DNA from: Ignavibacteriales bacterium
GTDB lineage: Bacteria > Bacteroidota > Ignavibacteria > Ignavibacteriales > Melioribacteraceae
Direction of reading: 5' to 3'
Assembly: GCA_016177735.1 (NCBI GenBank)
Contig: JACOUS010000039.1
Location: 1-64,000, forward strand
DNA: 64,000 nucleotides
Position 1 is the stretch's first letter. Each line of letters opens with the position of its first letter. Of the stretch, positions 1 through 64,000 are shown one piece after another. The notes beneath the pieces were generated by a model that saw only the letters and a program-made list of their open reading frames with translations, was not told the DNA's origin and did not search any database. The translations under genes and the position numbers were made by a program.

Positions 1-135
1 GGACAAACTTTAGATACTTTCTCATCAGAGTTAAATGGTTTTCTTTATCGTTATAATTATCAACGTCGCCATGGATCATTAAATTACTTGACTCCTTTAG
101 ATCGTTTACGTGCTGTTACCGAATTGCTGAAGTAA
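1..135 (+). CDS. DDE transposase, C-terminal fragment (window edge)
   Basis: An open frame runs in from the left edge for 44 codons to a TAA at 133-135. It is too short for an ORF caller. The residues RYNYQRRHGSLNYLTPLDRL match the end of integrase-core transposases of the IS481/IS3 type, where an (R/Y)xRRPHxxLxxLTPxxRL block follows the catalytic Glu. The 5' part lies outside the window, so it cannot be told whether the element is intact. The sequence AGGCGGACAA at 143-152, just past the stop, could belong to the right terminal repeat; its inverted copy TTGTCCGCCT lies at 235-244. The transposase fragment abuts a cassette-like accessory region. Confidence 0.72.
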   Translation, partial: GQTLDTFSSELNGFLYRYNYQRRHGSLNYLTPLDRLRAVTELLK

Positions 136-205
136 TACACGGAGGCGGACAACTATGCATGAACCTATTTTAAAATATTGAGAACTTAGAACGTTTTGGC
201 AATAA

Positions 206-302
206 ATGGAACATAGATATGCAGCTGAACGCACTTGTCCGCCTTTGGTGGATATCTATGTTCCAATAGACAATAACCCGTTCAGCAGAAATAGAGTTAG
301 GC
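206..302 (+). other. Candidate integron attC site (site 0)
   Basis: Ends in GTTAGGC (296-302), a perfect match to the attC R' core GTTRRRY. Upstream of it CGTTCAGC (279-286) pairs with GCTGAACG (224-231), placed as L' and L'' arms would be, for an overall span of about 97 bp, inside the usual attC range. The expected R'' motif at the left end is poor. A competing, stronger inverted repeat TGGAACATAGATAT (207-220) / ATATCTATGTTCCA (252-265) overlaps the same stretch. The call rests mainly on the core motif and on the cassette boundary logic described for the next site. Confidence 0.5.
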
Positions 303-324
303 AATATGATAATGGGATTATATT

Positions 325-978
325 ATGCGTAAATTAAAAATATTCTTAAGCTATAATTCACAAGATAGTGATCTAGCTGGTAGCATCAAGAGAAATTTAG
401 GAAGTTATGGACTTAGTGTTTTTCTAGCACACGAGGATATTGAACCTACACAAGATTGGATAGACAGATTACTTCTCGAATTAAATAAATCAGTTGTATT
501 TATACCTATTCTTACGGAAAGTTTCTTAAAATCAAAATGGACATCTCAAGAAATTGGCATCGCTTTAGCAAATGACATTTTTATAATATCGTTGAAAGTA
601 GATATTGATCCATTTGGATTCCTTTCTAGATACCAAGCACTAAAATTCAGAACAAAAAATTTACCTTTATCTTGTTCACATATTACAAATCTTATTTATA
701 GTAATAAACATCTGCGCAAACAATTTCTTGACGGACTTATTGATCTTTTTACAAAAAGTGACACATTTGATGAAGCAAAATATCGGAGTTCTCTCCTTAA
801 AGAATATGATGGATATACTAAAACGCAAGTCTCTAAGATATTACGAGCATCAATTGATAATGACCAAATCTATAATTCATTTGGTGCACGCTCAAGGTTA
901 GTGGATTTATTCAATAGTTGCCGAGACAAAGTAGATGAAACTCTTTTAAAAATGTTTAATAAAAAGATACATAGATAA
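325..978 (+). CDS. TIR-domain protein, cassette-borne, putative NADase/defence effector
   Basis: The protein has 217 residues. The N-terminal ~130 residues form a TIR fold: KIFLSYNSQDSDLAG (box 1), a FIPILTESFLKSKW segment and WTSQE, in which E76 occupies the position of the catalytic glutamate of NAD-cleaving TIR domains. The C-terminal ~85 residues are unrecognised and helical-looking. Bacterial TIR proteins often act as NAD-degrading effectors of anti-phage or abortive-infection systems, usually with a separate sensor; none is next to it here, so the C-terminal part may do the sensing. The gene fills one cassette almost exactly: the inverted boundary repeats sit at 296-306 and 980-990, two bases after the stop. 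Composition is AT-rich. The TIR call is firm; the defence role is inferred. Confidence 0.82.
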   Translation: MRKLKIFLSYNSQDSDLAGSIKRNLGSYGLSVFLAHEDIEPTQDWIDRLLLELNKSVVFIPILTESFLKSKWTSQEIGIALANDIFIISLKVDIDPFGFLSRYQALKFRTKNLPLSCSHITNLIYSNKHLRKQFLDGLIDLFTKSDTFDEAKYRSSLLKEYDGYTKTQVSKILRASIDNDQIYNSFGARSRLVDLFNSCRDKVDETLLKMFNKKIHR

Positions 979-979
979 G

Positions 980-1194
980 TATTGCCTAACCCGCCGCTCA
1001 ACACGGACAGCGTTTTTAGTGCAGCATTTTAGTAATTATAAAGTTGCGTTTGCATAGTTTAGTTGCTCTTTAAGGTAGTTAGTTCTTAGAAACATTTTTA
1101 TAAATAAAAAGTAGTTGCAACTATTCGGCATTGCTGCCCGCCAACAAACGGCGGGTAAATTCTGGGCTGCGGCTTAAAAACAATGCCGTTATGT
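980..1194 (+). other. Candidate attC region closing the TIR cassette (site 1)
   Basis: TATTGCCTAAC (980-990) is the exact reverse complement of GTTAGGCAATA (296-306) at the start of the same cassette. This complementarity between a cassette's first bases and its own attC R'' is expected because both come from one site in the free circle. GCCTAAC (984-990) fits RYYYAAC and is followed by a CGCTCAACACGGAC-like left arm. The right side has CGGCATTG (1126-1133) pairing with CAATGCCG (1181-1188), enclosing CCCGCC (1137-1142) / GGCGGG (1150-1155), and ends at GTTATGT (1188-1194). At about 210 bp it is longer than typical attC sites, so it may be composite or carry an insertion. Confidence 0.55.
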
Positions 1195-1220
1195 GCTTAA
1201 TATTTACAAGGAATATTACA

Positions 1221-1565
1221 ATGAGTAAATACGTATTAAATCCAAAACTTAAACAGTCCGCTACTGAGGAGATATTTAACTTATTATTAAGCTTTATCCA
1301 AATTGGTAAATCATATAAAACTTTATCTGGAGGAAAAACACATAAGATTATTAAAGTGAAAGGTGAAGTTACAATTGAAAGAACCGATGCTAATGACAAA
1401 CCGGAAATCAATTTCGACGAGATTAATAAAGTAATAAAATTATTCAAAGATGGAGATTCATATAATACTTCTTCAGAGGAATATAAAAAACAACTTCTTA
1501 AACCGATTCATAAAACACCTTTACTATCAATTTTATTAGCATCAGATATTATTGTAAAGAAATAA
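1221..1565 (+). CDS. Hypothetical protein, first gene of a two-gene cassette
   Basis: The protein has 114 residues counted from ATG 1221, preceded by AAGGAATATTACA. An upstream in-frame start at 1131 is unlikely because it would lie inside the attC-like structure. The protein is lysine-rich with no recognised motif. It has a helical N-terminus (ATEEIFNLLLSFIQIG), a central stretch with IIKVKGEVTIERTD, and a hydrophobic end (LLSILLASDIIVKK). It is followed after 20 nt by a second small gene in the same orientation, and the pair lies between inverted cassette boundaries at 1188-1196 and 1956-1964. Cassette gene pairs of this size are often toxin-antitoxin or immunity modules, but no family is recognised here. 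Confidence 0.6.
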   Translation: MSKYVLNPKLKQSATEEIFNLLLSFIQIGKSYKTLSGGKTHKIIKVKGEVTIERTDANDKPEINFDEINKVIKLFKDGDSYNTSSEEYKKQLLKPIHKTPLLSILLASDIIVKK

Positions 1566-1585
1566 GCATATAAGGATTAATAATT

Positions 1586-1945
1586 ATGTATAAAAAAGGC
1601 GATATTTTACTTGGAGAGAAAACTAATCATCCAATTATTTATTTAAATAAAGAAGATGATTATTATTTTAATGGTTGTATAATTACACATTCTCCAACAA
1701 GTAGTTACAAAAATAATATTTCTTTTTTGCCTGAACATTTCGAAATGCACGATGAAGATGATAATCCATACAGAATTATATATGATAACTCTCATTTTGT
1801 AAATCTTAAATTAATTAAGAAAACTGAATGGGGACCTTTTAATAAAGTAGGTAAATTATCAAGGATTGGTATCCAGTATCTCGAAAAATATTTGGAAAAA
1901 GATGATTCTACTGAATGGAGAGCTTATATAAGTAAAAATAAATAA
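1586..1945 (+). CDS. Hypothetical protein, second gene of a two-gene cassette
   Basis: The protein has 119 residues and starts at ATG 1586 behind a weak AAGGATTAATAATT leader. It opens with YKKGDILLGEKTNHPIIYL, which resembles the first beta strands of SH3-like or PemK/MazF-type folds (GDI-x-L ... P-x-x-x-x), and ends in a charged helical region. The similarity is suggestive only. It is encoded 20 nt after the preceding gene in the same cassette, so the two products probably act together. Base composition is markedly AT-rich compared with the helicase gene beyond it, in line with acquired DNA. Confidence 0.6.
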   Translation: MYKKGDILLGEKTNHPIIYLNKEDDYYFNGCIITHSPTSSYKNNISFLPEHFEMHDEDDNPYRIIYDNSHFVNLKLIKKTEWGPFNKVGKLSRIGIQYLEKYLEKDDSTEWRAYISKNK

Positions 1946-1955
1946 AAAAAAATGC

Positions 1956-1964
1956 GCACATAAC
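1956..1964 (+). other. 3' boundary of cassette 2 (attC R''-like)
   Basis: GCACATAAC is the exact reverse complement of GTTATGTGC at 1188-1196, the start of the same two-gene cassette. It lies 11 nt after the stop of the second gene, mirroring the arrangement around the TIR gene. I could not find a matching right half downstream, so the attC that closed this cassette may be truncated. Confidence 0.5.
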
Positions 1965-2258
1965 AAGCTACTGCCAATGACCACTAAGGAATCATAGGCA
2001 GAAGTATGAGACCGAGCTGTTTAGCTTGAGTATGTAGACGTTTTATAACGCCGGACAGGTAAGTAAAAAATCCCGTCAATAAACCGCCGGGCAAGCAATA
2101 GGATAAATAACTTCTTGACCGATCCGTAAAAGACGGATGGTAAAAACGTTTTTTCAAATAGTGATCAGATGTCAATCAATTTCAACTACAATTCAATGCC
2201 CTATGATATTCTATGAGGCTGCACACTGTTCCGACAAATGTCGGGACAAGCTCTACGT
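1965..2258. repeat. Gene-free spacer with repeat-derived hairpins
   Basis: No convincing gene is present. The 16-mer AACGCCGGACAGGTAA at 2047-2062 recurs at 33148-33163, inside the MITE-like element. At 2118-2153 an ACCGATCCGT / ACGGATGGT hairpin followed by AAAAACGTTTTTT resembles the ACCGTTCCGT...GGTAAAACGGTTTTT structure of that same element. The stretch therefore looks like remnants of small mobile or repeat DNA at the edge of the cassette region, and it may also terminate the converging helicase transcript. Confidence 0.45.
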
Positions 2259-4253
2259 TCATTCTTCGAGCAGCCATTGGTCGGCGAGGTCTTCGGAGAT
2301 TGATTCGATGAAGCGCGAAGGTTTTGCAAATGTAATTCCGTTGTGACGATCAAAAATGTGCATCGGGTAGCAGACAAAAAGATTCTGCTTCGCGCGCGTT
2401 GAAGCAACGTACATTAGTCTTCGTTCTTCTTCGAGGCTTTCCAATTTTTCAAACGACTGTGCGGAAGGGAAGAAGCCGTCAACTGCATGAATTACAAACA
2501 CGGAATGCCATTCCAATCCTTTTGCGGAGTGGATTGTTGAAAGAGTGAGCAGTTCGCGTTCTTTATCAACAGCTTCAACATCAACAACGCTGTCTTGCGG
2601 GGGATCGAGCGCCATATCTGCAAGCAGACTATCGAGTGAGCGGTAATTCTCGGCAATGTTCATAAAAATTTCGAGATCTTTTTTCCGCTTGTTCCAATCA
2701 TCATATTTTTCCGTGAAGATCGGTTCGTAATATTTGAAAGCTTGTTCGGCTTTATCGGCGGGCAGTTGATTTTTTGTGTGAATATCATGAAGAAAAGAGA
2801 AGAGATTGAAAATTCTGTCGTTATATTTTTTGCTCACGCTGCTTTCGGGATTAATCTTGATCGAAAGTTTTCCGCCGGCAATTTCATCCATAATAATCTG
2901 CGCTTTCTTCGGACCAATTCCTTCGTGCAGCAGAAGAACGCGGTACCAGCTAACGTAATCGCTTGGATTGAGTGCGATGCGTAGAAACGCAAGCATGTCT
3001 TTCACGTGTGCGGTTTCAATAAATTTCATTCCACCGAATTTCATATACGGGATATTTGCTTTGTTGAGTTCTATTTCGAGATCGAACGAATGGAACGATG
3101 AACGGAAGAGAACCGACATATCATTCAGCGGCACACCTTCTTCGCGGAGTTCGAGAATTTTATCAACGATAAAACGCGACTGCATATTTTCGTTTGCGGC
3201 GCTGATGATTCCGGGAAGTTCGCCGCCGGTCTTTCTTGTAAAAAGATGTTTCGGATATTTTTCGATTGCGTGTTCAATAATCCGGTTTGAAAAATTCAGT
3301 ATCTGCTGTGTACTTCTGTAATTTTCTTCGAGCGTGATAACTTTTACATTATCGAAAAGTTTCGGGAACTCCATAATGTTTTTAAAATTTGCACCGCGGA
3401 AAGAATAGATTGACTGCGAGTCATCACCGACAACCATTATGTTTTGATGCACTTGCGATAGTCCTTTAATAACTTCGGCTTGCAGTTTGTTTGTATCCTG
3501 GTATTCATCAACCATTGTAAATTTTATTGTGCTCAAAAAAGATTTTGCCGCCGGACCGAACTCGAAAAGAAAATTGCGTAAGTAAATTAGCAGATCATCG
3601 TAATCGAGCAAGTTGTTCTGTTTCTTGTATGATGAATAAACTTTGTGTATCTGTAAAAATGTTTCGATGTATTCTGCAAAGTGAGGATATTCTTCTTCCA
3701 AAATATTTTCAACGGTGCGACCGGTGTTAACACTCAAACTGAGCACTTTGAGAATTGTCTGCTTGTTCGGGAAACGCTTTTTGTGCTGCGCGAGATTCAA
3801 CTGCCCGCGTATTAAGTTGATTACATCTTCGCTGTCGCTTTGATCGAGAATAGTGAACCCATTATCGAGGTTGACGGCTTTGGCATATTTGCGCAGAGTT
3901 AAATTTGCAAACGAATGAAAAGTGCCGCCGTTAATTTTTGCACATCTGTTGTCGAGGAGAATAGCCGCGCGGTCCATCATTTCTTTTGATGCTTTGCGTG
4001 TGAAAGTAAGCAGAAGAATTGAAGAAGGATCGTTTCCCATTTCAACCAAACGAGCAACGCGGTAAACAAGTGTACGTGTTTTACCGCTTCCGGCTCCGGC
4101 AATTACGAGATAATTTCCTTCAACGGAGGCGACCGCATCGTACTGCGATGCATTTAATTGTTCGCGGTAATTGATTTGAAATTTTGATTCGTCAAACCGC
4201 GGCTCCTTCGGGGAAACTTGTCCGACACGTTTTAGCTGATATTTTTTTTGCAT
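2259..4253 (-). CDS. UvrD/PcrA-family ATP-dependent 3'-5' DNA helicase
   Basis: The protein has 664 residues, close to the family norm. Superfamily 1 motifs are present in order: a Q-motif (LNASQYDAV), Walker A GAGSGKT (53-59), motif Ia LLLTFTRKAS, Walker B MVDEYQDTN, motif III VVGDDSQSIYSFRGA, motif IV ENYRS, and motifs V/VI LSTIHSAKGLEWHSV and EERRLMYVASTRA. UvrD/PcrA enzymes unwind DNA in nucleotide excision repair, mismatch repair and removal of blocked forks or RecA filaments. UvrD, PcrA and Rep cannot be separated from motifs alone, so no symbol is given. It stands alone on the minus strand between the cassette region and a repeat-bearing spacer. Confidence 0.93.
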   Translation of the reverse strand: MQKKYQLKRVGQVSPKEPRFDESKFQINYREQLNASQYDAVASVEGNYLVIAGAGSGKTRTLVYRVARLVEMGNDPSSILLLTFTRKASKEMMDRAAILLDNRCAKINGGTFHSFANLTLRKYAKAVNLDNGFTILDQSDSEDVINLIRGQLNLAQHKKRFPNKQTILKVLSLSVNTGRTVENILEEEYPHFAEYIETFLQIHKVYSSYKKQNNLLDYDDLLIYLRNFLFEFGPAAKSFLSTIKFTMVDEYQDTNKLQAEVIKGLSQVHQNIMVVGDDSQSIYSFRGANFKNIMEFPKLFDNVKVITLEENYRSTQQILNFSNRIIEHAIEKYPKHLFTRKTGGELPGIISAANENMQSRFIVDKILELREEGVPLNDMSVLFRSSFHSFDLEIELNKANIPYMKFGGMKFIETAHVKDMLAFLRIALNPSDYVSWYRVLLLHEGIGPKKAQIIMDEIAGGKLSIKINPESSVSKKYNDRIFNLFSFLHDIHTKNQLPADKAEQAFKYYEPIFTEKYDDWNKRKKDLEIFMNIAENYRSLDSLLADMALDPPQDSVVDVEAVDKERELLTLSTIHSAKGLEWHSVFVIHAVDGFFPSAQSFEKLESLEEERRLMYVASTRAKQNLFVCYPMHIFDRHNGITFAKPSRFIESISEDLADQWLLEE

Positions 4254-4520
4254 GTATAATTGTTTGGTCTGTTAAAGAGAAGCTGTTTGAAAATTATATT
4301 AGATATCTGAACTCATCCACCGACCCCTTCTCTTAAATTTATCAGCCTTCGGCGGAAAGAGAAGGGTTGACTCGCTTTTAAAAGTCCCTCTCTTTTAAGA
4401 GAGGGACTTAAGCTTGCCCGCCGAAGGTCGGGCTTGCCCGCCATCTTATTGGCTGGGGTGAGTTTATCATTTACATTAAAATTGCTGCACTATTACTTCT
4501 TTGTTTAAGAAGAAAATGAA
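4254..4520. repeat. Intergenic hairpin repeats between helicase and transporter
   Basis: The gap contains AAGTCCCTCTCTT (4382-4394) and its perfect complement AAGAGAGGGACTT (4397-4409) around a TT loop. An outer weaker pair CCCTTCTCTT...AAGAGAAGGG lies just upstream. Immediately after, a 29-nt block at 4413-4441 (two CTTGCCCGC units flanking CGAAGGTCGGG) recurs exactly, inverted, at 14010-14038. The hairpins could terminate or protect transcripts, but they lie upstream of the helicase gene, so a repeat origin is more likely than a dedicated terminator. Confidence 0.6.
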
Positions 4521-5786
4521 TCAAGCGACTTCTTGTTTAGTTACAATGTAATTATAGAGCCACATAAAAAATGCACCGAGAACACCGATACCGATCATAG
4601 CCCACCAAATCATTTCCGGTTTTCCGGCGGCTTTCGATGTTTGATAAATCCATCCGCCGAACGGGTCTCCTACAAAACGCGCAATTGCAATCGGCAAGAA
4701 TGCATAGCCTTGATACAAACCTTGCTGTCCAGCCGGTGCTATTTCAGAAATGTATTGGTAGTAACGCGGTGCTTGAATCATTTCACCAATTGCAAATGCA
4801 ACGATGCCGGCAACAATTGTAGGAATGCTCGGATAAATTCCGATGATTATCCATATCAAACTTGAAATTGCAAAGCCGTATAAAATTGCTTTGCGTGTTG
4901 GAATGTTTTTAGTGAGTAGATTTAGCGGTATCTGCAAAAGTATAATTGCACCGGCACCCGACCACGATTGCACAATTTCGTACGGTGCATCTGCGCCGAT
5001 GTAATCTGTTATATAATATGGAACGATTATAAATTCTTGCCAAAAGATTATCCAGTAAAGACTGTAGATCAAAAGAAAGATCATGAATTTAAAATTTGTC
5101 AGCACGATAAATAAGTTTTCTATTTTCTTTATCAACGATTCGGGCGCGGCTTCTTTTTCGGGTTTTACTTCTTTGTACAATAAAATATTTACGACGAGCA
5201 TCGCCAGACAGCTAACCGAAGAAACCATGTACACGAATTGGTTGCCGAGACTATCGCGGACAAGATATGCAATTGTTGGACCGAGCATCGCACCGATATT
5301 AACAAGCCAGTAATAAATTGCAAAGCCGAGCGATTTTGTTTCTTCTTTCGATGTTACGGCAACGGTGCCGAGTACGGACGGTTTGATGAACGATCCGCCG
5401 AATGCTGTGAAAATTAGAAACAGCACCAACAGCCAGTAAGTATCAAAATTAGAATAGAAACCTGAAAAGATGCTCATGCCTACCGAGCCGATTAAAAAAT
5501 AACCGAGTGCGAGAATTGAAAATGCAACATTGAATGCTTTGCGGAATCCCCATTTGTCTGCAAGTGTTCCGCCGAAAATTGGAAGTAAATAAATCAGTCC
5601 GCCGAAAATTCCTGATAACTGTCCGGCTTGTGCTTCGGAGAACCCGAGATTATTTCGCAGATAAATCATGAATACAATTTGCTGACCGTAATAAGCGAGG
5701 CGTTCAAATAATTCCATTATGTTTGCGACCCAAAAGGTAGGATGAAAACCCGATTTGAGTTTGTTGAATTGATCCGATAGACTCAC
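4521..5786 (-). CDS. POT/PTR-type MFS transporter (proton-coupled oligopeptide type)
   Basis: The protein has 421 residues and about 12 membrane segments. The N-terminal ANIMELFERLAYYGQQ matches the first helix of the proton-dependent oligopeptide transporter family (ExxERxxYYG). GGTLADKWGFRKA is the cytoplasmic loop 2-3 motif (D-x-x-G-R/F-x-x) of the major facilitator superfamily. Such proteins import di- and tripeptides or related solutes with protons. The substrate cannot be read from the sequence, and the protein is shorter than typical DtpA-type members, so a divergent subfamily is possible. It is monocistronic on the minus strand. Confidence 0.8.
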   Translation of the reverse strand: MSLSDQFNKLKSGFHPTFWVANIMELFERLAYYGQQIVFMIYLRNNLGFSEAQAGQLSGIFGGLIYLLPIFGGTLADKWGFRKAFNVAFSILALGYFLIGSVGMSIFSGFYSNFDTYWLLVLFLIFTAFGGSFIKPSVLGTVAVTSKEETKSLGFAIYYWLVNIGAMLGPTIAYLVRDSLGNQFVYMVSSVSCLAMLVVNILLYKEVKPEKEAAPESLIKKIENLFIVLTNFKFMIFLLIYSLYWIIFWQEFIIVPYYITDYIGADAPYEIVQSWSGAGAIILLQIPLNLLTKNIPTRKAILYGFAISSLIWIIIGIYPSIPTIVAGIVAFAIGEMIQAPRYYQYISEIAPAGQQGLYQGYAFLPIAIARFVGDPFGGWIYQTSKAAGKPEMIWWAMIGIGVLGAFFMWLYNYIVTKQEVA

Positions 5787-6245
5787 GATCTCTCCATAGT
5801 TTGTGGATTGTCAAAAAAGTTGGCAAAATATAATATCTCTCGTTTCAAAAAGAAACTTAAACTTAGACCTCGCAATTTATTTTTGCTTATCATAAAAAGC
5901 CTTTTTAATAAATAGTTTTTATCATGATGAATTCCGCGACCTTTAGACCGTGGACTTAGATTTTAAAACTATTTCGACTTTAGTCGCAAATTGAAATTTA
6001 ATTGTGGCTAAAGCCCAATCGTGTTGTTTATTTGTTTTCCCCGATTTGAAAGTCGGGGCGATTGACTACGATAATCTTTCACATCCACTTCTCCTTTCAT
6101 TGAAGGCGAACAAGTTCATGAGAATGGGGCGGGGACGAGTTCGATAAATTTTATTACAAACTTTGCAGAGAAAGTCTATTAGGTTCGGTTACATTTAATA
6201 ATTAATTTTGTTCAACAAAATTTTTTGATATTCAGGGAGACAAAC
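5787..6245. repeat. Repeat-bearing intergenic region
   Basis: The 459-bp gap between divergently transcribed genes has no convincing ORF. It carries a string of hairpins of the dispersed family: CCGCGACCTTTAGACCGTGG (5934-5953), CGACTTTAGTCG near 5969, GGCTAAAGCC near 6006, and CCCCGA (6039-6044) / TCGGGG (6053-6058). The same motif types, in the same order, occur near 40.4 kb and 59.8 kb. Both flanking promoters must lie here, but none is clear enough to mark. Confidence 0.6.
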
Positions 6246-7412
6246 ATGAAAGTTCCTTTGCTCGATTTGAAAGGTCAGTATCAATCAATCAAAAAAGAAA
6301 TTGATGAGGCGGTGCAAAGTGTTGTTGATTCACAATATTTTATTATGGGTCCCGATGTTGCTAAACTTGAAGAAGAAATCTGCAAGTATCTGAATTGCAA
6401 ATACGCAATTGGTGTTTCATCGGGTACGGATGCGTTGCTGCTTGCATTGATGGCGCTCGATATTCAGCCCGGTGATGAAGTAATCGTTCCGGCTTATTCA
6501 TTCTTTGCAACGGCGGGAGTTGTTGCAAGATTAAATGCCGTTCCGGTTTTTGTTGATGTCGATCCGGTTACGTTTAATATCGATACAAAACAGATTGAGA
6601 AAAAAATTACGAACAAAACAAAAGCAATTATACCGGTTCATCTTTACGGGCAGAGCGCCGGTATGGATGAAATAATTTTGATTGCAGAAAAATATAGTCT
6701 GTTTGTCGTTGAAGATGCGGCGCAGGCAATCGGCACGCAGTACAAAGACGGAAAGTTTGCCGGCACGATAGGAGATATCGGATGTTTCTCATTTTTCCCG
6801 AGTAAAAATTTGGGTGGATTCGGCGATGGAGGAATTGTTACAACCAACAATCCCGAACTCGAACACAAAATGAGAATCATGCGCGTGCACGGAATGGAGC
6901 CGAAATATTATCATAAAATAATCGGCGGAAATTTTAGATTGGATTCACTGCAAGCGGCGGTACTCCGCGTCAAACTTCCGCATCTCGATTCGTGGTCTGA
7001 AAAGAGAAGACTGAATGCCGCACTCTATACAAAATATTTTATCGAAGCCGGACTTTCGCAAGCGACCGGAAAAATTTCTTTCGATGCAAACAACAAAGTT
7101 TTATTGCCCGAAGCTGTTTATCAAAACGACGTACATAAAAATCATCACATTTATAATCAGTTTGTTATACGTGTTGAAAAAAGAAACGAACTTTGGAACT
7201 TTATGAAAAAGAAAGAGATCGGGTGCGAAGTTTATTACCCGGTTCCGTTCCACCGGCAAGAATGTTTTGCATATCTCAATTGTGTCGATTCGGAATTCCC
7301 GGTTTCGAATGATGCGGCGGAAAACTCGTTAGCATTACCGATTTATCCCGAACTTACAAATGAGCAAATCAAATATGTTGTTGATTCTATTGCCGAGTTT
7401 ATGAGAAGTTGA
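6246..7412 (+). CDS. DegT/DnrJ/EryC1/StrS-family sugar aminotransferase
   Basis: The protein has 388 residues from ATG 6246, chosen because GGGAGA lies 6 nt upstream; an in-frame ATG at 6225 lacks such a site. It is a PLP-dependent fold-type I enzyme. VVEDAAQ (D157) contacts the PLP ring and K187 in SFFPSKNLGG is the Schiff-base lysine. It transfers an amino group, usually from glutamate, to a keto-sugar nucleotide for surface polysaccharide. The opening MKVPLLDLKGQY and overall length resemble WbpE-type enzymes acting on UDP-2-acetamido-3-keto-glucuronate, but the sugar cannot be assigned. No other polysaccharide gene adjoins it. Confidence 0.88.
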   Translation: MKVPLLDLKGQYQSIKKEIDEAVQSVVDSQYFIMGPDVAKLEEEICKYLNCKYAIGVSSGTDALLLALMALDIQPGDEVIVPAYSFFATAGVVARLNAVPVFVDVDPVTFNIDTKQIEKKITNKTKAIIPVHLYGQSAGMDEIILIAEKYSLFVVEDAAQAIGTQYKDGKFAGTIGDIGCFSFFPSKNLGGFGDGGIVTTNNPELEHKMRIMRVHGMEPKYYHKIIGGNFRLDSLQAAVLRVKLPHLDSWSEKRRLNAALYTKYFIEAGLSQATGKISFDANNKVLLPEAVYQNDVHKNHHIYNQFVIRVEKRNELWNFMKKKEIGCEVYYPVPFHRQECFAYLNCVDSEFPVSNDAAENSLALPIYPELTNEQIKYVVDSIAEFMRS

Positions 7413-7435
7413 TTTGTCTAACAGTGCCTTTGCAA

Positions 7436-7465
7436 ACTCTGCGAGAGATTATTTTCTCGCAGAGT
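7436..7465. terminator. Hairpin between convergent genes, likely bidirectional terminator
   Basis: ACTCTGCGAGA (7436-7446) and TCTCGCAGAGT (7455-7465) form a perfect 11-bp stem with an 8-nt AT-rich loop, flanked further out by CCTTTG / CAAAGG. It lies between the aminotransferase stop and the end of the convergent minus-strand gene. There is no long T run, so the terminator role is inferred from position. Confidence 0.5.
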
Positions 7466-7484
7466 CGCGAAGAACAAAGGATGA

Positions 7485-8051
7485 TTATCCAATTTTACGA
7501 AGTGCTTTTGGTTTGTTGAGTAATTCCGATAAGATGAATGCCTCTTTAACAGTACTTTTACTTTTTAATCTCCGTTTTATTTCCTCCGCTTTTTTGTTCG
7601 CATCACTTTGCCGCGCATATATTTTGTGATGGTCAACCGCAGTTTTTTTACGGGCTGATTCGAGAGACACAAGTTTATCATAATCGATATCGGGGACACG
7701 CTTTTCAATATTTCTTTTTTCGTAAGCCTCGCGTGCCGATACTTTTTTCTCAAATTCTTTTTCAGGATTCCAGCTTACTTTTTCCAGATTTATTCCTTCG
7801 CGGTCGTAATTAGCCGTTCTATATTCATTTTCCGTCTTTGGAATTTTAAAGCCAAAAAGTTCTTCGAGGACGTCGGCACTGCTCGTTTGTTTTCTCGAAT
7901 AAACTTTACCGCTATCCTTTGTCTGATAGGGAACTTGAGTTCGTCTTTGTGTTTCACTCTTTTGTGTTTTCTTTTTTCCGAATATAGAAGCAACGATACT
8001 GTAAATCACAAAAAAGAAAACGATAAGTTGAATTATGTCATCCATCTTCAT
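7485..8051 (-). CDS. Hypothetical single-pass membrane protein co-transcribed with floA
   Basis: The protein has 188 residues. One N-terminal membrane segment ([21 protein letters not shown]) is followed by a KKK stop-transfer and a long, highly charged, probably disordered and helical tail. Within the tail, [10 protein letters not shown] is the most structured-looking stretch. The start overlaps the floA stop by 4 nt (ATGA), so the two are translationally coupled and the protein probably works at the flotillin membrane domain. No named family is recognised. Confidence 0.7.
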
Positions 8052-9037
8052 GATTCTTTATCTTTTTTCTCTTCGGGTTTTGCGATAGAAGTTCTCATAT
8101 CGGTATCGGCTTGAACATTTTTCAGATTGTAATAATCCATCACACCGAGATTGCCGCTTTTGAAAGCTTCCGCAATAGCACGAGGAATTTCAGCTTCTGC
8201 TTCAACAACTTTAGAACGCATTCTTGCAACTTCTGCGCTCATTTCTTGTTCGAGAGCAACAGCGGCGGCTCTTCTTTCTTCTGCTTTTGCGCGCGCAACT
8301 TTCAAATCCGCTTCTGCCTGATCGGTTTGCAAAATTGCGCCGATGTTTGTACCAACATCAACATCTGCAATATCAATCGAAAGAATTTCGAAAGCTGTTC
8401 CGGCATCCAATCCTTTTGATAAAACAACTTTGGAAATGCTGTCAGGGTTTTCCAAAACTTCTTTGTGGGTTGTGCTCGAACCGATTGTGGAAACAATTCC
8501 TTCGCCAACACGTGCAAGAATTGTCTGTTCACCGGCGCCGCCGACGAGCCTTTCCAAATTAGTACGAACAGTAATTCGAGCCATAGCTTTAAGTTGTATT
8601 CCGTCTTTTGAAACAGCAGATACCAACGGTGTTTCAATTACTTTCGGATTCACAGACATTTTTACAGCTTCCAGTACGTCACGCCCGGCAAGATCAATTG
8701 CCGCCGCTTTTGCAAATCCAAGATCAAGGTTAGCTTTGTTTGCAGAAATTAGTGCGTTTACAACGTTGGTTACATTTCCTCCGGCAAGGTAATGCGCTTC
8801 TAAAAGTGAAATGCTTAATTCTATGCCGGCTTTTGTTGCCGAGATCAAATTTCTAACAATCACTTGCGGCGAAACTTTTCTTAAACGCATTCCGATCAAA
8901 TCGCGGAAAATTTTTACTTTTACTCCGGAAAAATATGCCGTGATAAATAGTCCGAGTGGTACGAAATAAAGAAATAAGAATAAAACGATTATTCCGACAA
9001 TAATTATTAGTACGGAAAATCCGGTCAATGCCTCCAT
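8048..9037 (-). CDS. floA: Flotillin-like protein FloA (YqfA/UPF0365)
   Basis: The protein has 329 residues, the usual FloA length. An N-terminal hydrophobic hairpin ([23 protein letters not shown]) anchors an SPFH domain. It is followed by an alanine/glutamate-rich coiled coil with repeated AEA-type units ([21 protein letters not shown]). FloA scaffolds functional membrane microdomains and affects protein secretion, signalling and membrane fluidity. It forms a two-gene operon with the membrane protein encoded immediately downstream. Confidence 0.92.
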
Positions 9038-9221
9038 TGTTACTCCAGTTAGTTATGAACAATTTCAAAATATCAATAAAAGAAGATTATTCCAATTTAT
9101 GTTTGTTACTGCTAAATGTAAAATTAAGATTCTTGCTAAGAGGAGACTCAATATTTATATTTAAGAAACCATTTGAACGGTTTATATGTTCAAATATGTA
9201 AGATTAGAAAGGAATTGACAC

Positions 9222-11717
9222 ATGGAAGGTAATTTTTCAGAGCGGGTTCAGGAAGTTATTAGATTGAGTCGTGAGGAAGCCTTAAGGCTTGGACACGATT
9301 ATATCGGGACGGAACATCTTCTGCTCGGTATAATCAGAGAAGGGCAAGGAGTAGCTGTTAAAATTCTCCGCAATCTTGAAGTTGATTTAGTAAAGTTGAA
9401 AAAGGCGATAGAGGATACGGTACGTACGTCGGGCGGAACACTCACAATCGGAAATATCCCGCTTACCAAGCAAGCCGAAAAAGTTTTGAAGATAACCCAG
9501 ATCGAATCAAAAATTTATAAATCGGATGTAATAGGAACCGAACACATTTTACTTTCACTGCTTCGCGATGAAGACAACATAGCCACGCAAATTCTACATC
9601 AATTCAATGTTACTTACGATAGCGCACGTGCAGAACTGAATAATATTCTCAGCAGTAAAAGTCCCGAGAAGGCAGCTGCGGCACAGCAATTCACATCAAA
9701 AAAAGTTGAACGGACAAAGACGCCGGTTCTCGATAATTTCGGAAGAGATTTAACAAAACTTGCAACGGAAGACAAACTCGATCCGGTGATCGGCAGAGAA
9801 AAAGAAATTGAACGCGTTGCACAGGTTTTAAGCAGAAGAAAAAAGAATAACCCGGTTTTGATCGGTGAGCCGGGTGTTGGTAAAACTGCAATTGCAGAAG
9901 GACTTGCACTTCGAATTGTTCAAAGAAAAGTTCCGCGCATTCTTCAAGAGAAAAGAGTTGTTACACTCGATCTTGCCGGATTGGTTGCCGGAACAAAATA
10001 CCGCGGGCAGTTCGAAGAAAGAATGAAAGCTTTGATGAACGAACTCGAAAAAGCCAATGATGTAATTTTGTTCATCGATGAACTACACACAATAGTTGGT
10101 GCCGGCGGCGCTTCGGGTTCGCTCGATGCATCGAACATGTTTAAACCGGCGCTTGCACGCGGCGATATTCAATGCATCGGCGCTACTACACTTGATGAGT
10201 ACAGAAAATATATCGAAACCGACGGCGCACTTGATCGTCGGTTCCAAAAAGTTATGGTCGATCCGCCTTCTGCTGATGAAACAATTCAGATACTTGAGAA
10301 CATCAAATTCAAGTATGAAGAACATCATCACGTGCGTTATTCGACAGAATCAATTAAGAACGCCGTTAAACTTAGCGAGCGATACATTACGGATAGATAT
10401 CTGCCCGACAAAGCAATCGATGTTATTGATGAAGCCGGTTCGCGTGTTCACATGGGCAACTTTACTGTGTCGGAAGAAATTTTAAATCTCGAAGCAGAAG
10501 TTGAAAAAATAAAACAACTCAAAATTCAGGTAGTAAAGCAGCAAGATTACGAAGAAGCAGCGCGGCTGCGTGATAAAGAAAGACAATTGCAATCCGATCT
10601 CGAAATTGCCAAGAGAGAATGGGACACAAAAAATAAAGATATGATTTTCGATGTTACGCCCGACGACATCGCTACTGTTGTTGCAATGATGACCGGAATA
10701 CCGGTTACAAGAGTTGTGCAAGCCGAAACAGAAAAACTGATGAAAATGGAATCGGCTCTCAAAGAAAAAATTGTTGGTCAGGAAGAAGCCGTTTCTAAAC
10801 TGAGCAAAGCTATCCGCAGAACACGTGCCGGTTTGAAACGCGCTAACAAGCCGATCGGAACTTTCATTTTCTTGGGACCGACCGGAGTCGGTAAAACTGA
10901 ACTTGCAAAAGAGCTCGCGAGATATTTGTTCGATTCCGAAGATGCACTTGTTCGAATCGATATGAGCGAGTACATGGAAAAGTTTGCCGTGTCGCGATTA
11001 GTTGGAGCGCCTCCAGGTTACGTTGGTTATGAAGAAGGCGGACAGTTAACCGAGCGCGTGCGCAGAAAACCTTATTCGGTTGTTCTGTTTGATGAAATTG
11101 AGAAAGCACATCCGGATGTTTTCAATATTCTGCTTCAAGTTTTGGATGACGGTGTACTTACCGACAGCCTCGGAAGAAAAGTTGATTTCAAGAACACGAT
11201 TATAATTATGACTTCGAATGTCGGTACGCGCGATATTAAAAGTACCGGCGGATTCGGATTTGGCGGCGAGACTGCTGCAGATCAATATTCCAGTCTGAAG
11301 AATACTGTTGAAGATGCGATGAAGAAACTTTTCAACCCGGAATTCTTGAACAGAATTGATGAGGCAATTGTATTCAGAAGTCTCGATAAAGATGATATTA
11401 AACAGATTATTGCTATCGAAATGAAAGACCTTGTGAAAAATATAAGCGATAATAAAATGAGCATCGAACTTCACAAGTCGGCGATTGAATTTTTGTCCGA
11501 CAAAGGATTCGAACAAAAATTTGGAGCACGACCTCTGAAACGCGCGATACAGAAATATGTTGAGGATCCGCTTGCCGAAGAACTTCTGCTTGTTCATTTC
11601 AAAGAAGGCGATAAGATTATTGTTAAACACAAAAAGAACACGGATGAATTGTATTTCATTTCAGCTAAAGTTTCCGAACCGGAAGAACAAGGGAATGAAG
11701 AAAAGAAAACGATTTAA
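9222..11717 (+). CDS. clpC: ClpC-type AAA+ unfoldase subunit of the Clp protease
   Basis: The protein has 831 residues. Two Clp-N repeats span 1-140 ([16 protein letters not shown]...[13 protein letters not shown]). AAA domain 1 has Walker A GEPGVGKT and Walker [21 protein letters not shown]-like middle coiled coil is present ([17 protein letters not shown]). AAA domain 2 has GPTGVGKT and [14 protein letters not shown], and a C-terminal ClpB-D2-small domain ends the protein. The UVR motif and short middle domain identify ClpC rather than ClpA or ClpB. It unfolds substrates for ClpP. AAAGGAATT precedes ATG 9222. No mcsA, mcsB or ctsR gene adjoins it; phhB and pyrE follow closely. Confidence 0.95.
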
Positions 11718-11738
11718 TTACATTTGTAACTCAAGTAA

Positions 11739-12023
11739 ATGAAAATATTTAGTATAGATGACATCAATAATAAACTAATAGAGTTGAACAGCTGGCAGTT
11801 TATTAATAACACAATTGAAAAAGAATTTGTACTAAATGATTTCAGAGATTCTTTGGCGTTTGCAGTTAAGATTGGAATTGAAGCAGAGAAGATGGATCAT
11901 CATCCCGATTTACTTTTGCATGGATGGAACAAGGTAAAAGTAACGCTCACCACACACAGTGCCGGCGGCGTTACGGAAAACGATATTAAACTTGCACAAA
12001 CAATAGACAAAATAACCCGATGA
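11739..12023 (+). CDS. phhB: 4a-hydroxytetrahydrobiopterin dehydratase (pterin-4a-carbinolamine dehydratase)
   Basis: The protein has 94 residues, full family length. The signature [E][23 protein letters not shown] contains the paired active-site histidines and the W-N-x-V-x-V-x-L-x-T-H block of PCD/DCoH proteins. The enzyme dehydrates 4a-hydroxy-tetrahydropterin during cofactor recycling. In bacteria without phenylalanine hydroxylase it is thought to serve other pterins such as molybdopterin or folate intermediates. It starts 21 nt after clpC and overlaps pyrE by 4 nt (ATGA), so it is translated from a polycistronic message. Confidence 0.9.
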
Positions 12024-12601
12024 CAAATCAAAACATTCTCGAAATTTTTCTTAAAACTAATGCCCTTCTCAACGGGCATTTTTTATTGACTTCCGGCAGA
12101 CACAGTACCCAGTATTTTCAGTGTGCACTTGTTCTGCAGTATCCCGGGTTCAATGAAATTATCTGCTCAAAAATTGCAGACCATTTTCGCAGCACCGAAA
12201 TTGACGTTGTAATTTCTCCGGCAATCGGCGGTATCGTTGTAGGTCAGGAAGTTGCACGGCAGCTAAACAAGAAATCGATCTTTGCGGAACGTGAAGACAA
12301 AACACTTGTACTGCGGCGCGGCTTTCAGATTGAAGAGGGGAAGAAATATCTTGTTTGCGAAGATGTTGTTACAACCGGCGGTTCCGTTTTTGAAGTGATG
12401 GAAATTGTTAGAAACGGCGGCGGCATTGCTGCCGGTGTCGGCTACATTGTTGATAGAAGCAACAACAAAGTACAATTTGGTGTGCCGCAGTTTAGTACTC
12501 TACAATTAGAGGTCGTCTCATATTTGCCGGAAGAATGCCCCATTTGCAAAGAGAACAAAATTCCGCTTGTAAAACCGGGCTCGCGAAAAGTGAAAGTATA
12601 G
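12020..12601 (+). CDS. pyrE: Orotate phosphoribosyltransferase
   Basis: The protein has 193 residues. The PRPP-binding loop appears as [18 protein letters not shown] (D-V-x-T-T-G-G-S). The N-terminal [15 protein letters not shown] is the S-G-x-H/K-S-x-x-Y block of PyrE. The enzyme makes OMP from orotate and PRPP in pyrimidine synthesis. A C-terminal CPICKE pair of cysteines, seen in some PyrE lineages, is present. ATG overlaps the phhB stop. Confidence 0.93.
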
Positions 12602-12623
12602 TCATTCACTAATAGAGCTAAAC

Positions 12624-13892
12624 ATGAAAAAAATTCTACTCTTTTTGTTGATCTCATTATCAGTTGTTTATCCGCAAATTAAATTCGATGATAACTTTGC
12701 AGAAAAAACTTTGCGTTTGGATTTTTATCACACCGGCAACAAAAACACAGAGACAATCAGTTTTGATAAACTGATCGAAGAACCGATATGGAGCGGCACG
12801 AAGAAAAATTTAATTGATCAATTCGGTTACGGAAGTTATCTGTTAAAAATTTTTGATGATTCGACTAACACGTTAATTTACTCGCGCGGATTCTCGACTC
12901 TCTTTCAAGAATGGCAGACTACAGAAGAAGCCAAAAACACACTTCGTTCTTTTTCCGGGTCAGTAGTAATGCCGTTTCCCAAAAATAAAGTTCGTGTGGA
13001 AATCTTAAAGAGAGACCGTAGAAATAATTTTGAAGTGAAGTTTTCGTACAACGTTAATCCGCAAAGTTATTTTATCATTAAAGAGAAAGCGAAACCGTTC
13101 CCGAATTTCAAAGTACATTATTCCGGCGAGCCTTCTCAAAAACTCGATATTGTTTTAATCCCCGAAGGATATTCTTCCGAAGAGATGAACAAGTTCAAAG
13201 AAGACTGCAATCGTTTTGCCGGTTATTTGTTTGAATATTCTCCGTTCAAAGAGAACCAAAACAAAATTAATATTTGGGGGGTCGAAGCACCATCCGTACA
13301 AAGCGGAACGGATATCCCCGGCAAAAATATTTGGATGCAGACTTTACTGAACTCACACTTTTACACTTTCGACAGCGAAAGATATTTAATGACGACCGAC
13401 TATTTTGCAATTAGAGATGTTGCTGCAAACGCTCCGAACGACCAAATTTATGTAATTGTGAATACCGAGAAATACGGCGGCGGTGCAATCTACAATTATT
13501 ACAATGTTACTGCGGCTGATAATAAACTTTCCAAACAAATTTTTGTTCATGAATTTGGGCACGGACTTGCCGGTCTTGCCGATGAATACGGAGACGATCC
13601 GACGTATCAAGATTTTTATCCGCTCGATGTTGAGCCGTGGGAACCGAACGTTACTACTCTTGTAAATTTTGAAAGCAAATGGAAAAATCTTGTCAATGAC
13701 GGAACACCAATTCCAACGCCGGATGAAGAAAAATATAAAAATAAAATTGGCGCATTTGAAGGTGCCGGCTACGTTCCAAAAGGTGTTTACAGACCTACGG
13801 GCAACAGTATCATGCGTGCATTTTCTTCGAACGAATTTAACGAAGTTTGTAAAAGTGCAATAGAAAAAATTATCAACTCATATACGGAATAG
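12624..13892 (+). CDS. Secreted zinc metallopeptidase, IgA-peptidase M64 family
   Basis: The protein has 422 residues. An N-terminal signal peptide (MKKILLFLLISLSVVYPQ) is followed by an M64 N-terminal beta domain and the peptidase domain. The zinc site HEFGHGLAGLADEY has H309, E310 and H313, with the D-E-Y block typical of M64. SNSIMR-like text (GNSIMRAFSS) near the C-terminus is another family hallmark. Despite the family name, most members in environmental bacteria have unknown extracellular substrates. It lies 22 nt after pyrE but is functionally unrelated. Confidence 0.88.
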   Translation: MKKILLFLLISLSVVYPQIKFDDNFAEKTLRLDFYHTGNKNTETISFDKLIEEPIWSGTKKNLIDQFGYGSYLLKIFDDSTNTLIYSRGFSTLFQEWQTTEEAKNTLRSFSGSVVMPFPKNKVRVEILKRDRRNNFEVKFSYNVNPQSYFIIKEKAKPFPNFKVHYSGEPSQKLDIVLIPEGYSSEEMNKFKEDCNRFAGYLFEYSPFKENQNKINIWGVEAPSVQSGTDIPGKNIWMQTLLNSHFYTFDSERYLMTTDYFAIRDVAANAPNDQIYVIVNTEKYGGGAIYNYYNVTAADNKLSKQIFVHEFGHGLAGLADEYGDDPTYQDFYPLDVEPWEPNVTTLVNFESKWKNLVNDGTPIPTPDEEKYKNKIGAFEGAGYVPKGVYRPTGNSIMRAFSSNEFNEVCKSAIEKIINSYTE

Positions 13893-14134
13893 TGTGTAAA
13901 CAAAAAGCAGCAAAACCGTAATTCTGTTTATTATTTTTATGTCCACGACGTAAACGTCGCGGCAATCTTGTCAGAAAACTAAAAGCAATTGCCACTATCC
14001 CGCCTATCTGCGGGCAAGCCCGACCTTCGGCGGGCAAGTTTTAGATAGTGGATTATGAATAATAACTCACTTGTTCAGGACTTTAGTCCGGATTCAAGTA
14101 TATCCTATAGATAATTTATAACGATCGGGAATTT
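13893..14134. repeat. Intergenic repeat cluster
   Basis: No gene is present. CCACGACGTAAACGTCGCGG (13943-13962) belongs to the dispersed CCNCGAC hairpin family. CCACTATC (13992-13999) and GATAGTGG (14044-14051) form an outer stem around the 29-nt block at 14010-14038, which is the exact reverse complement of 4413-4441. GGACTTTAGTCC follows near 14080. The arrangement is a nested hairpin and may also terminate the upstream M64 transcript. Confidence 0.6.
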
Positions 14135-15370
14135 ATGGATCAGAAACGTTTACTGAAAACAATAGACACAATCGCATCGGGAAATTTTGAAAACGATTTC
14201 GATTTGCTGCAATCGGTCGTTGATCAAATTGTGCGGAACGAGCAGTTCCATGTAACCGGCGGCAGAGTTTGGAAATTTAATGCCTCGAAAAAAAATTACA
14301 CTCTTTTATTTCAAACCGGGAAGGTGAAAAAGATACCGGCAAATTTCTCCCTCAATGTGAAGGAGTACAAGATTCTCGAACGGATCGCAAATGAGAGAAC
14401 TATACTCGCTGATGAAACAGACAAGACTTTGATCTCGAAAGGAATTTTTAAGTATTCCGGTTCGGGAGTGGGAAAGAAACTAACTGTCGGCGAAAAAAAA
14501 TATTACGAGTATCTGCTTGCTGTCAGCAGCAATAATATAGACGAAGATCTCCGCTACACTTTGAATATTGTCGCAACCGTTCTCACTTCAAAACTGAGAG
14601 AAAGATATCTTGCCGATTCAAGGAAAAATTTAATTCAGGATATTGATAAAGCGAAGGAACTTCAGCGCAGTATTCTGCCCGAGCATGCATATAAATTCCA
14701 TTTTTATGAAATGTTCGGCGTTACAATTCCGGCGGATACCGTAGCCGGCGATTTTTATGATTACCTGAAAATCGGGGACGATGAAGAGAGGCTCGGCATT
14801 GTTGTCGGAGACGCAGCATCAAAAGGTCTCGCCGCATCTGCAGAAGCGATGTACATTTCCGGCGCGTTAAGAATGGCGAGCAATTTCCAAATTAAAATTT
14901 CTCCGATGATGAACCGAATGAACCAGCTTGTCAATAAAATTTTCAGTGACGATAAATTCATATCGTTATTCTACGGAGAAGTTTCGGCAGATAAAAAAGG
15001 ACTTTTCTTGTACGCGAATGCCGGGCATAATCCACCGATTTTTTACAGCAAGAAAAATGATTCGATTACAAAACTAGACCCCACCGGACCGCTTTTGGGA
15101 CCGGCGCCGAATCTTCGATACGAGACCGACAGCATAAATTTTAACCGCGGCGATATTCTCGTTATTTACACTGATGGAATTGTTGATGCTGCAAACGACA
15201 AGTTTGAATTCTACGAAGAAAAAAGATTGGAACAAGTTATCAGAGATTCGGCAAATTTATCTCCGAAAGAAATTGCCGGGACAATTTTAGACGATGTTAT
15301 TAAATTTACCACACCGGAAGGAAGTTATCAGGACGATAAAACTATTGTTGTTATCAAGAGGAACGACTGA
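14135..15370 (+). CDS. PP2C-type serine phosphatase with GAF-like sensor domain (RsbU/SpoIIE type)
   Basis: The protein has 411 residues. Residues 1-165 form a GAF-like sensor region. A linker helix follows (RKNLIQDIDKAKELQRSILPE, the typical Q-x-x-L-L/I-P entry of RsbU proteins), then a SpoIIE phosphatase domain with AGDFYDY and VGDAASKGLAAS metal-binding aspartates and VIYTDGIVDA. Such proteins dephosphorylate anti-sigma-factor antagonists in partner-switching pathways. Its stop overlaps the next ATG by 1 nt, so it is co-transcribed with the PduS-like gene. That hints that it controls microcompartment or redox functions, which is inference. Confidence 0.88.
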   Translation: MDQKRLLKTIDTIASGNFENDFDLLQSVVDQIVRNEQFHVTGGRVWKFNASKKNYTLLFQTGKVKKIPANFSLNVKEYKILERIANERTILADETDKTLISKGIFKYSGSGVGKKLTVGEKKYYEYLLAVSSNNIDEDLRYTLNIVATVLTSKLRERYLADSRKNLIQDIDKAKELQRSILPEHAYKFHFYEMFGVTIPADTVAGDFYDYLKIGDDEERLGIVVGDAASKGLAASAEAMYISGALRMASNFQIKISPMMNRMNQLVNKIFSDDKFISLFYGEVSADKKGLFLYANAGHNPPIFYSKKNDSITKLDPTGPLLGPAPNLRYETDSINFNRGDILVIYTDGIVDAANDKFEFYEEKRLEQVIRDSANLSPKEIAGTILDDVIKFTTPEGSYQDDKTIVVIKRND

Positions 15371-16683
15371 TGAATCTTGAAGAAAAAATTTTTAATGCCG
15401 GAGTTGTAGGGGCGGGCGGTGCCGGATTTCCAACTCACATCAAAGCAAAATCAAAAGTGGAATTTGTTTTGGTTAACGGTGCCGAATGCGAACCGCTCAT
15501 TCATAAAGATTATGAATTGGTAGTAAACTTTGCAGATGAAATTGTGAACGGCGTAAAGTTAATGACAAAGCAGACTTCGGCAAAGAAAGCTTATTTCGGC
15601 ATCAAAGCAAAAAATGCCGATGCAGTTGATGCAGTCGAAAAAAATCTTGACGGCGGCAATATTGAAATGTGCATGCTCGGAGATTTTTATCCATCCGGCG
15701 ATGAATACGAATTAGTTTATGCCGCAACAAAAAGATTAATTCCTCCGCACGGACTTCCGCTTGATGTTGGATGCGTTGTGAACAATGTTGAAACTTTTTA
15801 CAACATTTCACGTGCTGTTAACGATATTCCCGTAACGGAAAAATTTGTTTGCGTAACCGGCTGTGTAAAAAATCCTTCAACCTTTTTTGTACCGATCGGA
15901 ACCAGTTTAAAAGAGCTGATCGAATTTGCCGGCGGTACTACAATTTCAGAGTTCGGCGTTTTTGTAAGCGGAATTTTGATGGGCAAGTTAACTTTTGATA
16001 TTACAGATGTTGTAACGAAAACAACAGCCGGAATTATTGTTTTGCCTGCTGATCATTATCTTGTTAATCGTATGGAACGACCGATGAAGGATATGAACCG
16101 CATCGGCAAATCTGCTTGCGATCAGTGCAGCTACTGCACGGAATTTTGCCCGCGGTATCTTTTAGGATACGATGTACAGCCGCATAAAGTGATGCGCTCG
16201 CTTGTTTTTACAACTACTGGCGAAGTTGTTTGGAATCAGTATGCCGATCTGTGCTGCTCGTGCGGATTGTGTTCTCTTTATGCATGCCCGGAAGATTTGT
16301 ATCCGCGTGAAGCTTGCGACCAAGGAAAAATTTTTATGAAACAGAGCGGAATAAAATATCAGCAGCCCAAACCCGTGCGAGTGCATCCGGTAAAAGAGGG
16401 AAGACGCGTTCCGCTTAAACAATTGATGAAGAAGATGGATATTCTAAAGTACGAAGTTAAAACACCGTTCAGTAAAGAAACTATCGAACCGTCTCAAGTA
16501 AAAATTTTATTGAAACAACATACCGGCGCTCCGGCAAAAGCTGTTGTTAAGATTGGGGATGCTGTTGCAAAAGGAGATTTGATTGCAGATGTTGAGCAAG
16601 GAAAACTCTGCGCAAGAATTCACGCATCAATTTCTGGAAAAGTAACTCACGTTAACGATGAGTTTGTATTAGTTAGCAAATAA
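15370..16683 (+). CDS. pduS: PduS-like cobalamin reductase / RnfC-type iron-sulphur flavoprotein
   Basis: The protein has 437 residues. The N-terminal RnfC/Nqo1-like fold has AGVVGAGGAGFPTHIK and NGAECEPLIHKD, matching PduS closely. It also has an SLBB region, two [4Fe-4S] motifs (CDQCSYCTEFCPR and CCSCGLCSLYACP) and a C-terminal sandwich-hybrid domain. PduS passes electrons from NADH to corrinoids inside propanediol-utilising bacterial microcompartments and binds the shell protein PduT, which is encoded 72 nt downstream. An RnfC subunit is less likely because no other rnf genes are present. Confidence 0.82.
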   Translation: MNLEEKIFNAGVVGAGGAGFPTHIKAKSKVEFVLVNGAECEPLIHKDYELVVNFADEIVNGVKLMTKQTSAKKAYFGIKAKNADAVDAVEKNLDGGNIEMCMLGDFYPSGDEYELVYAATKRLIPPHGLPLDVGCVVNNVETFYNISRAVNDIPVTEKFVCVTGCVKNPSTFFVPIGTSLKELIEFAGGTTISEFGVFVSGILMGKLTFDITDVVTKTTAGIIVLPADHYLVNRMERPMKDMNRIGKSACDQCSYCTEFCPRYLLGYDVQPHKVMRSLVFTTTGEVVWNQYADLCCSCGLCSLYACPEDLYPREACDQGKIFMKQSGIKYQQPKPVRVHPVKEGRRVPLKQLMKKMDILKYEVKTPFSKETIEPSQVKILLKQHTGAPAKAVVKIGDAVAKGDLIADVEQGKLCARIHASISGKVTHVNDEFVLVSK

Positions 16684-16755
16684 AAACTTGCTGCTTTGCG
16701 AGAACTTTGTGCCCTGGCGTGAAATTTTTTTTTGCAAAGAAAAAGGAAATAAAAA

Positions 16756-17307
16756 ATGGAAATGAATTCACTCGGTTTAATTGAAATGACGAGCATAGCA
16801 GCCGGCATGCAAGCCGCAGATATTATGCTCAAAACTTCTCAAGTGGAATTGATTCTTTCGCGCACAATTTGTTCCGGCAAATACATGGTTCTAATCGGCG
16901 GAGAGGTTGCGGAAGTACAGTCGGCAGTTGATGCCGCGGTAAACCAAATTGATTTTGCCGTGATCGATACATTTGTTATTCCGCATGTTCATCCGGATAT
17001 CTTTCCGGCACTGTCGGGTCACTCAAATGTAAATTTGCTCGAAGCACTCGGAATTATTGAATCATTTTCCGTTGCATCGTTAATTGAAGGCGCGGATGCC
17101 GCAGTGAAAGCTGCTAATGTAAAAATAATTGAGATACGTCTCGCGATGGCTTTGGGCGGGAAAGCATTCTGCACTTTAACCGGCGAAGTTGCCGCTGTTA
17201 CAAGCGCAGTTGATTCCGGTGCGAAAGTAATTGCAGATAAAGGGCTGCTTGTAAATAAAATTGTTATTCCTCAACCGCGCCCCGAATTGTTGAGTGAGAT
17301 GATATAG
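16756..17307 (+). CDS. pduT: PduT-like tandem BMC-domain shell protein with predicted [4Fe-4S] site
   Basis: The protein has 183 residues: two BMC domains in tandem (GLIEMTSIAAGMQAADIMLK and LGIIESFSVASLIEGADAAV), giving a pseudohexameric trimer. C39 in the TICSGKY turn corresponds to the cysteine of PduT-type proteins that holds a [4Fe-4S] cluster at the trimer axis, giving an electron path across the shell to PduS, encoded just upstream. AAAAGGAAAT precedes ATG 16756. No other shell or enzyme genes of a microcompartment lie in the window. Confidence 0.88.
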   Translation: MEMNSLGLIEMTSIAAGMQAADIMLKTSQVELILSRTICSGKYMVLIGGEVAEVQSAVDAAVNQIDFAVIDTFVIPHVHPDIFPALSGHSNVNLLEALGIIESFSVASLIEGADAAVKAANVKIIEIRLAMALGGKAFCTLTGEVAAVTSAVDSGAKVIADKGLLVNKIVIPQPRPELLSEMI

Positions 17308-17316
17308 CTCCTTGCG

Positions 17317-17333
17317 CCTCCCCAAAAGGGAGG
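17317..17333. terminator. Small hairpin between convergent genes
   Basis: CCTCCC (17317-17322) pairs with GGGAGG (17328-17333) between the pduT stop and the convergent YCII-like gene, followed by TTGTT. It is a short but GC-rich stem; the terminator role is inferred from position. Confidence 0.4.
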
Positions 17334-17340
17334 TTGTTCA

Positions 17341-17616
17341 TTATCCACCAATCACAACAGTCCATGGGCGAACTTCCCATTCCGTAACTATTCCGTTCAA
17401 AACGTAAGGATCGTTCTTCGCGAATTCTTCTGCGGCAGAAGGATTCTCACATTTAAAAACCAGAACAGCGCTGTCTGACGGATCGGTAAGCGCACCGGCA
17501 AGCATTAGTTCTCCGCGGTTGAATGATTCCATTGCAAGTTTCAAATGTGCTTCTCTAAAAGGCACACGCTTTTCAATATAATCTTCCACTGTTTTATAGA
17601 ATAAAATGTAATACAT
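17341..17616 (-). CDS. YCII-related domain protein
   Basis: The protein has 91 residues, full YciI/YCII length. The conserved histidine appears in FREAHLKLAMES and the strand motif in GELMLAGALTDPSDSAVLVFKC. The dimeric ferredoxin-like fold ends in WEVRPW. YCII proteins are small putative enzymes of mostly unknown reaction. It is the last gene of a possible three-gene minus-strand set with the membrane hydrolase and DUF1801 genes, separated by about 40 and 20 nt. Confidence 0.85.
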   Translation of the reverse strand: MYYILFYKTVEDYIEKRVPFREAHLKLAMESFNRGELMLAGALTDPSDSAVLVFKCENPSAAEEFAKNDPYVLNGIVTEWEVRPWTVVIGG

Positions 17617-17656
17617 GAATTATTCTCCAAATAAAATTTTTGCACAATATTTAAAA

Positions 17657-18310
17657 TTAATTTGCCGTTGTTCTGTTTTTATCGATCCAGTAGCCCCAGG
17701 CAATAATCAGCCATTGAGAAAGCCCGACATATCCGATTGCTTTTGCATCCGGCGGCGGCGGACCGATGATGTTCATAATATAAACGACAACTAAAAAAAT
17801 TATCAAACTCCAGAAAGAATAAATGCCGGTTTTGTTGTTAGTTTTTGTTGAACTCAAATAAAAATAAACGCCGGCAAAAAAGACTGCACCTTCTACGATG
17901 ATTGTTAACGGAACAGAATTCCATAATCCGAAACCAACTTTTAAATCCAGCCACGGGAACAACGGTAAATCGGGAATGTGTGTTATCAAATCCAAAATCC
18001 AGTGGCTAATTACAAGCAATCCCAAGATTACGGAGGCTCTTAAATTTTTTTTAACGATGAAGTAAACTGCGCCGAATAAAACAGCCCAAATGATTACGCC
18101 GAAGAGACTATGTGAGAAAGGGTAGTAAATAAATGTGAGCGGATTAAATGCTGTGCTGCCCGGCTTAATCTTCACTTGCTCTATACCAAGTATTAGAAAA
18201 ATGGGCCAGAGCAAATCTATGAATTGGGCTGCAAGAAAAAGCGTTCCAAGCGAAGGCTTACTCTCAATTTTTTTCGCCGCTAAACCTACTCCAAAATGAC
18301 CGATGAACAT
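17657..18310 (-). CDS. Integral-membrane protein, DUF457/YdjM-like metal-dependent hydrolase type
   Basis: The protein has 217 residues and about six membrane segments. Conserved polar residues lie inside hydrophobic stretches: GHFGVGLAAKK at the start, PFSHSLFG and ISHWILDLITH. These histidine/aspartate patterns resemble the membrane-bound metal-dependent hydrolase family (LexA-regulated YdjM relatives), whose members start with a similar H-x-x-x-G segment. The biochemical role is unknown. Confidence 0.65.
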   Translation of the reverse strand: MFIGHFGVGLAAKKIESKPSLGTLFLAAQFIDLLWPIFLILGIEQVKIKPGSTAFNPLTFIYYPFSHSLFGVIIWAVLFGAVYFIVKKNLRASVILGLLVISHWILDLITHIPDLPLFPWLDLKVGFGLWNSVPLTIIVEGAVFFAGVYFYLSSTKTNNKTGIYSFWSLIIFLVVVYIMNIIGPPPPDAKAIGYVGLSQWLIIAWGYWIDKNRTTAN

Positions 18311-18330
18311 GTTTTATCTCCGGTTTTGCA

Positions 18331-18747
18331 CTAATTATTTTTTGTGGAAAATGTCTTGTAAGATTTTGTAATCAATTCTTTCAACACGTTGATGTCAACA
18401 TCATCAAGTTTGTGAATGTACAAACATGATTTGCCGGTTTTGTGCTTGCCGAGTTTTTTAAGTAATAGTTCGTATTCGCCGAAGCCGGTCATCACATAAA
18501 GAGTTAGATTTTGTTTGCGCGGTGAGAAGCCGGTAATAAACCAATCGCCTTCACGACCGCTTTCATATTTGTAATGATAATTTCCGAAACCAATTATGCT
18601 CTCGCCCCACATTTGCGGTTCGGCTTTTGTAATTTGTTTCATCATATTCAGAAGTGCCCAGCAGTCGTTACGAGTATCAAAATCGGGAATACTTTCTATA
18701 AATTTATCAACACTCGAGTTATTCTTTTTTGTTTTTAATTCAGCCAT
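18331..18747 (-). CDS. DUF1801 (YdhG-like) domain protein
   Basis: The protein has 138 residues from the ATG at 18747, chosen over the longer frame from 18843 because GGAAGGAAGAATT sits directly upstream and the homologous region begins at MAELKTKKN. The motifs are MWGESIIGFGNYHYKYESGREGDWFITGFSPRK, then GKHKTGKSCLYI, typical of DUF1801 proteins of the YdhG/YdeI group. Function is unknown; relatives have a frataxin-like fold. Confidence 0.85.
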   Translation of the reverse strand: MAELKTKKNNSSVDKFIESIPDFDTRNDCWALLNMMKQITKAEPQMWGESIIGFGNYHYKYESGREGDWFITGFSPRKQNLTLYVMTGFGEYELLLKKLGKHKTGKSCLYIHKLDDVDINVLKELITKSYKTFSTKNN

Positions 18748-19136
18748 AATTCTTCCTTCCATTTTTTTTGAAAAAAGATTTATGTGAATTGGAATTCTCA
18801 AAAGGAAAAACAGCAAATTCATCTTTGCTATTCTCGATTCCAAAATACAAAATCGTTTGTTAAATATTGTACGTCGAAGTGCAGCCCCGGCAAGAAAAAT
18901 AGTATTGGACGAAGCTTCGCTTCATCTTACAAAAAAGTGTCGCTTACTAATTCAAACAAAATAAATTTAACATGATAAGTGTGTAAAAAAATCAGAAAAA
19001 ATTTATTGGCTATGTTTAGCTCATGTATTATTTTTCATTAAAGGTCTATGGGGGTAAGTGAGTCATCGTTTCATTTTAAAAACAAAGAGCAGTATTTAAC
19101 TAACTTAATTATGCTTCAACTAAAAGAGGGGTCTTT
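18748..19136. other. Intergenic region without recognisable gene
   Basis: This gap of about 390 bp lies between divergent genes. It must contain the promoters of the DUF1801 gene and of the Oar-like receptor. I see no RNA gene or convincing repeat. The receptor's GAGGGG sequence lies 8 nt before its ATG. Confidence 0.4.
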
Positions 19137-22100
19137 ATGAAGCGGTACGTTTTACCATCTCTTACAATTATCTTTTTGTTAAGCTTTTTTACTTTGAGCG
19201 TCCATGCTCAAGGTGTTACCACTGCATCATTAAATGGAACAGTAACGGATACCGAAGGCGAAGCGCTGCCTTCTGCAAACGTTATTCTTGTTCATGAAGC
19301 AAGCGGCACGAGATACGGTGTTACAACGCTTGCAAACGGAAGATTCAATCTTCCCAATTTGAAAATTGGCGGACCGTACACAATAAGTGTTTCTTATGTT
19401 GGTTACTCTCCACAGAAGCAAGAAAACATTTATTTGAGTTTGGGACAAAATTTAAGAATCGATTTTGCTCTGCAAAGCGAAACAGTAAAACTGGGCGAAG
19501 TTGTAATATCGGCAGAACAAGATAAAGTTTTGAACAGCGGTCGTACGGGAGCCGCAACATATATCGATCCTTTGCAAGTTCAGCAGATGCCTTCAATCAA
19601 ACGAAGCACGCGGGATTATACAAGATTGGATCCTCGCAGCGACGGTAATTTCAGCTTTGGCGGAAAGAATTGGCTTTACAATAATATTTCGCTTGACGGT
19701 TCCTACTTCAACAATCCGTTCGGTCTAGATGACCCGGCACCGGGCGGACAGACAAATGCAGAGCCGGTTCCTTTCGATGCCGTTGAACAAGTGCAAGTTT
19801 CAATAGCTCCTTTTGATGTTCGCGAAGGAGGTTTTACCGGCGCGGGAATCAACACTGTTACAAAAAGCGGTACCAATCAATACAAAGCTTCTTTGTACAC
19901 TTTTATGCGTAATGAAAATCTTGTCGGTAACACGGTAAGCGGAAAAGAAGTTATTGCAAACCCCGATCTTTCATACAATCAATCAGGATTTACATCGAGC
20001 GGTGCTATTGTTCCGAATAAATTATTTTTCTTCATCAACGGTGAAATTGATAGAAGAAAAGATCCCGGTACAAATTTTATTGCTGATAGAGACGGCAATG
20101 TAGTATTCGGTGAATCGCGTGTAAGTTCTGCTGTAATGGATCAAATCCGCCAAAGAATGATCGATGTTTACGGATACGATCCGGGTCCGTATGAAAATTA
20201 TACCCACGAAACAAACAACGAAAAACTTTTGATAAAACTCGATTGGAACATTGACGAGAACAATAAACTTTCTTTCAGATATAACCGCCTCGATGCACGA
20301 AGAGATTTGCCGCCGCACCCGTTTGTTCTCAGTTTCAACGGAACGGGCAGAGGACCGAATGAAAACACTTTGCCTTTCAAAAATGCCGGTTACAGAATTA
20401 ACAACAGATTAAATTCATTTGCCGCAGAGTTGAATAGTTACACATCGCAATTTGCCAACAGATTTTTCGTGAGCTACAATAGATTTAGAGATTACCGCGA
20501 TCCGTTCAGCAAACCGTTTCCGACTGTTCAGATCGGCGAAGCCGGCGTAGCATATACGACTCTCGGGCATGAACCTTTCTCGATTCATAATATTCTTGAT
20601 CAGGATGTTTGGCAGTTCACTAATAATCTTTCTTACAATCTCGAAGATCATTTTATAACTGTCGGCGCAACTTTTGAATATTTCAGCTTCTTTAATTCGT
20701 TCAATATTTTTAGACACGGGCTTTTCTTCCTTCCTTACTTCTTAGATTTTGAAGGTGACGGAATACCAAACGGCAGTACGTTTTCATCTCTTGATGAATT
20801 CTTCGCTCAGACCGATCCGTCAAACCCGATTAAACTAAACCAAATGGTTGGAACCGGACCGTTCAAAGGCGAGAATATTGAAGTTGGTCAGTTTGCTATT
20901 TATGCTCAGGATGAATTTCTTGTTTCAAAACAATTTAGTCTTACTTTCGGCGTGCGTGTTGATATGCCGGTCTATTTCACCGATCCGGTTGATAATCCTT
21001 TTTCGAGAGGTTTAACTTTGCTTGATGAAGATGATAATCCGGAGACGATTGATCAAAGCAAACTTCCGGGCATTAAACCGCTTTTCTCACCGCGTGTCGG
21101 TTTCAATTGGGATATTAACGGCGACCGTACAACACAATTGCGCGGCGGTACCGGTATTTTTACGGGACGCATTCCATTTGTTTGGTACGGCAATGTTATT
21201 TCTAATCCCGGTGCTAACCCGAATTTGTATCCGGCTGGCAAACAGATTACTTCAAAAGGCGATGCTATTCTTCAGCAATCGTTTGATTTAAATGGAATGA
21301 CCGATGATTTTGTTTGGCCCCAAGTTTGGACAACAAATCTTGCGGTCGATCATAAACTTCCGTGGGATATCCTCGGAACTTTGGAATTTATTTACGGAAA
21401 AGATATTAACGCTATCTACGTACGCAATGCAGACCTCGGGAAACCGGTCCGATATTTACCGGACGGCAGACCGTATTTCCGCGATGCAAATGGAAACAAT
21501 GAATTAAATCCCGACGGCGGTGCCGGTGCTTATGTTATCGATAATGCAAGCGAAGGTTACAACTATAACATTACAGCACAATTGCGAAAGAGATTTGATT
21601 TCGGTATGAACGCAAGTTTTTCATATTCATATACAAAAGCAAAAAGTTTGATGAAGTCAACAGAGATTGCAAGCGTGCTCTGGTCTGAAAACCCGACACA
21701 AGGCGACCCGAACAAACCTGAATTAAGTTATTCCGAATTCGGTCAACGTCATAGATTTGTAGGCGCGGCATCGTACAGATTTGAATGGGAAGAAAATTTT
21801 GCGACAAGCATCGGTGTGTTTTTTGAAATTGCCGAAGGCGGAAGATTCATCGGCGCCGGCGGAAACAGATATTCGTTTGTTTATTCGGGCGATGTTAACG
21901 GCGACGGTTCCGGCGGTAACGATCTGATCTACATTCCGAGAAATCAATCGGAAATAGTTTTTGAACCGTACATCGAAAACGGTACAACAGTTTCAGCACA
22001 AGCTCAATGGAATGCTTTCAATAAATTTATTGAACAAGATGATTACTTGAGTTCCAACCGCGGAAAGATTGCTGAGAGATTCGGCGCAGTTAATCCGTGG

Positions 22101-22397
22101 TATTTCAATCTTGATTTAAGAATCCTCCAGGATTATTCTTTTATGATCGGACAATCGACACACACATTCCAGTTGAGCATCGACATTCTCAACTTCCCGA
22201 ACCTGATTAATTCCGATTGGGGAGTTAGACAAACAGCGAACTCTGCGGCAACATCACCGCTGCAGTTGGTTAAATTCAATGATGCGGGCGCACCGGTATT
22301 TAAATACCAGGGAACTGCAAAAGAAACATACACAGATGATGTTAGTTTGAATTCACGCTGGCAGATGCAAGTAGGTTTGCGTTACTTATTCAATTAA
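19137..22397 (+). CDS. Oar-like TonB-dependent outer-membrane receptor with carboxypeptidase-regulatory domain
   Basis: The protein has 1086 residues. A signal peptide (LTIIFLLSFFTLSVHAQ) is followed by a CarboxypepD-regulatory-like domain (27-115, LNGTVTDTEGEALPSANVIL). The plug domain has VPFDAVEQVQVSIAPFDVR and GAGINTVTKSGTN, which match the Oar subgroup. A long outer-membrane beta barrel ends in WQMQVGLRYLFN with a terminal aromatic. Oar-type receptors are TonB-dependent and linked to uptake of large substrates or export and adhesion functions. No SusD-like partner follows, so a SusC role is unlikely. Confidence 0.88.
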   Translation: MKRYVLPSLTIIFLLSFFTLSVHAQGVTTASLNGTVTDTEGEALPSANVILVHEASGTRYGVTTLANGRFNLPNLKIGGPYTISVSYVGYSPQKQENIYLSLGQNLRIDFALQSETVKLGEVVISAEQDKVLNSGRTGAATYIDPLQVQQMPSIKRSTRDYTRLDPRSDGNFSFGGKNWLYNNISLDGSYFNNPFGLDDPAPGGQTNAEPVPFDAVEQVQVSIAPFDVREGGFTGAGINTVTKSGTNQYKASLYTFMRNENLVGNTVSGKEVIANPDLSYNQSGFTSSGAIVPNKLFFFINGEIDRRKDPGTNFIADRDGNVVFGESRVSSAVMDQIRQRMIDVYGYDPGPYENYTHETNNEKLLIKLDWNIDENNKLSFRYNRLDARRDLPPHPFVLSFNGTGRGPNENTLPFKNAGYRINNRLNSFAAELNSYTSQFANRFFVSYNRFRDYRDPFSKPFPTVQIGEAGVAYTTLGHEPFSIHNILDQDVWQFTNNLSYNLEDHFITVGATFEYFSFFNSFNIFRHGLFFLPYFLDFEGDGIPNGSTFSSLDEFFAQTDPSNPIKLNQMVGTGPFKGENIEVGQFAIYAQDEFLVSKQFSLTFGVRVDMPVYFTDPVDNPFSRGLTLLDEDDNPETIDQSKLPGIKPLFSPRVGFNWDINGDRTTQLRGGTGIFTGRIPFVWYGNVISNPGANPNLYPAGKQITSKGDAILQQSFDLNGMTDDFVWPQVWTTNLAVDHKLPWDILGTLEFIYGKDINAIYVRNADLGKPVRYLPDGRPYFRDANGNNELNPDGGAGAYVIDNASEGYNYNITAQLRKRFDFGMNASFSYSYTKAKSLMKSTEIASVLWSENPTQGDPNKPELSYSEFGQRHRFVGAASYRFEWEENFATSIGVFFEIAEGGRFIGAGGNRYSFVYSGDVNGDGSGGNDLIYIPRNQSEIVFEPYIENGTTVSAQAQWNAFNKFIEQDDYLSSNRGKIAERFGAVNPWYFNLDLRILQDYSFMIGQSTHTFQLSIDILNFPNLINSDWGVRQTANSAATSPLQLVKFNDAGAPVFKYQGTAKETYTDDVSLNSRWQMQVGLRYLFN

Positions 22398-22410
22398 TTT
22401 GTTTTACTCG

Positions 22411-22443
22411 ACCTTGAAGGTCTCGTGACCTTCAAGGTTTTTT
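22411..22443 (+). terminator. Rho-independent terminator of the Oar-like receptor gene
   Basis: ACCTTGAAGGTC (22411-22422) pairs perfectly with GACCTTCAAGGT (22427-22438) across a TCGT loop and is followed by a T run (22438-22443). It begins 14 nt after the receptor stop codon. Confidence 0.88.
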
Positions 22444-22488
22444 ATATCCGCGAAAATCCGTTCGATCCGCTTCATCAGCGTACTATCA

Positions 22489-22872
22489 TTATCTCAGTTT
22501 GTAAAAAATATACGGCGAAATTATTATCCATATTAAAACAAGAACCCACAATCTGCCTTCCACAAAATTGTAATCATGCAAAAGTTTCTGCCACGAATTA
22601 CCCATCACGTAATGCCCGAAAACAAATTCGAAAAGGACAGTCATTGCAAACCACATTAACCCGATGACGATTGCCTGACTTGCAGATTCAATTTCCCAAA
22701 TGCCGGTTATTAGCCAAACATAAATTGCGAAGAGTGCAATTCCCGAAGCGCAAGAAAGCTGGTGTGCAGTCAACTCTCCGGTGAACTTTGTAAAAATAAA
22801 TTGCCGGATCGATCCGTTGGCGATTGCAATAACAACCATCGGAAACCAAAGCAGAAAATATTTGAAGAGCAT
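22489..22872 (-). CDS. Hypothetical four-helix membrane protein
   Basis: The protein has 127 residues and four predicted membrane segments (FLLWFPMVVIAIANG, GIALFAIYVWLITGIW, AIVIGLMWFAMTVLFEFVFG, LWVLVLIWIIISPYIFY). The stretch FEFVFGHYVMGNSWQKLLHDYN between the last two is polar and conserved-looking. No family is assigned with confidence. It begins 6 nt after the RDD-domain gene, so the two membrane proteins are probably co-transcribed. Confidence 0.7.
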   Translation of the reverse strand: MLFKYFLLWFPMVVIAIANGSIRQFIFTKFTGELTAHQLSCASGIALFAIYVWLITGIWEIESASQAIVIGLMWFAMTVLFEFVFGHYVMGNSWQKLLHDYNFVEGRLWVLVLIWIIISPYIFYKLR

Positions 22873-22878
22873 TTTTAC

Positions 22879-23388
22879 CTAATCCCTATTAGTAATTTCC
22901 CGCACAACAATTGTCTCTGCGATTCTATCATGAACGGTGCGGCGGTCTGCACGAATAAAATATTGGATGAAACCGAATCCGGCTTCAAGCGCGGAAGCTC
23001 CGTAACCCAATGCGCGCTCGAGGGAATGCCACAAACTAATATGTTCGTGAACGAGGGAAACAATTCTGATCTTGAAAATTTTCTTCCCGATTGTTCTGCC
23101 GTTGCTGAAGTAAACACTCAAAGTGAAATAGAGTACGAGCCAAACAATGCTGAACCAATTCTTAAAGAAAGTGAACTCAAGTTTAACACTGTGATCAAGT
23201 TTTAATATTCCTAGCGATTGGGCAATCAAGCCGCCGCCGATAAGAAACGATAAAAAAAGAAGAGCGGCTAAAATAAAATCTGTAATTAATGCTAATCCAC
23301 GCTGTGTAAAAGATGCAAGCGGCACACCGGCTAATTCCGAAATGCGCGTTTCATCAGCCGGTTGGTATGTTTTATTTTTGGATAACAT
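22879..23388 (-). CDS. RDD-family membrane protein
   Basis: The protein has 169 residues. PLASFTQRGLALITDFILAALLFL carries the R...D pattern of the first RDD helix. A second helix and FSNGRTIGKKIFKIRIV (the G-x-T-x-G-K-x-x-x-x-I-x-V block) complete the signature. RDD proteins are small membrane proteins, some with Na+/H+ antiport or transport roles; the activity here is unknown. Confidence 0.85.
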   Translation of the reverse strand: MLSKNKTYQPADETRISELAGVPLASFTQRGLALITDFILAALLFLSFLIGGGLIAQSLGILKLDHSVKLEFTFFKNWFSIVWLVLYFTLSVYFSNGRTIGKKIFKIRIVSLVHEHISLWHSLERALGYGASALEAGFGFIQYFIRADRRTVHDRIAETIVVREITNRD

Positions 23389-23425
23389 TTGTTTTTGTCC
23401 TGAAATAACTTCGATGTATTCTTTT

Positions 23426-23941
23426 TTAAAAGATCTCTTTCTGTTTAGCTGATTTTATATGAATAGTGCACTTAAATATATAATTAATGTCATCTGCGAT
23501 TTGCTCCATTAGCCTAATTGCCATGTAAGGGGTAATAATAGTGAGCTTTGAAGGATGGGAAAATTTATTTCTTAGCTCCCTAAGAGATTTCCACCTATCA
23601 TGTGAAGTATTTTTAATTTCGGGAAATTTTGTAAGCCATTTTATTTTTTCCGAAAAAGTTTTTTGTTTAGGTGCATCTAAAATATCACATGCTTTAGATA
23701 TAGCTGCTTCTGCTATCCTAGTAAATTGTTCTGCAGAAAAAGAAAATATTGGATAAAAGAAATAGCCATAAATCATAGTACCTCTAGCGGTCTCAAATAA
23801 TTTATGAATTTCTATTGGAACTGAGTCATCTAGTTTGGCTTTGTATATTTTATCAAATAAATCACTAACTGAAAATGATAAGCTTGCGTCCGGCTCTAAC
23901 CAGTTATTTTGATTTAGTTTTTTGATGCCCAATTCTTTCAT
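23426..23941 (-). CDS. HEPN-like protein encoded beside a PIN toxin-antitoxin pair
   Basis: The protein has 171 residues and is largely helical. LRELRNKFSHPS contains R124-x4-H129, which fits the R-x(4-6)-H motif of HEPN ribonuclease-type domains. An upstream helix (QFTRIAEAAISKACDIL) is as in all-alpha HEPN folds. HEPN proteins are RNases or RNA-binding partners in toxin-antitoxin and defence systems. It starts 6 nt after the PIN gene stop on the same strand, so it is part of that operon. The assignment rests on the motif and fold pattern only. Confidence 0.55.
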   Translation of the reverse strand: MKELGIKKLNQNNWLEPDASLSFSVSDLFDKIYKAKLDDSVPIEIHKLFETARGTMIYGYFFYPIFSFSAEQFTRIAEAAISKACDILDAPKQKTFSEKIKWLTKFPEIKNTSHDRWKSLRELRNKFSHPSKLTIITPYMAIRLMEQIADDINYIFKCTIHIKSAKQKEIF

Positions 23942-23947
23942 AATAGA

Positions 23948-24376
23948 CTAATATTTATTATTAGCTATCAGGAACAATTCAATTTCTTCAATATCAGCGA
24001 AGTCTTTTTTGTTAAAAGTAGCGATGCTTTTTATTTTATTAGATAGAGCAATACTTATTATTTCATAATCGTGGATTTTTAATCCATGCGGCGAGTATTT
24101 ATTTAACAGCTCATAAAATATAATTGATGAAGCTTCGGTCGGATACAATATTGTAAAATTGTTCTTAAAATCTTCAATGATACGCAAAGCTTCCCTTGTT
24201 GAGATGCTTGAGTTTGGAAGGCGGGTAACAACCGAGATAAATTCGGAAATATTCTTTGAAGTTGTAAAAAAGTTTATTGAGTTATCAGTTAATAATTCTT
24301 GAACAGATTTGAAATATTTTGATTCTTCATCGATGGAATAAAGTAAAATATTAGTATCAAGCAGCACACTATTCAT
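23948..24376 (-). CDS. PIN-domain ribonuclease toxin (VapC-like)
   Basis: The protein has 142 residues. The acidic active site of PIN nucleases is intact: D7 in LLDTNILLY, E45 in NISEFISV, D103 in KIHDYEIISIAL and D125 in FNKKDF. VapC-type toxins cleave specific RNAs and are neutralised by a small co-encoded antitoxin. The start overlaps the end of a 59-codon gene by 8 nt, the usual antitoxin-toxin arrangement, and a HEPN-like gene follows. Composition is AT-rich relative to neighbours. Confidence 0.88.
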   Translation of the reverse strand: MNSVLLDTNILLYSIDEESKYFKSVQELLTDNSINFFTTSKNISEFISVVTRLPNSSISTREALRIIEDFKNNFTILYPTEASSIIFYELLNKYSPHGLKIHDYEIISIALSNKIKSIATFNKKDFADIEEIELFLIANNKY

Positions 24377-24548
24377 AAGCTTTTTCTCGAACGTTAATAT
24401 CGTCGAATTGCCCTTTCAATTTATAAGTGTGCAGTTTCTTTTTTACCGGTTTTTGCACTGTAAGACTGTTGATATATTTATAAACTTTTTCCAATAGTTC
24501 ATTCGGCATACGGTCTATTTCTCGTTTTATTTTTTCTTTTGTTATCAT
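24369..24548 (-). CDS. Small putative antitoxin of the PIN toxin
   Basis: A 59-residue protein not reported by simple ORF length filters. It begins MITKEKIKREIDRMPNELLE, continues VYKYINSL, and ends GQFDDINVREKAYE. The opening IDRMPNELLEKVYKYINSL resembles short DUF2281/VapB-like antitoxins, in which a helical N-terminus is followed by a flexible toxin-binding tail. The 8-nt overlap with the PIN gene supports translational coupling. Confidence 0.75.
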   Translation of the reverse strand: MITKEKIKREIDRMPNELLEKVYKYINSLTVQKPVKKKLHTYKLKGQFDDINVREKAYE

Positions 24549-24652
24549 ATTTCGGCTTTCGATGTTGATTGATTCGTTGTAAATATAATCTTAACCCATT
24601 TTACTTTCAATGCGCCAATCTTTGGAATAGCATTGAATCTCCCAATGAAAAA

Positions 24653-25090
24653 TCACTTTACGGCAACACACTCAATTTCAATCAGCGCATCTTTTGGCAA
24701 GCGTGCGATTTGCGCGGTTGAGCGTGCTGGTTTGTGTCCGGCAAATTCTTCTTCGTAAATTTTGTTCATCTTTGCAAAGTCATTTAGGTCAATCAAAAAC
24801 ACAGTACACTTTACAACTTTGTGTAAATCCGTTCCGGCAGATTTTAGCACTGCGCGTATGTTGGCAAAAATCTGGCGCGTCTGTTTTTCGATATCGTTCT
24901 CGACAAGTTTGCTTGTTGCCGGATCGATTGCAATTTGTCCGGAAAGAAAAACGAATCCGTTTGCTTCAACTGCTTGCGAGTACGGACCAATTGCCGCCGG
25001 CGCTTCATTCGTGTTAATTATTTTTGTTTGTGCGGAAGTAACAACACAGAATGCGGAAAGAAGAATTAAGAGTGCGATTAGTTTTTTCAT
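24653..25090 (-). CDS. RidA-family protein with signal peptide
   Basis: The protein has 145 residues from the ATG at 25090, which places a clean signal peptide (MKKLIALLILLSAFCVVTSAQ) at the N-terminus; the longer frame from 25147 would bury it. The mature part is a complete RidA/YjgF domain: APAAIGPYSQAV, FLSGQIAIDP, KCTVFLIDLNDF and PARSTAQIARLPKDALIEIEC, the last with the arginine that binds the imine carboxylate. Cytosolic RidA hydrolyses reactive enamines/imines; export to the periplasm points to a different substrate. Confidence 0.88.
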   Translation of the reverse strand: MKKLIALLILLSAFCVVTSAQTKIINTNEAPAAIGPYSQAVEANGFVFLSGQIAIDPATSKLVENDIEKQTRQIFANIRAVLKSAGTDLHKVVKCTVFLIDLNDFAKMNKIYEEEFAGHKPARSTAQIARLPKDALIEIECVAVK

Positions 25091-25169
25091 GGTTTGCCAT
25101 GGCTGTTTATTATTCAATGTATGCATTGAGATTCTTCGTCCCGACAAAGTCGCAACTCAGAATTTAAAG

Positions 25170-25520
25170 TCATTCAAATTCTTTGGGCACGCCGCAGATA
25201 AACACTAATGGTTTTTCTTTGCTTACATTTTTGTACTGGTGCATTTCATTCGGCAAAACAAGCGCAAAGTCACCTTTTTTGAGAGGAAGTTCTTCGCCTT
25301 TGTCATTAATCAGCATGCCTTCACCCTCGATGATATAATTCAACTGCTCGTAGTTGTGATTGTGGTACGGTGTGTGCCCGTCCGGTTCAACAGTAAATAC
25401 ACGCAATGCAAAATTTGGTGTGCCGTCTGCTTTTGCAATCGGAATTTGTTTCAGCACGTCTTTTGCGCCATCCATTGTTACATTCTTTTGTTGAACATCT
25501 GAAATATTTATCACTTTCAT
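25170..25520 (-). CDS. Cupin-domain protein
   Basis: The protein has 116 residues, a single conserved beta barrel. Cupin motif 1 is GHTPYHNHNYEQLNYIIEGEG (histidines and glutamate for metal binding) and motif 2 is PNEMHQYKNVS. Such small cupins act as isomerases, dioxygenases or sensors; the substrate is unknown. It lies about 80 nt upstream of the RidA gene on the same strand. Confidence 0.88.
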   Translation of the reverse strand: MKVINISDVQQKNVTMDGAKDVLKQIPIAKADGTPNFALRVFTVEPDGHTPYHNHNYEQLNYIIEGEGMLINDKGEELPLKKGDFALVLPNEMHQYKNVSKEKPLVFICGVPKEFE

Positions 25521-25693
25521 TTTCCTTCTCCAATTTTATTTTAAGGAAATAGACAGCAGATTGAACTGATTAAACGGATATTAACTGATAAGTCGGTTGA
25601 AACAGAATTATCGTTTTCAAAATAATTAAAAGAAAAGTTACATCAATAATGTATTTTTAAAACACAATTTGCAATCATCAAGTTCGTGGAGAA

Positions 25694-26482
25694 ATGATGG
25701 ATTTAAAACAGAAATACGGAGAGTGGGCGCTTGTAACCGGTGCATCGTCCGGAATTGGCGAAGAGTTTGCGAGAAGATTTGCAAGCGAAGGATTGAATAT
25801 TATTCTCTTAGCACGAAGAAAAGATCGGCTTGAAAAATTATCGGAAGAACTGAAACTACAGCACAAAATAAAAACGGTTGTTTGCGCAGTTGATCTCTCA
25901 ACTGATTCTTTTCTCGAAGAAATAAAAAGATGCGTTGGAGAAAGGGAAGTAGGAATACTCGTTAACAATGCCGGCTTCGGGTCTACCGGCGAATTTGTGA
26001 ATGCATCTTTAGAACACGAAGCTAAAATGGTAAAAGTTAACTGTCTCGCTCCGATTATTTTAACACATCATTTTGTTGAACAGATGCGCGCACTAAAGAA
26101 AGGCGCAATTATTTTTCTCGGAAGTACGGTTGCTTTTCAGCCGACACCTTTCATGACTACTTACTCTGCAACAAAAGCTTTCAATCTTTTTATGGGTGAT
26201 GCCTTGTGGTGGGAATTGAAAAAATACAACATAGATGTCCTTTCGCTAAATCCGGGAGGAACGGCTACTGAGTTTCAAAGAATTGCGAGTTCCGATGCCG
26301 GACCTATTCCGCGCACAACAAAAAATGTAGTTCGCACTGCGTTAAAAACACTCGGTAGAAAACCAACAGTTGTAGATGGATTGTACAACAAATTGTTATC
26401 TGTATCATCGCGGTTTGGAACAAGAAGGTTGACCGTGGGCATTTCAGGATTAATCGCAAAAAAATTATACAGTGCGCGGTAG
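25694..26482 (+). CDS. Short-chain dehydrogenase/reductase
   Basis: The protein has 262 residues (start at 25694 or at the adjacent in-frame ATG 25697). The NAD(P)-binding TGASSGIG loop, NNAG motif, catalytic serine in FLGSTVAF and Y-x-x-x-K (YSATK) are all present, giving a classical SDR. ARRKDR after the first strand favours NADPH. The text resembles DltE/YqjQ-type SDRs. It converges with the ABC exporter genes, 8 nt apart. Confidence 0.9.
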   Translation: MMDLKQKYGEWALVTGASSGIGEEFARRFASEGLNIILLARRKDRLEKLSEELKLQHKIKTVVCAVDLSTDSFLEEIKRCVGEREVGILVNNAGFGSTGEFVNASLEHEAKMVKVNCLAPIILTHHFVEQMRALKKGAIIFLGSTVAFQPTPFMTTYSATKAFNLFMGDALWWELKKYNIDVLSLNPGGTATEFQRIASSDAGPIPRTTKNVVRTALKTLGRKPTVVDGLYNKLLSVSSRFGTRRLTVGISGLIAKKLYSAR

Positions 26483-26490
26483 TCTGTCTC

Positions 26491-28203
26491 TCACAGAAAA
26501 TCTTTTTTAAAAGAATTCATTCCGGCTCGTATAAAAATTATTATCAGCAATGTTGACACGATTGCAATCGGAATTACCGGGTAGAGAAGTCTGAACAAAT
26601 GAAAATTTTTTCTAATCATAATTGCAAGAAAGTAATTGCTCATCGGATCGAACAACAGAACAACAATAAAAAGCATGTAAATAATATTAAATAGGAATGC
26701 AATTGATGCGCCTTGTGAAGACGAAAGACGAATTGCATTCTTCTCTTTGAAATTTACGAACAAGCCTCCCATCCCGAAGTTTATTGCAATAATTGTAACA
26801 ACAGCAAACGAAATTACCACGAGAGACATTATCTCTACGATGAAAACGAATCGGTGATTAGCAAAATAATTGAGAATAATTCCGATCAGAAAAATTACTC
26901 CGCCGAAAGTGATTAACTTAAGTTTAACAAGATTTTTATTTTCAACCGGTGCGGAACGAATCTTCCAAAATGTTAATCCTTCGAGACTAATGAGCGGGAA
27001 AATAAAACGGAGCGAAAGAGTTGAAACCAAAAGAAGATTGAAAAGAAAAACGGCGAGATAAATTCCGGTTTGTAAATAAAAATTTCCGAGACCCACATAT
27101 TTAATTCCCGAGACACTCGATACGAAAATCAGTATCAAAAAGAACAGAACAAGAAAATGAATAATCTGAGCCGGTTCACGGATAAACAAATGGAAATCTT
27201 TTTTTATGAGAGAGTCTGTCTGCGGCTGTAAAATCTGTTTCTTTTCATTCAATAAAATACTTTGAAAAGAAAAAAGGTTTGTCGAAGTTTTTCTGTTGTC
27301 TGAATTTGCGGCTGAAAATTTTATGTTTTTCAGCCACGTATCGAAGTACCATTGTTTGCCAAGTTGGAAAGCCAGCAAAAAAAGTGCAAGTGAAAGTGTT
27401 ATCTGCATAATTGTCGGCAAGACGGTATTTGCCATATTGTTTTGTGAAATCCAAAAAGCAGTTTCGGAAAGCCAATTGTTGGGAAGCAATTTTATCAGCG
27501 GTGAAATAAACTCTGCAAGATATTTGTCTTTGTCAATAAGCGGGTACAAGTTCATCACAGATTGAACTAAATTTTTCGGTGAATTGATCTTAAAGAAAAA
27601 GAAAACAGTCGCAAGATAAATGGCAGCAACTCCGTAAATAATTCTTTTAACGCCGAACTTTTCCGCAAGTTTTATTATTACCAACAAAACAATTACACCG
27701 AGAGAACCGGCAGAAAAAATGAAAGGGAAGAAATTAAACAACAGCAAATAGAGAAATGAAGACGCGCTCAGTTTGAAGTACGACGCGTAACCGGCAAGTA
27801 GTGAAATCAACATCAAAAGTAGAGTTGAAGAGCTGTAGAAAAAATTATCCAAAAATTTTATCGCAAAAACATTTGAAGGCTTTACCGGCTTTGTAAAAAG
27901 GAAACCGGCTTCGGCTGATTTATAGAGCGTTGAATACGAAACGATGATGTTGCCGACATTAACCGAAAGAAAGAAAATGAAAAGTACAATTGAGATAAAT
28001 TCGTGCAGTAAAAATCTGCCGATCTTAATTTCTACAAGAAGAAAATTGATAAACTTTTGTGCGAACCAAAACGCCCCGACCGCAAAACTAATATAAATTA
28101 TCGAGCTTCCGATATTTTTGAGCAGACTCTGAAAATCAATTTTTGTATTGAGCCTGATAAAAATCAACAGCTTGTATTTAAATATGTGAAGTATCTGTTT
28201 CAT
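26491..28203 (-). CDS. ABC exporter membrane subunit
   Basis: The protein has 570 residues from ATG 28203; a longer frame starts at 28254 but would overlap the ATPase gene by 77 nt and adds no homologous residues. It has about 12 predicted helices in two hydrophobic halves, with a large central cytosolic/loop region (residues ~310-370, KKDFHLFIREPAQIIHF). This large permease type accompanies single ATPases in Bacteroidota-group genomes. Its cargo is unknown. It overlaps the ATPase gene by 26 nt. Confidence 0.75.
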   Translation of the reverse strand: MKQILHIFKYKLLIFIRLNTKIDFQSLLKNIGSSIIYISFAVGAFWFAQKFINFLLVEIKIGRFLLHEFISIVLFIFFLSVNVGNIIVSYSTLYKSAEAGFLFTKPVKPSNVFAIKFLDNFFYSSSTLLLMLISLLAGYASYFKLSASSFLYLLLFNFFPFIFSAGSLGVIVLLVIIKLAEKFGVKRIIYGVAAIYLATVFFFFKINSPKNLVQSVMNLYPLIDKDKYLAEFISPLIKLLPNNWLSETAFWISQNNMANTVLPTIMQITLSLALFLLAFQLGKQWYFDTWLKNIKFSAANSDNRKTSTNLFSFQSILLNEKKQILQPQTDSLIKKDFHLFIREPAQIIHFLVLFFLILIFVSSVSGIKYVGLGNFYLQTGIYLAVFLFNLLLVSTLSLRFIFPLISLEGLTFWKIRSAPVENKNLVKLKLITFGGVIFLIGIILNYFANHRFVFIVEIMSLVVISFAVVTIIAINFGMGGLFVNFKEKNAIRLSSSQGASIAFLFNIIYMLFIVVLLFDPMSNYFLAIMIRKNFHLFRLLYPVIPIAIVSTLLIIIFIRAGMNSFKKDFL

Positions 28204-28924
28204 CTTCGTTTGTAAGCTGAATGAAAAGCTCTTCGAGATTGTTGTTTCTGTCATGCTTCAATCTGCTCAGTGTTTCGAGTTTATCGTCAAAAATAATTGT
28301 GCCTTTGTTGATAATGCCGACTTGTGTGCAAATTTCTTCGACAACATTCAGACTGTGTGTTGACATAAAAATTGTAGTACCGTTTTTTACTTTATCGACA
28401 AAAAATTTTTTGACGATAAATGCACTTTGCGGATCGAGTCCAATCATTGGTTCGTCAACAACAATTAATTCCGGATCGTGCAGAAACGCCGATGCAATTG
28501 TAATGCGCTGTCGCATTCCTTGAGAATATTCTTCGGTGCGTTTGTCGATCCAGCTTCCGATCCTCAGAAGTTCAATCAATTCATCAATTCTATTTTTTAG
28601 ATGAATGCTCGAAAGATTGTAAAGCCCGCCGCTGAAAAGCAAAAATTCTCTGCCGGTAAGTTTATCGTAAAGAAACGGCTGATCGGGAATGTACCCGATT
28701 TTAAATTTTGATTCGACGGGTTTTTGCCAAACATCGATTCCGTCCAAAAAAATTTTGCCCGATGTGGGGGAAAGAAGTCCAGTAATCATTTTTATTGTAG
28801 TAGTTTTACCGGCGCCATTGGGTCCGAGAAATCCGTAAAGTTCTCCGCTTCTTATTTCGAGATTGATTTTATTGACTGCGGTAAAACTTCCGAAATTTTT
28901 TACAAGGTCTTTAAGAATTAGCAT
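28178..28924 (-). CDS. ABC transporter ATP-binding protein
   Basis: The protein has 248 residues starting at MLILKDL (28924). Walker A GPNGAGKTTTIK, Q-loop GYIPDQPFLYDKLT, signature YSQGMRQRI, Walker B LIVVDEPMIGLDP and the switch histidine in STHSL are all intact. It is the DrrA/CcmA-like exporter class. It pairs with the overlapping permease gene downstream. Confidence 0.94.
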   Translation of the reverse strand: MLILKDLVKNFGSFTAVNKINLEIRSGELYGFLGPNGAGKTTTIKMITGLLSPTSGKIFLDGIDVWQKPVESKFKIGYIPDQPFLYDKLTGREFLLFSGGLYNLSSIHLKNRIDELIELLRIGSWIDKRTEEYSQGMRQRITIASAFLHDPELIVVDEPMIGLDPQSAFIVKKFFVDKVKNGTTIFMSTHSLNVVEEICTQVGIINKGTIIFDDKLETLSRLKHDRNNNLEELFIQLTNEDETDTSHI

Positions 28925-29062
28925 TGATAACAAATACGGAAGTGATTGTTTGTAATTTTTTTTATGATCGTGCTCGTGATTTTACTCTTGTTCTTTTTTT
29001 TTGTGTGGAAGAGCATGATCAAGAACAAAAGTACGCGCAAGAATTAAACCATCGAAAATAAA

Positions 29063-32000
29063 TCAGTTTGATTTGCTTATCACAGAATCAATATCTTCGA
29101 ACATAATTGTTTTTAGATCGTCATCGTTTGGATGAAGAAGACCGGCAATTCTCTGTTCCTGATTACTAATTGCAGAATATAAAATAGTCTTTGCCGTGCG
29201 CGCATTCATAAACGATTCGCTCCGTTTTTCATACATATCGTTGAATATTTCAAGTAGAGATTGCAGTGCACCTTCATCGAGAATGTATCCGTGTTTATCC
29301 GCGAGATTGTAGGAAATTGTGAGAAGCTCTCTCGGCTTGTAGTCTTCAAACTTAAACAAGTTGCGGAATATTGATGTTACTTCAGCGGAAGCTTCGGCAA
29401 AAATGTTCATTTCATTTTCAGTGCCGGCAAGAATAACAACAAATTTATCGCGATGCTTTTCTATGTTTTTAATTATGGAATTAAGTGCAACAAAGCCGGG
29501 ATCGTTTTTATCGTGGACTAAAGAATAAGCATTATCAACAAAAAGTATTCCGCCGTCTGCTTCGCGGATTTTGTCTTCTGTTTTTTGTTCCGTCTGTTCG
29601 GGATATGCGCCAACGAGATCGGACCTATCAACTTTGACAAGATGACCTTTATCCAAATTGCCGAGCTCTTTTAAAATTTTCGCAAAGATTTTTGCAACAG
29701 TAACTTTGCCGCAGCCTTCGCTTCCGATAAATATCGAGTTGAAATTTTTATCGAGTACATGAAGACCGCGCTCCTTTTTAAGCTGTGCAATTTTTGAACC
29801 GCTGATGAGCCTAAATATTCCTTCCTTAACATTTTCTAATCCGATCAGTGAATTCAATTCGTTAATATGTTCTTGAAGCTGAAGCGGATCTCCCTTTACC
29901 TGGTATTCCGCCGCTTGCGTTGCGGTTGATAATGCTTCTTTTATATCATCAAGTATAATCGTGTTGAGTTTTTCTTCCGTTCGTTCGGATTGTGGAATGT
30001 CTGCAATCCGCAGAAGCATTTTTTGCCGTATCGATTCTAAAATGTTACGAACAATTCTTGCATTGCCGAATTTTTTATCACGTGTTTTGTAAATGTCTGT
30101 GAAGTGTTTCTGCAAAGCTTCTTCGGCATCTTTATCCAAAATTTTCTTTTCTTTGTTGAGGCTTCTGTAAACAATCTCCATCAAATCTTTCGGATTATAA
30201 TCTTCAAAAGTGAGGGAGCGCGTAAAGCGGCTTTGGATTCCGGGATTGCCTGCAACAAATTTTTTCATCTCTTCTGTGTAGCCTGCTGCAATAACAATAA
30301 ATTTGCCGCGGTCGTCTTCCATCCGTTTCAGCAAAATGTCAATTGCTTCTTTACCGAAATCATTTCCACCGCCGTCAGTTTTAATAAGCGCGTATGCTTC
30401 ATCAATAAATAATGTGCCGCCGATTGCTTTATCAATCATCGCTGTAGTCTTTTCTGCTGTCTGTCCGACGTATCCGGCAACCAATCCTTGTCTGTCTGTT
30501 TCAACGAGATGACCTTTTGTTAAAATTCCGAGCGAAGAAAATATTTTGCTGAACATTCTTGCGACCGTTGTTTTGCCGGTTCCGGGATTTCCGAGAAACA
30601 AATAATGCGAACTGAATTTTTCGCGTAAGTCTTCGCCTTGTTCTGCAAAGAAGCGTGCAAGTTTTACGAGATCGTTTATTTCTTTTTTGATCGACTCCAA
30701 ACCGACAAGATTATTCAGTTCGGCGAGTGCTTCGCTCAATCCCTCTTCATTAATTGTGATAACAAATTTTTTGCCGGAAGTTTTCTGCGATAATCTTTGA
30801 ATGTCTTCGGTAACAATTGTGTTCAGCAATTGTTTTGTTCTTTCTTTTTCGGGAACGTTTAATACGCGTTTGCCGAGATTAATTTTTGCGTCTTCAAAAA
30901 TATTTCTAACAAGCCGTGCATTACCGAAAGTTTTATCTCTTCCGCGGTAAAGTTTCATGAATTCCTTCTTCAACAATTCTTCGGCTTCGTTATCAATCGT
31001 GTATTCTTCTTTTTTCAAATAGCGCTGAAGTATTTGCACCAGTTCTTCGGGTGTGTAATCTTCAAAAGTAAACGTGTGGGTGAATCTTGATTTGAGTCCG
31101 GGATTTGAATTAAGAAAAGCTTGCATCTCTTCAGTGTAACCGGCGGCGATAACAACAAATTCACCTTTGCGGTCTTCCATCCGTTTGAGCAGAACATCAA
31201 TTGCTTCTTGCCCGAAGTCTTGACCGCTTCCGCCTTTTTTGATCAGCGTGTAAGCTTCATCGATAAATAGAACACCGCCGCTGGCATCGTTAATTAGCTT
31301 TTCTGTTTTCTGTGCCGTTTCGCCGATATACTGCCCGACAAGTGCGGCGCGGTCAACTTCCACTACATGTCCCGAAGGAAGTATTCCCATCGCTCTAAAA
31401 ATATTTCCGAGCAGACGTGCAATTGTAGTTTTTCCGGAGCCGGGGTTGCCGAGGAAAATTGTGTTAACAGAAATTTTTTCATCAGCTTTTAAACCGTATT
31501 TTTTTCTTTCTTTAATAAATTCAAGGTATAAAATAAAATCTCTTACGGCTTGCTTTACGCTGTTAAGTCCGGTGTATGAATCAAGTTCTTGCAAAAGTTC
31601 TTCGAGACTTCGAGTATCTTGCGGAGGTTTCGGTGTTTGTTTCGGCTGATCTTCTTTTGGTTTCGTTGCTTCATGTTGGGGAGGCAGCAATTCATCATCG
31701 GGAATGCTTGTATCGGCAATGGCAAAGAATCTTTCGCCAACTTTAAAATTGTTAATGTAAATTTCTACTTTTGCTTGTCCAAGTTCCCATCCGCCGATTT
31801 GTTCCGACGAAATTGTTTGAGCGAAAATAACCGAGTCCCAATCGCCCGGAATATTCAACCTAAAATTATTTTTTGCTATCTCGAAATCGTTTAAATACCA
31901 AATTGCATGGCAGTTGTAAGCACTATTCTCTTTGCCGAACAGAGGATTGTTGAAAATAACTTCAACACCGGTATCGGGAATGTTATTATTTATCTGTTTG

Positions 32001-32980
32001 AAGAAATATCGCTTGTTAAGTTTTGCATCTTTGTATGCATCAAATATTTTTATGGAAAAAACTTCGGCATAATCGTTCGGGTAAAAAACAGTATTGAATT
32101 TGTGTTCTTCCGACGGAACAGCCGGCAATTGTTCCGTCTGTTCGTAAGGAATATCTGTTTTGGTTTTCCGCAGAGTTTGTTTGCTTTCTTTTTCGAACTC
32201 TTCTTGTTCTGCGCTCACAAATTTTTGGAGAGACTTGTAGATCAACTGGAATTTTTCGTTGTCCTTAAATCTGGATTTAATCTGTTCGGCTTTTTTGAGA
32301 GCCGGGCGGTACTGAAATAGATTGTACATCGCATCTATTTCGATAAGCTCCGCAATAGGATATTCTTTTCTAAATTTTGAATCTGCCAGCACTTTTTGAG
32401 CGGCAAAGAGAGCAAACCAATATTCTTTATCTTTAAGTGCAAACCCGGCATCATGAATCATTTCCGATGCACTTATTTTTGTAAAAGGATAATTATCGGC
32501 AAAATATATCTTGGCTTTTCTCAGCCATTTTTTAGTTCTGTTGAAAGAAGAATTAGAACCGCCTTCAATCAGAATTCCGAGCTCCAAAGTTTTGTCTGCT
32601 TCATCAAATTTTTTCAAACCCGCGTATGCACGAGTTTGCGTGAGATATGTCCAGCTCAAAAGATTTTTTTCTTTCGGCATCGTTTTTTCAATATCGGCAA
32701 TTGCCCCTTCGTAAATACCCATGCGGGTGAGAAGGTAAGATCTGAAAAAGCGGGTTTTTGCAGAGTCGCCTTTTAATTCAACTGCAAGATTTGCGTACTC
32801 AATTGCTTTGGATGGGTGACCGTTTTCAAGACAAGCCCATGCAAGGCAGATTGCCGAATCGCTGTCGTCCGGTCTGTATTCGTAAACTTTTTCCGCAGCT
32901 GAAAGAGCTAATCGATGCCTCCCATTCCAAAGATGTTCGTAAGCTTCGGTTTGAAGATTATTTAATTCTTCGTTTGTCAT
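29063..32980 (-). CDS. TPR protein with three tandem CbbX/SpoVK-type AAA+ domains
   Basis: The protein has 1305 residues. Residues 1-270 are TPR-like helices (EAYEHLWNGRHRLALSAAEKVYEYRPDDSDSA). Residues ~300-440 look like a beta-rich ligand domain, then come three CbxX/CfqX AAA+ modules near 490-740, 765-1020 and 1050-1290. Modules 1 and 2 are complete: GNPGSGKTT and GNPGTGKTT, FIDEAYTL/FIDEAYAL, and an NPG-x-x-SRF arginine finger. Module 3 is altered: GSEGCGKVT, FVDNAYSL (Walker B Glu replaced by Asn) and SIF in place of SRF. Relatives with TPR plus CbbX-AAA include the type VII secretion ATPase EccA and Rubisco activase CbbX. The substrate is unknown; a remodelling role is inferred. Confidence 0.85.
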   Translation of the reverse strand: MTNEELNNLQTEAYEHLWNGRHRLALSAAEKVYEYRPDDSDSAICLAWACLENGHPSKAIEYANLAVELKGDSAKTRFFRSYLLTRMGIYEGAIADIEKTMPKEKNLLSWTYLTQTRAYAGLKKFDEADKTLELGILIEGGSNSSFNRTKKWLRKAKIYFADNYPFTKISASEMIHDAGFALKDKEYWFALFAAQKVLADSKFRKEYPIAELIEIDAMYNLFQYRPALKKAEQIKSRFKDNEKFQLIYKSLQKFVSAEQEEFEKESKQTLRKTKTDIPYEQTEQLPAVPSEEHKFNTVFYPNDYAEVFSIKIFDAYKDAKLNKRYFFKQINNNIPDTGVEVIFNNPLFGKENSAYNCHAIWYLNDFEIAKNNFRLNIPGDWDSVIFAQTISSEQIGGWELGQAKVEIYINNFKVGERFFAIADTSIPDDELLPPQHEATKPKEDQPKQTPKPPQDTRSLEELLQELDSYTGLNSVKQAVRDFILYLEFIKERKKYGLKADEKISVNTIFLGNPGSGKTTIARLLGNIFRAMGILPSGHVVEVDRAALVGQYIGETAQKTEKLINDASGGVLFIDEAYTLIKKGGSGQDFGQEAIDVLLKRMEDRKGEFVVIAAGYTEEMQAFLNSNPGLKSRFTHTFTFEDYTPEELVQILQRYLKKEEYTIDNEAEELLKKEFMKLYRGRDKTFGNARLVRNIFEDAKINLGKRVLNVPEKERTKQLLNTIVTEDIQRLSQKTSGKKFVITINEEGLSEALAELNNLVGLESIKKEINDLVKLARFFAEQGEDLREKFSSHYLFLGNPGTGKTTVARMFSKIFSSLGILTKGHLVETDRQGLVAGYVGQTAEKTTAMIDKAIGGTLFIDEAYALIKTDGGGNDFGKEAIDILLKRMEDDRGKFIVIAAGYTEEMKKFVAGNPGIQSRFTRSLTFEDYNPKDLMEIVYRSLNKEKKILDKDAEEALQKHFTDIYKTRDKKFGNARIVRNILESIRQKMLLRIADIPQSERTEEKLNTIILDDIKEALSTATQAAEYQVKGDPLQLQEHINELNSLIGLENVKEGIFRLISGSKIAQLKKERGLHVLDKNFNSIFIGSEGCGKVTVAKIFAKILKELGNLDKGHLVKVDRSDLVGAYPEQTEQKTEDKIREADGGILFVDNAYSLVHDKNDPGFVALNSIIKNIEKHRDKFVVILAGTENEMNIFAEASAEVTSIFRNLFKFEDYKPRELLTISYNLADKHGYILDEGALQSLLEIFNDMYEKRSESFMNARTAKTILYSAISNQEQRIAGLLHPNDDDLKTIMFEDIDSVISKSN

Positions 32981-33104
32981 TCAAAATTATTAGAAATATT
33001 TATTGTGTGTTAAAAATATAAAAAGTTCTCGGCAGATACTCTAATTCTTTTTATTTGACGAAGACCGCAAGGCAATTCTTACTCCGGCTATTGTTCATGA
33101 CTTT

Positions 33105-33263
33105 AACCGCTTGTGTGAATTAATTTATAAACCGTTCCGTCAAAAAGAACGCCGGACAGGTAAAACGGTTTTTATTCTTCAGTTTTTCCATTAACCCACT
33201 CACTTTTTTATAACTTGTTTCAACAGTTTCAGAATATAAGTTTTTTAATTCACACAACCGGTT
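33105..33263. mobile_element. MITE-like element with terminal inverted repeats and target duplication
   Basis: AACCGCTTGTGTGAATTAA (33105-33123) and TTAATTCACACAACCGGTT (33245-33263) are inverted repeats matching at 18 of 19 positions. ACTTT immediately precedes the left end (33100-33104) and immediately follows the right end (33264-33268), a 5-bp target-site duplication. The 159-bp interior has no ORF but a hairpin (AAACCGT 33129-33135 / ACGGTTT 33165-33171) carrying a 16-mer also found at 2047-2062. The surrounding 32981-33410 gap holds no gene and contains the promoter of the head-GIN gene. Confidence 0.65.
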
Positions 33264-33410
33264 ACTTTACTCTTTTGTTAGAGCAAGATTATAAATATGC
33301 TTATAAACAAGAATAATATAGTGGTTCTGTGATCTTATAATTTTTTTGGTTCGGTTTGTAACTTTATAATTGGGATGAACGTCTAAATTTCAAAATAATT
33401 TGAGGAAGGG

Positions 33411-34058
33411 ATGAAAACAAAGGTTATTGCCGGTCTTTTGATTTTCGGTTTAGTAGTTGCCGGCTGTAGTTTTTGGGGCGTTCGGGGGAATGGTAGGGTA
33501 AAACATACTAGCCGGAGTGTTGGTGATTTTAAGAGAATTGATGTTGGCGGGGCTTTTACGGTTAATATTAAAGTGGGTGCTTCACCTTCGGTAAAAATTC
33601 AGGCTGAAGAGAATCTGATACCGCTGATTAAAACAACTGTCCGGGGGGATAAGTTGATAATCGATACGAAGAAAAATATTTCGCCGCGCAAAGAAATCGT
33701 AATTAATGTTACTACAAACTATCTCGAATCAATTGAGTGTTCAGGTGCAAATGATATTAATGCAAGCGGCATTTCTTCCGATAATTTTAATGTGGAATTG
33801 AGCGGCGCCGGCAGTGTTGATTTACAAGGAGATGCAAAAGTAGTTCATGCGGAACTTTCGGGTGCGGGTAATATTAATGCTGAAAATCTGAAAGCGAGCC
33901 GTGTTTATATTTCTGTCAGCGGTGCGGCAAGTGCACGTGTTTATGCAAGAGATTATCTCGATGCATCCGTATCGGGTGTCGGTTCAATCGATTATTACGG
34001 CGATCCGCAAGATGTTTCTACAAATGTTTCTGGAGTCGGCTCGATAACAAGAAAATAA
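33411..34058 (+). CDS. Head-GIN-domain putative lipoprotein (DUF2807)
   Basis: The protein has 215 residues. A lipoprotein signal peptide with the lipobox LVVAGC predicts cleavage before Cys19. The rest is a DUF2807 'head GIN' beta-helical domain with repeated ELSGAG/VSGVGS turns (IECSGANDINASG, VELSGAGSVDLQG, VSGVGSIDYYG). These periplasmic or outer-membrane proteins are common in Bacteroidota and of unknown, possibly adhesin-like, function. GGAAGGG precedes ATG 33411. Confidence 0.9.
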   Translation: MKTKVIAGLLIFGLVVAGCSFWGVRGNGRVKHTSRSVGDFKRIDVGGAFTVNIKVGASPSVKIQAEENLIPLIKTTVRGDKLIIDTKKNISPRKEIVINVTTNYLESIECSGANDINASGISSDNFNVELSGAGSVDLQGDAKVVHAELSGAGNINAENLKASRVYISVSGAASARVYARDYLDASVSGVGSIDYYGDPQDVSTNVSGVGSITRK

Positions 34059-34085
34059 TTTTTTTCGACTCATCTTGTACTCCTT

Positions 34086-34118
34086 AAGCAGAGTTGATTA
34101 TATCGGCTCTGCTTTTTT
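34086..34118 (+). terminator. Rho-independent terminator after the head-GIN gene
   Basis: AAGCAGAG (34086-34093) pairs with CTCTGCTT (34107-34114), followed by TTTT. It lies 28 nt after the stop codon. Confidence 0.75.
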
Positions 34119-34165
34119 ATTATCATTTCTTATCTTTGTTCAGAAAAAAAATGAGGACTTGATAG

Positions 34166-34675
34166 ATGGCAGATCAACAATCCAAACCGCTTGTAGCAAT
34201 TGTGATGGGGAGCGATTCCGACTTTGCAGTTATGCAAAAAGCCGCAGATATATTGATAGAATTTCAAATCCCCTACGAGATGAGAATTCTTTCCGCACAC
34301 AGAGTTCCGAACAAACTAAAAGAGTTTGTGGAAAAATCTGAAAGTGAAGGAGTGAAAGTTTTTATTGCCGGCGCCGGTTTGGCGGCTCATCTGCCGGGTG
34401 TAATTGCATCAATGACTTATCTGCCGGTAATCGGTATTCCTTTGCTCAGCGGAACATTAAATGGAATCGATTCGCTACTTTCAATTGTACAGATGCCCGG
34501 CGGAATTCCGGTTGCAACTGTTGGAATCGACAATTCTAAAAATGCAGCTTTGCTTGCCGTGCAAATTTTATCAACATCGAATAATGAGCTGGCTGATAAA
34601 CTGAAATTGTATCGCAAAAAAATGGCTGATGCGGTTCTCAAGAAAGATGCTGATTTGAATAAAAATGTTATGTAG
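34166..34675 (+). CDS. purE: N5-carboxyaminoimidazole ribonucleotide mutase
   Basis: The protein has 169 residues, class I PurE length. MGSDSDFAVMQKA, the catalytic histidine in SAHRVPNKL, IAGAGLAAHLPGV and the loop VQMPGGIPVATVGI are all canonical. It converts N5-CAIR to CAIR in purine synthesis. No purK is adjacent. It is monocistronic and convergent with the CDF gene. Confidence 0.95.
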   Translation: MADQQSKPLVAIVMGSDSDFAVMQKAADILIEFQIPYEMRILSAHRVPNKLKEFVEKSESEGVKVFIAGAGLAAHLPGVIASMTYLPVIGIPLLSGTLNGIDSLLSIVQMPGGIPVATVGIDNSKNAALLAVQILSTSNNELADKLKLYRKKMADAVLKKDADLNKNVM

Positions 34676-34738
34676 GACGAAGCACAGCTTGTCCAAAAGA
34701 TTTGTTAATTGTCTCGAAGCTTCCTTCTACCTACATTT

Positions 34739-35740
34739 TCATTGCATCTCTTTGTAGATTGGCTCGCCGAGCATCCGTTTTGAATCCCAATCGAAAAAAA
34801 TCGTCCGTTCACTTTTTCGCTCGCTGCAAGTTTGGTAACTACAATATTTACAAATATCGTTACTGCAGTAATCTGCATGAAGGCGTACGCCCGAATTAGG
34901 AAAAATTTTCATCAGTTCGCTTTCGATATACTGCTCTTCGAGATGTGATTGCTTTATCGAAAAATAGTAGGGAAGAATGATGTGAAAATCTACAAAAACT
35001 CTTTCACCCGATTTTAAGAACCGCAAATGGTGTATATCAATCCAGAATTCCCTCTTGGTATTGTTCAGCATCGCTACAATTTTATTCAAAATATTTTTAT
35101 CTGTTTCGTTCATCAACCCGCCGACAGATTCACGCATCAATTTATAACCGGTGAAAAGAATATTAACCGCAACGAGAATTGCAATTATCGGATCGAGTAT
35201 GAAAAAATCAGTCACAAGTACAAGTACCAAACCAATTACAACACCGATGCTTGTGTATGAATCCGTTAACACATGTTTGCCGTCTGCAACAAGAGTAAGT
35301 GAATTGGTTTTGTTTCCCTTTTTTATCAGATAAAATCCGAGAAATAAATTTATGAGTCCGGCTGCACCAATAATTGTTGTTCCGAGATCAAGTTGTTTTG
35401 TCGTAACTCCGTAAATCAAACCATGAACGGAAGTATAAATAATTGTAACCGCCGCAAGCACAATTAAGAATCCTTCTACACCCGCAGAGAAGTATTCAAT
35501 GTTCCCGTGACCGTAAAGATGTGATTCATCAGCCGGTTTTGAGCTGACGTATATGCTGACTAACGCCATCGTAGTAGCCGCAACATGAACAACAGATTCA
35601 ATCGCATCAGAGAAAATTGCCGTGGAACCGGTAAGCAGATACGCACCCATTTTTGCAATGAGCATTCCGGCGCCGACAATTAAAGAAAGCCATGCGGCTC
35701 TTTTCTTTTCGAGAGTAAAAGTTTGTGCGTTCGAGGTCAT
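34739..35740 (-). CDS. Cation diffusion facilitator family metal exporter with Cys-rich tail
   Basis: The protein has 333 residues from the ATG at 35740; the longer frame to 35824 adds an unlikely leader. Six membrane segments include the metal-site aspartate in STAIFSDAIES and HLYGHGNIEYFSAG. A C-terminal cytosolic ferredoxin-like domain follows (VFVDFHIILP). The tail then adds DYCSNDICKYCSYQTCSERK, four cysteines with C-x4-C-x2-C-x4-C spacing that could bind zinc or a cluster and are absent from typical CDF exporters. The substrate is probably Zn2+, Fe2+ or similar. Confidence 0.88.
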   Translation of the reverse strand: MTSNAQTFTLEKKRAAWLSLIVGAGMLIAKMGAYLLTGSTAIFSDAIESVVHVAATTMALVSIYVSSKPADESHLYGHGNIEYFSAGVEGFLIVLAAVTIIYTSVHGLIYGVTTKQLDLGTTIIGAAGLINLFLGFYLIKKGNKTNSLTLVADGKHVLTDSYTSIGVVIGLVLVLVTDFFILDPIIAILVAVNILFTGYKLMRESVGGLMNETDKNILNKIVAMLNNTKREFWIDIHHLRFLKSGERVFVDFHIILPYYFSIKQSHLEEQYIESELMKIFPNSGVRLHADYCSNDICKYCSYQTCSERKSERTIFFDWDSKRMLGEPIYKEMQ

Positions 35741-35929
35741 TATCCACCAAAATTTTCTAGGCAAACTTAGAGAAAAATGATACGAATATAAAATAAGATA
35801 CAAATGGAAAAAGTCCGATTTCAATTCGAAAATAAAAGAAAAACATTCTCACTGTTAGGAAAGGGTTGGGGTTAAACAAAATATTTCAATGAAAATATTA
35901 AGAAATCAGAGGTTATTATAGATTTTACT

Positions 35930-35946
35930 TTGGCATATAAAGTGCA
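35930..35946 (+). promoter_or_regulatory. Candidate sigma-54 (-24/-12) promoter for the first hydrogenase operon
   Basis: TTGGCATATAAAGTGCA matches the RpoN consensus (TGGCAC-N5-TTGCA) at the GG and GC doublets, GG at 35932-35933 and GC at 35944-35945, exactly 10 nt apart, with the flanking TTGGCA and TGCA also kept. The start of transcription would fall near 35957, about 25 nt before the hydC1 ATG. No NtrC-type activator gene is in the window, and chance occurrence cannot be excluded. Confidence 0.45.
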
Positions 35947-35982
35947 ATTTAGTTCCCGACACGAAATAACTGCGAGAATAAG

Positions 35983-36468
35983 ATGCATAGTCACATTTTT
36001 CAAAAGTATCCCCAGTATGATAGAAGCAGTTTAATTGCGCTTCTTCAGGATGTTCAAGATATCTACGGCTATCTGCCGGAAAAAGCTTTAAGAGATATTT
36101 CAAACCACATAAATATTCCTTTGAGCGGTGTTTACGGTGTAGCCACGTTTTACAATCAATTCAGATTAACTCCGTTAGGAAAAAATGTTATCCGCGTTTG
36201 CAGAGGAACTGCATGCCATGTTAAAAATTCTGCCAACATTCTTGTTGCGCTCGAATCAGAACTCGGAATTAAAGCCGGACAGACAACGCGCGATAAAGTT
36301 TTTACACTTGAAACAGTTGCATGTATTGGTGCTTGCAGTATCGCGCCGGTAATTAATATCAATAAAGATTATTACGGAAGAGTTGTAATAAAAGAAATTC
36401 CCAAAATCTTGAACAAATACAGAAAAGAAGAAAGAGCTAATATTGAACAAAAAGTGAGTGCGGAATGA
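35983..36468 (+). CDS. hydC: NuoE-like [2Fe-2S] subunit of hydrogenase 1 (HydC type)
   Basis: The protein has 161 residues. A helical N-terminus is followed by a thioredoxin-like [2Fe-2S] domain with ligands C73, C78 (VCRGTAC), C114 and C118 (CIGAC), as in NuoE/HydC. In trimeric bifurcating [FeFe]-hydrogenases this subunit relays electrons beside the flavin subunit. Its stop overlaps the hydB1 start by 4 nt, so it leads a hydC-hydB-hydA operon. Confidence 0.9.
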   Translation: MHSHIFQKYPQYDRSSLIALLQDVQDIYGYLPEKALRDISNHINIPLSGVYGVATFYNQFRLTPLGKNVIRVCRGTACHVKNSANILVALESELGIKAGQTTRDKVFTLETVACIGACSIAPVININKDYYGRVVIKEIPKILNKYRKEERANIEQKVSAE

Positions 36469-38450
36469 ATAACTATTTAGAAAAATGCTGTGACCAATGC
36501 TGGCACTCAAAAGAAACGCCTTGCGAACAATTTGTTGCTTGTTGTATTGAAGGTCCGTTGTGCCATAAAGATGAAAATTGCAAAACCAAATTCAAAGAAT
36601 TATATGATACACTAACTTATGCCGATCATAATTTACCTTTGATATTTATCGGAATGGGAACGTGCGGATTAGCATCCGGTGCGGACAAAGTAAAAAAATC
36701 AATTGAAGAAGAACTTGAAAAACTCGGCAAGAAAGCACAAATAGTTTCAACCGGATGTATCGGCTATTGCGCGAAGGAACCGATTGTTGATATTAAACTT
36801 CCGGGCAAAGACAGGATATCTTACTGCGAAGTTTTGCCGAAGGATGTTTCCGAATTTATTAAAACAACAATTGTAGAAGGCGGCGTCTACAAAAAGAAAT
36901 TGCTCGGTACTTTTGGAAAGGGAACTGAAACTGTTCCAAACATAAATGAAACTCCTTTCTTCAAACGCCAGCAAAAAGTTGTTCTTGCAAACTGCGGTGT
37001 TATTAATCCGAATTCAATCGATGAATATATAGCATCGGGCGGATTCAAAGCGCTTGATAAAGCGCTTAGAATTATGACTCCCGAAAAAGTTGTTCTCGAA
37101 GTCAAAGAAGGCGGTTTGCGCGGAAGGGGCGGCGGAGGTTTTCCGACCGGAATGAAATGGGAATTGGCACATAAAAAAGAATCGTCTGAAAAATATATTA
37201 TCTGCAATGCAGATGAAGGCGACCCGGGCGCATTTATGGACCGTTCTGTTTTGGAAAGCGATCCATACAGAGTTGTTGAAGGAATGATTATCGGCGCGTA
37301 CGCGATAGGAGCCTCATTCGGTTACATTTACTGCCGTGCTGAATATCCTCTTGCAATAGAGCGCTTACAAAACACAATCGAAAAATGCCGCGAGTATGGT
37401 TTACTCGGCAAAAATATTTTGGACAGCGATTTTGATTTTGATCTCAAAATTAAAAAAGGTGCCGGCGCATTTGTTTGCGGCGAGGAGACAGCATTAATTG
37501 CATCAATCGAAGGCAAACGAGGTATGCCGCGTCCGCGTCCTCCATATCCATCCGATGCCGGTTTGTGGGGCAAACCAACTGTAATTAATAACGTAGAAAC
37601 ATTTGCTAACATTAGTCCGATAATTAACAGAGGTTCGGGATGGTTCTCATCAATTGGTACAGCATCAAGTAAAGGAACAAAAGTATTCGCATTGAGCGGC
37701 AAAGTTGCAAACAGCGGCTTGGTTGAAATACCAATGGGTGTTGCACTCCGCGAAATAGTTTTTGATATCGGCGGCGGTATTCCGAACGGAAAGAAATTTA
37801 AAGCCGTTCAAATCGGCGGTCCTTCCGGCGGATGTTTGCCCGATTCTGTGATGGACACACCGGTTGATTACGAATCGTTGAAGACTGTCGGTGCGATGAT
37901 GGGTTCCGGCGGATTCGTTGTTATGGATGAAGATACTTGTATGGTTGATATTGCAAGATATTTTTTGACGTTCATTAAAAATGAATCGTGTGGAAAGTGT
38001 GTGCCGTGCCGCGAAGGTACAAAACGAATGCTCGAAATTATTGAACGGATTCCGGTTCGTTACGGAACAAACGGAGATAAGTTAGCTCAGCTTCAAAGAT
38101 TCAAAGGAATAATTCATTTGCAGAGACTCGCTAATGTAATTAGAGATACATCGTTGTGCGGTTTGGGTCAGAGCGCATCGAACCCGATTGTTTCCGGCTT
38201 GAGATATTTTAAGGAAGAGTACGAAGAGCATTTATTCGAACGCAAGTGTGATGCAAAAGTGTGCAAAGAACTTTTAACGTATGAAATCGATCCTGAAGCT
38301 TGCAACGGCTGCGGTGTATGTTTAAGAAAATGCCCGGTTGAAGCGATAGTCGGCGAAAAGAAACAAGCTCACCACATTATTCAACTCAAATGTTCAAAAT
38401 GCGGAATGTGTTTCGAATCGTGCCGCTTTGAAGCAATTAATGTTAATTAA
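36465..38450 (+). CDS. hydB: NuoF-like NAD/FMN subunit of hydrogenase 1 (HydB type) with extra N-terminal Cys-rich module
   Basis: The protein has 661 residues. Residues 1-39 hold eight cysteines (CCDQC...CCIEGPLC...C), then a thioredoxin-like [2Fe-2S] domain (MGTCGLAS...STGCIGYC). The NuoF core follows with RGRGGGGFPTGMKWE, NADEGDPGAF, CGEETALIASIEG (FMN/NADH sites) and ESCGKCVPCREG (N3-type cluster). Two C-terminal [4Fe-4S] motifs (CNGCGVCLRKCP, CSKCGMCFESC) end the protein. This is the bifurcating-type HydB layout. The extra cysteine block at the very start is unusual. GTP-like fusion is absent. Confidence 0.9.
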   Translation: MNNYLEKCCDQCWHSKETPCEQFVACCIEGPLCHKDENCKTKFKELYDTLTYADHNLPLIFIGMGTCGLASGADKVKKSIEEELEKLGKKAQIVSTGCIGYCAKEPIVDIKLPGKDRISYCEVLPKDVSEFIKTTIVEGGVYKKKLLGTFGKGTETVPNINETPFFKRQQKVVLANCGVINPNSIDEYIASGGFKALDKALRIMTPEKVVLEVKEGGLRGRGGGGFPTGMKWELAHKKESSEKYIICNADEGDPGAFMDRSVLESDPYRVVEGMIIGAYAIGASFGYIYCRAEYPLAIERLQNTIEKCREYGLLGKNILDSDFDFDLKIKKGAGAFVCGEETALIASIEGKRGMPRPRPPYPSDAGLWGKPTVINNVETFANISPIINRGSGWFSSIGTASSKGTKVFALSGKVANSGLVEIPMGVALREIVFDIGGGIPNGKKFKAVQIGGPSGGCLPDSVMDTPVDYESLKTVGAMMGSGGFVVMDEDTCMVDIARYFLTFIKNESCGKCVPCREGTKRMLEIIERIPVRYGTNGDKLAQLQRFKGIIHLQRLANVIRDTSLCGLGQSASNPIVSGLRYFKEEYEEHLFERKCDAKVCKELLTYEIDPEACNGCGVCLRKCPVEAIVGEKKQAHHIIQLKCSKCGMCFESCRFEAINVN

Positions 38451-38469
38451 TATTGATACGGAGAAGACA

Positions 38470-40209
38470 ATGATTGAACTGACAATAAACGATATAAAAG
38501 TAAAAGCTGAAGAAGGAATGACAATTCTCGATGCAGCAAAATCTGTGGGAATACATATTCCTACTTTGTGCCACATGAAAGATTTATTTCCTACCGGTGC
38601 TTGCAGAATATGCGTTGTTGAAGTTGACGGAATGAGAGGATTAACACCGAGCTGTGCTTACCCGGTTATGCAAGGAATGAAAGTGCAGACTAATTCATCG
38701 AGAGTTAGAATTGCACGCAAAACAATTATTGAGTTGTTGATTGAAAATCATCCGCAAGATTGTTTGATCTGTGTAAGAAATAAAAACTGCGAGCTGCAAA
38801 ACCTTTCCGAAATGTACAGCATACGCGAACACAGATATGTTGGCGAAAAGAAAGACCATGCAATCGATATTTCGAGTGCATCGATGGAACGCGACCCGGC
38901 TAAATGTATTTTGTGCGGAAGATGTGTTCGAACTTGCGGCGAGATTCAAAAAATCGGCGCGATTGATTTTACAAACCGTGGATTCGTAAGCAACGTAACA
39001 ACTCCTTTCAACAAAGGATTGAATGTTAGCGACTGTATTCTTTGCGGGCAGTGTATTTTAGTTTGTCCAACAGCAGCGCTGCGAGAGAAGAGTCACTCAA
39101 AAGAAGTGATGAATGCAATTAACGATAAAACAAAATTTGTCATTGCACAGATTGCACCGGCAGTGCGCGCGTCGCTCGGTGAAGAATATAATCTGCCCCC
39201 CGGTTCAAATGTAACCGGACAAATAATCACCGGATTAAAACGACTCGGATTCAAAAAAGTGTTTGATACAAACTTTGCGGCAGACCTTACAATTATTGAA
39301 GAAGCAACCGAATTGATTTCACGCGTTGAAGGCGGAAAAACTTTGCCGATGTTCACAAGCTGCTGCCCGGGCTGGGTAAAATACATCGAACAAAACAGAC
39401 CGCAATTGTTGGAACATGTTTCTTCATGCAAGTCTCCGCACGAAATGGAAGGAGCTGTTCTCAAAACTTATTATGCAAAGAAGATGGGAATCGATCCGAA
39501 AAATATTTTTGTTGTTTCGATAATGCCGTGCACTGTTAAAAAATTTGAATCGGGCAGACCGGAATTAACCGAAGACCACATGGCAGATGTTGACGCTGTT
39601 TTAACAACAAGAGAATTGGTTCGTCTCTTCAAAGTTGCCGGAATTGATTTTAACGATTTACCGGAAGATGAATTTGATAATCCGCTCGGTGAATCGACCG
39701 GTGCGGCGGCAATTTTCGGAACAAGCGGCGGCGTGATGGAAGCTGCTTTGCGTACAGCATACTACAAACTTTCCGGTGCTGAATTGGAAGATTTGGATAT
39801 GAAAGATGTCCGCGGAAATTCAGGAATAAAAGAGAGCAGTGTTACGATCAACGGTTTGCAAGTGAATGTTGCAGTTGTTAACGGAATCGGTAATGTTGGA
39901 AAAGTTTTGGATGAAATTGAAAACGGCGAATCGAAATATCATTTCATAGAAGTGATGGCTTGCCCCGGCGGATGTATCAACGGCGGTGGTCAGCCGATTC
40001 ATCAAAAACCTGAAAAATTGAAAAAGCGTGTTCAAGCTTTGTACGATATCGACTCGAAAATGAAAAACAGAAGATCGCATGAAAACGAATCGCTGCAAAA
40101 ACTTTACAAAGAATTTCTCGGCGAGCCGAATGGTCATCTTGCTCATGAAATTTTACACACAAGTTACGTTGATAGAAAAAAGATACTTGAAGAATCGCAA
40201 TTAGAATAG
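38470..40209 (+). CDS. hydA: [FeFe]-hydrogenase catalytic subunit 1 (HydA)
   Basis: The protein has 579 residues from ATG 38470 (GGAGAAGACA just upstream; the frame opens earlier at 38428 inside hydB1). Order: plant-type [2Fe-2S] (C34, C45, C48, C62), His-ligated [4Fe-4S] (H94, C98, C101, C107), two [4Fe-4S] (C146-C156, C189-C199), and the H-cluster domain with L1 TSCCPGW (C298, C299), L2 MPCTVKKFE (C354), L3 MACPGGCINGGGQP (C498, C502). A small-subunit tail follows (RRSHEN...AHEILH). It produces or oxidises H2 with ferredoxin and NAD(H) via HydBC. All catalytic residues are present. Confidence 0.95.
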   Translation: MIELTINDIKVKAEEGMTILDAAKSVGIHIPTLCHMKDLFPTGACRICVVEVDGMRGLTPSCAYPVMQGMKVQTNSSRVRIARKTIIELLIENHPQDCLICVRNKNCELQNLSEMYSIREHRYVGEKKDHAIDISSASMERDPAKCILCGRCVRTCGEIQKIGAIDFTNRGFVSNVTTPFNKGLNVSDCILCGQCILVCPTAALREKSHSKEVMNAINDKTKFVIAQIAPAVRASLGEEYNLPPGSNVTGQIITGLKRLGFKKVFDTNFAADLTIIEEATELISRVEGGKTLPMFTSCCPGWVKYIEQNRPQLLEHVSSCKSPHEMEGAVLKTYYAKKMGIDPKNIFVVSIMPCTVKKFESGRPELTEDHMADVDAVLTTRELVRLFKVAGIDFNDLPEDEFDNPLGESTGAAAIFGTSGGVMEAALRTAYYKLSGAELEDLDMKDVRGNSGIKESSVTINGLQVNVAVVNGIGNVGKVLDEIENGESKYHFIEVMACPGGCINGGGQPIHQKPEKLKKRVQALYDIDSKMKNRRSHENESLQKLYKEFLGEPNGHLAHEILHTSYVDRKKILEESQLE

Positions 40210-40603
40210 TAAGTATAAATGAAGTTCTTTGTTTTTGATAATGCATACTCGTGTCCGCTAACAAACGGCGGGTAAACTCTTGTTCTTAATCGTGTCTTCT
40301 GAATTCCTGTTCATGAGCAAGAATTAATAACTGAAGTTATGCAAAATTGTTCACTGATATTTTTGATTGCCCGACCTTCAGGTCGTGGTTGAAAATTCCT
40401 CTTCTGCAGCTGGCTTTAGCCGCAATCTAATACAATTTGGGCTGAAGCCCGGTGTAGTGGGAAGTACGCTTTTACCTTCGACATATCACCGCGAAGCGGG
40501 ATTCCGTTTACACTGAAAATGTCGGGGCAATTTTAATACAAAGCATGCTCTAATTTAGTTAATTGTTTAGTCATCGAAAGTTTCGAAAAAATAATAAACA
40601 AAA
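40210..40603. repeat. Intergenic repeat cluster between hydA1 and the sensor kinase
   Basis: No gene is seen in 394 bp. Repeats: 40256-40280 matches 1139-1163 at 23 of 25 positions; CCCGACCTTCAGGTCGTGG (40370-40388) belongs to the dispersed hairpin family; GGCTTTAGCC and GGGCTGAAGCCC follow; and 40479-40530 matches 59926-59977 at 47 of 52 positions. The order of these modules parallels the 59.8-60.0 kb gap. The promoter of the sensor gene should lie in the last ~70 bp. Confidence 0.65.
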
Positions 40604-42598
40604 ATGTTTGAAGGAATAGTTACAACAATCGGGCAGAAATGCAAACGCTGTTACTCTTGTATTAGAGAGTGCCCGGCGCGTGCAATAAAAGTAATCAACG
40701 GTCAGGCTGTTGTAATTAAAGAAAGATGTATTAGCTGCGGCTACTGTACAAAAGTTTGTTCGCAGAATGCAAAAAGAATAAAGAGCGATGTAGAAATAGT
40801 TCTGCACGATTTTATTCCTTCAGACAATGCAGTTGCAATGCTTGCGCCGTCGTTCCCGGCATCGTTTCCGAAACTCTATTCAAAAATTCCAACGGCGCTC
40901 AGATTGATCGGCTTCAAGCAAGTTACGGAAGCGGCGTTTGGCGCTGATTTGATAAGCAAACATTACAGCGAGTACATCGAAAATAAAAATGACGAAACGA
41001 TAATCAGCAGTGCGTGTCCGGCAATTTATAATTGGATCGAAAAATATTACACGGATTTGATTCCGAATGTTGCAAAAATTGTTTCGCCGATGATTGCGAT
41101 GGGAAGATATCTCAAAAAAAATTTGGGAGACGAAACCAAAGTTGTATTTATCGGTCCGTGCATCGCAAAGAAAAGCGAATACATCGATGAAGAAGTTGAA
41201 GGCGCAGTTGATGCCGTTCTCACATTCGTTGAGTTGAAAAATGTTTTCGAAGATTTGAACATCAACTTGAACGCGTTGAACGAAAGCGATTTTGATCCGC
41301 CGCATTCGTACACCGGCAAAGCTTATCCGCTGACCGGAGGCTTGCTGAAAACTTCGAATATCTCGGGCGACATCCTGGAAAAAGAAATAATAGTTGTGGA
41401 AGGGAAAAGCCGTGCCGAAGAAGTAATCGAAGAAATTGCGCAGAAGAAAATCAAATCAAAATTTATTGATATTCTTTTCTGCGAAGGATGCATCAACGGT
41501 CCGGCAATCGATTCCGGATTAAGTTTTTATTCACGACGAGAAAAAGTTATCAATTACATTAACGAAAATATCAACACATTTGATAAACGCGTTTGGCAAA
41601 GTACAATCTTCAACAACCGCGATATAAATCTTGACAGAGGTTTTGTAAATAAGAATCAACTGCGTGAAATGCCATCGGAAGAAGAGATACGGGAAATTTT
41701 ATCGCGCACAAGCAAGTATGTAAAATCCGATGAATTGAACTGCGGCTCGTGCGGTTATCCTACTTGCAGAGAATATGCCGTTGCGATTGCAAAAAATTTG
41801 GCGGAAGATGATATGTGTCTTCCGTTTTTAATCGACAAACTTGAAATGGCAAACAAAGAATTGCAAGAGACACAAGAGCAATTGCACAGTGCGGAAAAAC
41901 TTGCATCGATTGGACAACTTGCGGCTGGCATTGCCCACGAAATCAATAATCCGCTCGGCTCAATCATGTTGTATGCTTCGATGCTGAAAAGAAAAATTGA
42001 GAACAGTACTCAATGCGAACAAAATTCCGAAGATCTAAAATTGATTATCGAAGAAGCGAATAGATGCAAAAACATCGTATCGAATCTTTTGAATTTTGCA
42101 AGGCAAGGAAAACTTAAAATCAGCGAAGTGAGCGTCGGCGAAATTATTATGAATGTTCTGCTCATTCTAAAAGTAAAACCCGAGTTATCAAATATTTCCT
42201 ACAATGTGAATAACGAAACAAGCGAACTGGTGATTGAAGCAGACGCAGATCAGCTCAAACAAATTTTTATGAATCTGATTTCGAATGCGTGCGAATCGCT
42301 CGAGAACAGTGAAATCAAAGTTGTGAACATCAATCTCAAAAGGAATGATGAAAATATAATTATAGAAGTAACAGATACCGGCTGCGGCATCCCACAAGAA
42401 AATTTGAACAAAATTTTTACTCCTTTCTTCACAACAAAAAAGATTGGAAAGGGAACGGGCTTGGGGCTGGCGATAACTTACGGCATTATCAAAATGCACA
42501 AAGGTGATATCAAAGTAAAAAGCGTTGTTGATAAAGGAACAAGTTTTACAATAACGCTTCCTATAAAACAAAATTTCATAAACACGATGTTGAATTAA
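40604..42598 (+). CDS. Hydrogenase-like iron-sulphur sensor histidine kinase
   Basis: The protein has 664 residues and no membrane segment. Two [4Fe-4S] motifs (C13-C23, C42-C52) lead into a HydA-like domain (~65-330) whose H-cluster motifs are altered: SACPAIYNW for L1, GPCIAKKSE for L2, FCEGCINGPA for L3. A further Fe-S motif follows near 370-400 (CGSCGYPTC...MC). A helical linker leads to the HisKA domain with the phospho-accepting histidine near 445 (AHEINNPLGS) and an HATPase (NACESL, GCGIPQENL, GTGLGLAI). It probably senses H2, redox state or oxygen and phosphorylates the receiver proteins encoded next to it. Sensing is inferred. Confidence 0.85.
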   Translation: MFEGIVTTIGQKCKRCYSCIRECPARAIKVINGQAVVIKERCISCGYCTKVCSQNAKRIKSDVEIVLHDFIPSDNAVAMLAPSFPASFPKLYSKIPTALRLIGFKQVTEAAFGADLISKHYSEYIENKNDETIISSACPAIYNWIEKYYTDLIPNVAKIVSPMIAMGRYLKKNLGDETKVVFIGPCIAKKSEYIDEEVEGAVDAVLTFVELKNVFEDLNINLNALNESDFDPPHSYTGKAYPLTGGLLKTSNISGDILEKEIIVVEGKSRAEEVIEEIAQKKIKSKFIDILFCEGCINGPAIDSGLSFYSRREKVINYINENINTFDKRVWQSTIFNNRDINLDRGFVNKNQLREMPSEEEIREILSRTSKYVKSDELNCGSCGYPTCREYAVAIAKNLAEDDMCLPFLIDKLEMANKELQETQEQLHSAEKLASIGQLAAGIAHEINNPLGSIMLYASMLKRKIENSTQCEQNSEDLKLIIEEANRCKNIVSNLLNFARQGKLKISEVSVGEIIMNVLLILKVKPELSNISYNVNNETSELVIEADADQLKQIFMNLISNACESLENSEIKVVNINLKRNDENIIIEVTDTGCGIPQENLNKIFTPFFTTKKIGKGTGLGLAITYGIIKMHKGDIKVKSVVDKGTSFTITLPIKQNFINTMLN

Positions 42599-42609
42599 TG
42601 AGGTTAAGT

Positions 42610-43008
42610 ATGTCAAGCAGAAAAATCAACAAGATATTATTGGTAGATGATGATATTGATCTACTCGAACAAACAAAACTTCTTCTTGAATCGAAAGGAT
42701 TCAAAGTAGTAACTGCGGAAGATTCCGAACAAGGTTTTAAAGCTTTTCAGCAAGAGAACCCGGACGCCGCAATAATAGATCTAATTATGGAGCAGATGGA
42801 TTCAGGATTTATTCTCTGCTATAAAATTAAGAAGACCGAACACGGCAAAAATATTCCGGTTTATCTTCTCACTTCTGCAACTTACGAAACCGGTTTTAAA
42901 TTCAGTGCATCCACTCAAGAAGAAAAAGAATGGATTAAGTGCGACGGCATTATTCACAAACCGGTTGTTGTTGAAGAATTAATTTCCAAACTGGAGAACT
43001 TTAGCTAA
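42610..43008 (+). CDS. Single-domain response regulator
   Basis: The protein has 132 residues from ATG 42610, preferred over 42598 because GAGG sits 6 nt upstream. A CheY-like receiver is complete: acidic pocket LLVDDDIDL, phospho-acceptor aspartate in AIIDLIMEQMD, conserved T/S in LLTSATY and lysine in HKPVVVEEL. There is no output domain, so it acts by protein contact or in a phosphorelay with the adjacent kinase. Confidence 0.9.
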   Translation: MSSRKINKILLVDDDIDLLEQTKLLLESKGFKVVTAEDSEQGFKAFQQENPDAAIIDLIMEQMDSGFILCYKIKKTEHGKNIPVYLLTSATYETGFKFSASTQEEKEWIKCDGIIHKPVVVEELISKLENFS

Positions 43009-43069
43009 TCATGCAGTTACATAAATTAGGACTAAAGTCGATTTAATCATTCACATTTGAGAAAACAAT

Positions 43070-44551
43070 GTGATTAACAATAAAGCAAATATTTTGATTG
43101 TTGATGATGAGAAAGGTCTGCGTCTCGGAACGAAGAGATTACTTGAAGAAGAAGGATACGATGTTGCAACGGCAGAAAACGGAGAAGAAGGGATAAAACT
43201 CGGAACATCGAAAGAGTTTGATGTTGCCGTGATTGATCTCAAGATGCCTGATATTGACGGGCTGGATGTTCTAAAAGAAATTAAGAATGTCCATCCCAAT
43301 ACGGTTTGCTTTATTGCAACAGCATACGCCAGTTACGATACTGCAATTCTTGCGACAAGAATCGGTGCGTACGGTTACATTCCTAAACCGTTCACGCCGG
43401 AGGAATTCTGTTATCAGATCGAGCAAGGAATTAAACAGAGAAAATTAATTCTCGATTCCGAGCGGCTGAAAAAAGAGCGCGAGGAAAATCTATTTGAACT
43501 CGCATCGGAAAAATCACGCCTCAACGCAATCATTAAATCGATTAATGAAGGTGTGCTTGTAATAAACAAAAACAACGAAGTGGTTTATTACAACTATTCT
43601 GCACTAAAATTTCTCAACTTGCCGGATTTGAAAATCGGCGAGAACATTACCGGCAAACTTCCCGATAAAATTTGCGCCATCATTCAAAAAATATTTTCGA
43701 AAGAAAAAATTTTATTGAAAAGTTACACAGTTCAAACGGAAGTAGGCGCGAACAATGAATTGATTGTCGAAGCCGCATGTACGCCGGTTCCGCAGCCGGA
43801 CGGAACACTTGCCGGTGTTGTAATTACACTCGGCAATATCACGGAATTCAAAAAGATCGAGATCATCAAATCTCAATTCGTTTCGATGGTAGCGCACGAA
43901 TTGAAAGCTCCGCTCGCGGCTATTCAAGGTTTCTTGAATATTATTCTCAATGTATCGTTGAATATCGACAAAGAAAAAGAGAAAGATTATTTGAAACGTT
44001 CCGTATCGAGATTAAAAAGTCTCACCGATTTGGTGAATGATCTTCTCGATATATCACGCATGGAAATTAAAACAAAGCAGAGAGAACTTGAAGACGTGAT
44101 GCTTGCTGATGTTGTTAACAGCACGCTTCAGTTTCTTGAACTTGAAGCCAAGAAGAAAAATCTAACAATTGAAAAACAGTTTGAAGGAAATATTCCTTCG
44201 ATAAAAGCAGACTTAAATGAAATTACGCGCATGGTAACAAATCTTTTGAGCAACGCATGCAAATACAATGTTGAAAACGGAAAGATCATTATTTCAATTT
44301 CCGTCTTGCAAAATTATTTACAGCTCGTTGTGAAAGATACCGGAGTTGGTTTGAAGGCTGAAGAAAAAACAAAATTGTTCAGCGAGTTTTACAGAGCAAA
44401 GAATGAAAGGACAAGAGGAATCAGCGGTACCGGACTTGGGTTGAGTATTGTAAAACGGATTGTCGATTCCTATCACGGTTCAATTAATGTTGAATCGGAA
44501 TACGGAGTGGGAACATCCTTTACAATTAAATTACCAATAAATCAAAACTAA
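43070..44551 (+). CDS. Receiver-PAS-histidine kinase hybrid
   Basis: The protein has 493 residues with a GTG start at 43070 (the overlapping ATG is followed at once by TGA). An N-terminal receiver domain has phospho-aspartate D56 in VIDLKMPDIDG and lysine in PKPFTPEEF. A coiled linker and a PAS domain follow (~155-260, SINEGVLVINKNNEVVYYN). HisKA has H near 275 (MVAHELKAPLAAI), and the HATPase has NLLSNACKYN, DTGVGL and GTGLGLSI. The receiver-first layout suggests it is controlled by another kinase, probably the hydrogenase-like sensor upstream, and passes phosphate on to the next receiver. Confidence 0.9.
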   Translation: MINNKANILIVDDEKGLRLGTKRLLEEEGYDVATAENGEEGIKLGTSKEFDVAVIDLKMPDIDGLDVLKEIKNVHPNTVCFIATAYASYDTAILATRIGAYGYIPKPFTPEEFCYQIEQGIKQRKLILDSERLKKEREENLFELASEKSRLNAIIKSINEGVLVINKNNEVVYYNYSALKFLNLPDLKIGENITGKLPDKICAIIQKIFSKEKILLKSYTVQTEVGANNELIVEAACTPVPQPDGTLAGVVITLGNITEFKKIEIIKSQFVSMVAHELKAPLAAIQGFLNIILNVSLNIDKEKEKDYLKRSVSRLKSLTDLVNDLLDISRMEIKTKQRELEDVMLADVVNSTLQFLELEAKKKNLTIEKQFEGNIPSIKADLNEITRMVTNLLSNACKYNVENGKIIISISVLQNYLQLVVKDTGVGLKAEEKTKLFSEFYRAKNERTRGISGTGLGLSIVKRIVDSYHGSINVESEYGVGTSFTIKLPINQN

Positions 44552-44566
44552 CAAATAGGAGAACAC

Positions 44567-44947
44567 ATGGCACTAATAGCAATCATCGATGATGATCTTG
44601 ATATTCTTGATGCCAGCGGTTTGGTCTTAAAATCAAAGGGACATGATGTAATCACCGCAACAAATCCAAACGATGGTTACAAGATTGTCGTTGAAAAAAA
44701 ACCGAACCTGATTATTCTTGATGTGATGATGGACGAACCTGACGACGGTTTCTATCTTGCTCAGAAATTCCGCAAGGAAGGAATCAAAATTCCAATTTTA
44801 ATGTACACTTCGGTATCAAAAGCAATCGGTTTGGATTTCGACAAAAGCGAAATGGTACCGGTTGACGACTTTGTTGAAAAACCGATTTCACCGGAAGAAC
44901 TTGTTGAAAAAGTTGACAATCTTCTGCATCAGAAGGAGGTTAAATAA
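44567..44947 (+). CDS. Single-domain response regulator
   Basis: The protein has 126 residues, a receiver only: IIDDDLDILD, phospho-aspartate D52 in IILDVMMDEPDDG, TSVSKA and EKPISPEEL. GGAGA precedes ATG 44567. It lies 15 nt after the hybrid kinase and 2 nt before hydC2, so it joins the signalling genes to the second hydrogenase set in one transcript. Confidence 0.9.
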   Translation: MALIAIIDDDLDILDASGLVLKSKGHDVITATNPNDGYKIVVEKKPNLIILDVMMDEPDDGFYLAQKFRKEGIKIPILMYTSVSKAIGLDFDKSEMVPVDDFVEKPISPEELVEKVDNLLHQKEVK

Positions 44948-44949
44948 CT

Positions 44950-45423
44950 ATGCTTGTAACTGAAAAAAATAATATGACCGAAGAGATCGAAGAACTTGTG
45001 CGGAGATACGGCAGAGAACGTTCTTCATTGCTTCCGATTCTTCAAAGCATTCAGAGAAAACATAAGCACATTCCCGATTTTGCACAGCAGGAAGTTGCTC
45101 GTCTGCTCGATATTCATCCGGTTGAAGTTTTCAGCGTGATCTCCTTTTATTCATTCCTGAACACAAAACCGAAAGGAAGATTTATCGTTCGTTTGTGCCA
45201 AACTATTTCGTGCGATCTGCAAGGCAAAGCCGCAGTTTCAAAAGCTATTGAGAGGGAGCTTGGGATTACTTTCGGTGAAACTACGAAAGACAATAAGTTT
45301 ACACTTGAATATGCAAACTGCGTCGGCATGTGCGATCAAGGTCCGGCTATGATAATTAACGAGAGAGTTTATTTCAAATTAACTCCCGAAAAAGCCGTAC
45401 AAATTTTGAACGAGTTGAAGTGA
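44950..45423 (+). CDS. hydC: NuoE-like [2Fe-2S] subunit of hydrogenase 2 (HydC type)
   Basis: The protein has 157 residues. The [2Fe-2S] ligands are C83, C88 (LCQTISC), C124 and C128 (CVGMC). A strong AAGGAGGT at 44933-44940 sits at the end of the preceding response-regulator gene, 9 nt before ATG 44950. The next gene's start follows its stop by 8 nt. It is a paralogue of the subunit at 35983, with clearly diverged sequence. Confidence 0.9.
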   Translation: MLVTEKNNMTEEIEELVRRYGRERSSLLPILQSIQRKHKHIPDFAQQEVARLLDIHPVEVFSVISFYSFLNTKPKGRFIVRLCQTISCDLQGKAAVSKAIERELGITFGETTKDNKFTLEYANCVGMCDQGPAMIINERVYFKLTPEKAVQILNELK

Positions 45424-45431
45424 GGGCGGAC

Positions 45432-46637
45432 ATGGAAAAAAATAATCGTAAAGGTACAGTACTGTTTTCAAAATACACTCGCGGAGAAGGAATTAAAAAA
45501 GTTCTTTCAATATCACGCGAAGATGTTCTTTTCGAATTACGCGAATCAAAATTAAAGGGAAGAGGCGGTGCCGGATTTCCGACTGCAACAAAATGGACAA
45601 TAGTTGCAGCTGCCAAGTCCGATCAGAAATATATTATCTGTAATGCAGATGAAGGCGAACCCGGAACCTTCAAAGACCGTGTTCTTCTTCTCGAATATCC
45701 CGAATTGGTTTTTGACGGAATGGTTATTGCCGGTTATACTATTGGTGCAACAAAAGGAATTGTTTATCTGCGCGGCGAATATGAATACATGTTGAAATCT
45801 TTGGAAGATTATCTCGAGCAAATGAGAAAAGATAATCTGCTCGGTAAAAATATTATCGGCAAAAAAGGATTTGAATTTGATATCGAAATTCGTCTCGGTT
45901 CAGGCGCTTATGTATGCGGCGAAGAAACTGCATTGATCGAATCACTCGAAGGAAACAGAGGCGAAGCGCGCAACCGTCCGCCGTATCCCGTTAATACCGG
46001 TTTTATGGGCAAGCCGACAGTTGTTAACAATGTCGAAACACTTGCATCGGTTCCGCACATAATTGCAAAAGGCGGTACGTGGTTTCAAAAACACGGCACC
46101 GATAAATCGACCGGCTCAAAATTATTTTCTGTTTCCGGCGATTGCGGCAAACCCGGTGTTTATGAATTACCGTGGGGAACAAAAATTTCCGAACTGTTGA
46201 AAATTGTTGGTGCTGAAAATACAAAAGCCGTCCAAGTTGGCGGAGCTTCGGGAACGTGTATTCCGAAATCACAATTCGAGAGAACACTTGCATACGAAGA
46301 TGCCGCAACCGGCGGTTCGATTATGATTTTCAACGAATCGAGAAATATGCTGCACATCCTGAAAAACTTTATGGAATTTTTCGTTGAGGAATCGTGCGGT
46401 CAATGCACACCGTGTAGAATCGGAAATACAAAACTGCTCGAAGGTGTTGAGATGATTGAAAGAGGCGAATTCACATTCAATTATGTTAACCAGTTAAAAG
46501 AACTCGGCAGAACGATGCAAGTTGCATCAAAGTGCGGATTGGGTCAGTCGAGTCCGAATTCGTTCATATCAATTTTAGAAAATTTCAAAGACGAAATATT
46601 TTTCCAAAACGGTAACGGAGGCACACATGGAAAGTAA
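45432..46637 (+). CDS. hydB: NuoF-like NAD/FMN subunit of hydrogenase 2, short form
   Basis: The protein has 401 residues from ATG 45432 (TGAGGGCGG upstream). The NuoF core is complete: RGGAGFPTATKWT, NADEGEPGTFKDR, CGEETALIESLEG, RNRPPYPV and the N3-type cluster ESCGQCTPC...CGLGQ. Unlike HydB1 it lacks the N-terminal thioredoxin-like [2Fe-2S] domain and the C-terminal pair of [4Fe-4S] motifs. It therefore has fewer electron exits and may couple differently to ferredoxin. It overlaps hydA2 by 11 nt. Confidence 0.9.
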   Translation: MEKNNRKGTVLFSKYTRGEGIKKVLSISREDVLFELRESKLKGRGGAGFPTATKWTIVAAAKSDQKYIICNADEGEPGTFKDRVLLLEYPELVFDGMVIAGYTIGATKGIVYLRGEYEYMLKSLEDYLEQMRKDNLLGKNIIGKKGFEFDIEIRLGSGAYVCGEETALIESLEGNRGEARNRPPYPVNTGFMGKPTVVNNVETLASVPHIIAKGGTWFQKHGTDKSTGSKLFSVSGDCGKPGVYELPWGTKISELLKIVGAENTKAVQVGGASGTCIPKSQFERTLAYEDAATGGSIMIFNESRNMLHILKNFMEFFVEESCGQCTPCRIGNTKLLEGVEMIERGEFTFNYVNQLKELGRTMQVASKCGLGQSSPNSFISILENFKDEIFFQNGNGGTHGK

Positions 46638-48543
46638 AGGTGATTTGAGAGCGCCGGTCAGCCAGACTCCGCTCGTTGTTGAGAAACCAAAAGATACTTC
46701 TGCAATCGGCGGAATGGTTTCGATCGAGATTAATGAAAAGAAAGTTTCCGTACCGTTGGGAACAACTATTCTTGAAGCATGCCGGCAGAATGGAATAACA
46801 ATTCCAACATTGTGTCATCACGATGATTTATGCGTTGCCGGTGTGTGCCGCGTTTGCGTTGTTGAAGTTGAAGGAATGAGAACATTGCAAGCATCGTGCG
46901 CATTCCCGATAACAAACCCGTTAAAAATAAAAACTTCATCGCCGATGGTTCGCAAAGCACGTAGAAATATTATTGATTTACTACTCAGCGAACATTACGG
47001 CGAATGTTATTCATGTTTCAGAAACGGCAAATGCGAATTGCAATCGCTCGCAAAAGAATACGGAGTTGATAATTACACATTCGGTCACGTAACTGAACCA
47101 AAGTATGATGTTGATAAATCTTCGTACTCGGTAGTTCGTGACATGAGCAAGTGCGTTCTCTGCAAACGATGTGTTAGAACTTGCATCGATCTTCAGGAAG
47201 TCGGTGTGCTTGAAGCAATTGATAGAGGCGATAAAACTCACATCGGAACATTTCTCGAAAAACCTCTTGCCGATGTTATTTGTATTAATTGCGGTCAGTG
47301 TATCAACAGATGCCCGACCGGTGCATTGCGTGCAAACGATCCTTCCGATGAAATATGGGCGGCAATTGACGATCCGACTAAACATGTTGTAATACAAACT
47401 GCACCTTCGCCGCGCGCCGCAATTGGCGAGGAATTTGGTCTCGGCGCCGGTCATTCGATGACACGCGAATTGAACACAGCGCTGAAGCGGATCGGTTTTG
47501 ATAAAGTGTTCGATACAAACTTCACTGCCGACTTAACAATTATTGAAGAAGGCACGGAATTAATTATCCGTCTTTACAAAGCACTTGTGCAAAAAGAAAA
47601 TGTTGCACTGCCTCAGTTTACTTCGTGCTCGCCGGGATGGGTAAAATTCATTGAGCATTACTATCCCGAATATTTGGATAACATGAGTTCGGCAAAATCT
47701 CCTCAGCAAATGTTCGGGGCTTTGATAAAAACTTTCTATGCACAGAAAGCCGGCGTTGAACCGAAAGATATTGTTTCGGTTGCGGTGATGCCGTGTTCTG
47801 CGAAGAAGTTTGAATGCAATAGACCTGAAATGTACGACAGCGGTTACAAAGATGTTGATTACGGTTTAACAACACGTGAACTTGCACGCATGATTAAAGA
47901 AGCCGGAATTAATCTGCCCGAGATGCCGAAGAGTGATTTTGATTCTCCGTTCGGCGAAGCTTCCGGCGCCGGATTAATTTTTGGTGCAACCGGCGGCGTA
48001 ATGGAAGCGGCTATCCGCTCGGTTGTTGAATTTGTTCTCGGCAAAAAAGTAGAAGACATTTTTGAAAAGGCAAACATAATTCCTCTTCGCGGTTTCGATG
48101 GAATTAAATACATGGAAATTCCGATCGGAGATAAAGTTGGTCCGGTTCCGGATTTGATCAAACATCTCGTTCCAAATTGGGACTGGCTGAAAGGTGCAGT
48201 GTTGAAAATTGCAGTTGCACACGGAACAGCCAACGCCAAAAAAATTATGGATGATATTAAAGCCGGCGGTAAATTCTCCGAATGTCATTTCATTGAATTC
48301 ATGGCATGCCCGGGCGGATGTTTGGGCGGCGGCGGTCAACCGATTCCGACTACTCCCGAAATCCGTAAGAAACGCGCCGAAGCAATTTATGCCGAAGATG
48401 AATCACTTGAATTGCGCAAATCGCACGACAACCCGAACGTTGTTAGAATCTATGAAGAATTTCTAACCGAAGGACCGTGCAGCCATCTATCGCATGAGTT
48501 ACTGCATACCCACTACACAAAACGCGGAAGATATATTGCGTAA
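46627..48543 (+). CDS. hydA: [FeFe]-hydrogenase catalytic subunit 2 (HydA), TSCSPGW variant
   Basis: The protein has 638 residues. A 30-residue proline-rich leader precedes [2Fe-2S] (C63, C74, C77, C91), the His-ligated cluster (H123, C127, C130, C136), two [4Fe-4S] (C176-C186, C219-C229) and the H domain: L1 FTSCSPGW (C334, S335), L2 MPCSAKKFE (C390), L3 MACPGGCLGGGGQP (C561, C565). HydA1 has CC where this has CS. The rest, including the small-subunit tail (SHELLHTHY), is intact. I recall TSCSPGW as also occurring in HndD-type enzymes, so loss of activity should not be assumed. GGAGG precedes ATG. Confidence 0.93.
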   Translation: MESKGDLRAPVSQTPLVVEKPKDTSAIGGMVSIEINEKKVSVPLGTTILEACRQNGITIPTLCHHDDLCVAGVCRVCVVEVEGMRTLQASCAFPITNPLKIKTSSPMVRKARRNIIDLLLSEHYGECYSCFRNGKCELQSLAKEYGVDNYTFGHVTEPKYDVDKSSYSVVRDMSKCVLCKRCVRTCIDLQEVGVLEAIDRGDKTHIGTFLEKPLADVICINCGQCINRCPTGALRANDPSDEIWAAIDDPTKHVVIQTAPSPRAAIGEEFGLGAGHSMTRELNTALKRIGFDKVFDTNFTADLTIIEEGTELIIRLYKALVQKENVALPQFTSCSPGWVKFIEHYYPEYLDNMSSAKSPQQMFGALIKTFYAQKAGVEPKDIVSVAVMPCSAKKFECNRPEMYDSGYKDVDYGLTTRELARMIKEAGINLPEMPKSDFDSPFGEASGAGLIFGATGGVMEAAIRSVVEFVLGKKVEDIFEKANIIPLRGFDGIKYMEIPIGDKVGPVPDLIKHLVPNWDWLKGAVLKIAVAHGTANAKKIMDDIKAGGKFSECHFIEFMACPGGCLGGGGQPIPTTPEIRKKRAEAIYAEDESLELRKSHDNPNVVRIYEEFLTEGPCSHLSHELLHTHYTKRGRYIA

Positions 48544-48570
48544 ATATTTCTCGCACTATTCAATTTCTAA

Positions 48571-48600
48571 AGTAGAGACGTTGCATGCAACGTCTCTACT
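48571..48600. repeat. 30-bp perfect palindrome
   Basis: AGTAGAGACGTTGCA (48571-48585) is followed directly by its reverse complement TGCAACGTCTCTACT (48586-48600). This GTAGAGACG-type palindrome resembles high-copy intergenic palindromes known from diverse bacterial genomes. It lies 27 nt after the hydA2 stop and could form a strong hairpin at the 3' end of the hydrogenase message, though no T run follows. The rest of the 48544-48793 gap shows no gene. Confidence 0.75.
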
Positions 48601-48793
48601 CAAATTGTAATTTACTTTCAACATGTCTATCCCAAACTTTTCTCCGGTAGAATAAAACATTTGCAAACAAGTAGTTTTGCAAGTTTTTATTCATGTTAAA
48701 AAAGTGAGGGACAGCAGTGACTTTCAAGAATCATATACCTATCTTTCGATCAGTTAAAGCTTAGCTGTGAATTCACACAACTGAATAAATTTA

Positions 48794-50239
48794 ATGCAAG
48801 CTTTAGTGCCCGATTGGGCGAGTCACTACGGCGAATTTTGGAGAGCTATCAGGGTACGCAATCTCTGGTTTATTCATCTGCGCTACTTTGCAGTTGCAAT
48901 GCTTGCCGGTTTTATACTCATCGGCGAAACACTTCTCGATTTTAGACTCACAAACGAACAACTGATTTCAATCTCTTTCATCCCTCTGATAATCCTTTCG
49001 TATAATATTATTCTACACAAAACCAGAAAGTATGTAGGATGCGAGCCCGGCAAATTAAACTGTCTGCATCTTTCGTTAATCCAAATGATTCTGGATTTGA
49101 TTGCACTGATGATGCTCGTTTATTTTACCGGTACAATCGAATCGCCGCTCTACATGTTTTTTAATTTTCACATGATAATCGGAAGTTTAATTCTGCCCGG
49201 TTACATTGTTTATTCCATCGCCGGCTTCGTAAGTTTATTTTTCAGTTCGCTTGTAATTTTTCAAAGGTTCGGTTTAATTGGAAGTTATATCATCAGCGGA
49301 TTGTACGGCAGTAACCGTCCGCACACATTAACGTACGATATTCTTTTCATAACGGTTTTCATGTTGATGCTTTTCATCAGTGTTTATCTCGGCAATAAAA
49401 TTTCGCGTCAACTTTATAAAAGGGAACAACAACTTAGAACGACACTTGAAAAACTCAACGAAGCCGAAAAGGCAAAACAAAAATATATTATCGGCGTTGT
49501 TCACGAAGTTAAAACGCCGCTTACTGCAATCCATTCAATTATTGATCTGATATTAAAAAAGTTTGTTGGACCGATAAGCGCGGATGTTGAATATAAACTT
49601 GAGCGAGCACTTTCGCGCACCGACGAGACTTTGCATCTTCTCAACAACATTCTCCGGCTTTCGAAGTTGAAACTGCTCGATATCAAAACTACTGAAGAAA
49701 TAGATATCAATAATTTCATCATCACACTTTTGGATAAACATCACGAATCCGTTAAAACAAAAAATATAAATTTGACTTACAAAGATTTGCGGGAAGAAAT
49801 AAAATCCGTCCGTTCGGATAAAATCTTGCTGGAGTTAGCCCTCTCTAATATTCTTGCCAACTCGATCAAATATGTGAACGAAAACGGTGAGATAGAAATA
49901 TTGCTAAGCAATGCAAACGAAGGCGTAACGATAGAACTGAGTGATAACGGCATCGGCATACCGAAAGAGGAACTTAAAAAAGTGTTCGATCAATTTTACC
50001 GCGCTTCGAATGTTGATAGAACACGTCACGAAGGAAGCGGAATGGGACTCGCGGTTGTAAAAGAAATAATTGAGATGCTCGAAGGCGAAATAAAAATTGA
50101 AAGTCCTTCACGGCTAGCCCTGGACGAACATGCCGGCACAACTTTTACAATAACTCTTCCGTATCGTTTTCAAACTACTTCGTATGATATTTTCGAAGTC
50201 AACGATCAGGATTACTTATCAAGCAAAAGTAATTTTTAG
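48794..50239 (+). CDS. Membrane sensor histidine kinase
   Basis: The protein has 481 residues. About six N-terminal membrane segments (~28-205) form an integral sensor without a periplasmic loop domain. A coiled linker leads to HisKA (VVHEVKTPLTAIHSI, phospho-histidine near 237) and HATPase (LANSIKYVNENG, DNGIGIPKEEL, GSGMGLAVVKEI). No response regulator follows, so it may phosphorylate one of the free receivers in the hydrogenase island just upstream. Its 3' end overlaps the convergent ispE by 41 nt. Confidence 0.9.
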   Translation: MQALVPDWASHYGEFWRAIRVRNLWFIHLRYFAVAMLAGFILIGETLLDFRLTNEQLISISFIPLIILSYNIILHKTRKYVGCEPGKLNCLHLSLIQMILDLIALMMLVYFTGTIESPLYMFFNFHMIIGSLILPGYIVYSIAGFVSLFFSSLVIFQRFGLIGSYIISGLYGSNRPHTLTYDILFITVFMLMLFISVYLGNKISRQLYKREQQLRTTLEKLNEAEKAKQKYIIGVVHEVKTPLTAIHSIIDLILKKFVGPISADVEYKLERALSRTDETLHLLNNILRLSKLKLLDIKTTEEIDINNFIITLLDKHHESVKTKNINLTYKDLREEIKSVRSDKILLELALSNILANSIKYVNENGEIEILLSNANEGVTIELSDNGIGIPKEELKKVFDQFYRASNVDRTRHEGSGMGLAVVKEIIEMLEGEIKIESPSRLALDEHAGTTFTITLPYRFQTTSYDIFEVNDQDYLSSKSNF

Positions 50240-51041
50240 GCAGAAGTTCTTTTACACGTTCGGCAGATTCAACATCCGGAAAAATTCCGTACACTGTCGA
50301 ACCGCTTCCAGACATCAACGAAAACAAAGCCCCGTTCGTGTAGAGAATTTCTTTCAATCTTTTTATTTCGGGATACAACTCGAATACATGCTCTTCAAAA
50401 TCATTCGTGACTTTTTCTTTCAGCAAAGAATAATCGGGTGTTCCATTTTTGATGACAGAAGTGAAATCAAAATTTCTTTCGTGCGGATTAATTTTTGCAA
50501 ACGCTTCTTTTGTTGAGATATTAATACCCGGGTTAATAATTAAGATGGGCTCATTAATTTCGAGCGCAGCGAGTTGAAGAATTTCGCCGCGTGATCTGCC
50601 GATTGCCGGTCGGGCTTTAATGAAAAATGGAACGTCGGAACCGAGTTGTAATGCGAGTTCAAGTAACTGTTCGTATTTCAAATTTAGTTGGAACATTTCG
50701 TTCAATGAAATTAAGGCTGCTGCGGCATCGGAACTTCCGCCGCCCAACCCGGCTTGCGAAGGAATTCTTTTATCGAGTGTAATTTTCACATTTATACTTT
50801 TTCCGCTCACTTTTTCAAGAAGTGATTTAGCTTTTACTACAAGATTATTTTCATCGCATGGAATATTTTTTTCGCTGCAAATAAATTCGAAGGCGGAAGA
50901 ACGCTCAAACGTGAGCAGATCAAACAGATCATGTATCGGATAGAAGAGAGTCAGCAAATTGTGGTAACCGTCGGCTCGTTTCGATAAAATAAAAAGTCCG
51001 ATATTAATTTTTGCCGGCGCTTTAATTTCGATAAATCTCAT
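50199..51041 (-). CDS. ispE: 4-diphosphocytidyl-2-C-methyl-D-erythritol kinase
   Basis: The protein has 280 residues. The GHMP-kinase ATP loop PSQAGLGGGSSDAAAAL, the N-terminal IKAPAKINIGLFI and the C-terminal MSGSGSTVYGIF are canonical for IspE. It phosphorylates CDP-ME in the non-mevalonate isoprenoid pathway. It overlaps the upstream methyltransferase gene by 20 nt, as the last gene of a five-gene minus-strand operon. Confidence 0.95.
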   Translation of the reverse strand: MRFIEIKAPAKINIGLFILSKRADGYHNLLTLFYPIHDLFDLLTFERSSAFEFICSEKNIPCDENNLVVKAKSLLEKVSGKSINVKITLDKRIPSQAGLGGGSSDAAAALISLNEMFQLNLKYEQLLELALQLGSDVPFFIKARPAIGRSRGEILQLAALEINEPILIINPGINISTKEAFAKINPHERNFDFTSVIKNGTPDYSLLKEKVTNDFEEHVFELYPEIKRLKEILYTNGALFSLMSGSGSTVYGIFPDVESAERVKELLPKNYFCLISNPDR

Positions 51042-51915
51042 CGAAGTACTCTTTAATTTTTTTTGTGTGAAGAGGAGACGAACCGCAGCACGAGCCGGTA
51101 AACAACGGATTATATTTTAAGTACGGCTCTATTTCTTTAATATAATTTTCTGGAGAAACTCCGCAGATTATTTCCGCATCGTTCACATTCCCGGCGCCGC
51201 AGTTAAAATAAAAACCGAAATTTTTTGGCAGCGGAAATTTTTCATAAAACTTTTTGAAGGTGTTTGTCTTTATGCAATTAAATCCAATAACCGAAGGCTT
51301 AAAATCTTTAACAAACTCAACGGCTTCGGCTAAAGGTTCACCGCTTAATAATTTCAAATCGTCTTCGAAATAAAAATTTATTGTGTAGGGGAGGGAATTC
51401 TCGGAACAAAATCTGCAGATGATTTTTATTTCATCCGAATGACTTTGAGTTTCGTTCCAAATTATATCAACGCCGCTTTCCCACAACAGCTCAATATGTT
51501 TTTTATGATTGTAATCGAGTTCATATTTGCTGACTGTTCTTTCTTTTTGATAACAGTCTTCAGCCGGAGCGTTTGAACCGGCGATAATTACTTCACGATC
51601 TTCACGTGCATCAATTGCAAGTTGAACGCCGCGCAGTACAAACTCATCGTTCGTAATAGTGTAGTTTGGTCTTTTCAAAGCAACGGGATTTGTCCGGAAA
51701 GTATTTGTAGTGATGATTTCTGCTCCGGCAAGTATATAATCTTTGTGAAGGGATTTAACTATTTCTGGATTTTCAATATTCGCATTTGAGTGCCAAAGAT
51801 ATTTATCGGAAGCCAAACCTTTTTGCTGAAGAAGACTGCCCATCGCGCCGTCAAGTACCAACGGTCTTTTGAGCTTTGCTTGCTTTTCTAAAATGTTAAT
51901 TCTCTTTGCCGTCAC
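51022..51915 (-). CDS. Homocysteine S-methyltransferase-like protein
   Basis: The protein has 297 residues, a single (beta/alpha)8 domain. LVLDGAMGSLLQQKG and EIITTNTF match the N-terminal half of MetH and MmuM-type enzymes. The zinc ligands are GFNC and the C-terminal GSCCGS pair. Such enzymes transfer methyl groups to homocysteine from S-methylmethionine, betaine or folate. Without a folate or cobalamin domain here, the methyl donor is unknown. It is encoded between glycosyltransferases and ispE, with overlaps of 20 nt on each side. Confidence 0.82.
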   Translation of the reverse strand: MTAKRINILEKQAKLKRPLVLDGAMGSLLQQKGLASDKYLWHSNANIENPEIVKSLHKDYILAGAEIITTNTFRTNPVALKRPNYTITNDEFVLRGVQLAIDAREDREVIIAGSNAPAEDCYQKERTVSKYELDYNHKKHIELLWESGVDIIWNETQSHSDEIKIICRFCSENSLPYTINFYFEDDLKLLSGEPLAEAVEFVKDFKPSVIGFNCIKTNTFKKFYEKFPLPKNFGFYFNCGAGNVNDAEIICGVSPENYIKEIEPYLKYNPLFTGSCCGSSPLHTKKIKEYFDEIYRN

Positions 51916-53062
51916 GTTTCATTCTATCGAAATAATCAACGGTTTCTTTTACTATTCTTTCGAGATCAATCATTTGAATACATTCGAGGTTGTACGGGCA
52001 AACTTTTTTCCAGCACGGTGCACAGAATAATCCATCGGGGAAAATTTTTATGCCGCGGTCGTAAATGTCTATTTCAGTCCAGCAGCTCAATCCGAACCAC
52101 GCTATCACATATTTTTTCAGTGCGATTGCAAGATGCATCCCGAAGGTATCGCCGGTAATTATAAGTTGGGGAATATTTTCGTAGCAAGCGCCGCGCCGAA
52201 CTCCATCCATTGTAGGTGTGCTGATAATTCTATTCGGGAAAAGACCGGCAATAATATTATTTCGTTCTTCATCTTCCGGTCCGCCCAGCAGCATAATCTT
52301 AAAACGGTTGTATGATAAAAATTTTTCGATAAGTACTGCGTGCTGGTCAATCGTCATTTTCTTGTTAGGGAAGAGGAGGGAACAACCGGTGTTAAAACCA
52401 ATAATTTCGTCTTCGGGATTAATTCCGATTTCTCGTTTGTAATGTTCTATAAATTCGAGTTCATCTTCCTTAAACCGGAAAGTGTACTCATTGCGTTTGT
52501 AATCGAGATTAAATGTTTCGGCAAGATAATCTTGCCCGGTTCGCTTATTAATCTTGAACTTGAGGTTGTCATCCAAGCCGAGTTTGTAATTATATTCGGC
52601 ACCTTCATTCAGCGGAATAATTTTCCCGTTTTTGTTTATTCCGAATCCGAGTTTCTCTTTAGCGTTAACTTGCATTGTCAGCGCACCGGAGCGCTGTGAT
52701 TTATCAACGTTCATTGCAATATCAAATTCAAGTTCGTTCAAAATCATAAAAGTTTCGGCATCAAAGGGAAGTACTCTATCGATGTAGGGGTTGTTTTCAA
52801 GCAATCCAACCGCGTTTTTTAACGTAACCCAGTAGATAGTTGATTCAGGAAATTTTCTTTTAATAGCCGGAAGCTGTGCAGTGGTCATCAGAACATCACC
52901 CATTGCATCCAGGTTGATTATTAAAATTCTTGTGCCGGCCGGATTGTAGCTTTTGCATCCTTCTTCAAGGCAATTATGACCGGGGAAACACGGTTTGTAT
53001 CCGTTAAAATTTTTGCAAGAATAAATTTGCTCGATATCAACTGATTTTTTTTGATTGCTCAT
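51896..53062 (-). CDS. GT9-family glycosyltransferase (heptosyltransferase-like) with Cys-rich ends
   Basis: The protein has 388 residues from ATG 53062 (an in-frame ATG exists at 53089). A heptosyltransferase-type fold is shown by RILIINLDAMGDVLMTTAQLPAIKRKFP, and the C-terminal nucleotide-sugar half has TGDTFGMHLAIALKKYVIAWFG. An N-terminal segment bears C16, C25, C31 and C36 (GHNCLEEGCKSYNP) and the C-terminus FCAPCWKKVCPYNLEC, possible metal or cluster sites. It probably adds a heptose or related sugar to LPS core. It overlaps neighbours by 20 and 26 nt. Confidence 0.85.
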   Translation of the reverse strand: MSNQKKSVDIEQIYSCKNFNGYKPCFPGHNCLEEGCKSYNPAGTRILIINLDAMGDVLMTTAQLPAIKRKFPESTIYWVTLKNAVGLLENNPYIDRVLPFDAETFMILNELEFDIAMNVDKSQRSGALTMQVNAKEKLGFGINKNGKIIPLNEGAEYNYKLGLDDNLKFKINKRTGQDYLAETFNLDYKRNEYTFRFKEDELEFIEHYKREIGINPEDEIIGFNTGCSLLFPNKKMTIDQHAVLIEKFLSYNRFKIMLLGGPEDEERNNIIAGLFPNRIISTPTMDGVRRGACYENIPQLIITGDTFGMHLAIALKKYVIAWFGLSCWTEIDIYDRGIKIFPDGLFCAPCWKKVCPYNLECIQMIDLERIVKETVDYFDRMKRDGKEN

Positions 53063-54116
53063 AAAATATTTTCTCGAAGAATGGGACAAATTTTTCTTTT
53101 ACTTCCGCAAAGTTAACATTTTCAAGAGTAGATTCGGTAGTAATCACACATTCAAATTTTGATTTGTACGGCGACCAGATAACATCGTTTGTCTTGTACT
53201 TAACATACAATCCGAAGACCGGTACATGATACGCAGAAGCGATATGAACAATCGAAGTATCCGGCGTGAACAGAAAATTAATTTTGCCGATCATCGCCGA
53301 AAAGACATCGAAAGAAGGATTATAAAAAATCGGATATTTCTGCTCCGCAATTTCCAACGCGTGTTTCAAATCTTTTTCCGCACACATGATTACAACGTGA
53401 ACGTCGTATTCTTCCAGCACTGAAATAAGCTTTCTGTAATTGGTTACACCCCAAAATCTTGCATCGCTTCCGGCGGAAACATTTATTCCGATTGTAAATT
53501 TATTTCCGGCAAAGTGTTTGTTTACAAAAAATTCTGCCGTCTTTATTGAATCTTGTTTGGGTGAATAAATGACATTAAATGAATCCGTATCTATATTTAA
53601 TTTCAGATGATTAGAGAATTCCATTACGCGGTCTATTACATGATATTTTGAAGAAGAAAGCTTAGGAACGATATATGAAAAAAGTTTTTTGTTCGCTTTA
53701 TTCAAACCGACTTTGTGTTTGCTTTTAGTAACCGCAAGCAGGTGACTGACAGTAGAAGAAACATCATCGTGCAGATCGAAAATTATATCGTAGTTCGTTT
53801 CATTGATCCGGTTGATTAGACCGCCGATATCTTTAACATTTTTGTTAAAGATTATTATTTCATCAGCGAGGTCTTTGTTATCGAAGATGAAATAGTTTTG
53901 CCGGCTTGCGAGTATATGAATTGTACAGCCCGCTGCTTTTTTTATTTGATAGAGGAGAGGTGTGGTAACCAGCGCATCACCGATTCTGTTCAACCTGATA
54001 AACAGCAGTTTGGAATCATGATCTATTTTCGGCAATGCTTTCCGTTCTGCACTTTTTCTGAAAAAGAGCAGAACATGCAATAAAAATTTTCTAAATAATA
54101 TTTCGATCTTCTTCAA
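53037..54116 (-). CDS. GT9-family glycosyltransferase (heptosyltransferase-like)
   Basis: The protein has 359 residues. KLLFIRLNRIGDALVTTPLLYQIKKAAG is the family N-terminus. INVSAGSDARFWGVTNYRKLI and LFTPDTSIVHIASAYHVPVFGLY are the donor-binding features (D-T-x-x-x-H-x-A). It is cytosolic, membrane-associated, and acts in LPS core or similar glycan assembly. It sits 1 nt downstream of the next GT9 gene. Confidence 0.88.
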   Translation of the reverse strand: MKKIEILFRKFLLHVLLFFRKSAERKALPKIDHDSKLLFIRLNRIGDALVTTPLLYQIKKAAGCTIHILASRQNYFIFDNKDLADEIIIFNKNVKDIGGLINRINETNYDIIFDLHDDVSSTVSHLLAVTKSKHKVGLNKANKKLFSYIVPKLSSSKYHVIDRVMEFSNHLKLNIDTDSFNVIYSPKQDSIKTAEFFVNKHFAGNKFTIGINVSAGSDARFWGVTNYRKLISVLEEYDVHVVIMCAEKDLKHALEIAEQKYPIFYNPSFDVFSAMIGKINFLFTPDTSIVHIASAYHVPVFGLYVKYKTNDVIWSPYKSKFECVITTESTLENVNFAEVKEKFVPFFEKIFYEQSKKIS

Positions 54117-54117
54117 G

Positions 54118-55143
54118 TTAAATACTGATGTTGTTCTTTTTTATAAGCAGTTCAACTTTATCCAAAACTCTTTTTACAGGCAAATCTTTGAAGCATTCAT
54201 GATTTATAGGGCATTCCAAAAGATTGCACATAATGCAGTCGAGTTCATCCAAATTAACCCATTCGTGTTTTGCGCCGAAAGGACCTTGAAGCCGCGGATC
54301 CGTTGGTCCGTGAAGACTAAGCACCGGTGTACCGATTGCAGTAGAAATGTGCATTGGTCCGCTGTCGTTAGCAATCAAAAATTTACATTCTGAAATAAAA
54401 GCCGCCATCTGCCTGATTGTGGTTGCCGGAGCAATAAAAACTTTTCCGCCCATCAGTTCTTTTATTTTTAGTGCATCATCATAATCAGATTTTCCCCAAA
54501 CGATCAGTCCCTTAATATTATATTTCTCTGAAATCGATAACCCAATTTCAGCGAATTTTTCCGGATCGCATTTTTTAGAATTCCATCCTCCGGAAGGAGA
54601 CAATCCAAACAAGCTATGATTTTTGGGAGAATTATTTTCTAACCAGTAATTTACAAATGACTTATCATCTTCGTTTACATAATAATATAAATCGTAGGCA
54701 GTTGAAGAAACGCCGATTGCATCGAGCATTTGTAAGTGAAGTAGAGCAGAATGAACTTTGTTTCTTTTATCGGGACCGAAAAAGTTGTAAGCATATTTTC
54801 TGCCGCGGTACGGAAAGCCGGCTCGGTACTTTGCGCCTGATAAAAATGTAATTTGTGCAGTTGCCGGATTCGAGTAAAAATCAATCACCAAATCGTAACA
54901 GTTTCTTCTAATTTCTCTGATCAATTTTACTCGTTGGAAAAAATCTTTCGGAAGAAGGATCACGTTATTAATTTGAGGTAAACCTTCAAGTCCGGGTTTA
55001 GAAGGAGCTTCGGTTAGATAATCAATTTCGGCATCGGGAAAATCACTTCTCAGATTGTCCAAAACAATTGTAGAAAGGACAACATCTCCAATACCGCGCA
55101 GTTTTATGATTAATATTTTTTTTATGGATTCTTTGTTAATCAA
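54118..55143 (-). CDS. GT9-family glycosyltransferase (heptosyltransferase-like)
   Basis: The protein has 341 residues. ILIIKLRGIGDVVLSTIVLDNLR opens the domain, and ANDSGPMHISTAIGTPVLSLHGPTDP is the standard GT9 donor site (D-S-G-x-x-H). Cysteines near the end (CIMCNLLECPINHEC) form a C-x2-C-x4-C block found in many heptosyltransferases. It is the first gene of the GT9-GT9-GT9-methyltransferase-ispE operon. Confidence 0.9.
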   Translation of the reverse strand: MINKESIKKILIIKLRGIGDVVLSTIVLDNLRSDFPDAEIDYLTEAPSKPGLEGLPQINNVILLPKDFFQRVKLIREIRRNCYDLVIDFYSNPATAQITFLSGAKYRAGFPYRGRKYAYNFFGPDKRNKVHSALLHLQMLDAIGVSSTAYDLYYYVNEDDKSFVNYWLENNSPKNHSLFGLSPSGGWNSKKCDPEKFAEIGLSISEKYNIKGLIVWGKSDYDDALKIKELMGGKVFIAPATTIRQMAAFISECKFLIANDSGPMHISTAIGTPVLSLHGPTDPRLQGPFGAKHEWVNLDELDCIMCNLLECPINHECFKDLPVKRVLDKVELLIKKNNISI

Positions 55144-55271
55144 TTCCGAAGTACGATTTTATTTGCGGAGGAAACTTAAGCATTCGTAATTATTTTACCA
55201 ATTGGAGGTGTAACAAGAGGCTGCGACCCCTTGAACCCCATTCAAGTGCGCGGGTTGCTGCAACTCATGGC

Positions 55272-56879
55272 TTAATCGTCCGTAATTTGCTCACAGCCGG
55301 CTGGAATTTCCGGCGGAACTATCAAAACATCTTCTTTCATCAATAAAACTTTCCCCGGTTCCATTCCTTTTTTCTTTACAACATATTTCTTTAATGCATA
55401 GCTAACCGGTGCAAGTTTAGATGTTTTCGCTTTGCTGTAATATGCGGCAACGGATGCAGCTTTCTTCAAAATATTTTTAGGAACAACCTCTTTTGTGTTT
55501 TCTACTCGAAGAACTGCGTGTGAACCGGAAACAGCACGTGCATGAAACCAAAAGTCGTTTTGTTTTGCAAACTTGGTCGTAAGTTGATCATTGTTTTTGC
55601 TGTCCTTGCCTACGTAAAGATTATACTTGCCGTCTATTATGTAATGGCGGAAATTACTTTTATTCTCTTCGGGTTCGTTTGTCATTTTGGGTTTTATCTT
55701 CAACTGTTTTTTAAGATCAATGAGTTCGTCTAATGTTTCGGAATTTTCGAACAAAGAATTTAATTCGAGAAGTTTTGAATATTCTTTTTGCAGAGACGTA
55801 AACATCTCTTGCGACTTTGCAAAGTTAATTCTTTCCGCTTTCGCTTTCTCAAAAAGTCGATCAACATTTTGACTTGCCGTCAATTTTTCATCAAGTTGAA
55901 TTTTTATCTTCACATTATTTTGATAATCATCGAGTGAAATTTCTTTCATCCCTTTTTTGATCAAACTGATATTTGCAAGCAGTAAACTTGCTTGATATGA
56001 ATATTCTTTTTCTTGCGAACCTTTTTCAAGTCTGGCTTTAATGTTGTTCAGTTTGTTTGATGTTCTCTCAAGCTCCTTCGAAATATATTTCCTCAATTCA
56101 TCGTGAAGAATCTTTTCAGCCGATGCGGTGAATTTAATCGTAACATATTTGTTTACTGCTTCATGAAAATAATTAAATGCACTCATCGATTGGCTTTGAT
56201 TTTCGCCGGCAAAATCTATGGGAACGAAAGCCGGCTTTTGTTTCTCTTCATCGTAAAAAACGGCAATAGGAGAGCAGATAATTTCATTTATGATTTTTAT
56301 GAAATTCTCATTCCAATTTCCGCTTCGTTTCTCAATCTCTTGTTGAAGATTTTTATCGATGAATTTGTGCTTGTGCAATATTTCTTCTTTTGTACTGTGT
56401 CGAATCGTATCTATTAGAACATCTGCGGAGCTTGTAAATACAAGCTTATTCAGCTCCTCCAAAAGTTTCTTTGACTCAAGTTCATCAATCTTTTTGAAAG
56501 GATGCAGCTCATTATTTTTTTTAAGAACCACATTTGTTTCCGCGCCGCGGATTAAAAAATAAATTTCTGTTCGTGTTAATCGAAGTCTAATTATTCTATC
56601 GTTCTGCGCTGCATCGATTCCTTCAATTGTATCCGGCAAAAATTGATTGAAGAAATTTCGTGTATTCTTTTTGGCTTTGTGATGTGTCTCTTTCAAGGTA
56701 AGATACTGCTGCTGTGGATTTGTAGAAATTATGAGATGAAAATTCTCGTTTTCGCTTTGAGGAATGCTGAAAAAGAGTTTTTCTTTCTCTTGCGTGTATA
56801 TCTCAAATATTTTTTTGTTAGCTAAAAGAGGTGATAAATCTTTAACACACCTGAGCAAGTATAAATAATTTCTAAACAT
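55272..56879 (-). CDS. rqcH: NFACT-family ribosome quality-control protein (RqcH/FbpA type)
   Basis: The protein has 535 residues. NFACT-N is at 1-200 and includes AAQNDRIIRL, where the D-R pair needed for alanine tRNA selection is kept. A long coiled coil spans ~250-410. C-terminal NFACT-R has YNLYVGKDSKNNDQLTTK and ARAVSGSHAVLRV. RqcH binds stalled 50S-peptidyl-tRNA and adds C-terminal alanine tails. The family was first named as fibronectin-binding protein. The spacer 55144-55271 downstream holds only a short CTTGAA hairpin. The next gene upstream ends 5 nt before it. Confidence 0.88.
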   Translation of the reverse strand: MFRNYLYLLRCVKDLSPLLANKKIFEIYTQEKEKLFFSIPQSENENFHLIISTNPQQQYLTLKETHHKAKKNTRNFFNQFLPDTIEGIDAAQNDRIIRLRLTRTEIYFLIRGAETNVVLKKNNELHPFKKIDELESKKLLEELNKLVFTSSADVLIDTIRHSTKEEILHKHKFIDKNLQQEIEKRSGNWNENFIKIINEIICSPIAVFYDEEKQKPAFVPIDFAGENQSQSMSAFNYFHEAVNKYVTIKFTASAEKILHDELRKYISKELERTSNKLNNIKARLEKGSQEKEYSYQASLLLANISLIKKGMKEISLDDYQNNVKIKIQLDEKLTASQNVDRLFEKAKAERINFAKSQEMFTSLQKEYSKLLELNSLFENSETLDELIDLKKQLKIKPKMTNEPEENKSNFRHYIIDGKYNLYVGKDSKNNDQLTTKFAKQNDFWFHARAVSGSHAVLRVENTKEVVPKNILKKAASVAAYYSKAKTSKLAPVSYALKKYVVKKKGMEPGKVLLMKEDVLIVPPEIPAGCEQITDD

Positions 56880-56884
56880 TGGGT

Positions 56885-58135
56885 CTATTTGCCGCCGGTA
56901 GTTTGTCTTTCATTTCGTGTTAATTCAAACACTGTTTTCAAAAGTTCTTTTTCAGTGCTTGTCGTTTCAACGTTTCTTCTTTTCATCACTGTCTGCGCAG
57001 TTTCAAGAGCTTTCTGCAAATCATATTCGTTGAGTGAATCTAAGCCGCACCAGCTAAACGATGGAATAAATTTCGAGGGGAACCCGTTTCCAAAAACATT
57101 GCACGAAACTCCAACAACAGTGCCCGTGTTGAACATCGTATTAATGCCGGTCTTTGAATGGTCGCCCATAAATAAACCCGCAAACTGCGAACCGGAATTA
57201 ACCGGTTTGTTGTTGATCAACACTTCGACAATTCCATAATTGTTTTTCAAATCGCTGTTGTTTGTACTCGCACCGATATTTACCCAGCTTCCCAAATACG
57301 AATGCCCGAGAAAACCTTCGTGCTGTTTGTTCGAATAAGAATGCATGATCGAATTTTCTACCTCGCCGCCTACTTTGCAAACTTTGCCGATGCTCGTGTT
57401 GTGATAAACAGATGCGTGCATTTTCACAACCGTGCTTTCACCAATGTAAGCCGGTCCTTCAATTGAAGCATGTGACATAATTCTCGCATCGTTGCCGATG
57501 TAAATCGGTCCGTTTGATGCATCGAGCACAACGAAGGGATCGATTATTGCGCGTTTGCCGATAAAAACATTTTTCTTGTTAATTATTTCTACCGCTTTGA
57601 ATTTCTTCGAATTCGTTTGGCGAGATTTTGAGAGAAGGGTAAAATCATTCTCAATCTCTTTCCCGTTATAATTTACCAAATCCCACGGATAATCAATCAA
57701 CTTGGCGTTGGAATTTACTTGATCAATGTCGGTTAACTGCCCGAAGTTAATTTTGCCGTCTGCCAAAATAATTTTTGTATAATTCCTTTTAGATAATTTG
57801 GCGGCGGCTACATTTTTACCGCAGTGTAAAAGTGAATCTTCTTTTAATTTTTTGATTGAAGCGGCAATTGAATCATCAACAAGTAGTCTTCCATTGATGA
57901 AGGTGATGATTTCAGCATCGAGCTCATTTACCAAAAAGCCGGGATTTTTCTCCTTTACAAAATCGGCAAGATAATTTCTTGTGTGAAGGATTATCTCCGC
58001 TTTCGGGAAGCGGCGAGTAATTTTTTCACGTAAAGTTAATATGCCGCAAAGTAAATCGTAAGCTGGGCGCAGATAAACAAGCGGTAGTAGATTTTCATAA
58101 CCATCATCTTCGAAGATGCATATTGCTTGTTTCAT
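56885..58135 (-). CDS. Putative sugar nucleotidyltransferase, GlmU-like with left-handed beta helix
   Basis: The protein has 416 residues. The first ~170 residues resemble the degenerate nucleotidyltransferase domain of the GlmU-like family of Bacteroidota/Chlorobi (CIFEDDGYENLLPLVYLRPAYDL). The C-terminal 190-360 holds hexapeptide repeats (VFIGKRAIIDPFVVLDA, PIYIGNDARIMSHASIEGP) ending with GIVEVLINNKP. The classic GxGTRM loop is absent, so catalysis as a uridylyltransferase is doubtful. It probably acts in cell-wall or nucleotide-sugar metabolism. It is encoded with rqcH. Confidence 0.78.
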   Translation of the reverse strand: MKQAICIFEDDGYENLLPLVYLRPAYDLLCGILTLREKITRRFPKAEIILHTRNYLADFVKEKNPGFLVNELDAEIITFINGRLLVDDSIAASIKKLKEDSLLHCGKNVAAAKLSKRNYTKIILADGKINFGQLTDIDQVNSNAKLIDYPWDLVNYNGKEIENDFTLLSKSRQTNSKKFKAVEIINKKNVFIGKRAIIDPFVVLDASNGPIYIGNDARIMSHASIEGPAYIGESTVVKMHASVYHNTSIGKVCKVGGEVENSIMHSYSNKQHEGFLGHSYLGSWVNIGASTNNSDLKNNYGIVEVLINNKPVNSGSQFAGLFMGDHSKTGINTMFNTGTVVGVSCNVFGNGFPSKFIPSFSWCGLDSLNEYDLQKALETAQTVMKRRNVETTSTEKELLKTVFELTRNERQTTGGK

Positions 58136-58365
58136 TTTAATGCCGGTTTTGTTCTTTAATTTGGAACTAAACTAAACAAAAAAATGCACTTGGCAAAAAA
58201 TGCCGGACTGCATTCAAGAAAACTTATCTCACTCTCTCTTATTATGGAATATTTGAGCTGAAGCCGGCTATAAATTTTTTCATTTATGTCAAAAAAATTT
58301 GGGGTAATAGTAAAAGAAAAAGTTTATAATTTTGTGTTATAAAAATGGTTTGATATATTTCTATT

Positions 58366-59103
58366 ATGAAAAAGATACCTAAAAAATTCTGGGTTGTACC
58401 GTTAGTTGTTATAATCTCTATCGGTGTTGTGTTAATTATTATTGATGCATTTGTTCTGCCGTATTACGTGAGCAATGCCGAGTGCCGAGTGCCGAATGTT
58501 GTGGGCAAACACAAAGATGAGGCGATCAACATATTGAAAGATTTGAACCTCAATCCGATTGTCAAAACGGCTCGGTATGACGAGCGCTATCAAAAAGATC
58601 ACGTGATGTTTCAAAATCCTCATACGAATGCATTGGTGAAAGAGGGAAGAAGAATTTATTTAACCGTGAGCGGCGGCGAGCAGACTGTTATAATGCCTTT
58701 CTTGCTTAACAAAACTGTTCGCGATGCGCAGATAACTTTGGAGAGAAATGGACTTGTACTCGGTGAAATTCAGGAAGTTGAATCTGATTTGGAACCTGAA
58801 ACGATTGTTGAACAACAGTATTTGGAAGGGAAAGAATTGCCGCACGGAACTTCCGTATTGGTAAAAGTAAGCATCGGTCCAAAAGTTGGAATGGCTCGTG
58901 TGCCGAATATTTTGGGAAAACCGTTGAAAGACGCAGAGAATATTTTAAAATCGAGCTCGTTAAAAATTGGTGTGAAAACATTTATTAACTCTACAACACT
59001 TTTGCCGAACACCGTTGTCGATCAGCAGCCAAGCGAAGATGAACTTGTTTCCGTTGGAGACAGCGTAGATGTAGTTATCACTCAAACAAAATCCGATAAG
59101 TGA
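58366..59103 (+). CDS. Membrane-anchored PASTA-domain protein
   Basis: The protein has 245 residues. One membrane helix (~8-31, FWVVPLVVIISIGVVLIIIDAFVLPYYV) is followed by three PASTA domains: VPNVVGKHKDEAINIL, MPFLLNKTVRDAQITL and VPNILGKPLKDAENIL. PASTA domains bind muropeptides or beta-lactams. Here they are not fused to a kinase or penicillin-binding protein, so the protein is a stand-alone sensor or structural partner. Its stop is followed after 1 nt by rpe. Confidence 0.9.
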   Translation: MKKIPKKFWVVPLVVIISIGVVLIIIDAFVLPYYVSNAECRVPNVVGKHKDEAINILKDLNLNPIVKTARYDERYQKDHVMFQNPHTNALVKEGRRIYLTVSGGEQTVIMPFLLNKTVRDAQITLERNGLVLGEIQEVESDLEPETIVEQQYLEGKELPHGTSVLVKVSIGPKVGMARVPNILGKPLKDAENILKSSSLKIGVKTFINSTTLLPNTVVDQQPSEDELVSVGDSVDVVITQTKSDK

Positions 59104-59104
59104 A

Positions 59105-59770
59105 ATGAAAGAACAAAAAATTATTGCACCATCAATACTTGCGGCAGATTTTTCAAATCTATCGCAGCAAATTAGATACGCCGAACTCGGAAACGCAGAT
59201 TGGATTCACTGCGATGTGATGGATGGAAAATTTGTACCGAATATTACTTTCGGACCGATCATAGTTAAAGCCGCAAGAAAAGCTACACAGCTTCCGCTCG
59301 ATGTTCATTTGATGATAAAAAATCCCGATTCATTTCTCGAAGATTTTATTGATGCCGGCGCAAACATGGTTACTGTTCATCAAGAAGAAGTTGTACATTT
59401 ACACAGAACTATTTCGCGGATAAAAGAACTTGGCGCTAAAGCCGGTGTTGCTCTTAATCCTTCTACACCGGTTAATACGTTAAAAGATATTCTTGAATAT
59501 GTTGATTTGGTTTTGGTGATGGCTGTTAATCCGGGATTTGGCGGACAAAAATTTATCGGGAGTTCGATTAATAAAATCAAAGAGCTATCAAAGATGCGCA
59601 ATGAATATGGATATGATTTTTATATCGAGATTGACGGCGGCATTGGCAAAAAGAATATAAAAGAAATTTCCGATGCCGGTTGTAACGTGTTCGTTGCCGG
59701 TTCTTCAATATTCAGTAACGATAACATAACAGCGGCAACGCTGGAATTGAAAAATCTTGTAAGTGCTTAG
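59105..59770 (+). CDS. rpe: Ribulose-phosphate 3-epimerase
   Basis: The protein has 221 residues. The metal-binding HCDVMDGKFVPN, LDVHLMI, VNPGFGGQKFI and IDGGI-GKKN motifs are canonical. The enzyme interconverts ribulose-5-P and xylulose-5-P in the pentose phosphate pathway. It is tightly linked to the PASTA gene. Confidence 0.95.
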   Translation: MKEQKIIAPSILAADFSNLSQQIRYAELGNADWIHCDVMDGKFVPNITFGPIIVKAARKATQLPLDVHLMIKNPDSFLEDFIDAGANMVTVHQEEVVHLHRTISRIKELGAKAGVALNPSTPVNTLKDILEYVDLVLVMAVNPGFGGQKFIGSSINKIKELSKMRNEYGYDFYIEIDGGIGKKNIKEISDAGCNVFVAGSSIFSNDNITAATLELKNLVSA

Positions 59771-60010
59771 AAACATTACGATTGTGTTTTTATACATATT
59801 AATTGCCACGACCTTAAGATCGTGGACTTAAGTTAAAAAACAATTTGCGGCTTTTCCGTAGGAATCCTTTGGATAGTCGTAATTAATTGGGGCTAAAGAC
59901 AAAAATATTTTTTGTTTTTTCTCCCCGACATATCACCGCAAAACGGGATTCCGCTTACACGGAAAATGCCGGGGCAAATTAAAATTCAATAGTTCACTTT
60001 CGGGGGTAAC
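59771..60010. repeat. Intergenic repeat cluster
   Basis: The 240-bp spacer between rpe and folP carries CCACGACCTTAAGATCGTGG (59806-59825), a near-palindrome of the dispersed family, and a 52-nt block at 59926-59977 that matches 40479-40530 at 47 of 52 positions. The block is closed by CCCCG / CGGGG. No gene is present. Confidence 0.65.
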
Positions 60011-61192
60011 TTGGTAATTCAAATCGTAGATATTTTTTACCCGAATGTATTTAAGAGATACAGTGCTAAGTTCAGCATATTCCGCGAACTTCACGAAAAA
60101 GATTTGCTCGCACTCGAAATACGCGGCATTGATTTCAAATTTGCTCATAAAGTAAAAAAAATAATTCTCTCCAATAAGGAAATTTGTTATACCACTCAAA
60201 AGAATACAAAAGCTCAAGTAGATTTGCTTGCTCTCGGCTCGTACGGAATTTTTAAGGAACTTGCTAAAGAAATTATCGCGCTCGGCAACGAAGATCTCGG
60301 ATTCAAAATCAAAAAGGTAGTACAGAATGTTACAGAGTACGAGAATAAAACTTTTTCTGTCGGCAGCCGCAGCTACTCTTTGGATAGAGCATACGTAATG
60401 GGAATTTTGAATGTTACGCCGGATTCATTTTCAGACGGCGGAATTTATTTTGAGAAAGCAAAAGCAATTGAACATGGTTTGCAATTAATTGAAGACGGCG
60501 CAGATTTTCTCGATATCGGCGGTGAATCTTCGAGACCCGGCGCCGAAACTATTGCCGAAGATGAAGAACTAAGCCGCATTATACCGGTAATCGAGGCAAT
60601 TCTAAAAAAAGAACCGGATACAGTTATTTCAGTTGATACAACGAAATCAAAAGTTGCATTTGAAGCACTCGCACGCGGTGCAAAACTTGTTAACGATATT
60701 AGTGCATTCTGCTTCGATGAAAAAATGATTGAGGTAGTAAAACAATTTGATGCTTCTGTTATATTGATGCACATGCAAGGTGCGCCGGATACTATGCAGA
60801 ACAATCCGCACTATGAAGATGTTGTGCCTGAAATTTATGATTTTCTTGTTGAGAGAACCGAACTTGCCAGAAAGAACGGCATCAAAAATATTCTTTTAGA
60901 TCCGGGAATCGGTTTCGGAAAAAGAGTAATGGATAATTATGAAATCATAAAGCGATTGAACGAATTTAAGGGAACCGGCTGCCCGATACTTATCGGCTTA
61001 TCAAAAAAATCATTTCTCGGCTCAGCATTGAATCTTGGTGTTGATGAAAGGGAAGACCCCACACTTTCCGCCGAAACTATTGCAGTTAAAAACGGGGCGC
61101 GGATAATCCGCACTCATAATGTTAGAAAAGCTAAATTAGCCGTACAAATAAATAACTTTATAGAAAACCCGGATATACTTGCCAATGTTTGA
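60011..61192 (+). CDS. folP: Dihydropteroate synthase, long form
   Basis: The protein has 393 residues from a TTG start at 60011 behind GGGGG (60002-60006). The first ~125 residues are an extra N-terminal domain, present also in some long bacterial DHPS proteins. The rest is canonical: MGILNVTPDSFSDGG (pterin site), DIGGESSRPG, LVNDISAF, LMHMQGAPDTMQ, LDPGIGFGK, GLSKKSF. The enzyme joins p-aminobenzoate to dihydropterin diphosphate. Its end overlaps cdaA by 8 nt, a linkage common in Bacteroidota-group genomes. Confidence 0.92.
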   Translation: MVIQIVDIFYPNVFKRYSAKFSIFRELHEKDLLALEIRGIDFKFAHKVKKIILSNKEICYTTQKNTKAQVDLLALGSYGIFKELAKEIIALGNEDLGFKIKKVVQNVTEYENKTFSVGSRSYSLDRAYVMGILNVTPDSFSDGGIYFEKAKAIEHGLQLIEDGADFLDIGGESSRPGAETIAEDEELSRIIPVIEAILKKEPDTVISVDTTKSKVAFEALARGAKLVNDISAFCFDEKMIEVVKQFDASVILMHMQGAPDTMQNNPHYEDVVPEIYDFLVERTELARKNGIKNILLDPGIGFGKRVMDNYEIIKRLNEFKGTGCPILIGLSKKSFLGSALNLGVDEREDPTLSAETIAVKNGARIIRTHNVRKAKLAVQINNFIENPDILANV

Positions 61193-62027
61193 ACTTTTTA
61201 AAATCGGTTTTATTTCGGTATCGTTTCTCGATGTGATAGACATTGCATTAGTGTCGTTTATATTTTACAAACTATATACAGTTATCAGGGGAACAATTGC
61301 CGCACAAATTTTTTACGGATTACTCGTAGTTTTATTTTTATCCTTTGCGGCACAAGCGGCAAACTTTAAGGCAATCGGCTGGCTCTTAAAATTAATTTCC
61401 GAGGTTTGGGTAATTGCATTTATAATTTTATTTCAACCGGAGATCAGAAGACTGCTCGTTTTGCTCGGCAGAAGCCCGGTAATGAAATTATTTTTTAAGA
61501 GTGATGAAAGCGATGTAGCGGATATCATCAGCGATTCTGCTTTCGAACTTGCACAGCATCAACACGGTGCTTTAATGGTTCTAGTAAAATCCGTCGGCAT
61601 CAGAGGCGTAGCGGAAACCGGCGAGCAGATAAATTCAAAAGTTTCAAAAAATTTACTCCGGTCAATCTTTTTCCCGCGATCTCCTTTGCATGATGGTGCG
61701 GTAATAATCAGAAACGGAATGATTGAAGCAGCACGATGCACACTTCCTTTATCGAGTGAAACTACGAAAGACGGTTATCCGCTCGGTATGCGCCACCGCG
61801 CCGGACTTGGAATTTCAGAACAAGCCGATGTTATTTGTGTGATTGTCTCGGAAGAAACCGGCTCCATTTCGATTGCAGAAAACGGCAAATTGAGAAGAGG
61901 CTTATCAAAAGAAAGTCTGCGCAATCATTTAAGATCGAGTTTGAAAGCTGTACGCGCGAAAGGTGTGAGAGGTGCTTTCGAGCAGTTGAAAAAAACTCAC
62001 TTAGCTAATCGTACAGAAGAAGTTTGA
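61185..62027 (+). CDS. cdaA: Membrane diadenylate cyclase (CdaA)
   Basis: The protein has 280 residues from ATG 61185. Three N-terminal membrane segments precede a DAC domain with PLHDGAVII (DGA) and GMRHRAGLG (RHR), the two catalytic motifs of c-di-AMP synthases. SISIAENGKLRRG closes the domain. It makes c-di-AMP, which governs potassium and osmolyte balance. In Bacteroidota-type operons it follows folP, as here. Confidence 0.95.
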   Translation: MFELFKIGFISVSFLDVIDIALVSFIFYKLYTVIRGTIAAQIFYGLLVVLFLSFAAQAANFKAIGWLLKLISEVWVIAFIILFQPEIRRLLVLLGRSPVMKLFFKSDESDVADIISDSAFELAQHQHGALMVLVKSVGIRGVAETGEQINSKVSKNLLRSIFFPRSPLHDGAVIIRNGMIEAARCTLPLSSETTKDGYPLGMRHRAGLGISEQADVICVIVSEETGSISIAENGKLRRGLSKESLRNHLRSSLKAVRAKGVRGAFEQLKKTHLANRTEEV

Positions 62028-62034
62028 TTTTGTT

Positions 62035-62493
62035 ATGCCGACAGACAACCAAAGAAAATTTAAGATTGGCGGTCTCGATACAAAACTTCGTTATAAATCG
62101 GCAGCGCCGGTTATTCTGAAATCGAAACTAAAAACTGTTCATAAACAGATTGATAATTATTTGAAAGATGTTTCAACGGAAAATCTTCATGCCATGAGAA
62201 TTGCTTTTCGTAGATTGCGCTACGTGATGGAAATTTTTAGCGAATGTTACGAACCAAAACTTTTCAACAAAGTTTATAACAAAGTAAAGAAACTGCAAGA
62301 TTTGATAGGTGAAGGACGCGACCTCGATGTTCTCGAAATGAAAGTAAAAAACATCGAACAACAAGTTCACAAAAAGATGCCGAAATATTTCTACAGAAAA
62401 ATTGAAGAAGAAAAAAAGCAAATCAGATATGCTATTAAGATGGAAATGATTAATTTTATTGTGAACAAGGATGTAAATAGAATCTTTAAATAA
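62035..62493 (+). CDS. CHAD-domain protein, short form
   Basis: The protein has 152 residues. VSTENLHAMRIAFRRLRYVMEIFSECY carries the conserved H-x-x-R-x-x-x-R-R-x-R core of CHAD (histidine, alpha-helical) domains, which bind inorganic polyphosphate. It is shorter than usual (~200-300) and ends in a basic helical tail. It is encoded 7 nt after cdaA and directly before a UPF0173 hydrolase. Confidence 0.85.
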   Translation: MPTDNQRKFKIGGLDTKLRYKSAAPVILKSKLKTVHKQIDNYLKDVSTENLHAMRIAFRRLRYVMEIFSECYEPKLFNKVYNKVKKLQDLIGEGRDLDVLEMKVKNIEQQVHKKMPKYFYRKIEEEKKQIRYAIKMEMINFIVNKDVNRIFK

Positions 62494-62508
62494 ATGAATG
62501 AGGACAGC

Positions 62509-63186
62509 ATGAAACTAAGATATTTTTCTCATTCAGCTTTTCTAATTACTACCGGCAGCGGAATTAGAATATTGATTGACCCGTTTCTCGATGCAAATCC
62601 TACATCACCGGTAAAATCGGGCGATGTAACTGCTGAGTACATAATTATTACACACGGGCACGGAGATCACATAGGCGATGCTTTTAAAATTGCAAAGAGA
62701 TGTAAATCCAAGTTTATTTGTGTAAACGAATTGGCAAACTATTGCATATCGAAAGGTTTCGATGCTCATAATATGCATATCGGCGGCGGGCATAATTTTG
62801 AATTCGGCAGAGTAAAATTTACAATCGCTCACCATGGCTCGATGACTTCGGATAATTATTACGCCGGTGAGCCTTCGGGAGTTGTTCTTTCTGTTGACGG
62901 GAAAAATATTTACCACACCGGCGATACCGGATTATTTTATGACATGAAACTTATAGGAGAGATGACGCCGATTGATTACATGCTGTTACCGATTGGTGAT
63001 AATTTTACAATGGGAATTACCGATGCTGTAAAAGCTGTGGAACTTGCAAATCCGAAAACTGCAATTCCGATGCACTATAATACTTTCCCGGTAATTAACG
63101 CCGACCCGAATGAATTCAAAAAACGTGTTGAACAAATAGGGAAAAAATGTACTGTCCTACAGTTTGGACAAGAAATTCAATTATAA
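62509..63186 (+). CDS. UPF0173 metal-dependent hydrolase
   Basis: The protein has 225 residues from ATG 62509 (GAGGAC 4 nt upstream; another in-frame ATG at 62494). The metallo-beta-lactamase fold is shown by [10 protein letters not shown], then [12 protein letters not shown] and PMHYNTFP. It is a YtkL-like hydrolase of unknown substrate, common beside nucleotide-metabolism genes. Confidence 0.9.
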
Positions 63187-63199
63187 ATTAATTCTTCTT

Positions 63200-63982
63200 A
63201 TGGCAAAAAAAATTGTTATTGCAAATCAAAAGGGCGGAGTAGGAAAGACCACTACCGCTATTAATTTATCGGCTTCTGTTGCCGCTGCGGAATATAAAAC
63301 TTTGCTCATTGATATTGATCCGCAAGCCAACAGCACTTCGGGAATCGGTATCGAAAAAAATGAGAAGTCCGTTTACGAAGTTCTCGTTGGTTTGGAAAAA
63401 ATTGACGATGCAATTCTAAATACTTATATGCCGTTTCTCGATATTCTTCCATCGACTATAAATTTAGTGGGTGCAGAAGTTGAATTAGTTTCGATGGACG
63501 GCAGAGAATATTTATTGAAGAAAGCGCTCGAATCTATTGAAGACAAATACGATTTTATTTTTATCGATTGCCCGCCTTCGCTCGGCTTGCTTACATTAAA
63601 TGCATTAACGTCTGCAGATTCCGTTCTCATTCCCGTTCAATGCGAGTATTTTGCACTCGAAGGACTGGGACAATTGCTCAATACAATTAACATTGTAAAG
63701 AAAAAATTAAACGAAGAATTAGCAATTGAAGGTGTTGTGCTCACAATGTTCGATACAAGATTACGGTTGTCACATCAAGTTGTTGAAGAAGTGAAAAAAT
63801 ATTTTGGCGCAAAAGTTTACAATACTATTATACATAGAAATGTAAGATTATCGGAAGCGCCGAGTTATTCAAAGCCGGTAATTTTATATGATGCAAGTTC
63901 GGTGGGTGCGCAAAATTATATTTCGCTTGCATCGGAATTATTACAAAGAAGTAATTTGGAACCAAAGGGAATCAATGGCTGA
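63200..63982 (+). CDS. parA: Chromosome-partitioning ATPase ParA (Soj)
   Basis: The protein has 260 residues from ATG 63200 (the frame extends upstream to 63164 but homology begins at [18 protein letters not shown]). The deviant Walker [18 protein letters not shown] and [12 protein letters not shown] are canonical. It works with ParB-parS in segregation and origin positioning. It overlaps the next gene by 8 nt, so a chromosomal parAB operon near the origin is likely. Confidence 0.95.
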
Positions 63983-64000
63983 ACACATGAAATCTCCGCT
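63975..64000 (+). CDS. parB: Start of parB (truncated by window end)
   Basis: ATG at 63975 overlaps parA and opens MAEHMKSP before the window ends. The position and overlap are those of parB after parA; eight residues are too few to confirm by sequence. Confidence 0.55.

Follow-up and report, generated by a model that had tools for sequence, protein, structure and literature searches.

The 64,000-nucleotide stretch of Ignavibacteriales DNA analysed here, hereafter the window, encodes a protein, HydS-HK, in which two N-terminal [4Fe-4S] motifs, an [FeFe]-hydrogenase H-domain, a further FeS motif (Cx2Cx4Cx16C) and a histidine kinase succeed one another on a single polypeptide, and in which loop L3 of the H-domain carries C-x2-C in place of C-x3-C. 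This short spacing is a clade-wide feature and not a local oddity. On balance, though by no great measure, we favour the view that HydS-HK is a soluble H2 or redox sensor histidine kinase resembling group C HydS, which would hold an H-cluster by way of the shortened L3 and would act on receivers and on hydABC.

Table 1. Features of the HydS-HK locus, with positions as in the window and residue numbers as in HydS-HK
Feature	Position	Strand	Basis
hydC1-hydB1-hydA1, upstream of HydS-HK	35983..40209	+	ORFs; HydA1 NCBIfam group A6
HydS-HK: Fer4x2 - H-domain - FeS - HisKA - HATPase, 664 aa	40604..42598	+	ORF, Pfam
Two N-terminal [4Fe-4S] motifs, C13-C52, residues 10-56	40631..40771	+	Pfam; 8 Cys invariant in 46 sequences
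H-domain Fe_hyd_lg_C, residues 76-300	40829..41503	+	Pfam E 4.3e-56; model vs CpI 4xdc
L1 ISSACPAI; C138 = CpI C300; A137 at CpI C299 position	41003..41026	+	Sequence
L2 FIGPCIAKK; G184 at M353, C186 = C355, K189 = K358	41147..41173	+	Sequence
L3 DILFCEGCINGP: C293-x2-C296, one residue shorter than C-x3-C	41468..41503	+	Loop comparison
C-terminal FeS motif Cx2Cx4Cx16C, C380-C405	41741..41818	+	PF04060
Predicted continuous helix 406-467, last FeS Cys to phosphoacceptor helix (H445)	41819..42004	+	AlphaFold, pLDDT per block 61-86
HisKA, H445 in HEINNP	41912..42106	+	Pfam, H box
HATPase_c	42242..42568	+	Pfam
RR1, stand-alone receiver domain, next gene	42598..43008	+	Pfam; synteny
Receiver-PAS-HisKA-HATPase hybrid kinase	43070..44551	+	Pfam; synteny
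RR3, stand-alone receiver domain	44567..44947	+	Pfam; synteny
hydC2-hydB2-hydA2, downstream, same gene run	44950..48543	+	Gaps from RR3 onward -11 to +2 bp

The open reading frame starts with ATG and is a real gene. Besides the Fer4 and H-domain matches, Pfam placed PF04060 at residues 378-407, HisKA at 437-501 and HATPase_c at 547-655, and detected no PAS domain in the protein at E 0.001, HisKA coming after the FeS motif. The cysteines expected to carry the clusters stand in SSA-C138-P, GP-C186-IAKK, LF-C293-EG-C296-INGP and C380GSC383GYPTC388-x16-C405, and the kinase boxes H, G1, F and G2 are intact (HEINNP at 445, DTGCGI at 591, FTPFFTT at 605 and GTGLGL at 617). The motifs SACP, GPC, FCEGC and, between H-domain and kinase, CGSCGYPTC, which the first-pass annotation had picked out from the letters of the DNA, are all as it wrote them. 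Its description of the protein as cytosolic is likely to hold, the best 19-residue hydropathy being 1.67 as against 2.24 in the window kinase at 48794-50239, by which measure a membrane helix in HydS-HK is unlikely.

The C-x2-C spacing of L3, likewise recorded in that annotation, is confirmed, and both HydA proteins of the window differ from HydS-HK in having C-x3-C, followed by GGGQP. GGGQP is indeed missing from HydS-HK, as had also been claimed, but PAS-type and MCP-type HydS are without it too, so that the shortened spacing and not the missing GGGQP is the distinctive part. Among 395 genomes of the phylum, 36 gave a match at E 1e-20. An intact orthologue is present in the window's own genome and in 25 others, where identity over the sensor part is 55-76%, and L3 is C-x2-C in all 26; a 27th genome (G059), in which the gene is broken into two pieces, was excluded from this count. 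As the same loop recurs in 26 of 26 intact orthologues, each from a different genome, chance or assembly error was rejected as its source. The same search yielded 11 PAS-type paralogues (580-618 aa) and five MCP-type copies (755-930 aa), all with C-x3-C, the types being assigned by Pfam matches to PAS on two proteins (L028 and L031) and to MCP on one (L039). None of the 16 cluster cysteines varies, nor does H445, in an alignment of 46 sequences comprising the window protein and 45 relatives at 40-75% identity.

Pooling of loci from all searches gave 258 rows, or 218 after removal of near-duplicates by shared 25-mers, and kinase fusion was assigned from BLAST comparison with the two kinases of the window (E 1e-5), with Pfam applied to five proteins. 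The 103 non-redundant kinase-fused rows consist of 95 with C-x2-C, seven with CCxxC and one with C-x3-C (L030), which groups with the MCP type in the tree; the rows without a kinase comprise 96 with C-x3-C and 19 with C-x2-C, 18 of the latter being GGDEF-type and the remaining one (L062) ending at a contig end. When the loop is measured from the conserved upstream D/E, the C-x2-C and CCxxC kinds are both one residue shorter, the CCxxC kind having regained a cysteine at the C-x3-C distance. Each of the 16 cluster cysteines occurs in 101 or 102 of the 102 non-redundant short-loop kinase-fused rows, the gaps all stemming from L050, the downstream one of the two G059 pieces, which is counted with the window's own copy among the 95 C-x2-C rows; 101 of the 102 are whole over the sensor part. 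A scan of named contigs supplied 73 of these 102 rows, and its best 80 loci are all C-x2-C, one of its two patterns (LFCEGCI[NS]) selecting for that loop, and for this reason the claim of a short loop is not based on scan rows alone. The titles among these best 80 include Ignavibacteria, KSB1, Hakubella, Planctomycetota, Spirochaetaceae, Deltaproteobacteria and others, the closest named contig being from a MAG labelled Melioribacter (76%), with records of the window's own genome possibly omitted.

Two further searches made no use of the loop pattern and covered 198 genomes each, from the phyla of a Spirochaetaceae genome (G396) and a Hakubella genome (G395). Matches at 1e-35 were obtained in 52 and 21 genomes, respectively, and the best 30 of 81 and the best 20 of 22 matches were fetched, one of the 30, at 311 aa (L167), being dropped as too short. 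All 12 kinase-fused copies among those fetched have the short loop, five as C-x2-C, of which two belong to the centre genomes G396 and G395 themselves, and seven as CCxxC; it was from these searches that the CCxxC and GGDEF cases came. A second copy in genome G581 (L205) likewise has CCxxC and a kinase H box. The clade-wide deletion of one residue in L3 lends support to the reshaped pocket proposed by the first-pass annotation, and it also bears on a simpler explanation, namely that HydS-HK is a normal HydS sensor with a normal H-cluster whose cubane tolerates C-x2-C, the loop change being neutral. In keeping with such neutrality, all four ligand cysteines survive, as do most residues of the pocket, and CxxC pairs commonly bind cubanes; the spacing nevertheless looks fixed, being short in every intact orthologue and in all 12 kinase-fused copies from the two further searches, and C-x3-C is equally constant in the other branches, which leaves a neutral change improbable in our estimation.

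In a tree of 98 rows, 32 of them drawn from the 102 short-loop kinase rows, these 32 kinase-fused sequences form one clade (100/97), situated near the PAS-HydS branch, which includes the HydS of Ruminococcus albus, and near the GGDEF branch, with no support for any one branching order of the three. The same kinase clade was recovered in an earlier tree of 58 rows, and it remains when the L3 columns are removed (99/96), whereby the possibility that L3 drives the shape of the tree was rejected. The data neither establish nor reject the idea that the short loops of the kinase and GGDEF branches arose once (p-AU 0.486).

Whether the H-domain holds a [4Fe-4S] cluster only or a modified H-cluster was left as a choice by the first-pass annotation, and the pocket residues bear on it. 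CpI numbering was placed by motif, the relevant residues being C300, C355, K358, C499, C503, A230, P231, S323, P324, Q325 and P354 of CpI. The positions C299, M353, M497, F417 and S232 were taken from the accessible parts of published papers. Counterparts of the H-cluster ligands C300, C355, C499 and C503 are present in HydS-HK as C138, C186, C293 and C296, with the L3 spacing altered. Across the kinase branch the counterparts of A230-P231, S323-P324, P354, K358, C300 and C355 are retained in 101 of the 101 rows covering them, those of C499 and C503 in 102 of 102, and that of S232 in 96 of 101. K358 holds the distal CN ligand. The accessible text of PMC12138974 describes S232 of CpI as a hydrogen-bond partner of the proximal CN and gives A at this position in the active CpIII, so that a change from S to A is tolerated. 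Other positions depart from CpI: that of M353 is G in all 101 kinase-branch rows covering it, that of M497 is L in 100 of 102, including the window protein, and that of C299 is variable, the 32 kinase-fused tree rows having P, A, S, T or D there. In CpI itself the M497L substitution is reported, in the accessible part of the source, to cause loss of [2Fe]; PAS-HydS mostly have L here too (23 of 28). Position 289, equated by number only with E289 of TamHydS, which with E252 belongs to the proton path of group D HydS, is D in 94 and E in 8 of 102 rows.

The distribution of the maturases HydE, HydF and HydG was determined at thresholds of E 1e-40, 1e-60 and 1e-40, respectively. All three are present in the window's genome, and the 26 orthologue genomes divide into 15 with HydF and HydG, two with HydF alone and nine with neither. 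One of these nine is a single-contig assembly; the pocket residues of HydS in the nine display no consistent change, and the genomes still carry HydA, canonical where read. In 12 other kinase-fused genomes HydF was found in six and HydG in five. The Spirochaete-phylum genome G541 has as its sole PF02906 protein a kinase-fused CCxxC copy, whose gene has the same orientation as hydF, 39 bp away, and is convergent with hydG-hydE. Because it is CCxxC, this copy may still use a C-x3-C pair, which the window protein, having F292, cannot. G581 encodes two H-domain proteins, both with CCxxC and a kinase, and hydE and hydF share the contig of one of them, while HydG was not found in G581 at E 1e-40.

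The 18 genomes with a GGDEF fusion lack HydE, HydF and HydG altogether, and each encodes one H-domain protein at 1e-10, which is the GGDEF fusion itself. Within this branch the position of S232 is E in 18 of 18 proteins and K358 is lost in 17 (L200 keeps K); the GGDEF motif is intact in 15 of the 18, and Pfam identified GGDEF on L186. As all 18 genomes are without maturases, though their completeness is not told, a [2Fe] site in the GGDEF branch appears very unlikely. These findings, along with the nine orthologue genomes devoid of HydF and HydG, speak for an alternative in which the H-domain of HydS-HK binds a [4Fe-4S] cluster only, through C138, C186, C293 and C296, and senses redox state or ferredoxin and not H2, the short loop, which the GGDEF branch shares, marking the loss of [2Fe]. 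Set against this are the retention of the S232 and K358 counterparts in the kinase branch and the presence of hydE, hydF and hydG around the only H-domain gene of G541; we regard the alternative as unlikely for HydS-HK, if deserving of serious consideration. It is on account of those two retained counterparts and of the one relative with adjoining maturase genes that the evidence for the kinase branch leans to a (modified) H-cluster, with the nine genomes lacking HydF and HydG and the L at M497 counted against. Of the two options given by the first-pass annotation, the modified H-cluster would thus suit the kinase branch, while [4Fe-4S] alone fits the GGDEF-fused branch instead. A bolder and more tentative proposal, which we would put at somewhat below an even chance, is that sensors with the short L3 make up a class of their own, derived from hydrogenases and fused directly to outputs, in which the kinase branch would have an H-cluster of new geometry and the GGDEF branch would be a cubane-only c-di-GMP switch.

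The genes around HydS-HK point to hydrogenases as the object of its signalling. HydS-HK is separated from the upstream hydC1-hydB1-hydA1 by 394 bp, which contain one terminator-like site (40252-40274), and opens a compact run in which it is followed by RR1 (1-bp overlap), the hybrid kinase (after 61 bp), RR3 (15 bp), hydC2 (2 bp), hydB2 and hydA2; no gene for a DNA-binding output was found by Pfam in this module. Both HydA1 and HydA2 match the NCBIfam group A6 NADH-dependent [FeFe] hydrogenase above cut-off, and the window's genome has three H-domain proteins in total. This arrangement recurs among the best 80 scan loci: of the 67 that have at least 3 kb downstream of HydS, 62 possess the hybrid kinase and 57 both the receiver and the hybrid kinase within 3.5 kb, while 35 have hydC2/B2/A2-like genes within 6 kb, and a hydA-type gene lies within 1 kb in 50 of the 72 with at least 1.5 kb upstream. 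Five genomes of the same family without HydS-HK that were examined contain either one PF02906 gene of HydA2 size (four genomes) or none (one genome), from which it follows that HydS goes with the hydA1 set, and the target of the pathway is probably hydrogenase expression or activity. The conversion of a hydrogenase fold into a sensor, as envisaged by the first-pass annotation, finds good support in the fusion to a kinase, the conserved receiver and kinase neighbours and a tree position beside HydS sensors; no evidence favours the O2 sensing that it also named as an option. The linkage to hydABC genes and the co-occurrence with the hydA1 set could be expected if the H-domain were a docking or structural platform, sensing for instance the assembly of HydABC with no sensory chemistry at a cluster; as all 16 cluster cysteines are invariant and the pocket is conserved, we consider this very improbable.

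A structure of the whole protein predicted by AlphaFold from the 46-sequence alignment has a mean pLDDT of 85.5 and a pTM of 0.65, the H-domain being mostly above 90 but at 58 over residues 251-260 and at 86 over L3. The superposition on [FeFe] hydrogenase that had been suggested as a check was run, and residues 1-350 of the model match CbA5H (Z 37.7, 345 residues, 2.7 A) and CpI 4xdc (Z 34.6, 347 residues, 2.5 A), while the kinase part matches ZraS (E 2.1e-19). Directly after C405 the model runs into the long helix leading to the H445 helix, a region predicted with less certainty (pLDDT 61-86). Under the favoured reading of an H-cluster whose cubane is held through C293-x2-C296, H2, or a redox state set by ferredoxin via the two N-terminal clusters, would alter the state of the H-site, and this change would be passed to the C-terminal [4Fe-4S] domain, whose last ligand immediately precedes the long helix, and along that helix to the phosphoacceptor helix, altering autophosphorylation of H445. 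Phosphate might then reach the neighbouring receivers, namely RR1, the receiver-PAS-kinase and RR3, which would adjust the adjacent hydABC hydrogenases. The last cluster of TamHydS is not reduced by H2, yet its secondary structure changes, according to the accessible part of PMC13104023, so by analogy the signal may be conformational rather than an electron transfer to the last cluster.

A kinase-fused HydS beside hydABC is already described: sub-type V of BfuT, from Hydrogenedentota and Caldithrix, is a HydS of group C3 that bears a histidine kinase domain and whose gene adjoins bfuABC (hydABC) (PMC11406978, accessible text). HydS-HK resembles it in the kinase fusion and in the place beside hydABC, a comparison made by description, L3 spacing and a receiver module being absent from that accessible description. 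Relative to the literature searched, in its accessible portions and with subscription papers outside it, the clade-wide short L3 and the maturase-less GGDEF-fused branch are new, no mention of C-x2-C in L3 or of a GGDEF-fused [FeFe] H-domain having been found there. How sensory [FeFe] hydrogenases signal is still treated as unresolved in the sources as accessible, TmHydS and TamHydS having been studied without an attached kinase. With HydS-HK the H2-dependence of kinase activity can be assayed directly, as sensor and kinase form one soluble polypeptide with a predicted helix joining the last FeS ligand to the phosphoacceptor His. The short loop raises a testable question, that of which cluster is held and what is sensed; nature has supplied a test, in the L3 deletion, of the factors that determine the geometry and affinity of the H-cluster and, in the GGDEF branch, of a hydrogenase fold without maturases.

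The use of a hydrogenase as an H2 sensor driving a histidine kinase is familiar from the regulatory [NiFe] hydrogenase and its HoxJ kinase (group 2b), which differ from HydS-HK in having an unrelated metal centre and fold and in being separate subunits. HydDB proposes kinase-linked H2 sensing for the group C1 'histidine kinase-linked' enzymes (PMC5037454, accessible part). The idea of H2 sensing through a histidine kinase is thus shared, but HydS-HK has the P1-P3 motifs, unlike C1 of Hydrogenedentota, where they are hardly visible as far as the accessible source goes. With group C HydS (M2f) the window protein has in common the order Fer4x2 - H-domain - Cx2Cx4Cx16C and the G at M353, the FeS motif being known for HydS of groups C and D (PMC8163306, accessible part). 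Replacement of C299, M353 and M497 is known for HydS (accessible parts of PMC8163306 and PMC10055695), and in group C C299 and M353 are replaced, in the sources as accessible often by A and G, exactly the residues (A137 and G184) of HydS-HK. The PAS-bearing members TmHydS and RaHydS have PAS where the window protein has its kinase; RaHydS (RUMAL_RS17375) shares 36% identity with it and, like the 594-aa PAS type, has C-x3-C in L3 as opposed to C-x2-C. Cthe_0335 is listed as D M2e in the accessible part of PMC3561251, and this prompted consideration of a place in group D, which was rejected on G184, group D HydS having S or T at M353. Group D TamHydS (M2e) resembles HydS-HK in having no PAS and in sharing its FeS motif at a corresponding position (C379/C404 in print, C380/C405 in the window protein), but HydS of that group are described, in the accessible sources, without the fused kinase that HydS-HK carries.

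In the phylum to which Hakubella belongs, 18 genomes encode an H-domain fused to GGDEF (L186-L203), and L3, the cubane-ligand loop of this H-domain, reads C-x2-C. The fusion was assigned by Pfam on L186 and the GGDEF motif is intact in 15 of the 18 proteins; the position of S232 (CpI numbering) is occupied by E in every one and K358 has been lost in 17. Each genome encodes the fusion as its single H-domain protein, and the genome search recovered no HydE, HydF or HydG in any of the 18. The GGDEF-fused protein probably represents a hydrogenase fold that is no longer a hydrogenase.

At the cut-offs used (HydF, E 1e-60; HydG, 1e-40), neither maturase was found in G027, G120, G047, G263, G212, G259, G152, G369 and G180, nor in G396, G401 and G437, and HydE (1e-40) was missing too in some of these genomes. 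All twelve carry both HydA and HydS, the HydA motifs being canonical where read, and G120 is a single-contig assembly.

Among kinase-fused copies from the Spirochaete phylum, L3 of L156-L162 contains CCxxC, which offers both a C-x2-C and a C-x3-C pair; genome G541 harbours no PF02906 protein other than HydS-HK. In a further HydS type, comprising L039 (the only one of them examined by Pfam) and its kin L040-L042, L177 and L180-L183, the fusion partner is an MCP signalling domain. These proteins occur in the window's own phylum as well as among Spirochaete-phylum genomes; their L3 reads C-x3-C, and the M353 position is mostly S.

Features and their coordinates
Feature	Location	Detail
Gap 5′ of HydS-HK	window 40210-40603	394 bp
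Terminator-like site within this gap	window 40252-40274	
HydA2	window 46627-48543	motif TSCSPGW
hydG-hydE, facing both HydS-HK and hydF	L204:5395-11169	genome G541

HydA1 of the window reads TSCCPGW as compared to the HydA2 motif, whose serine occupies the place of the cubane ligand C300 of CpI. Several relatives (L140, L142, L144, L145 and L148) carry this serine in their HydA as well.

Apparent inverted repeats, judged by eye, were noted in the gap preceding HydS-HK (GGCTTTAGCC and GGGCTGAAGCCC). The HydS-HK orthologue at L050 (genome G059) is split into two reading-frame pieces.
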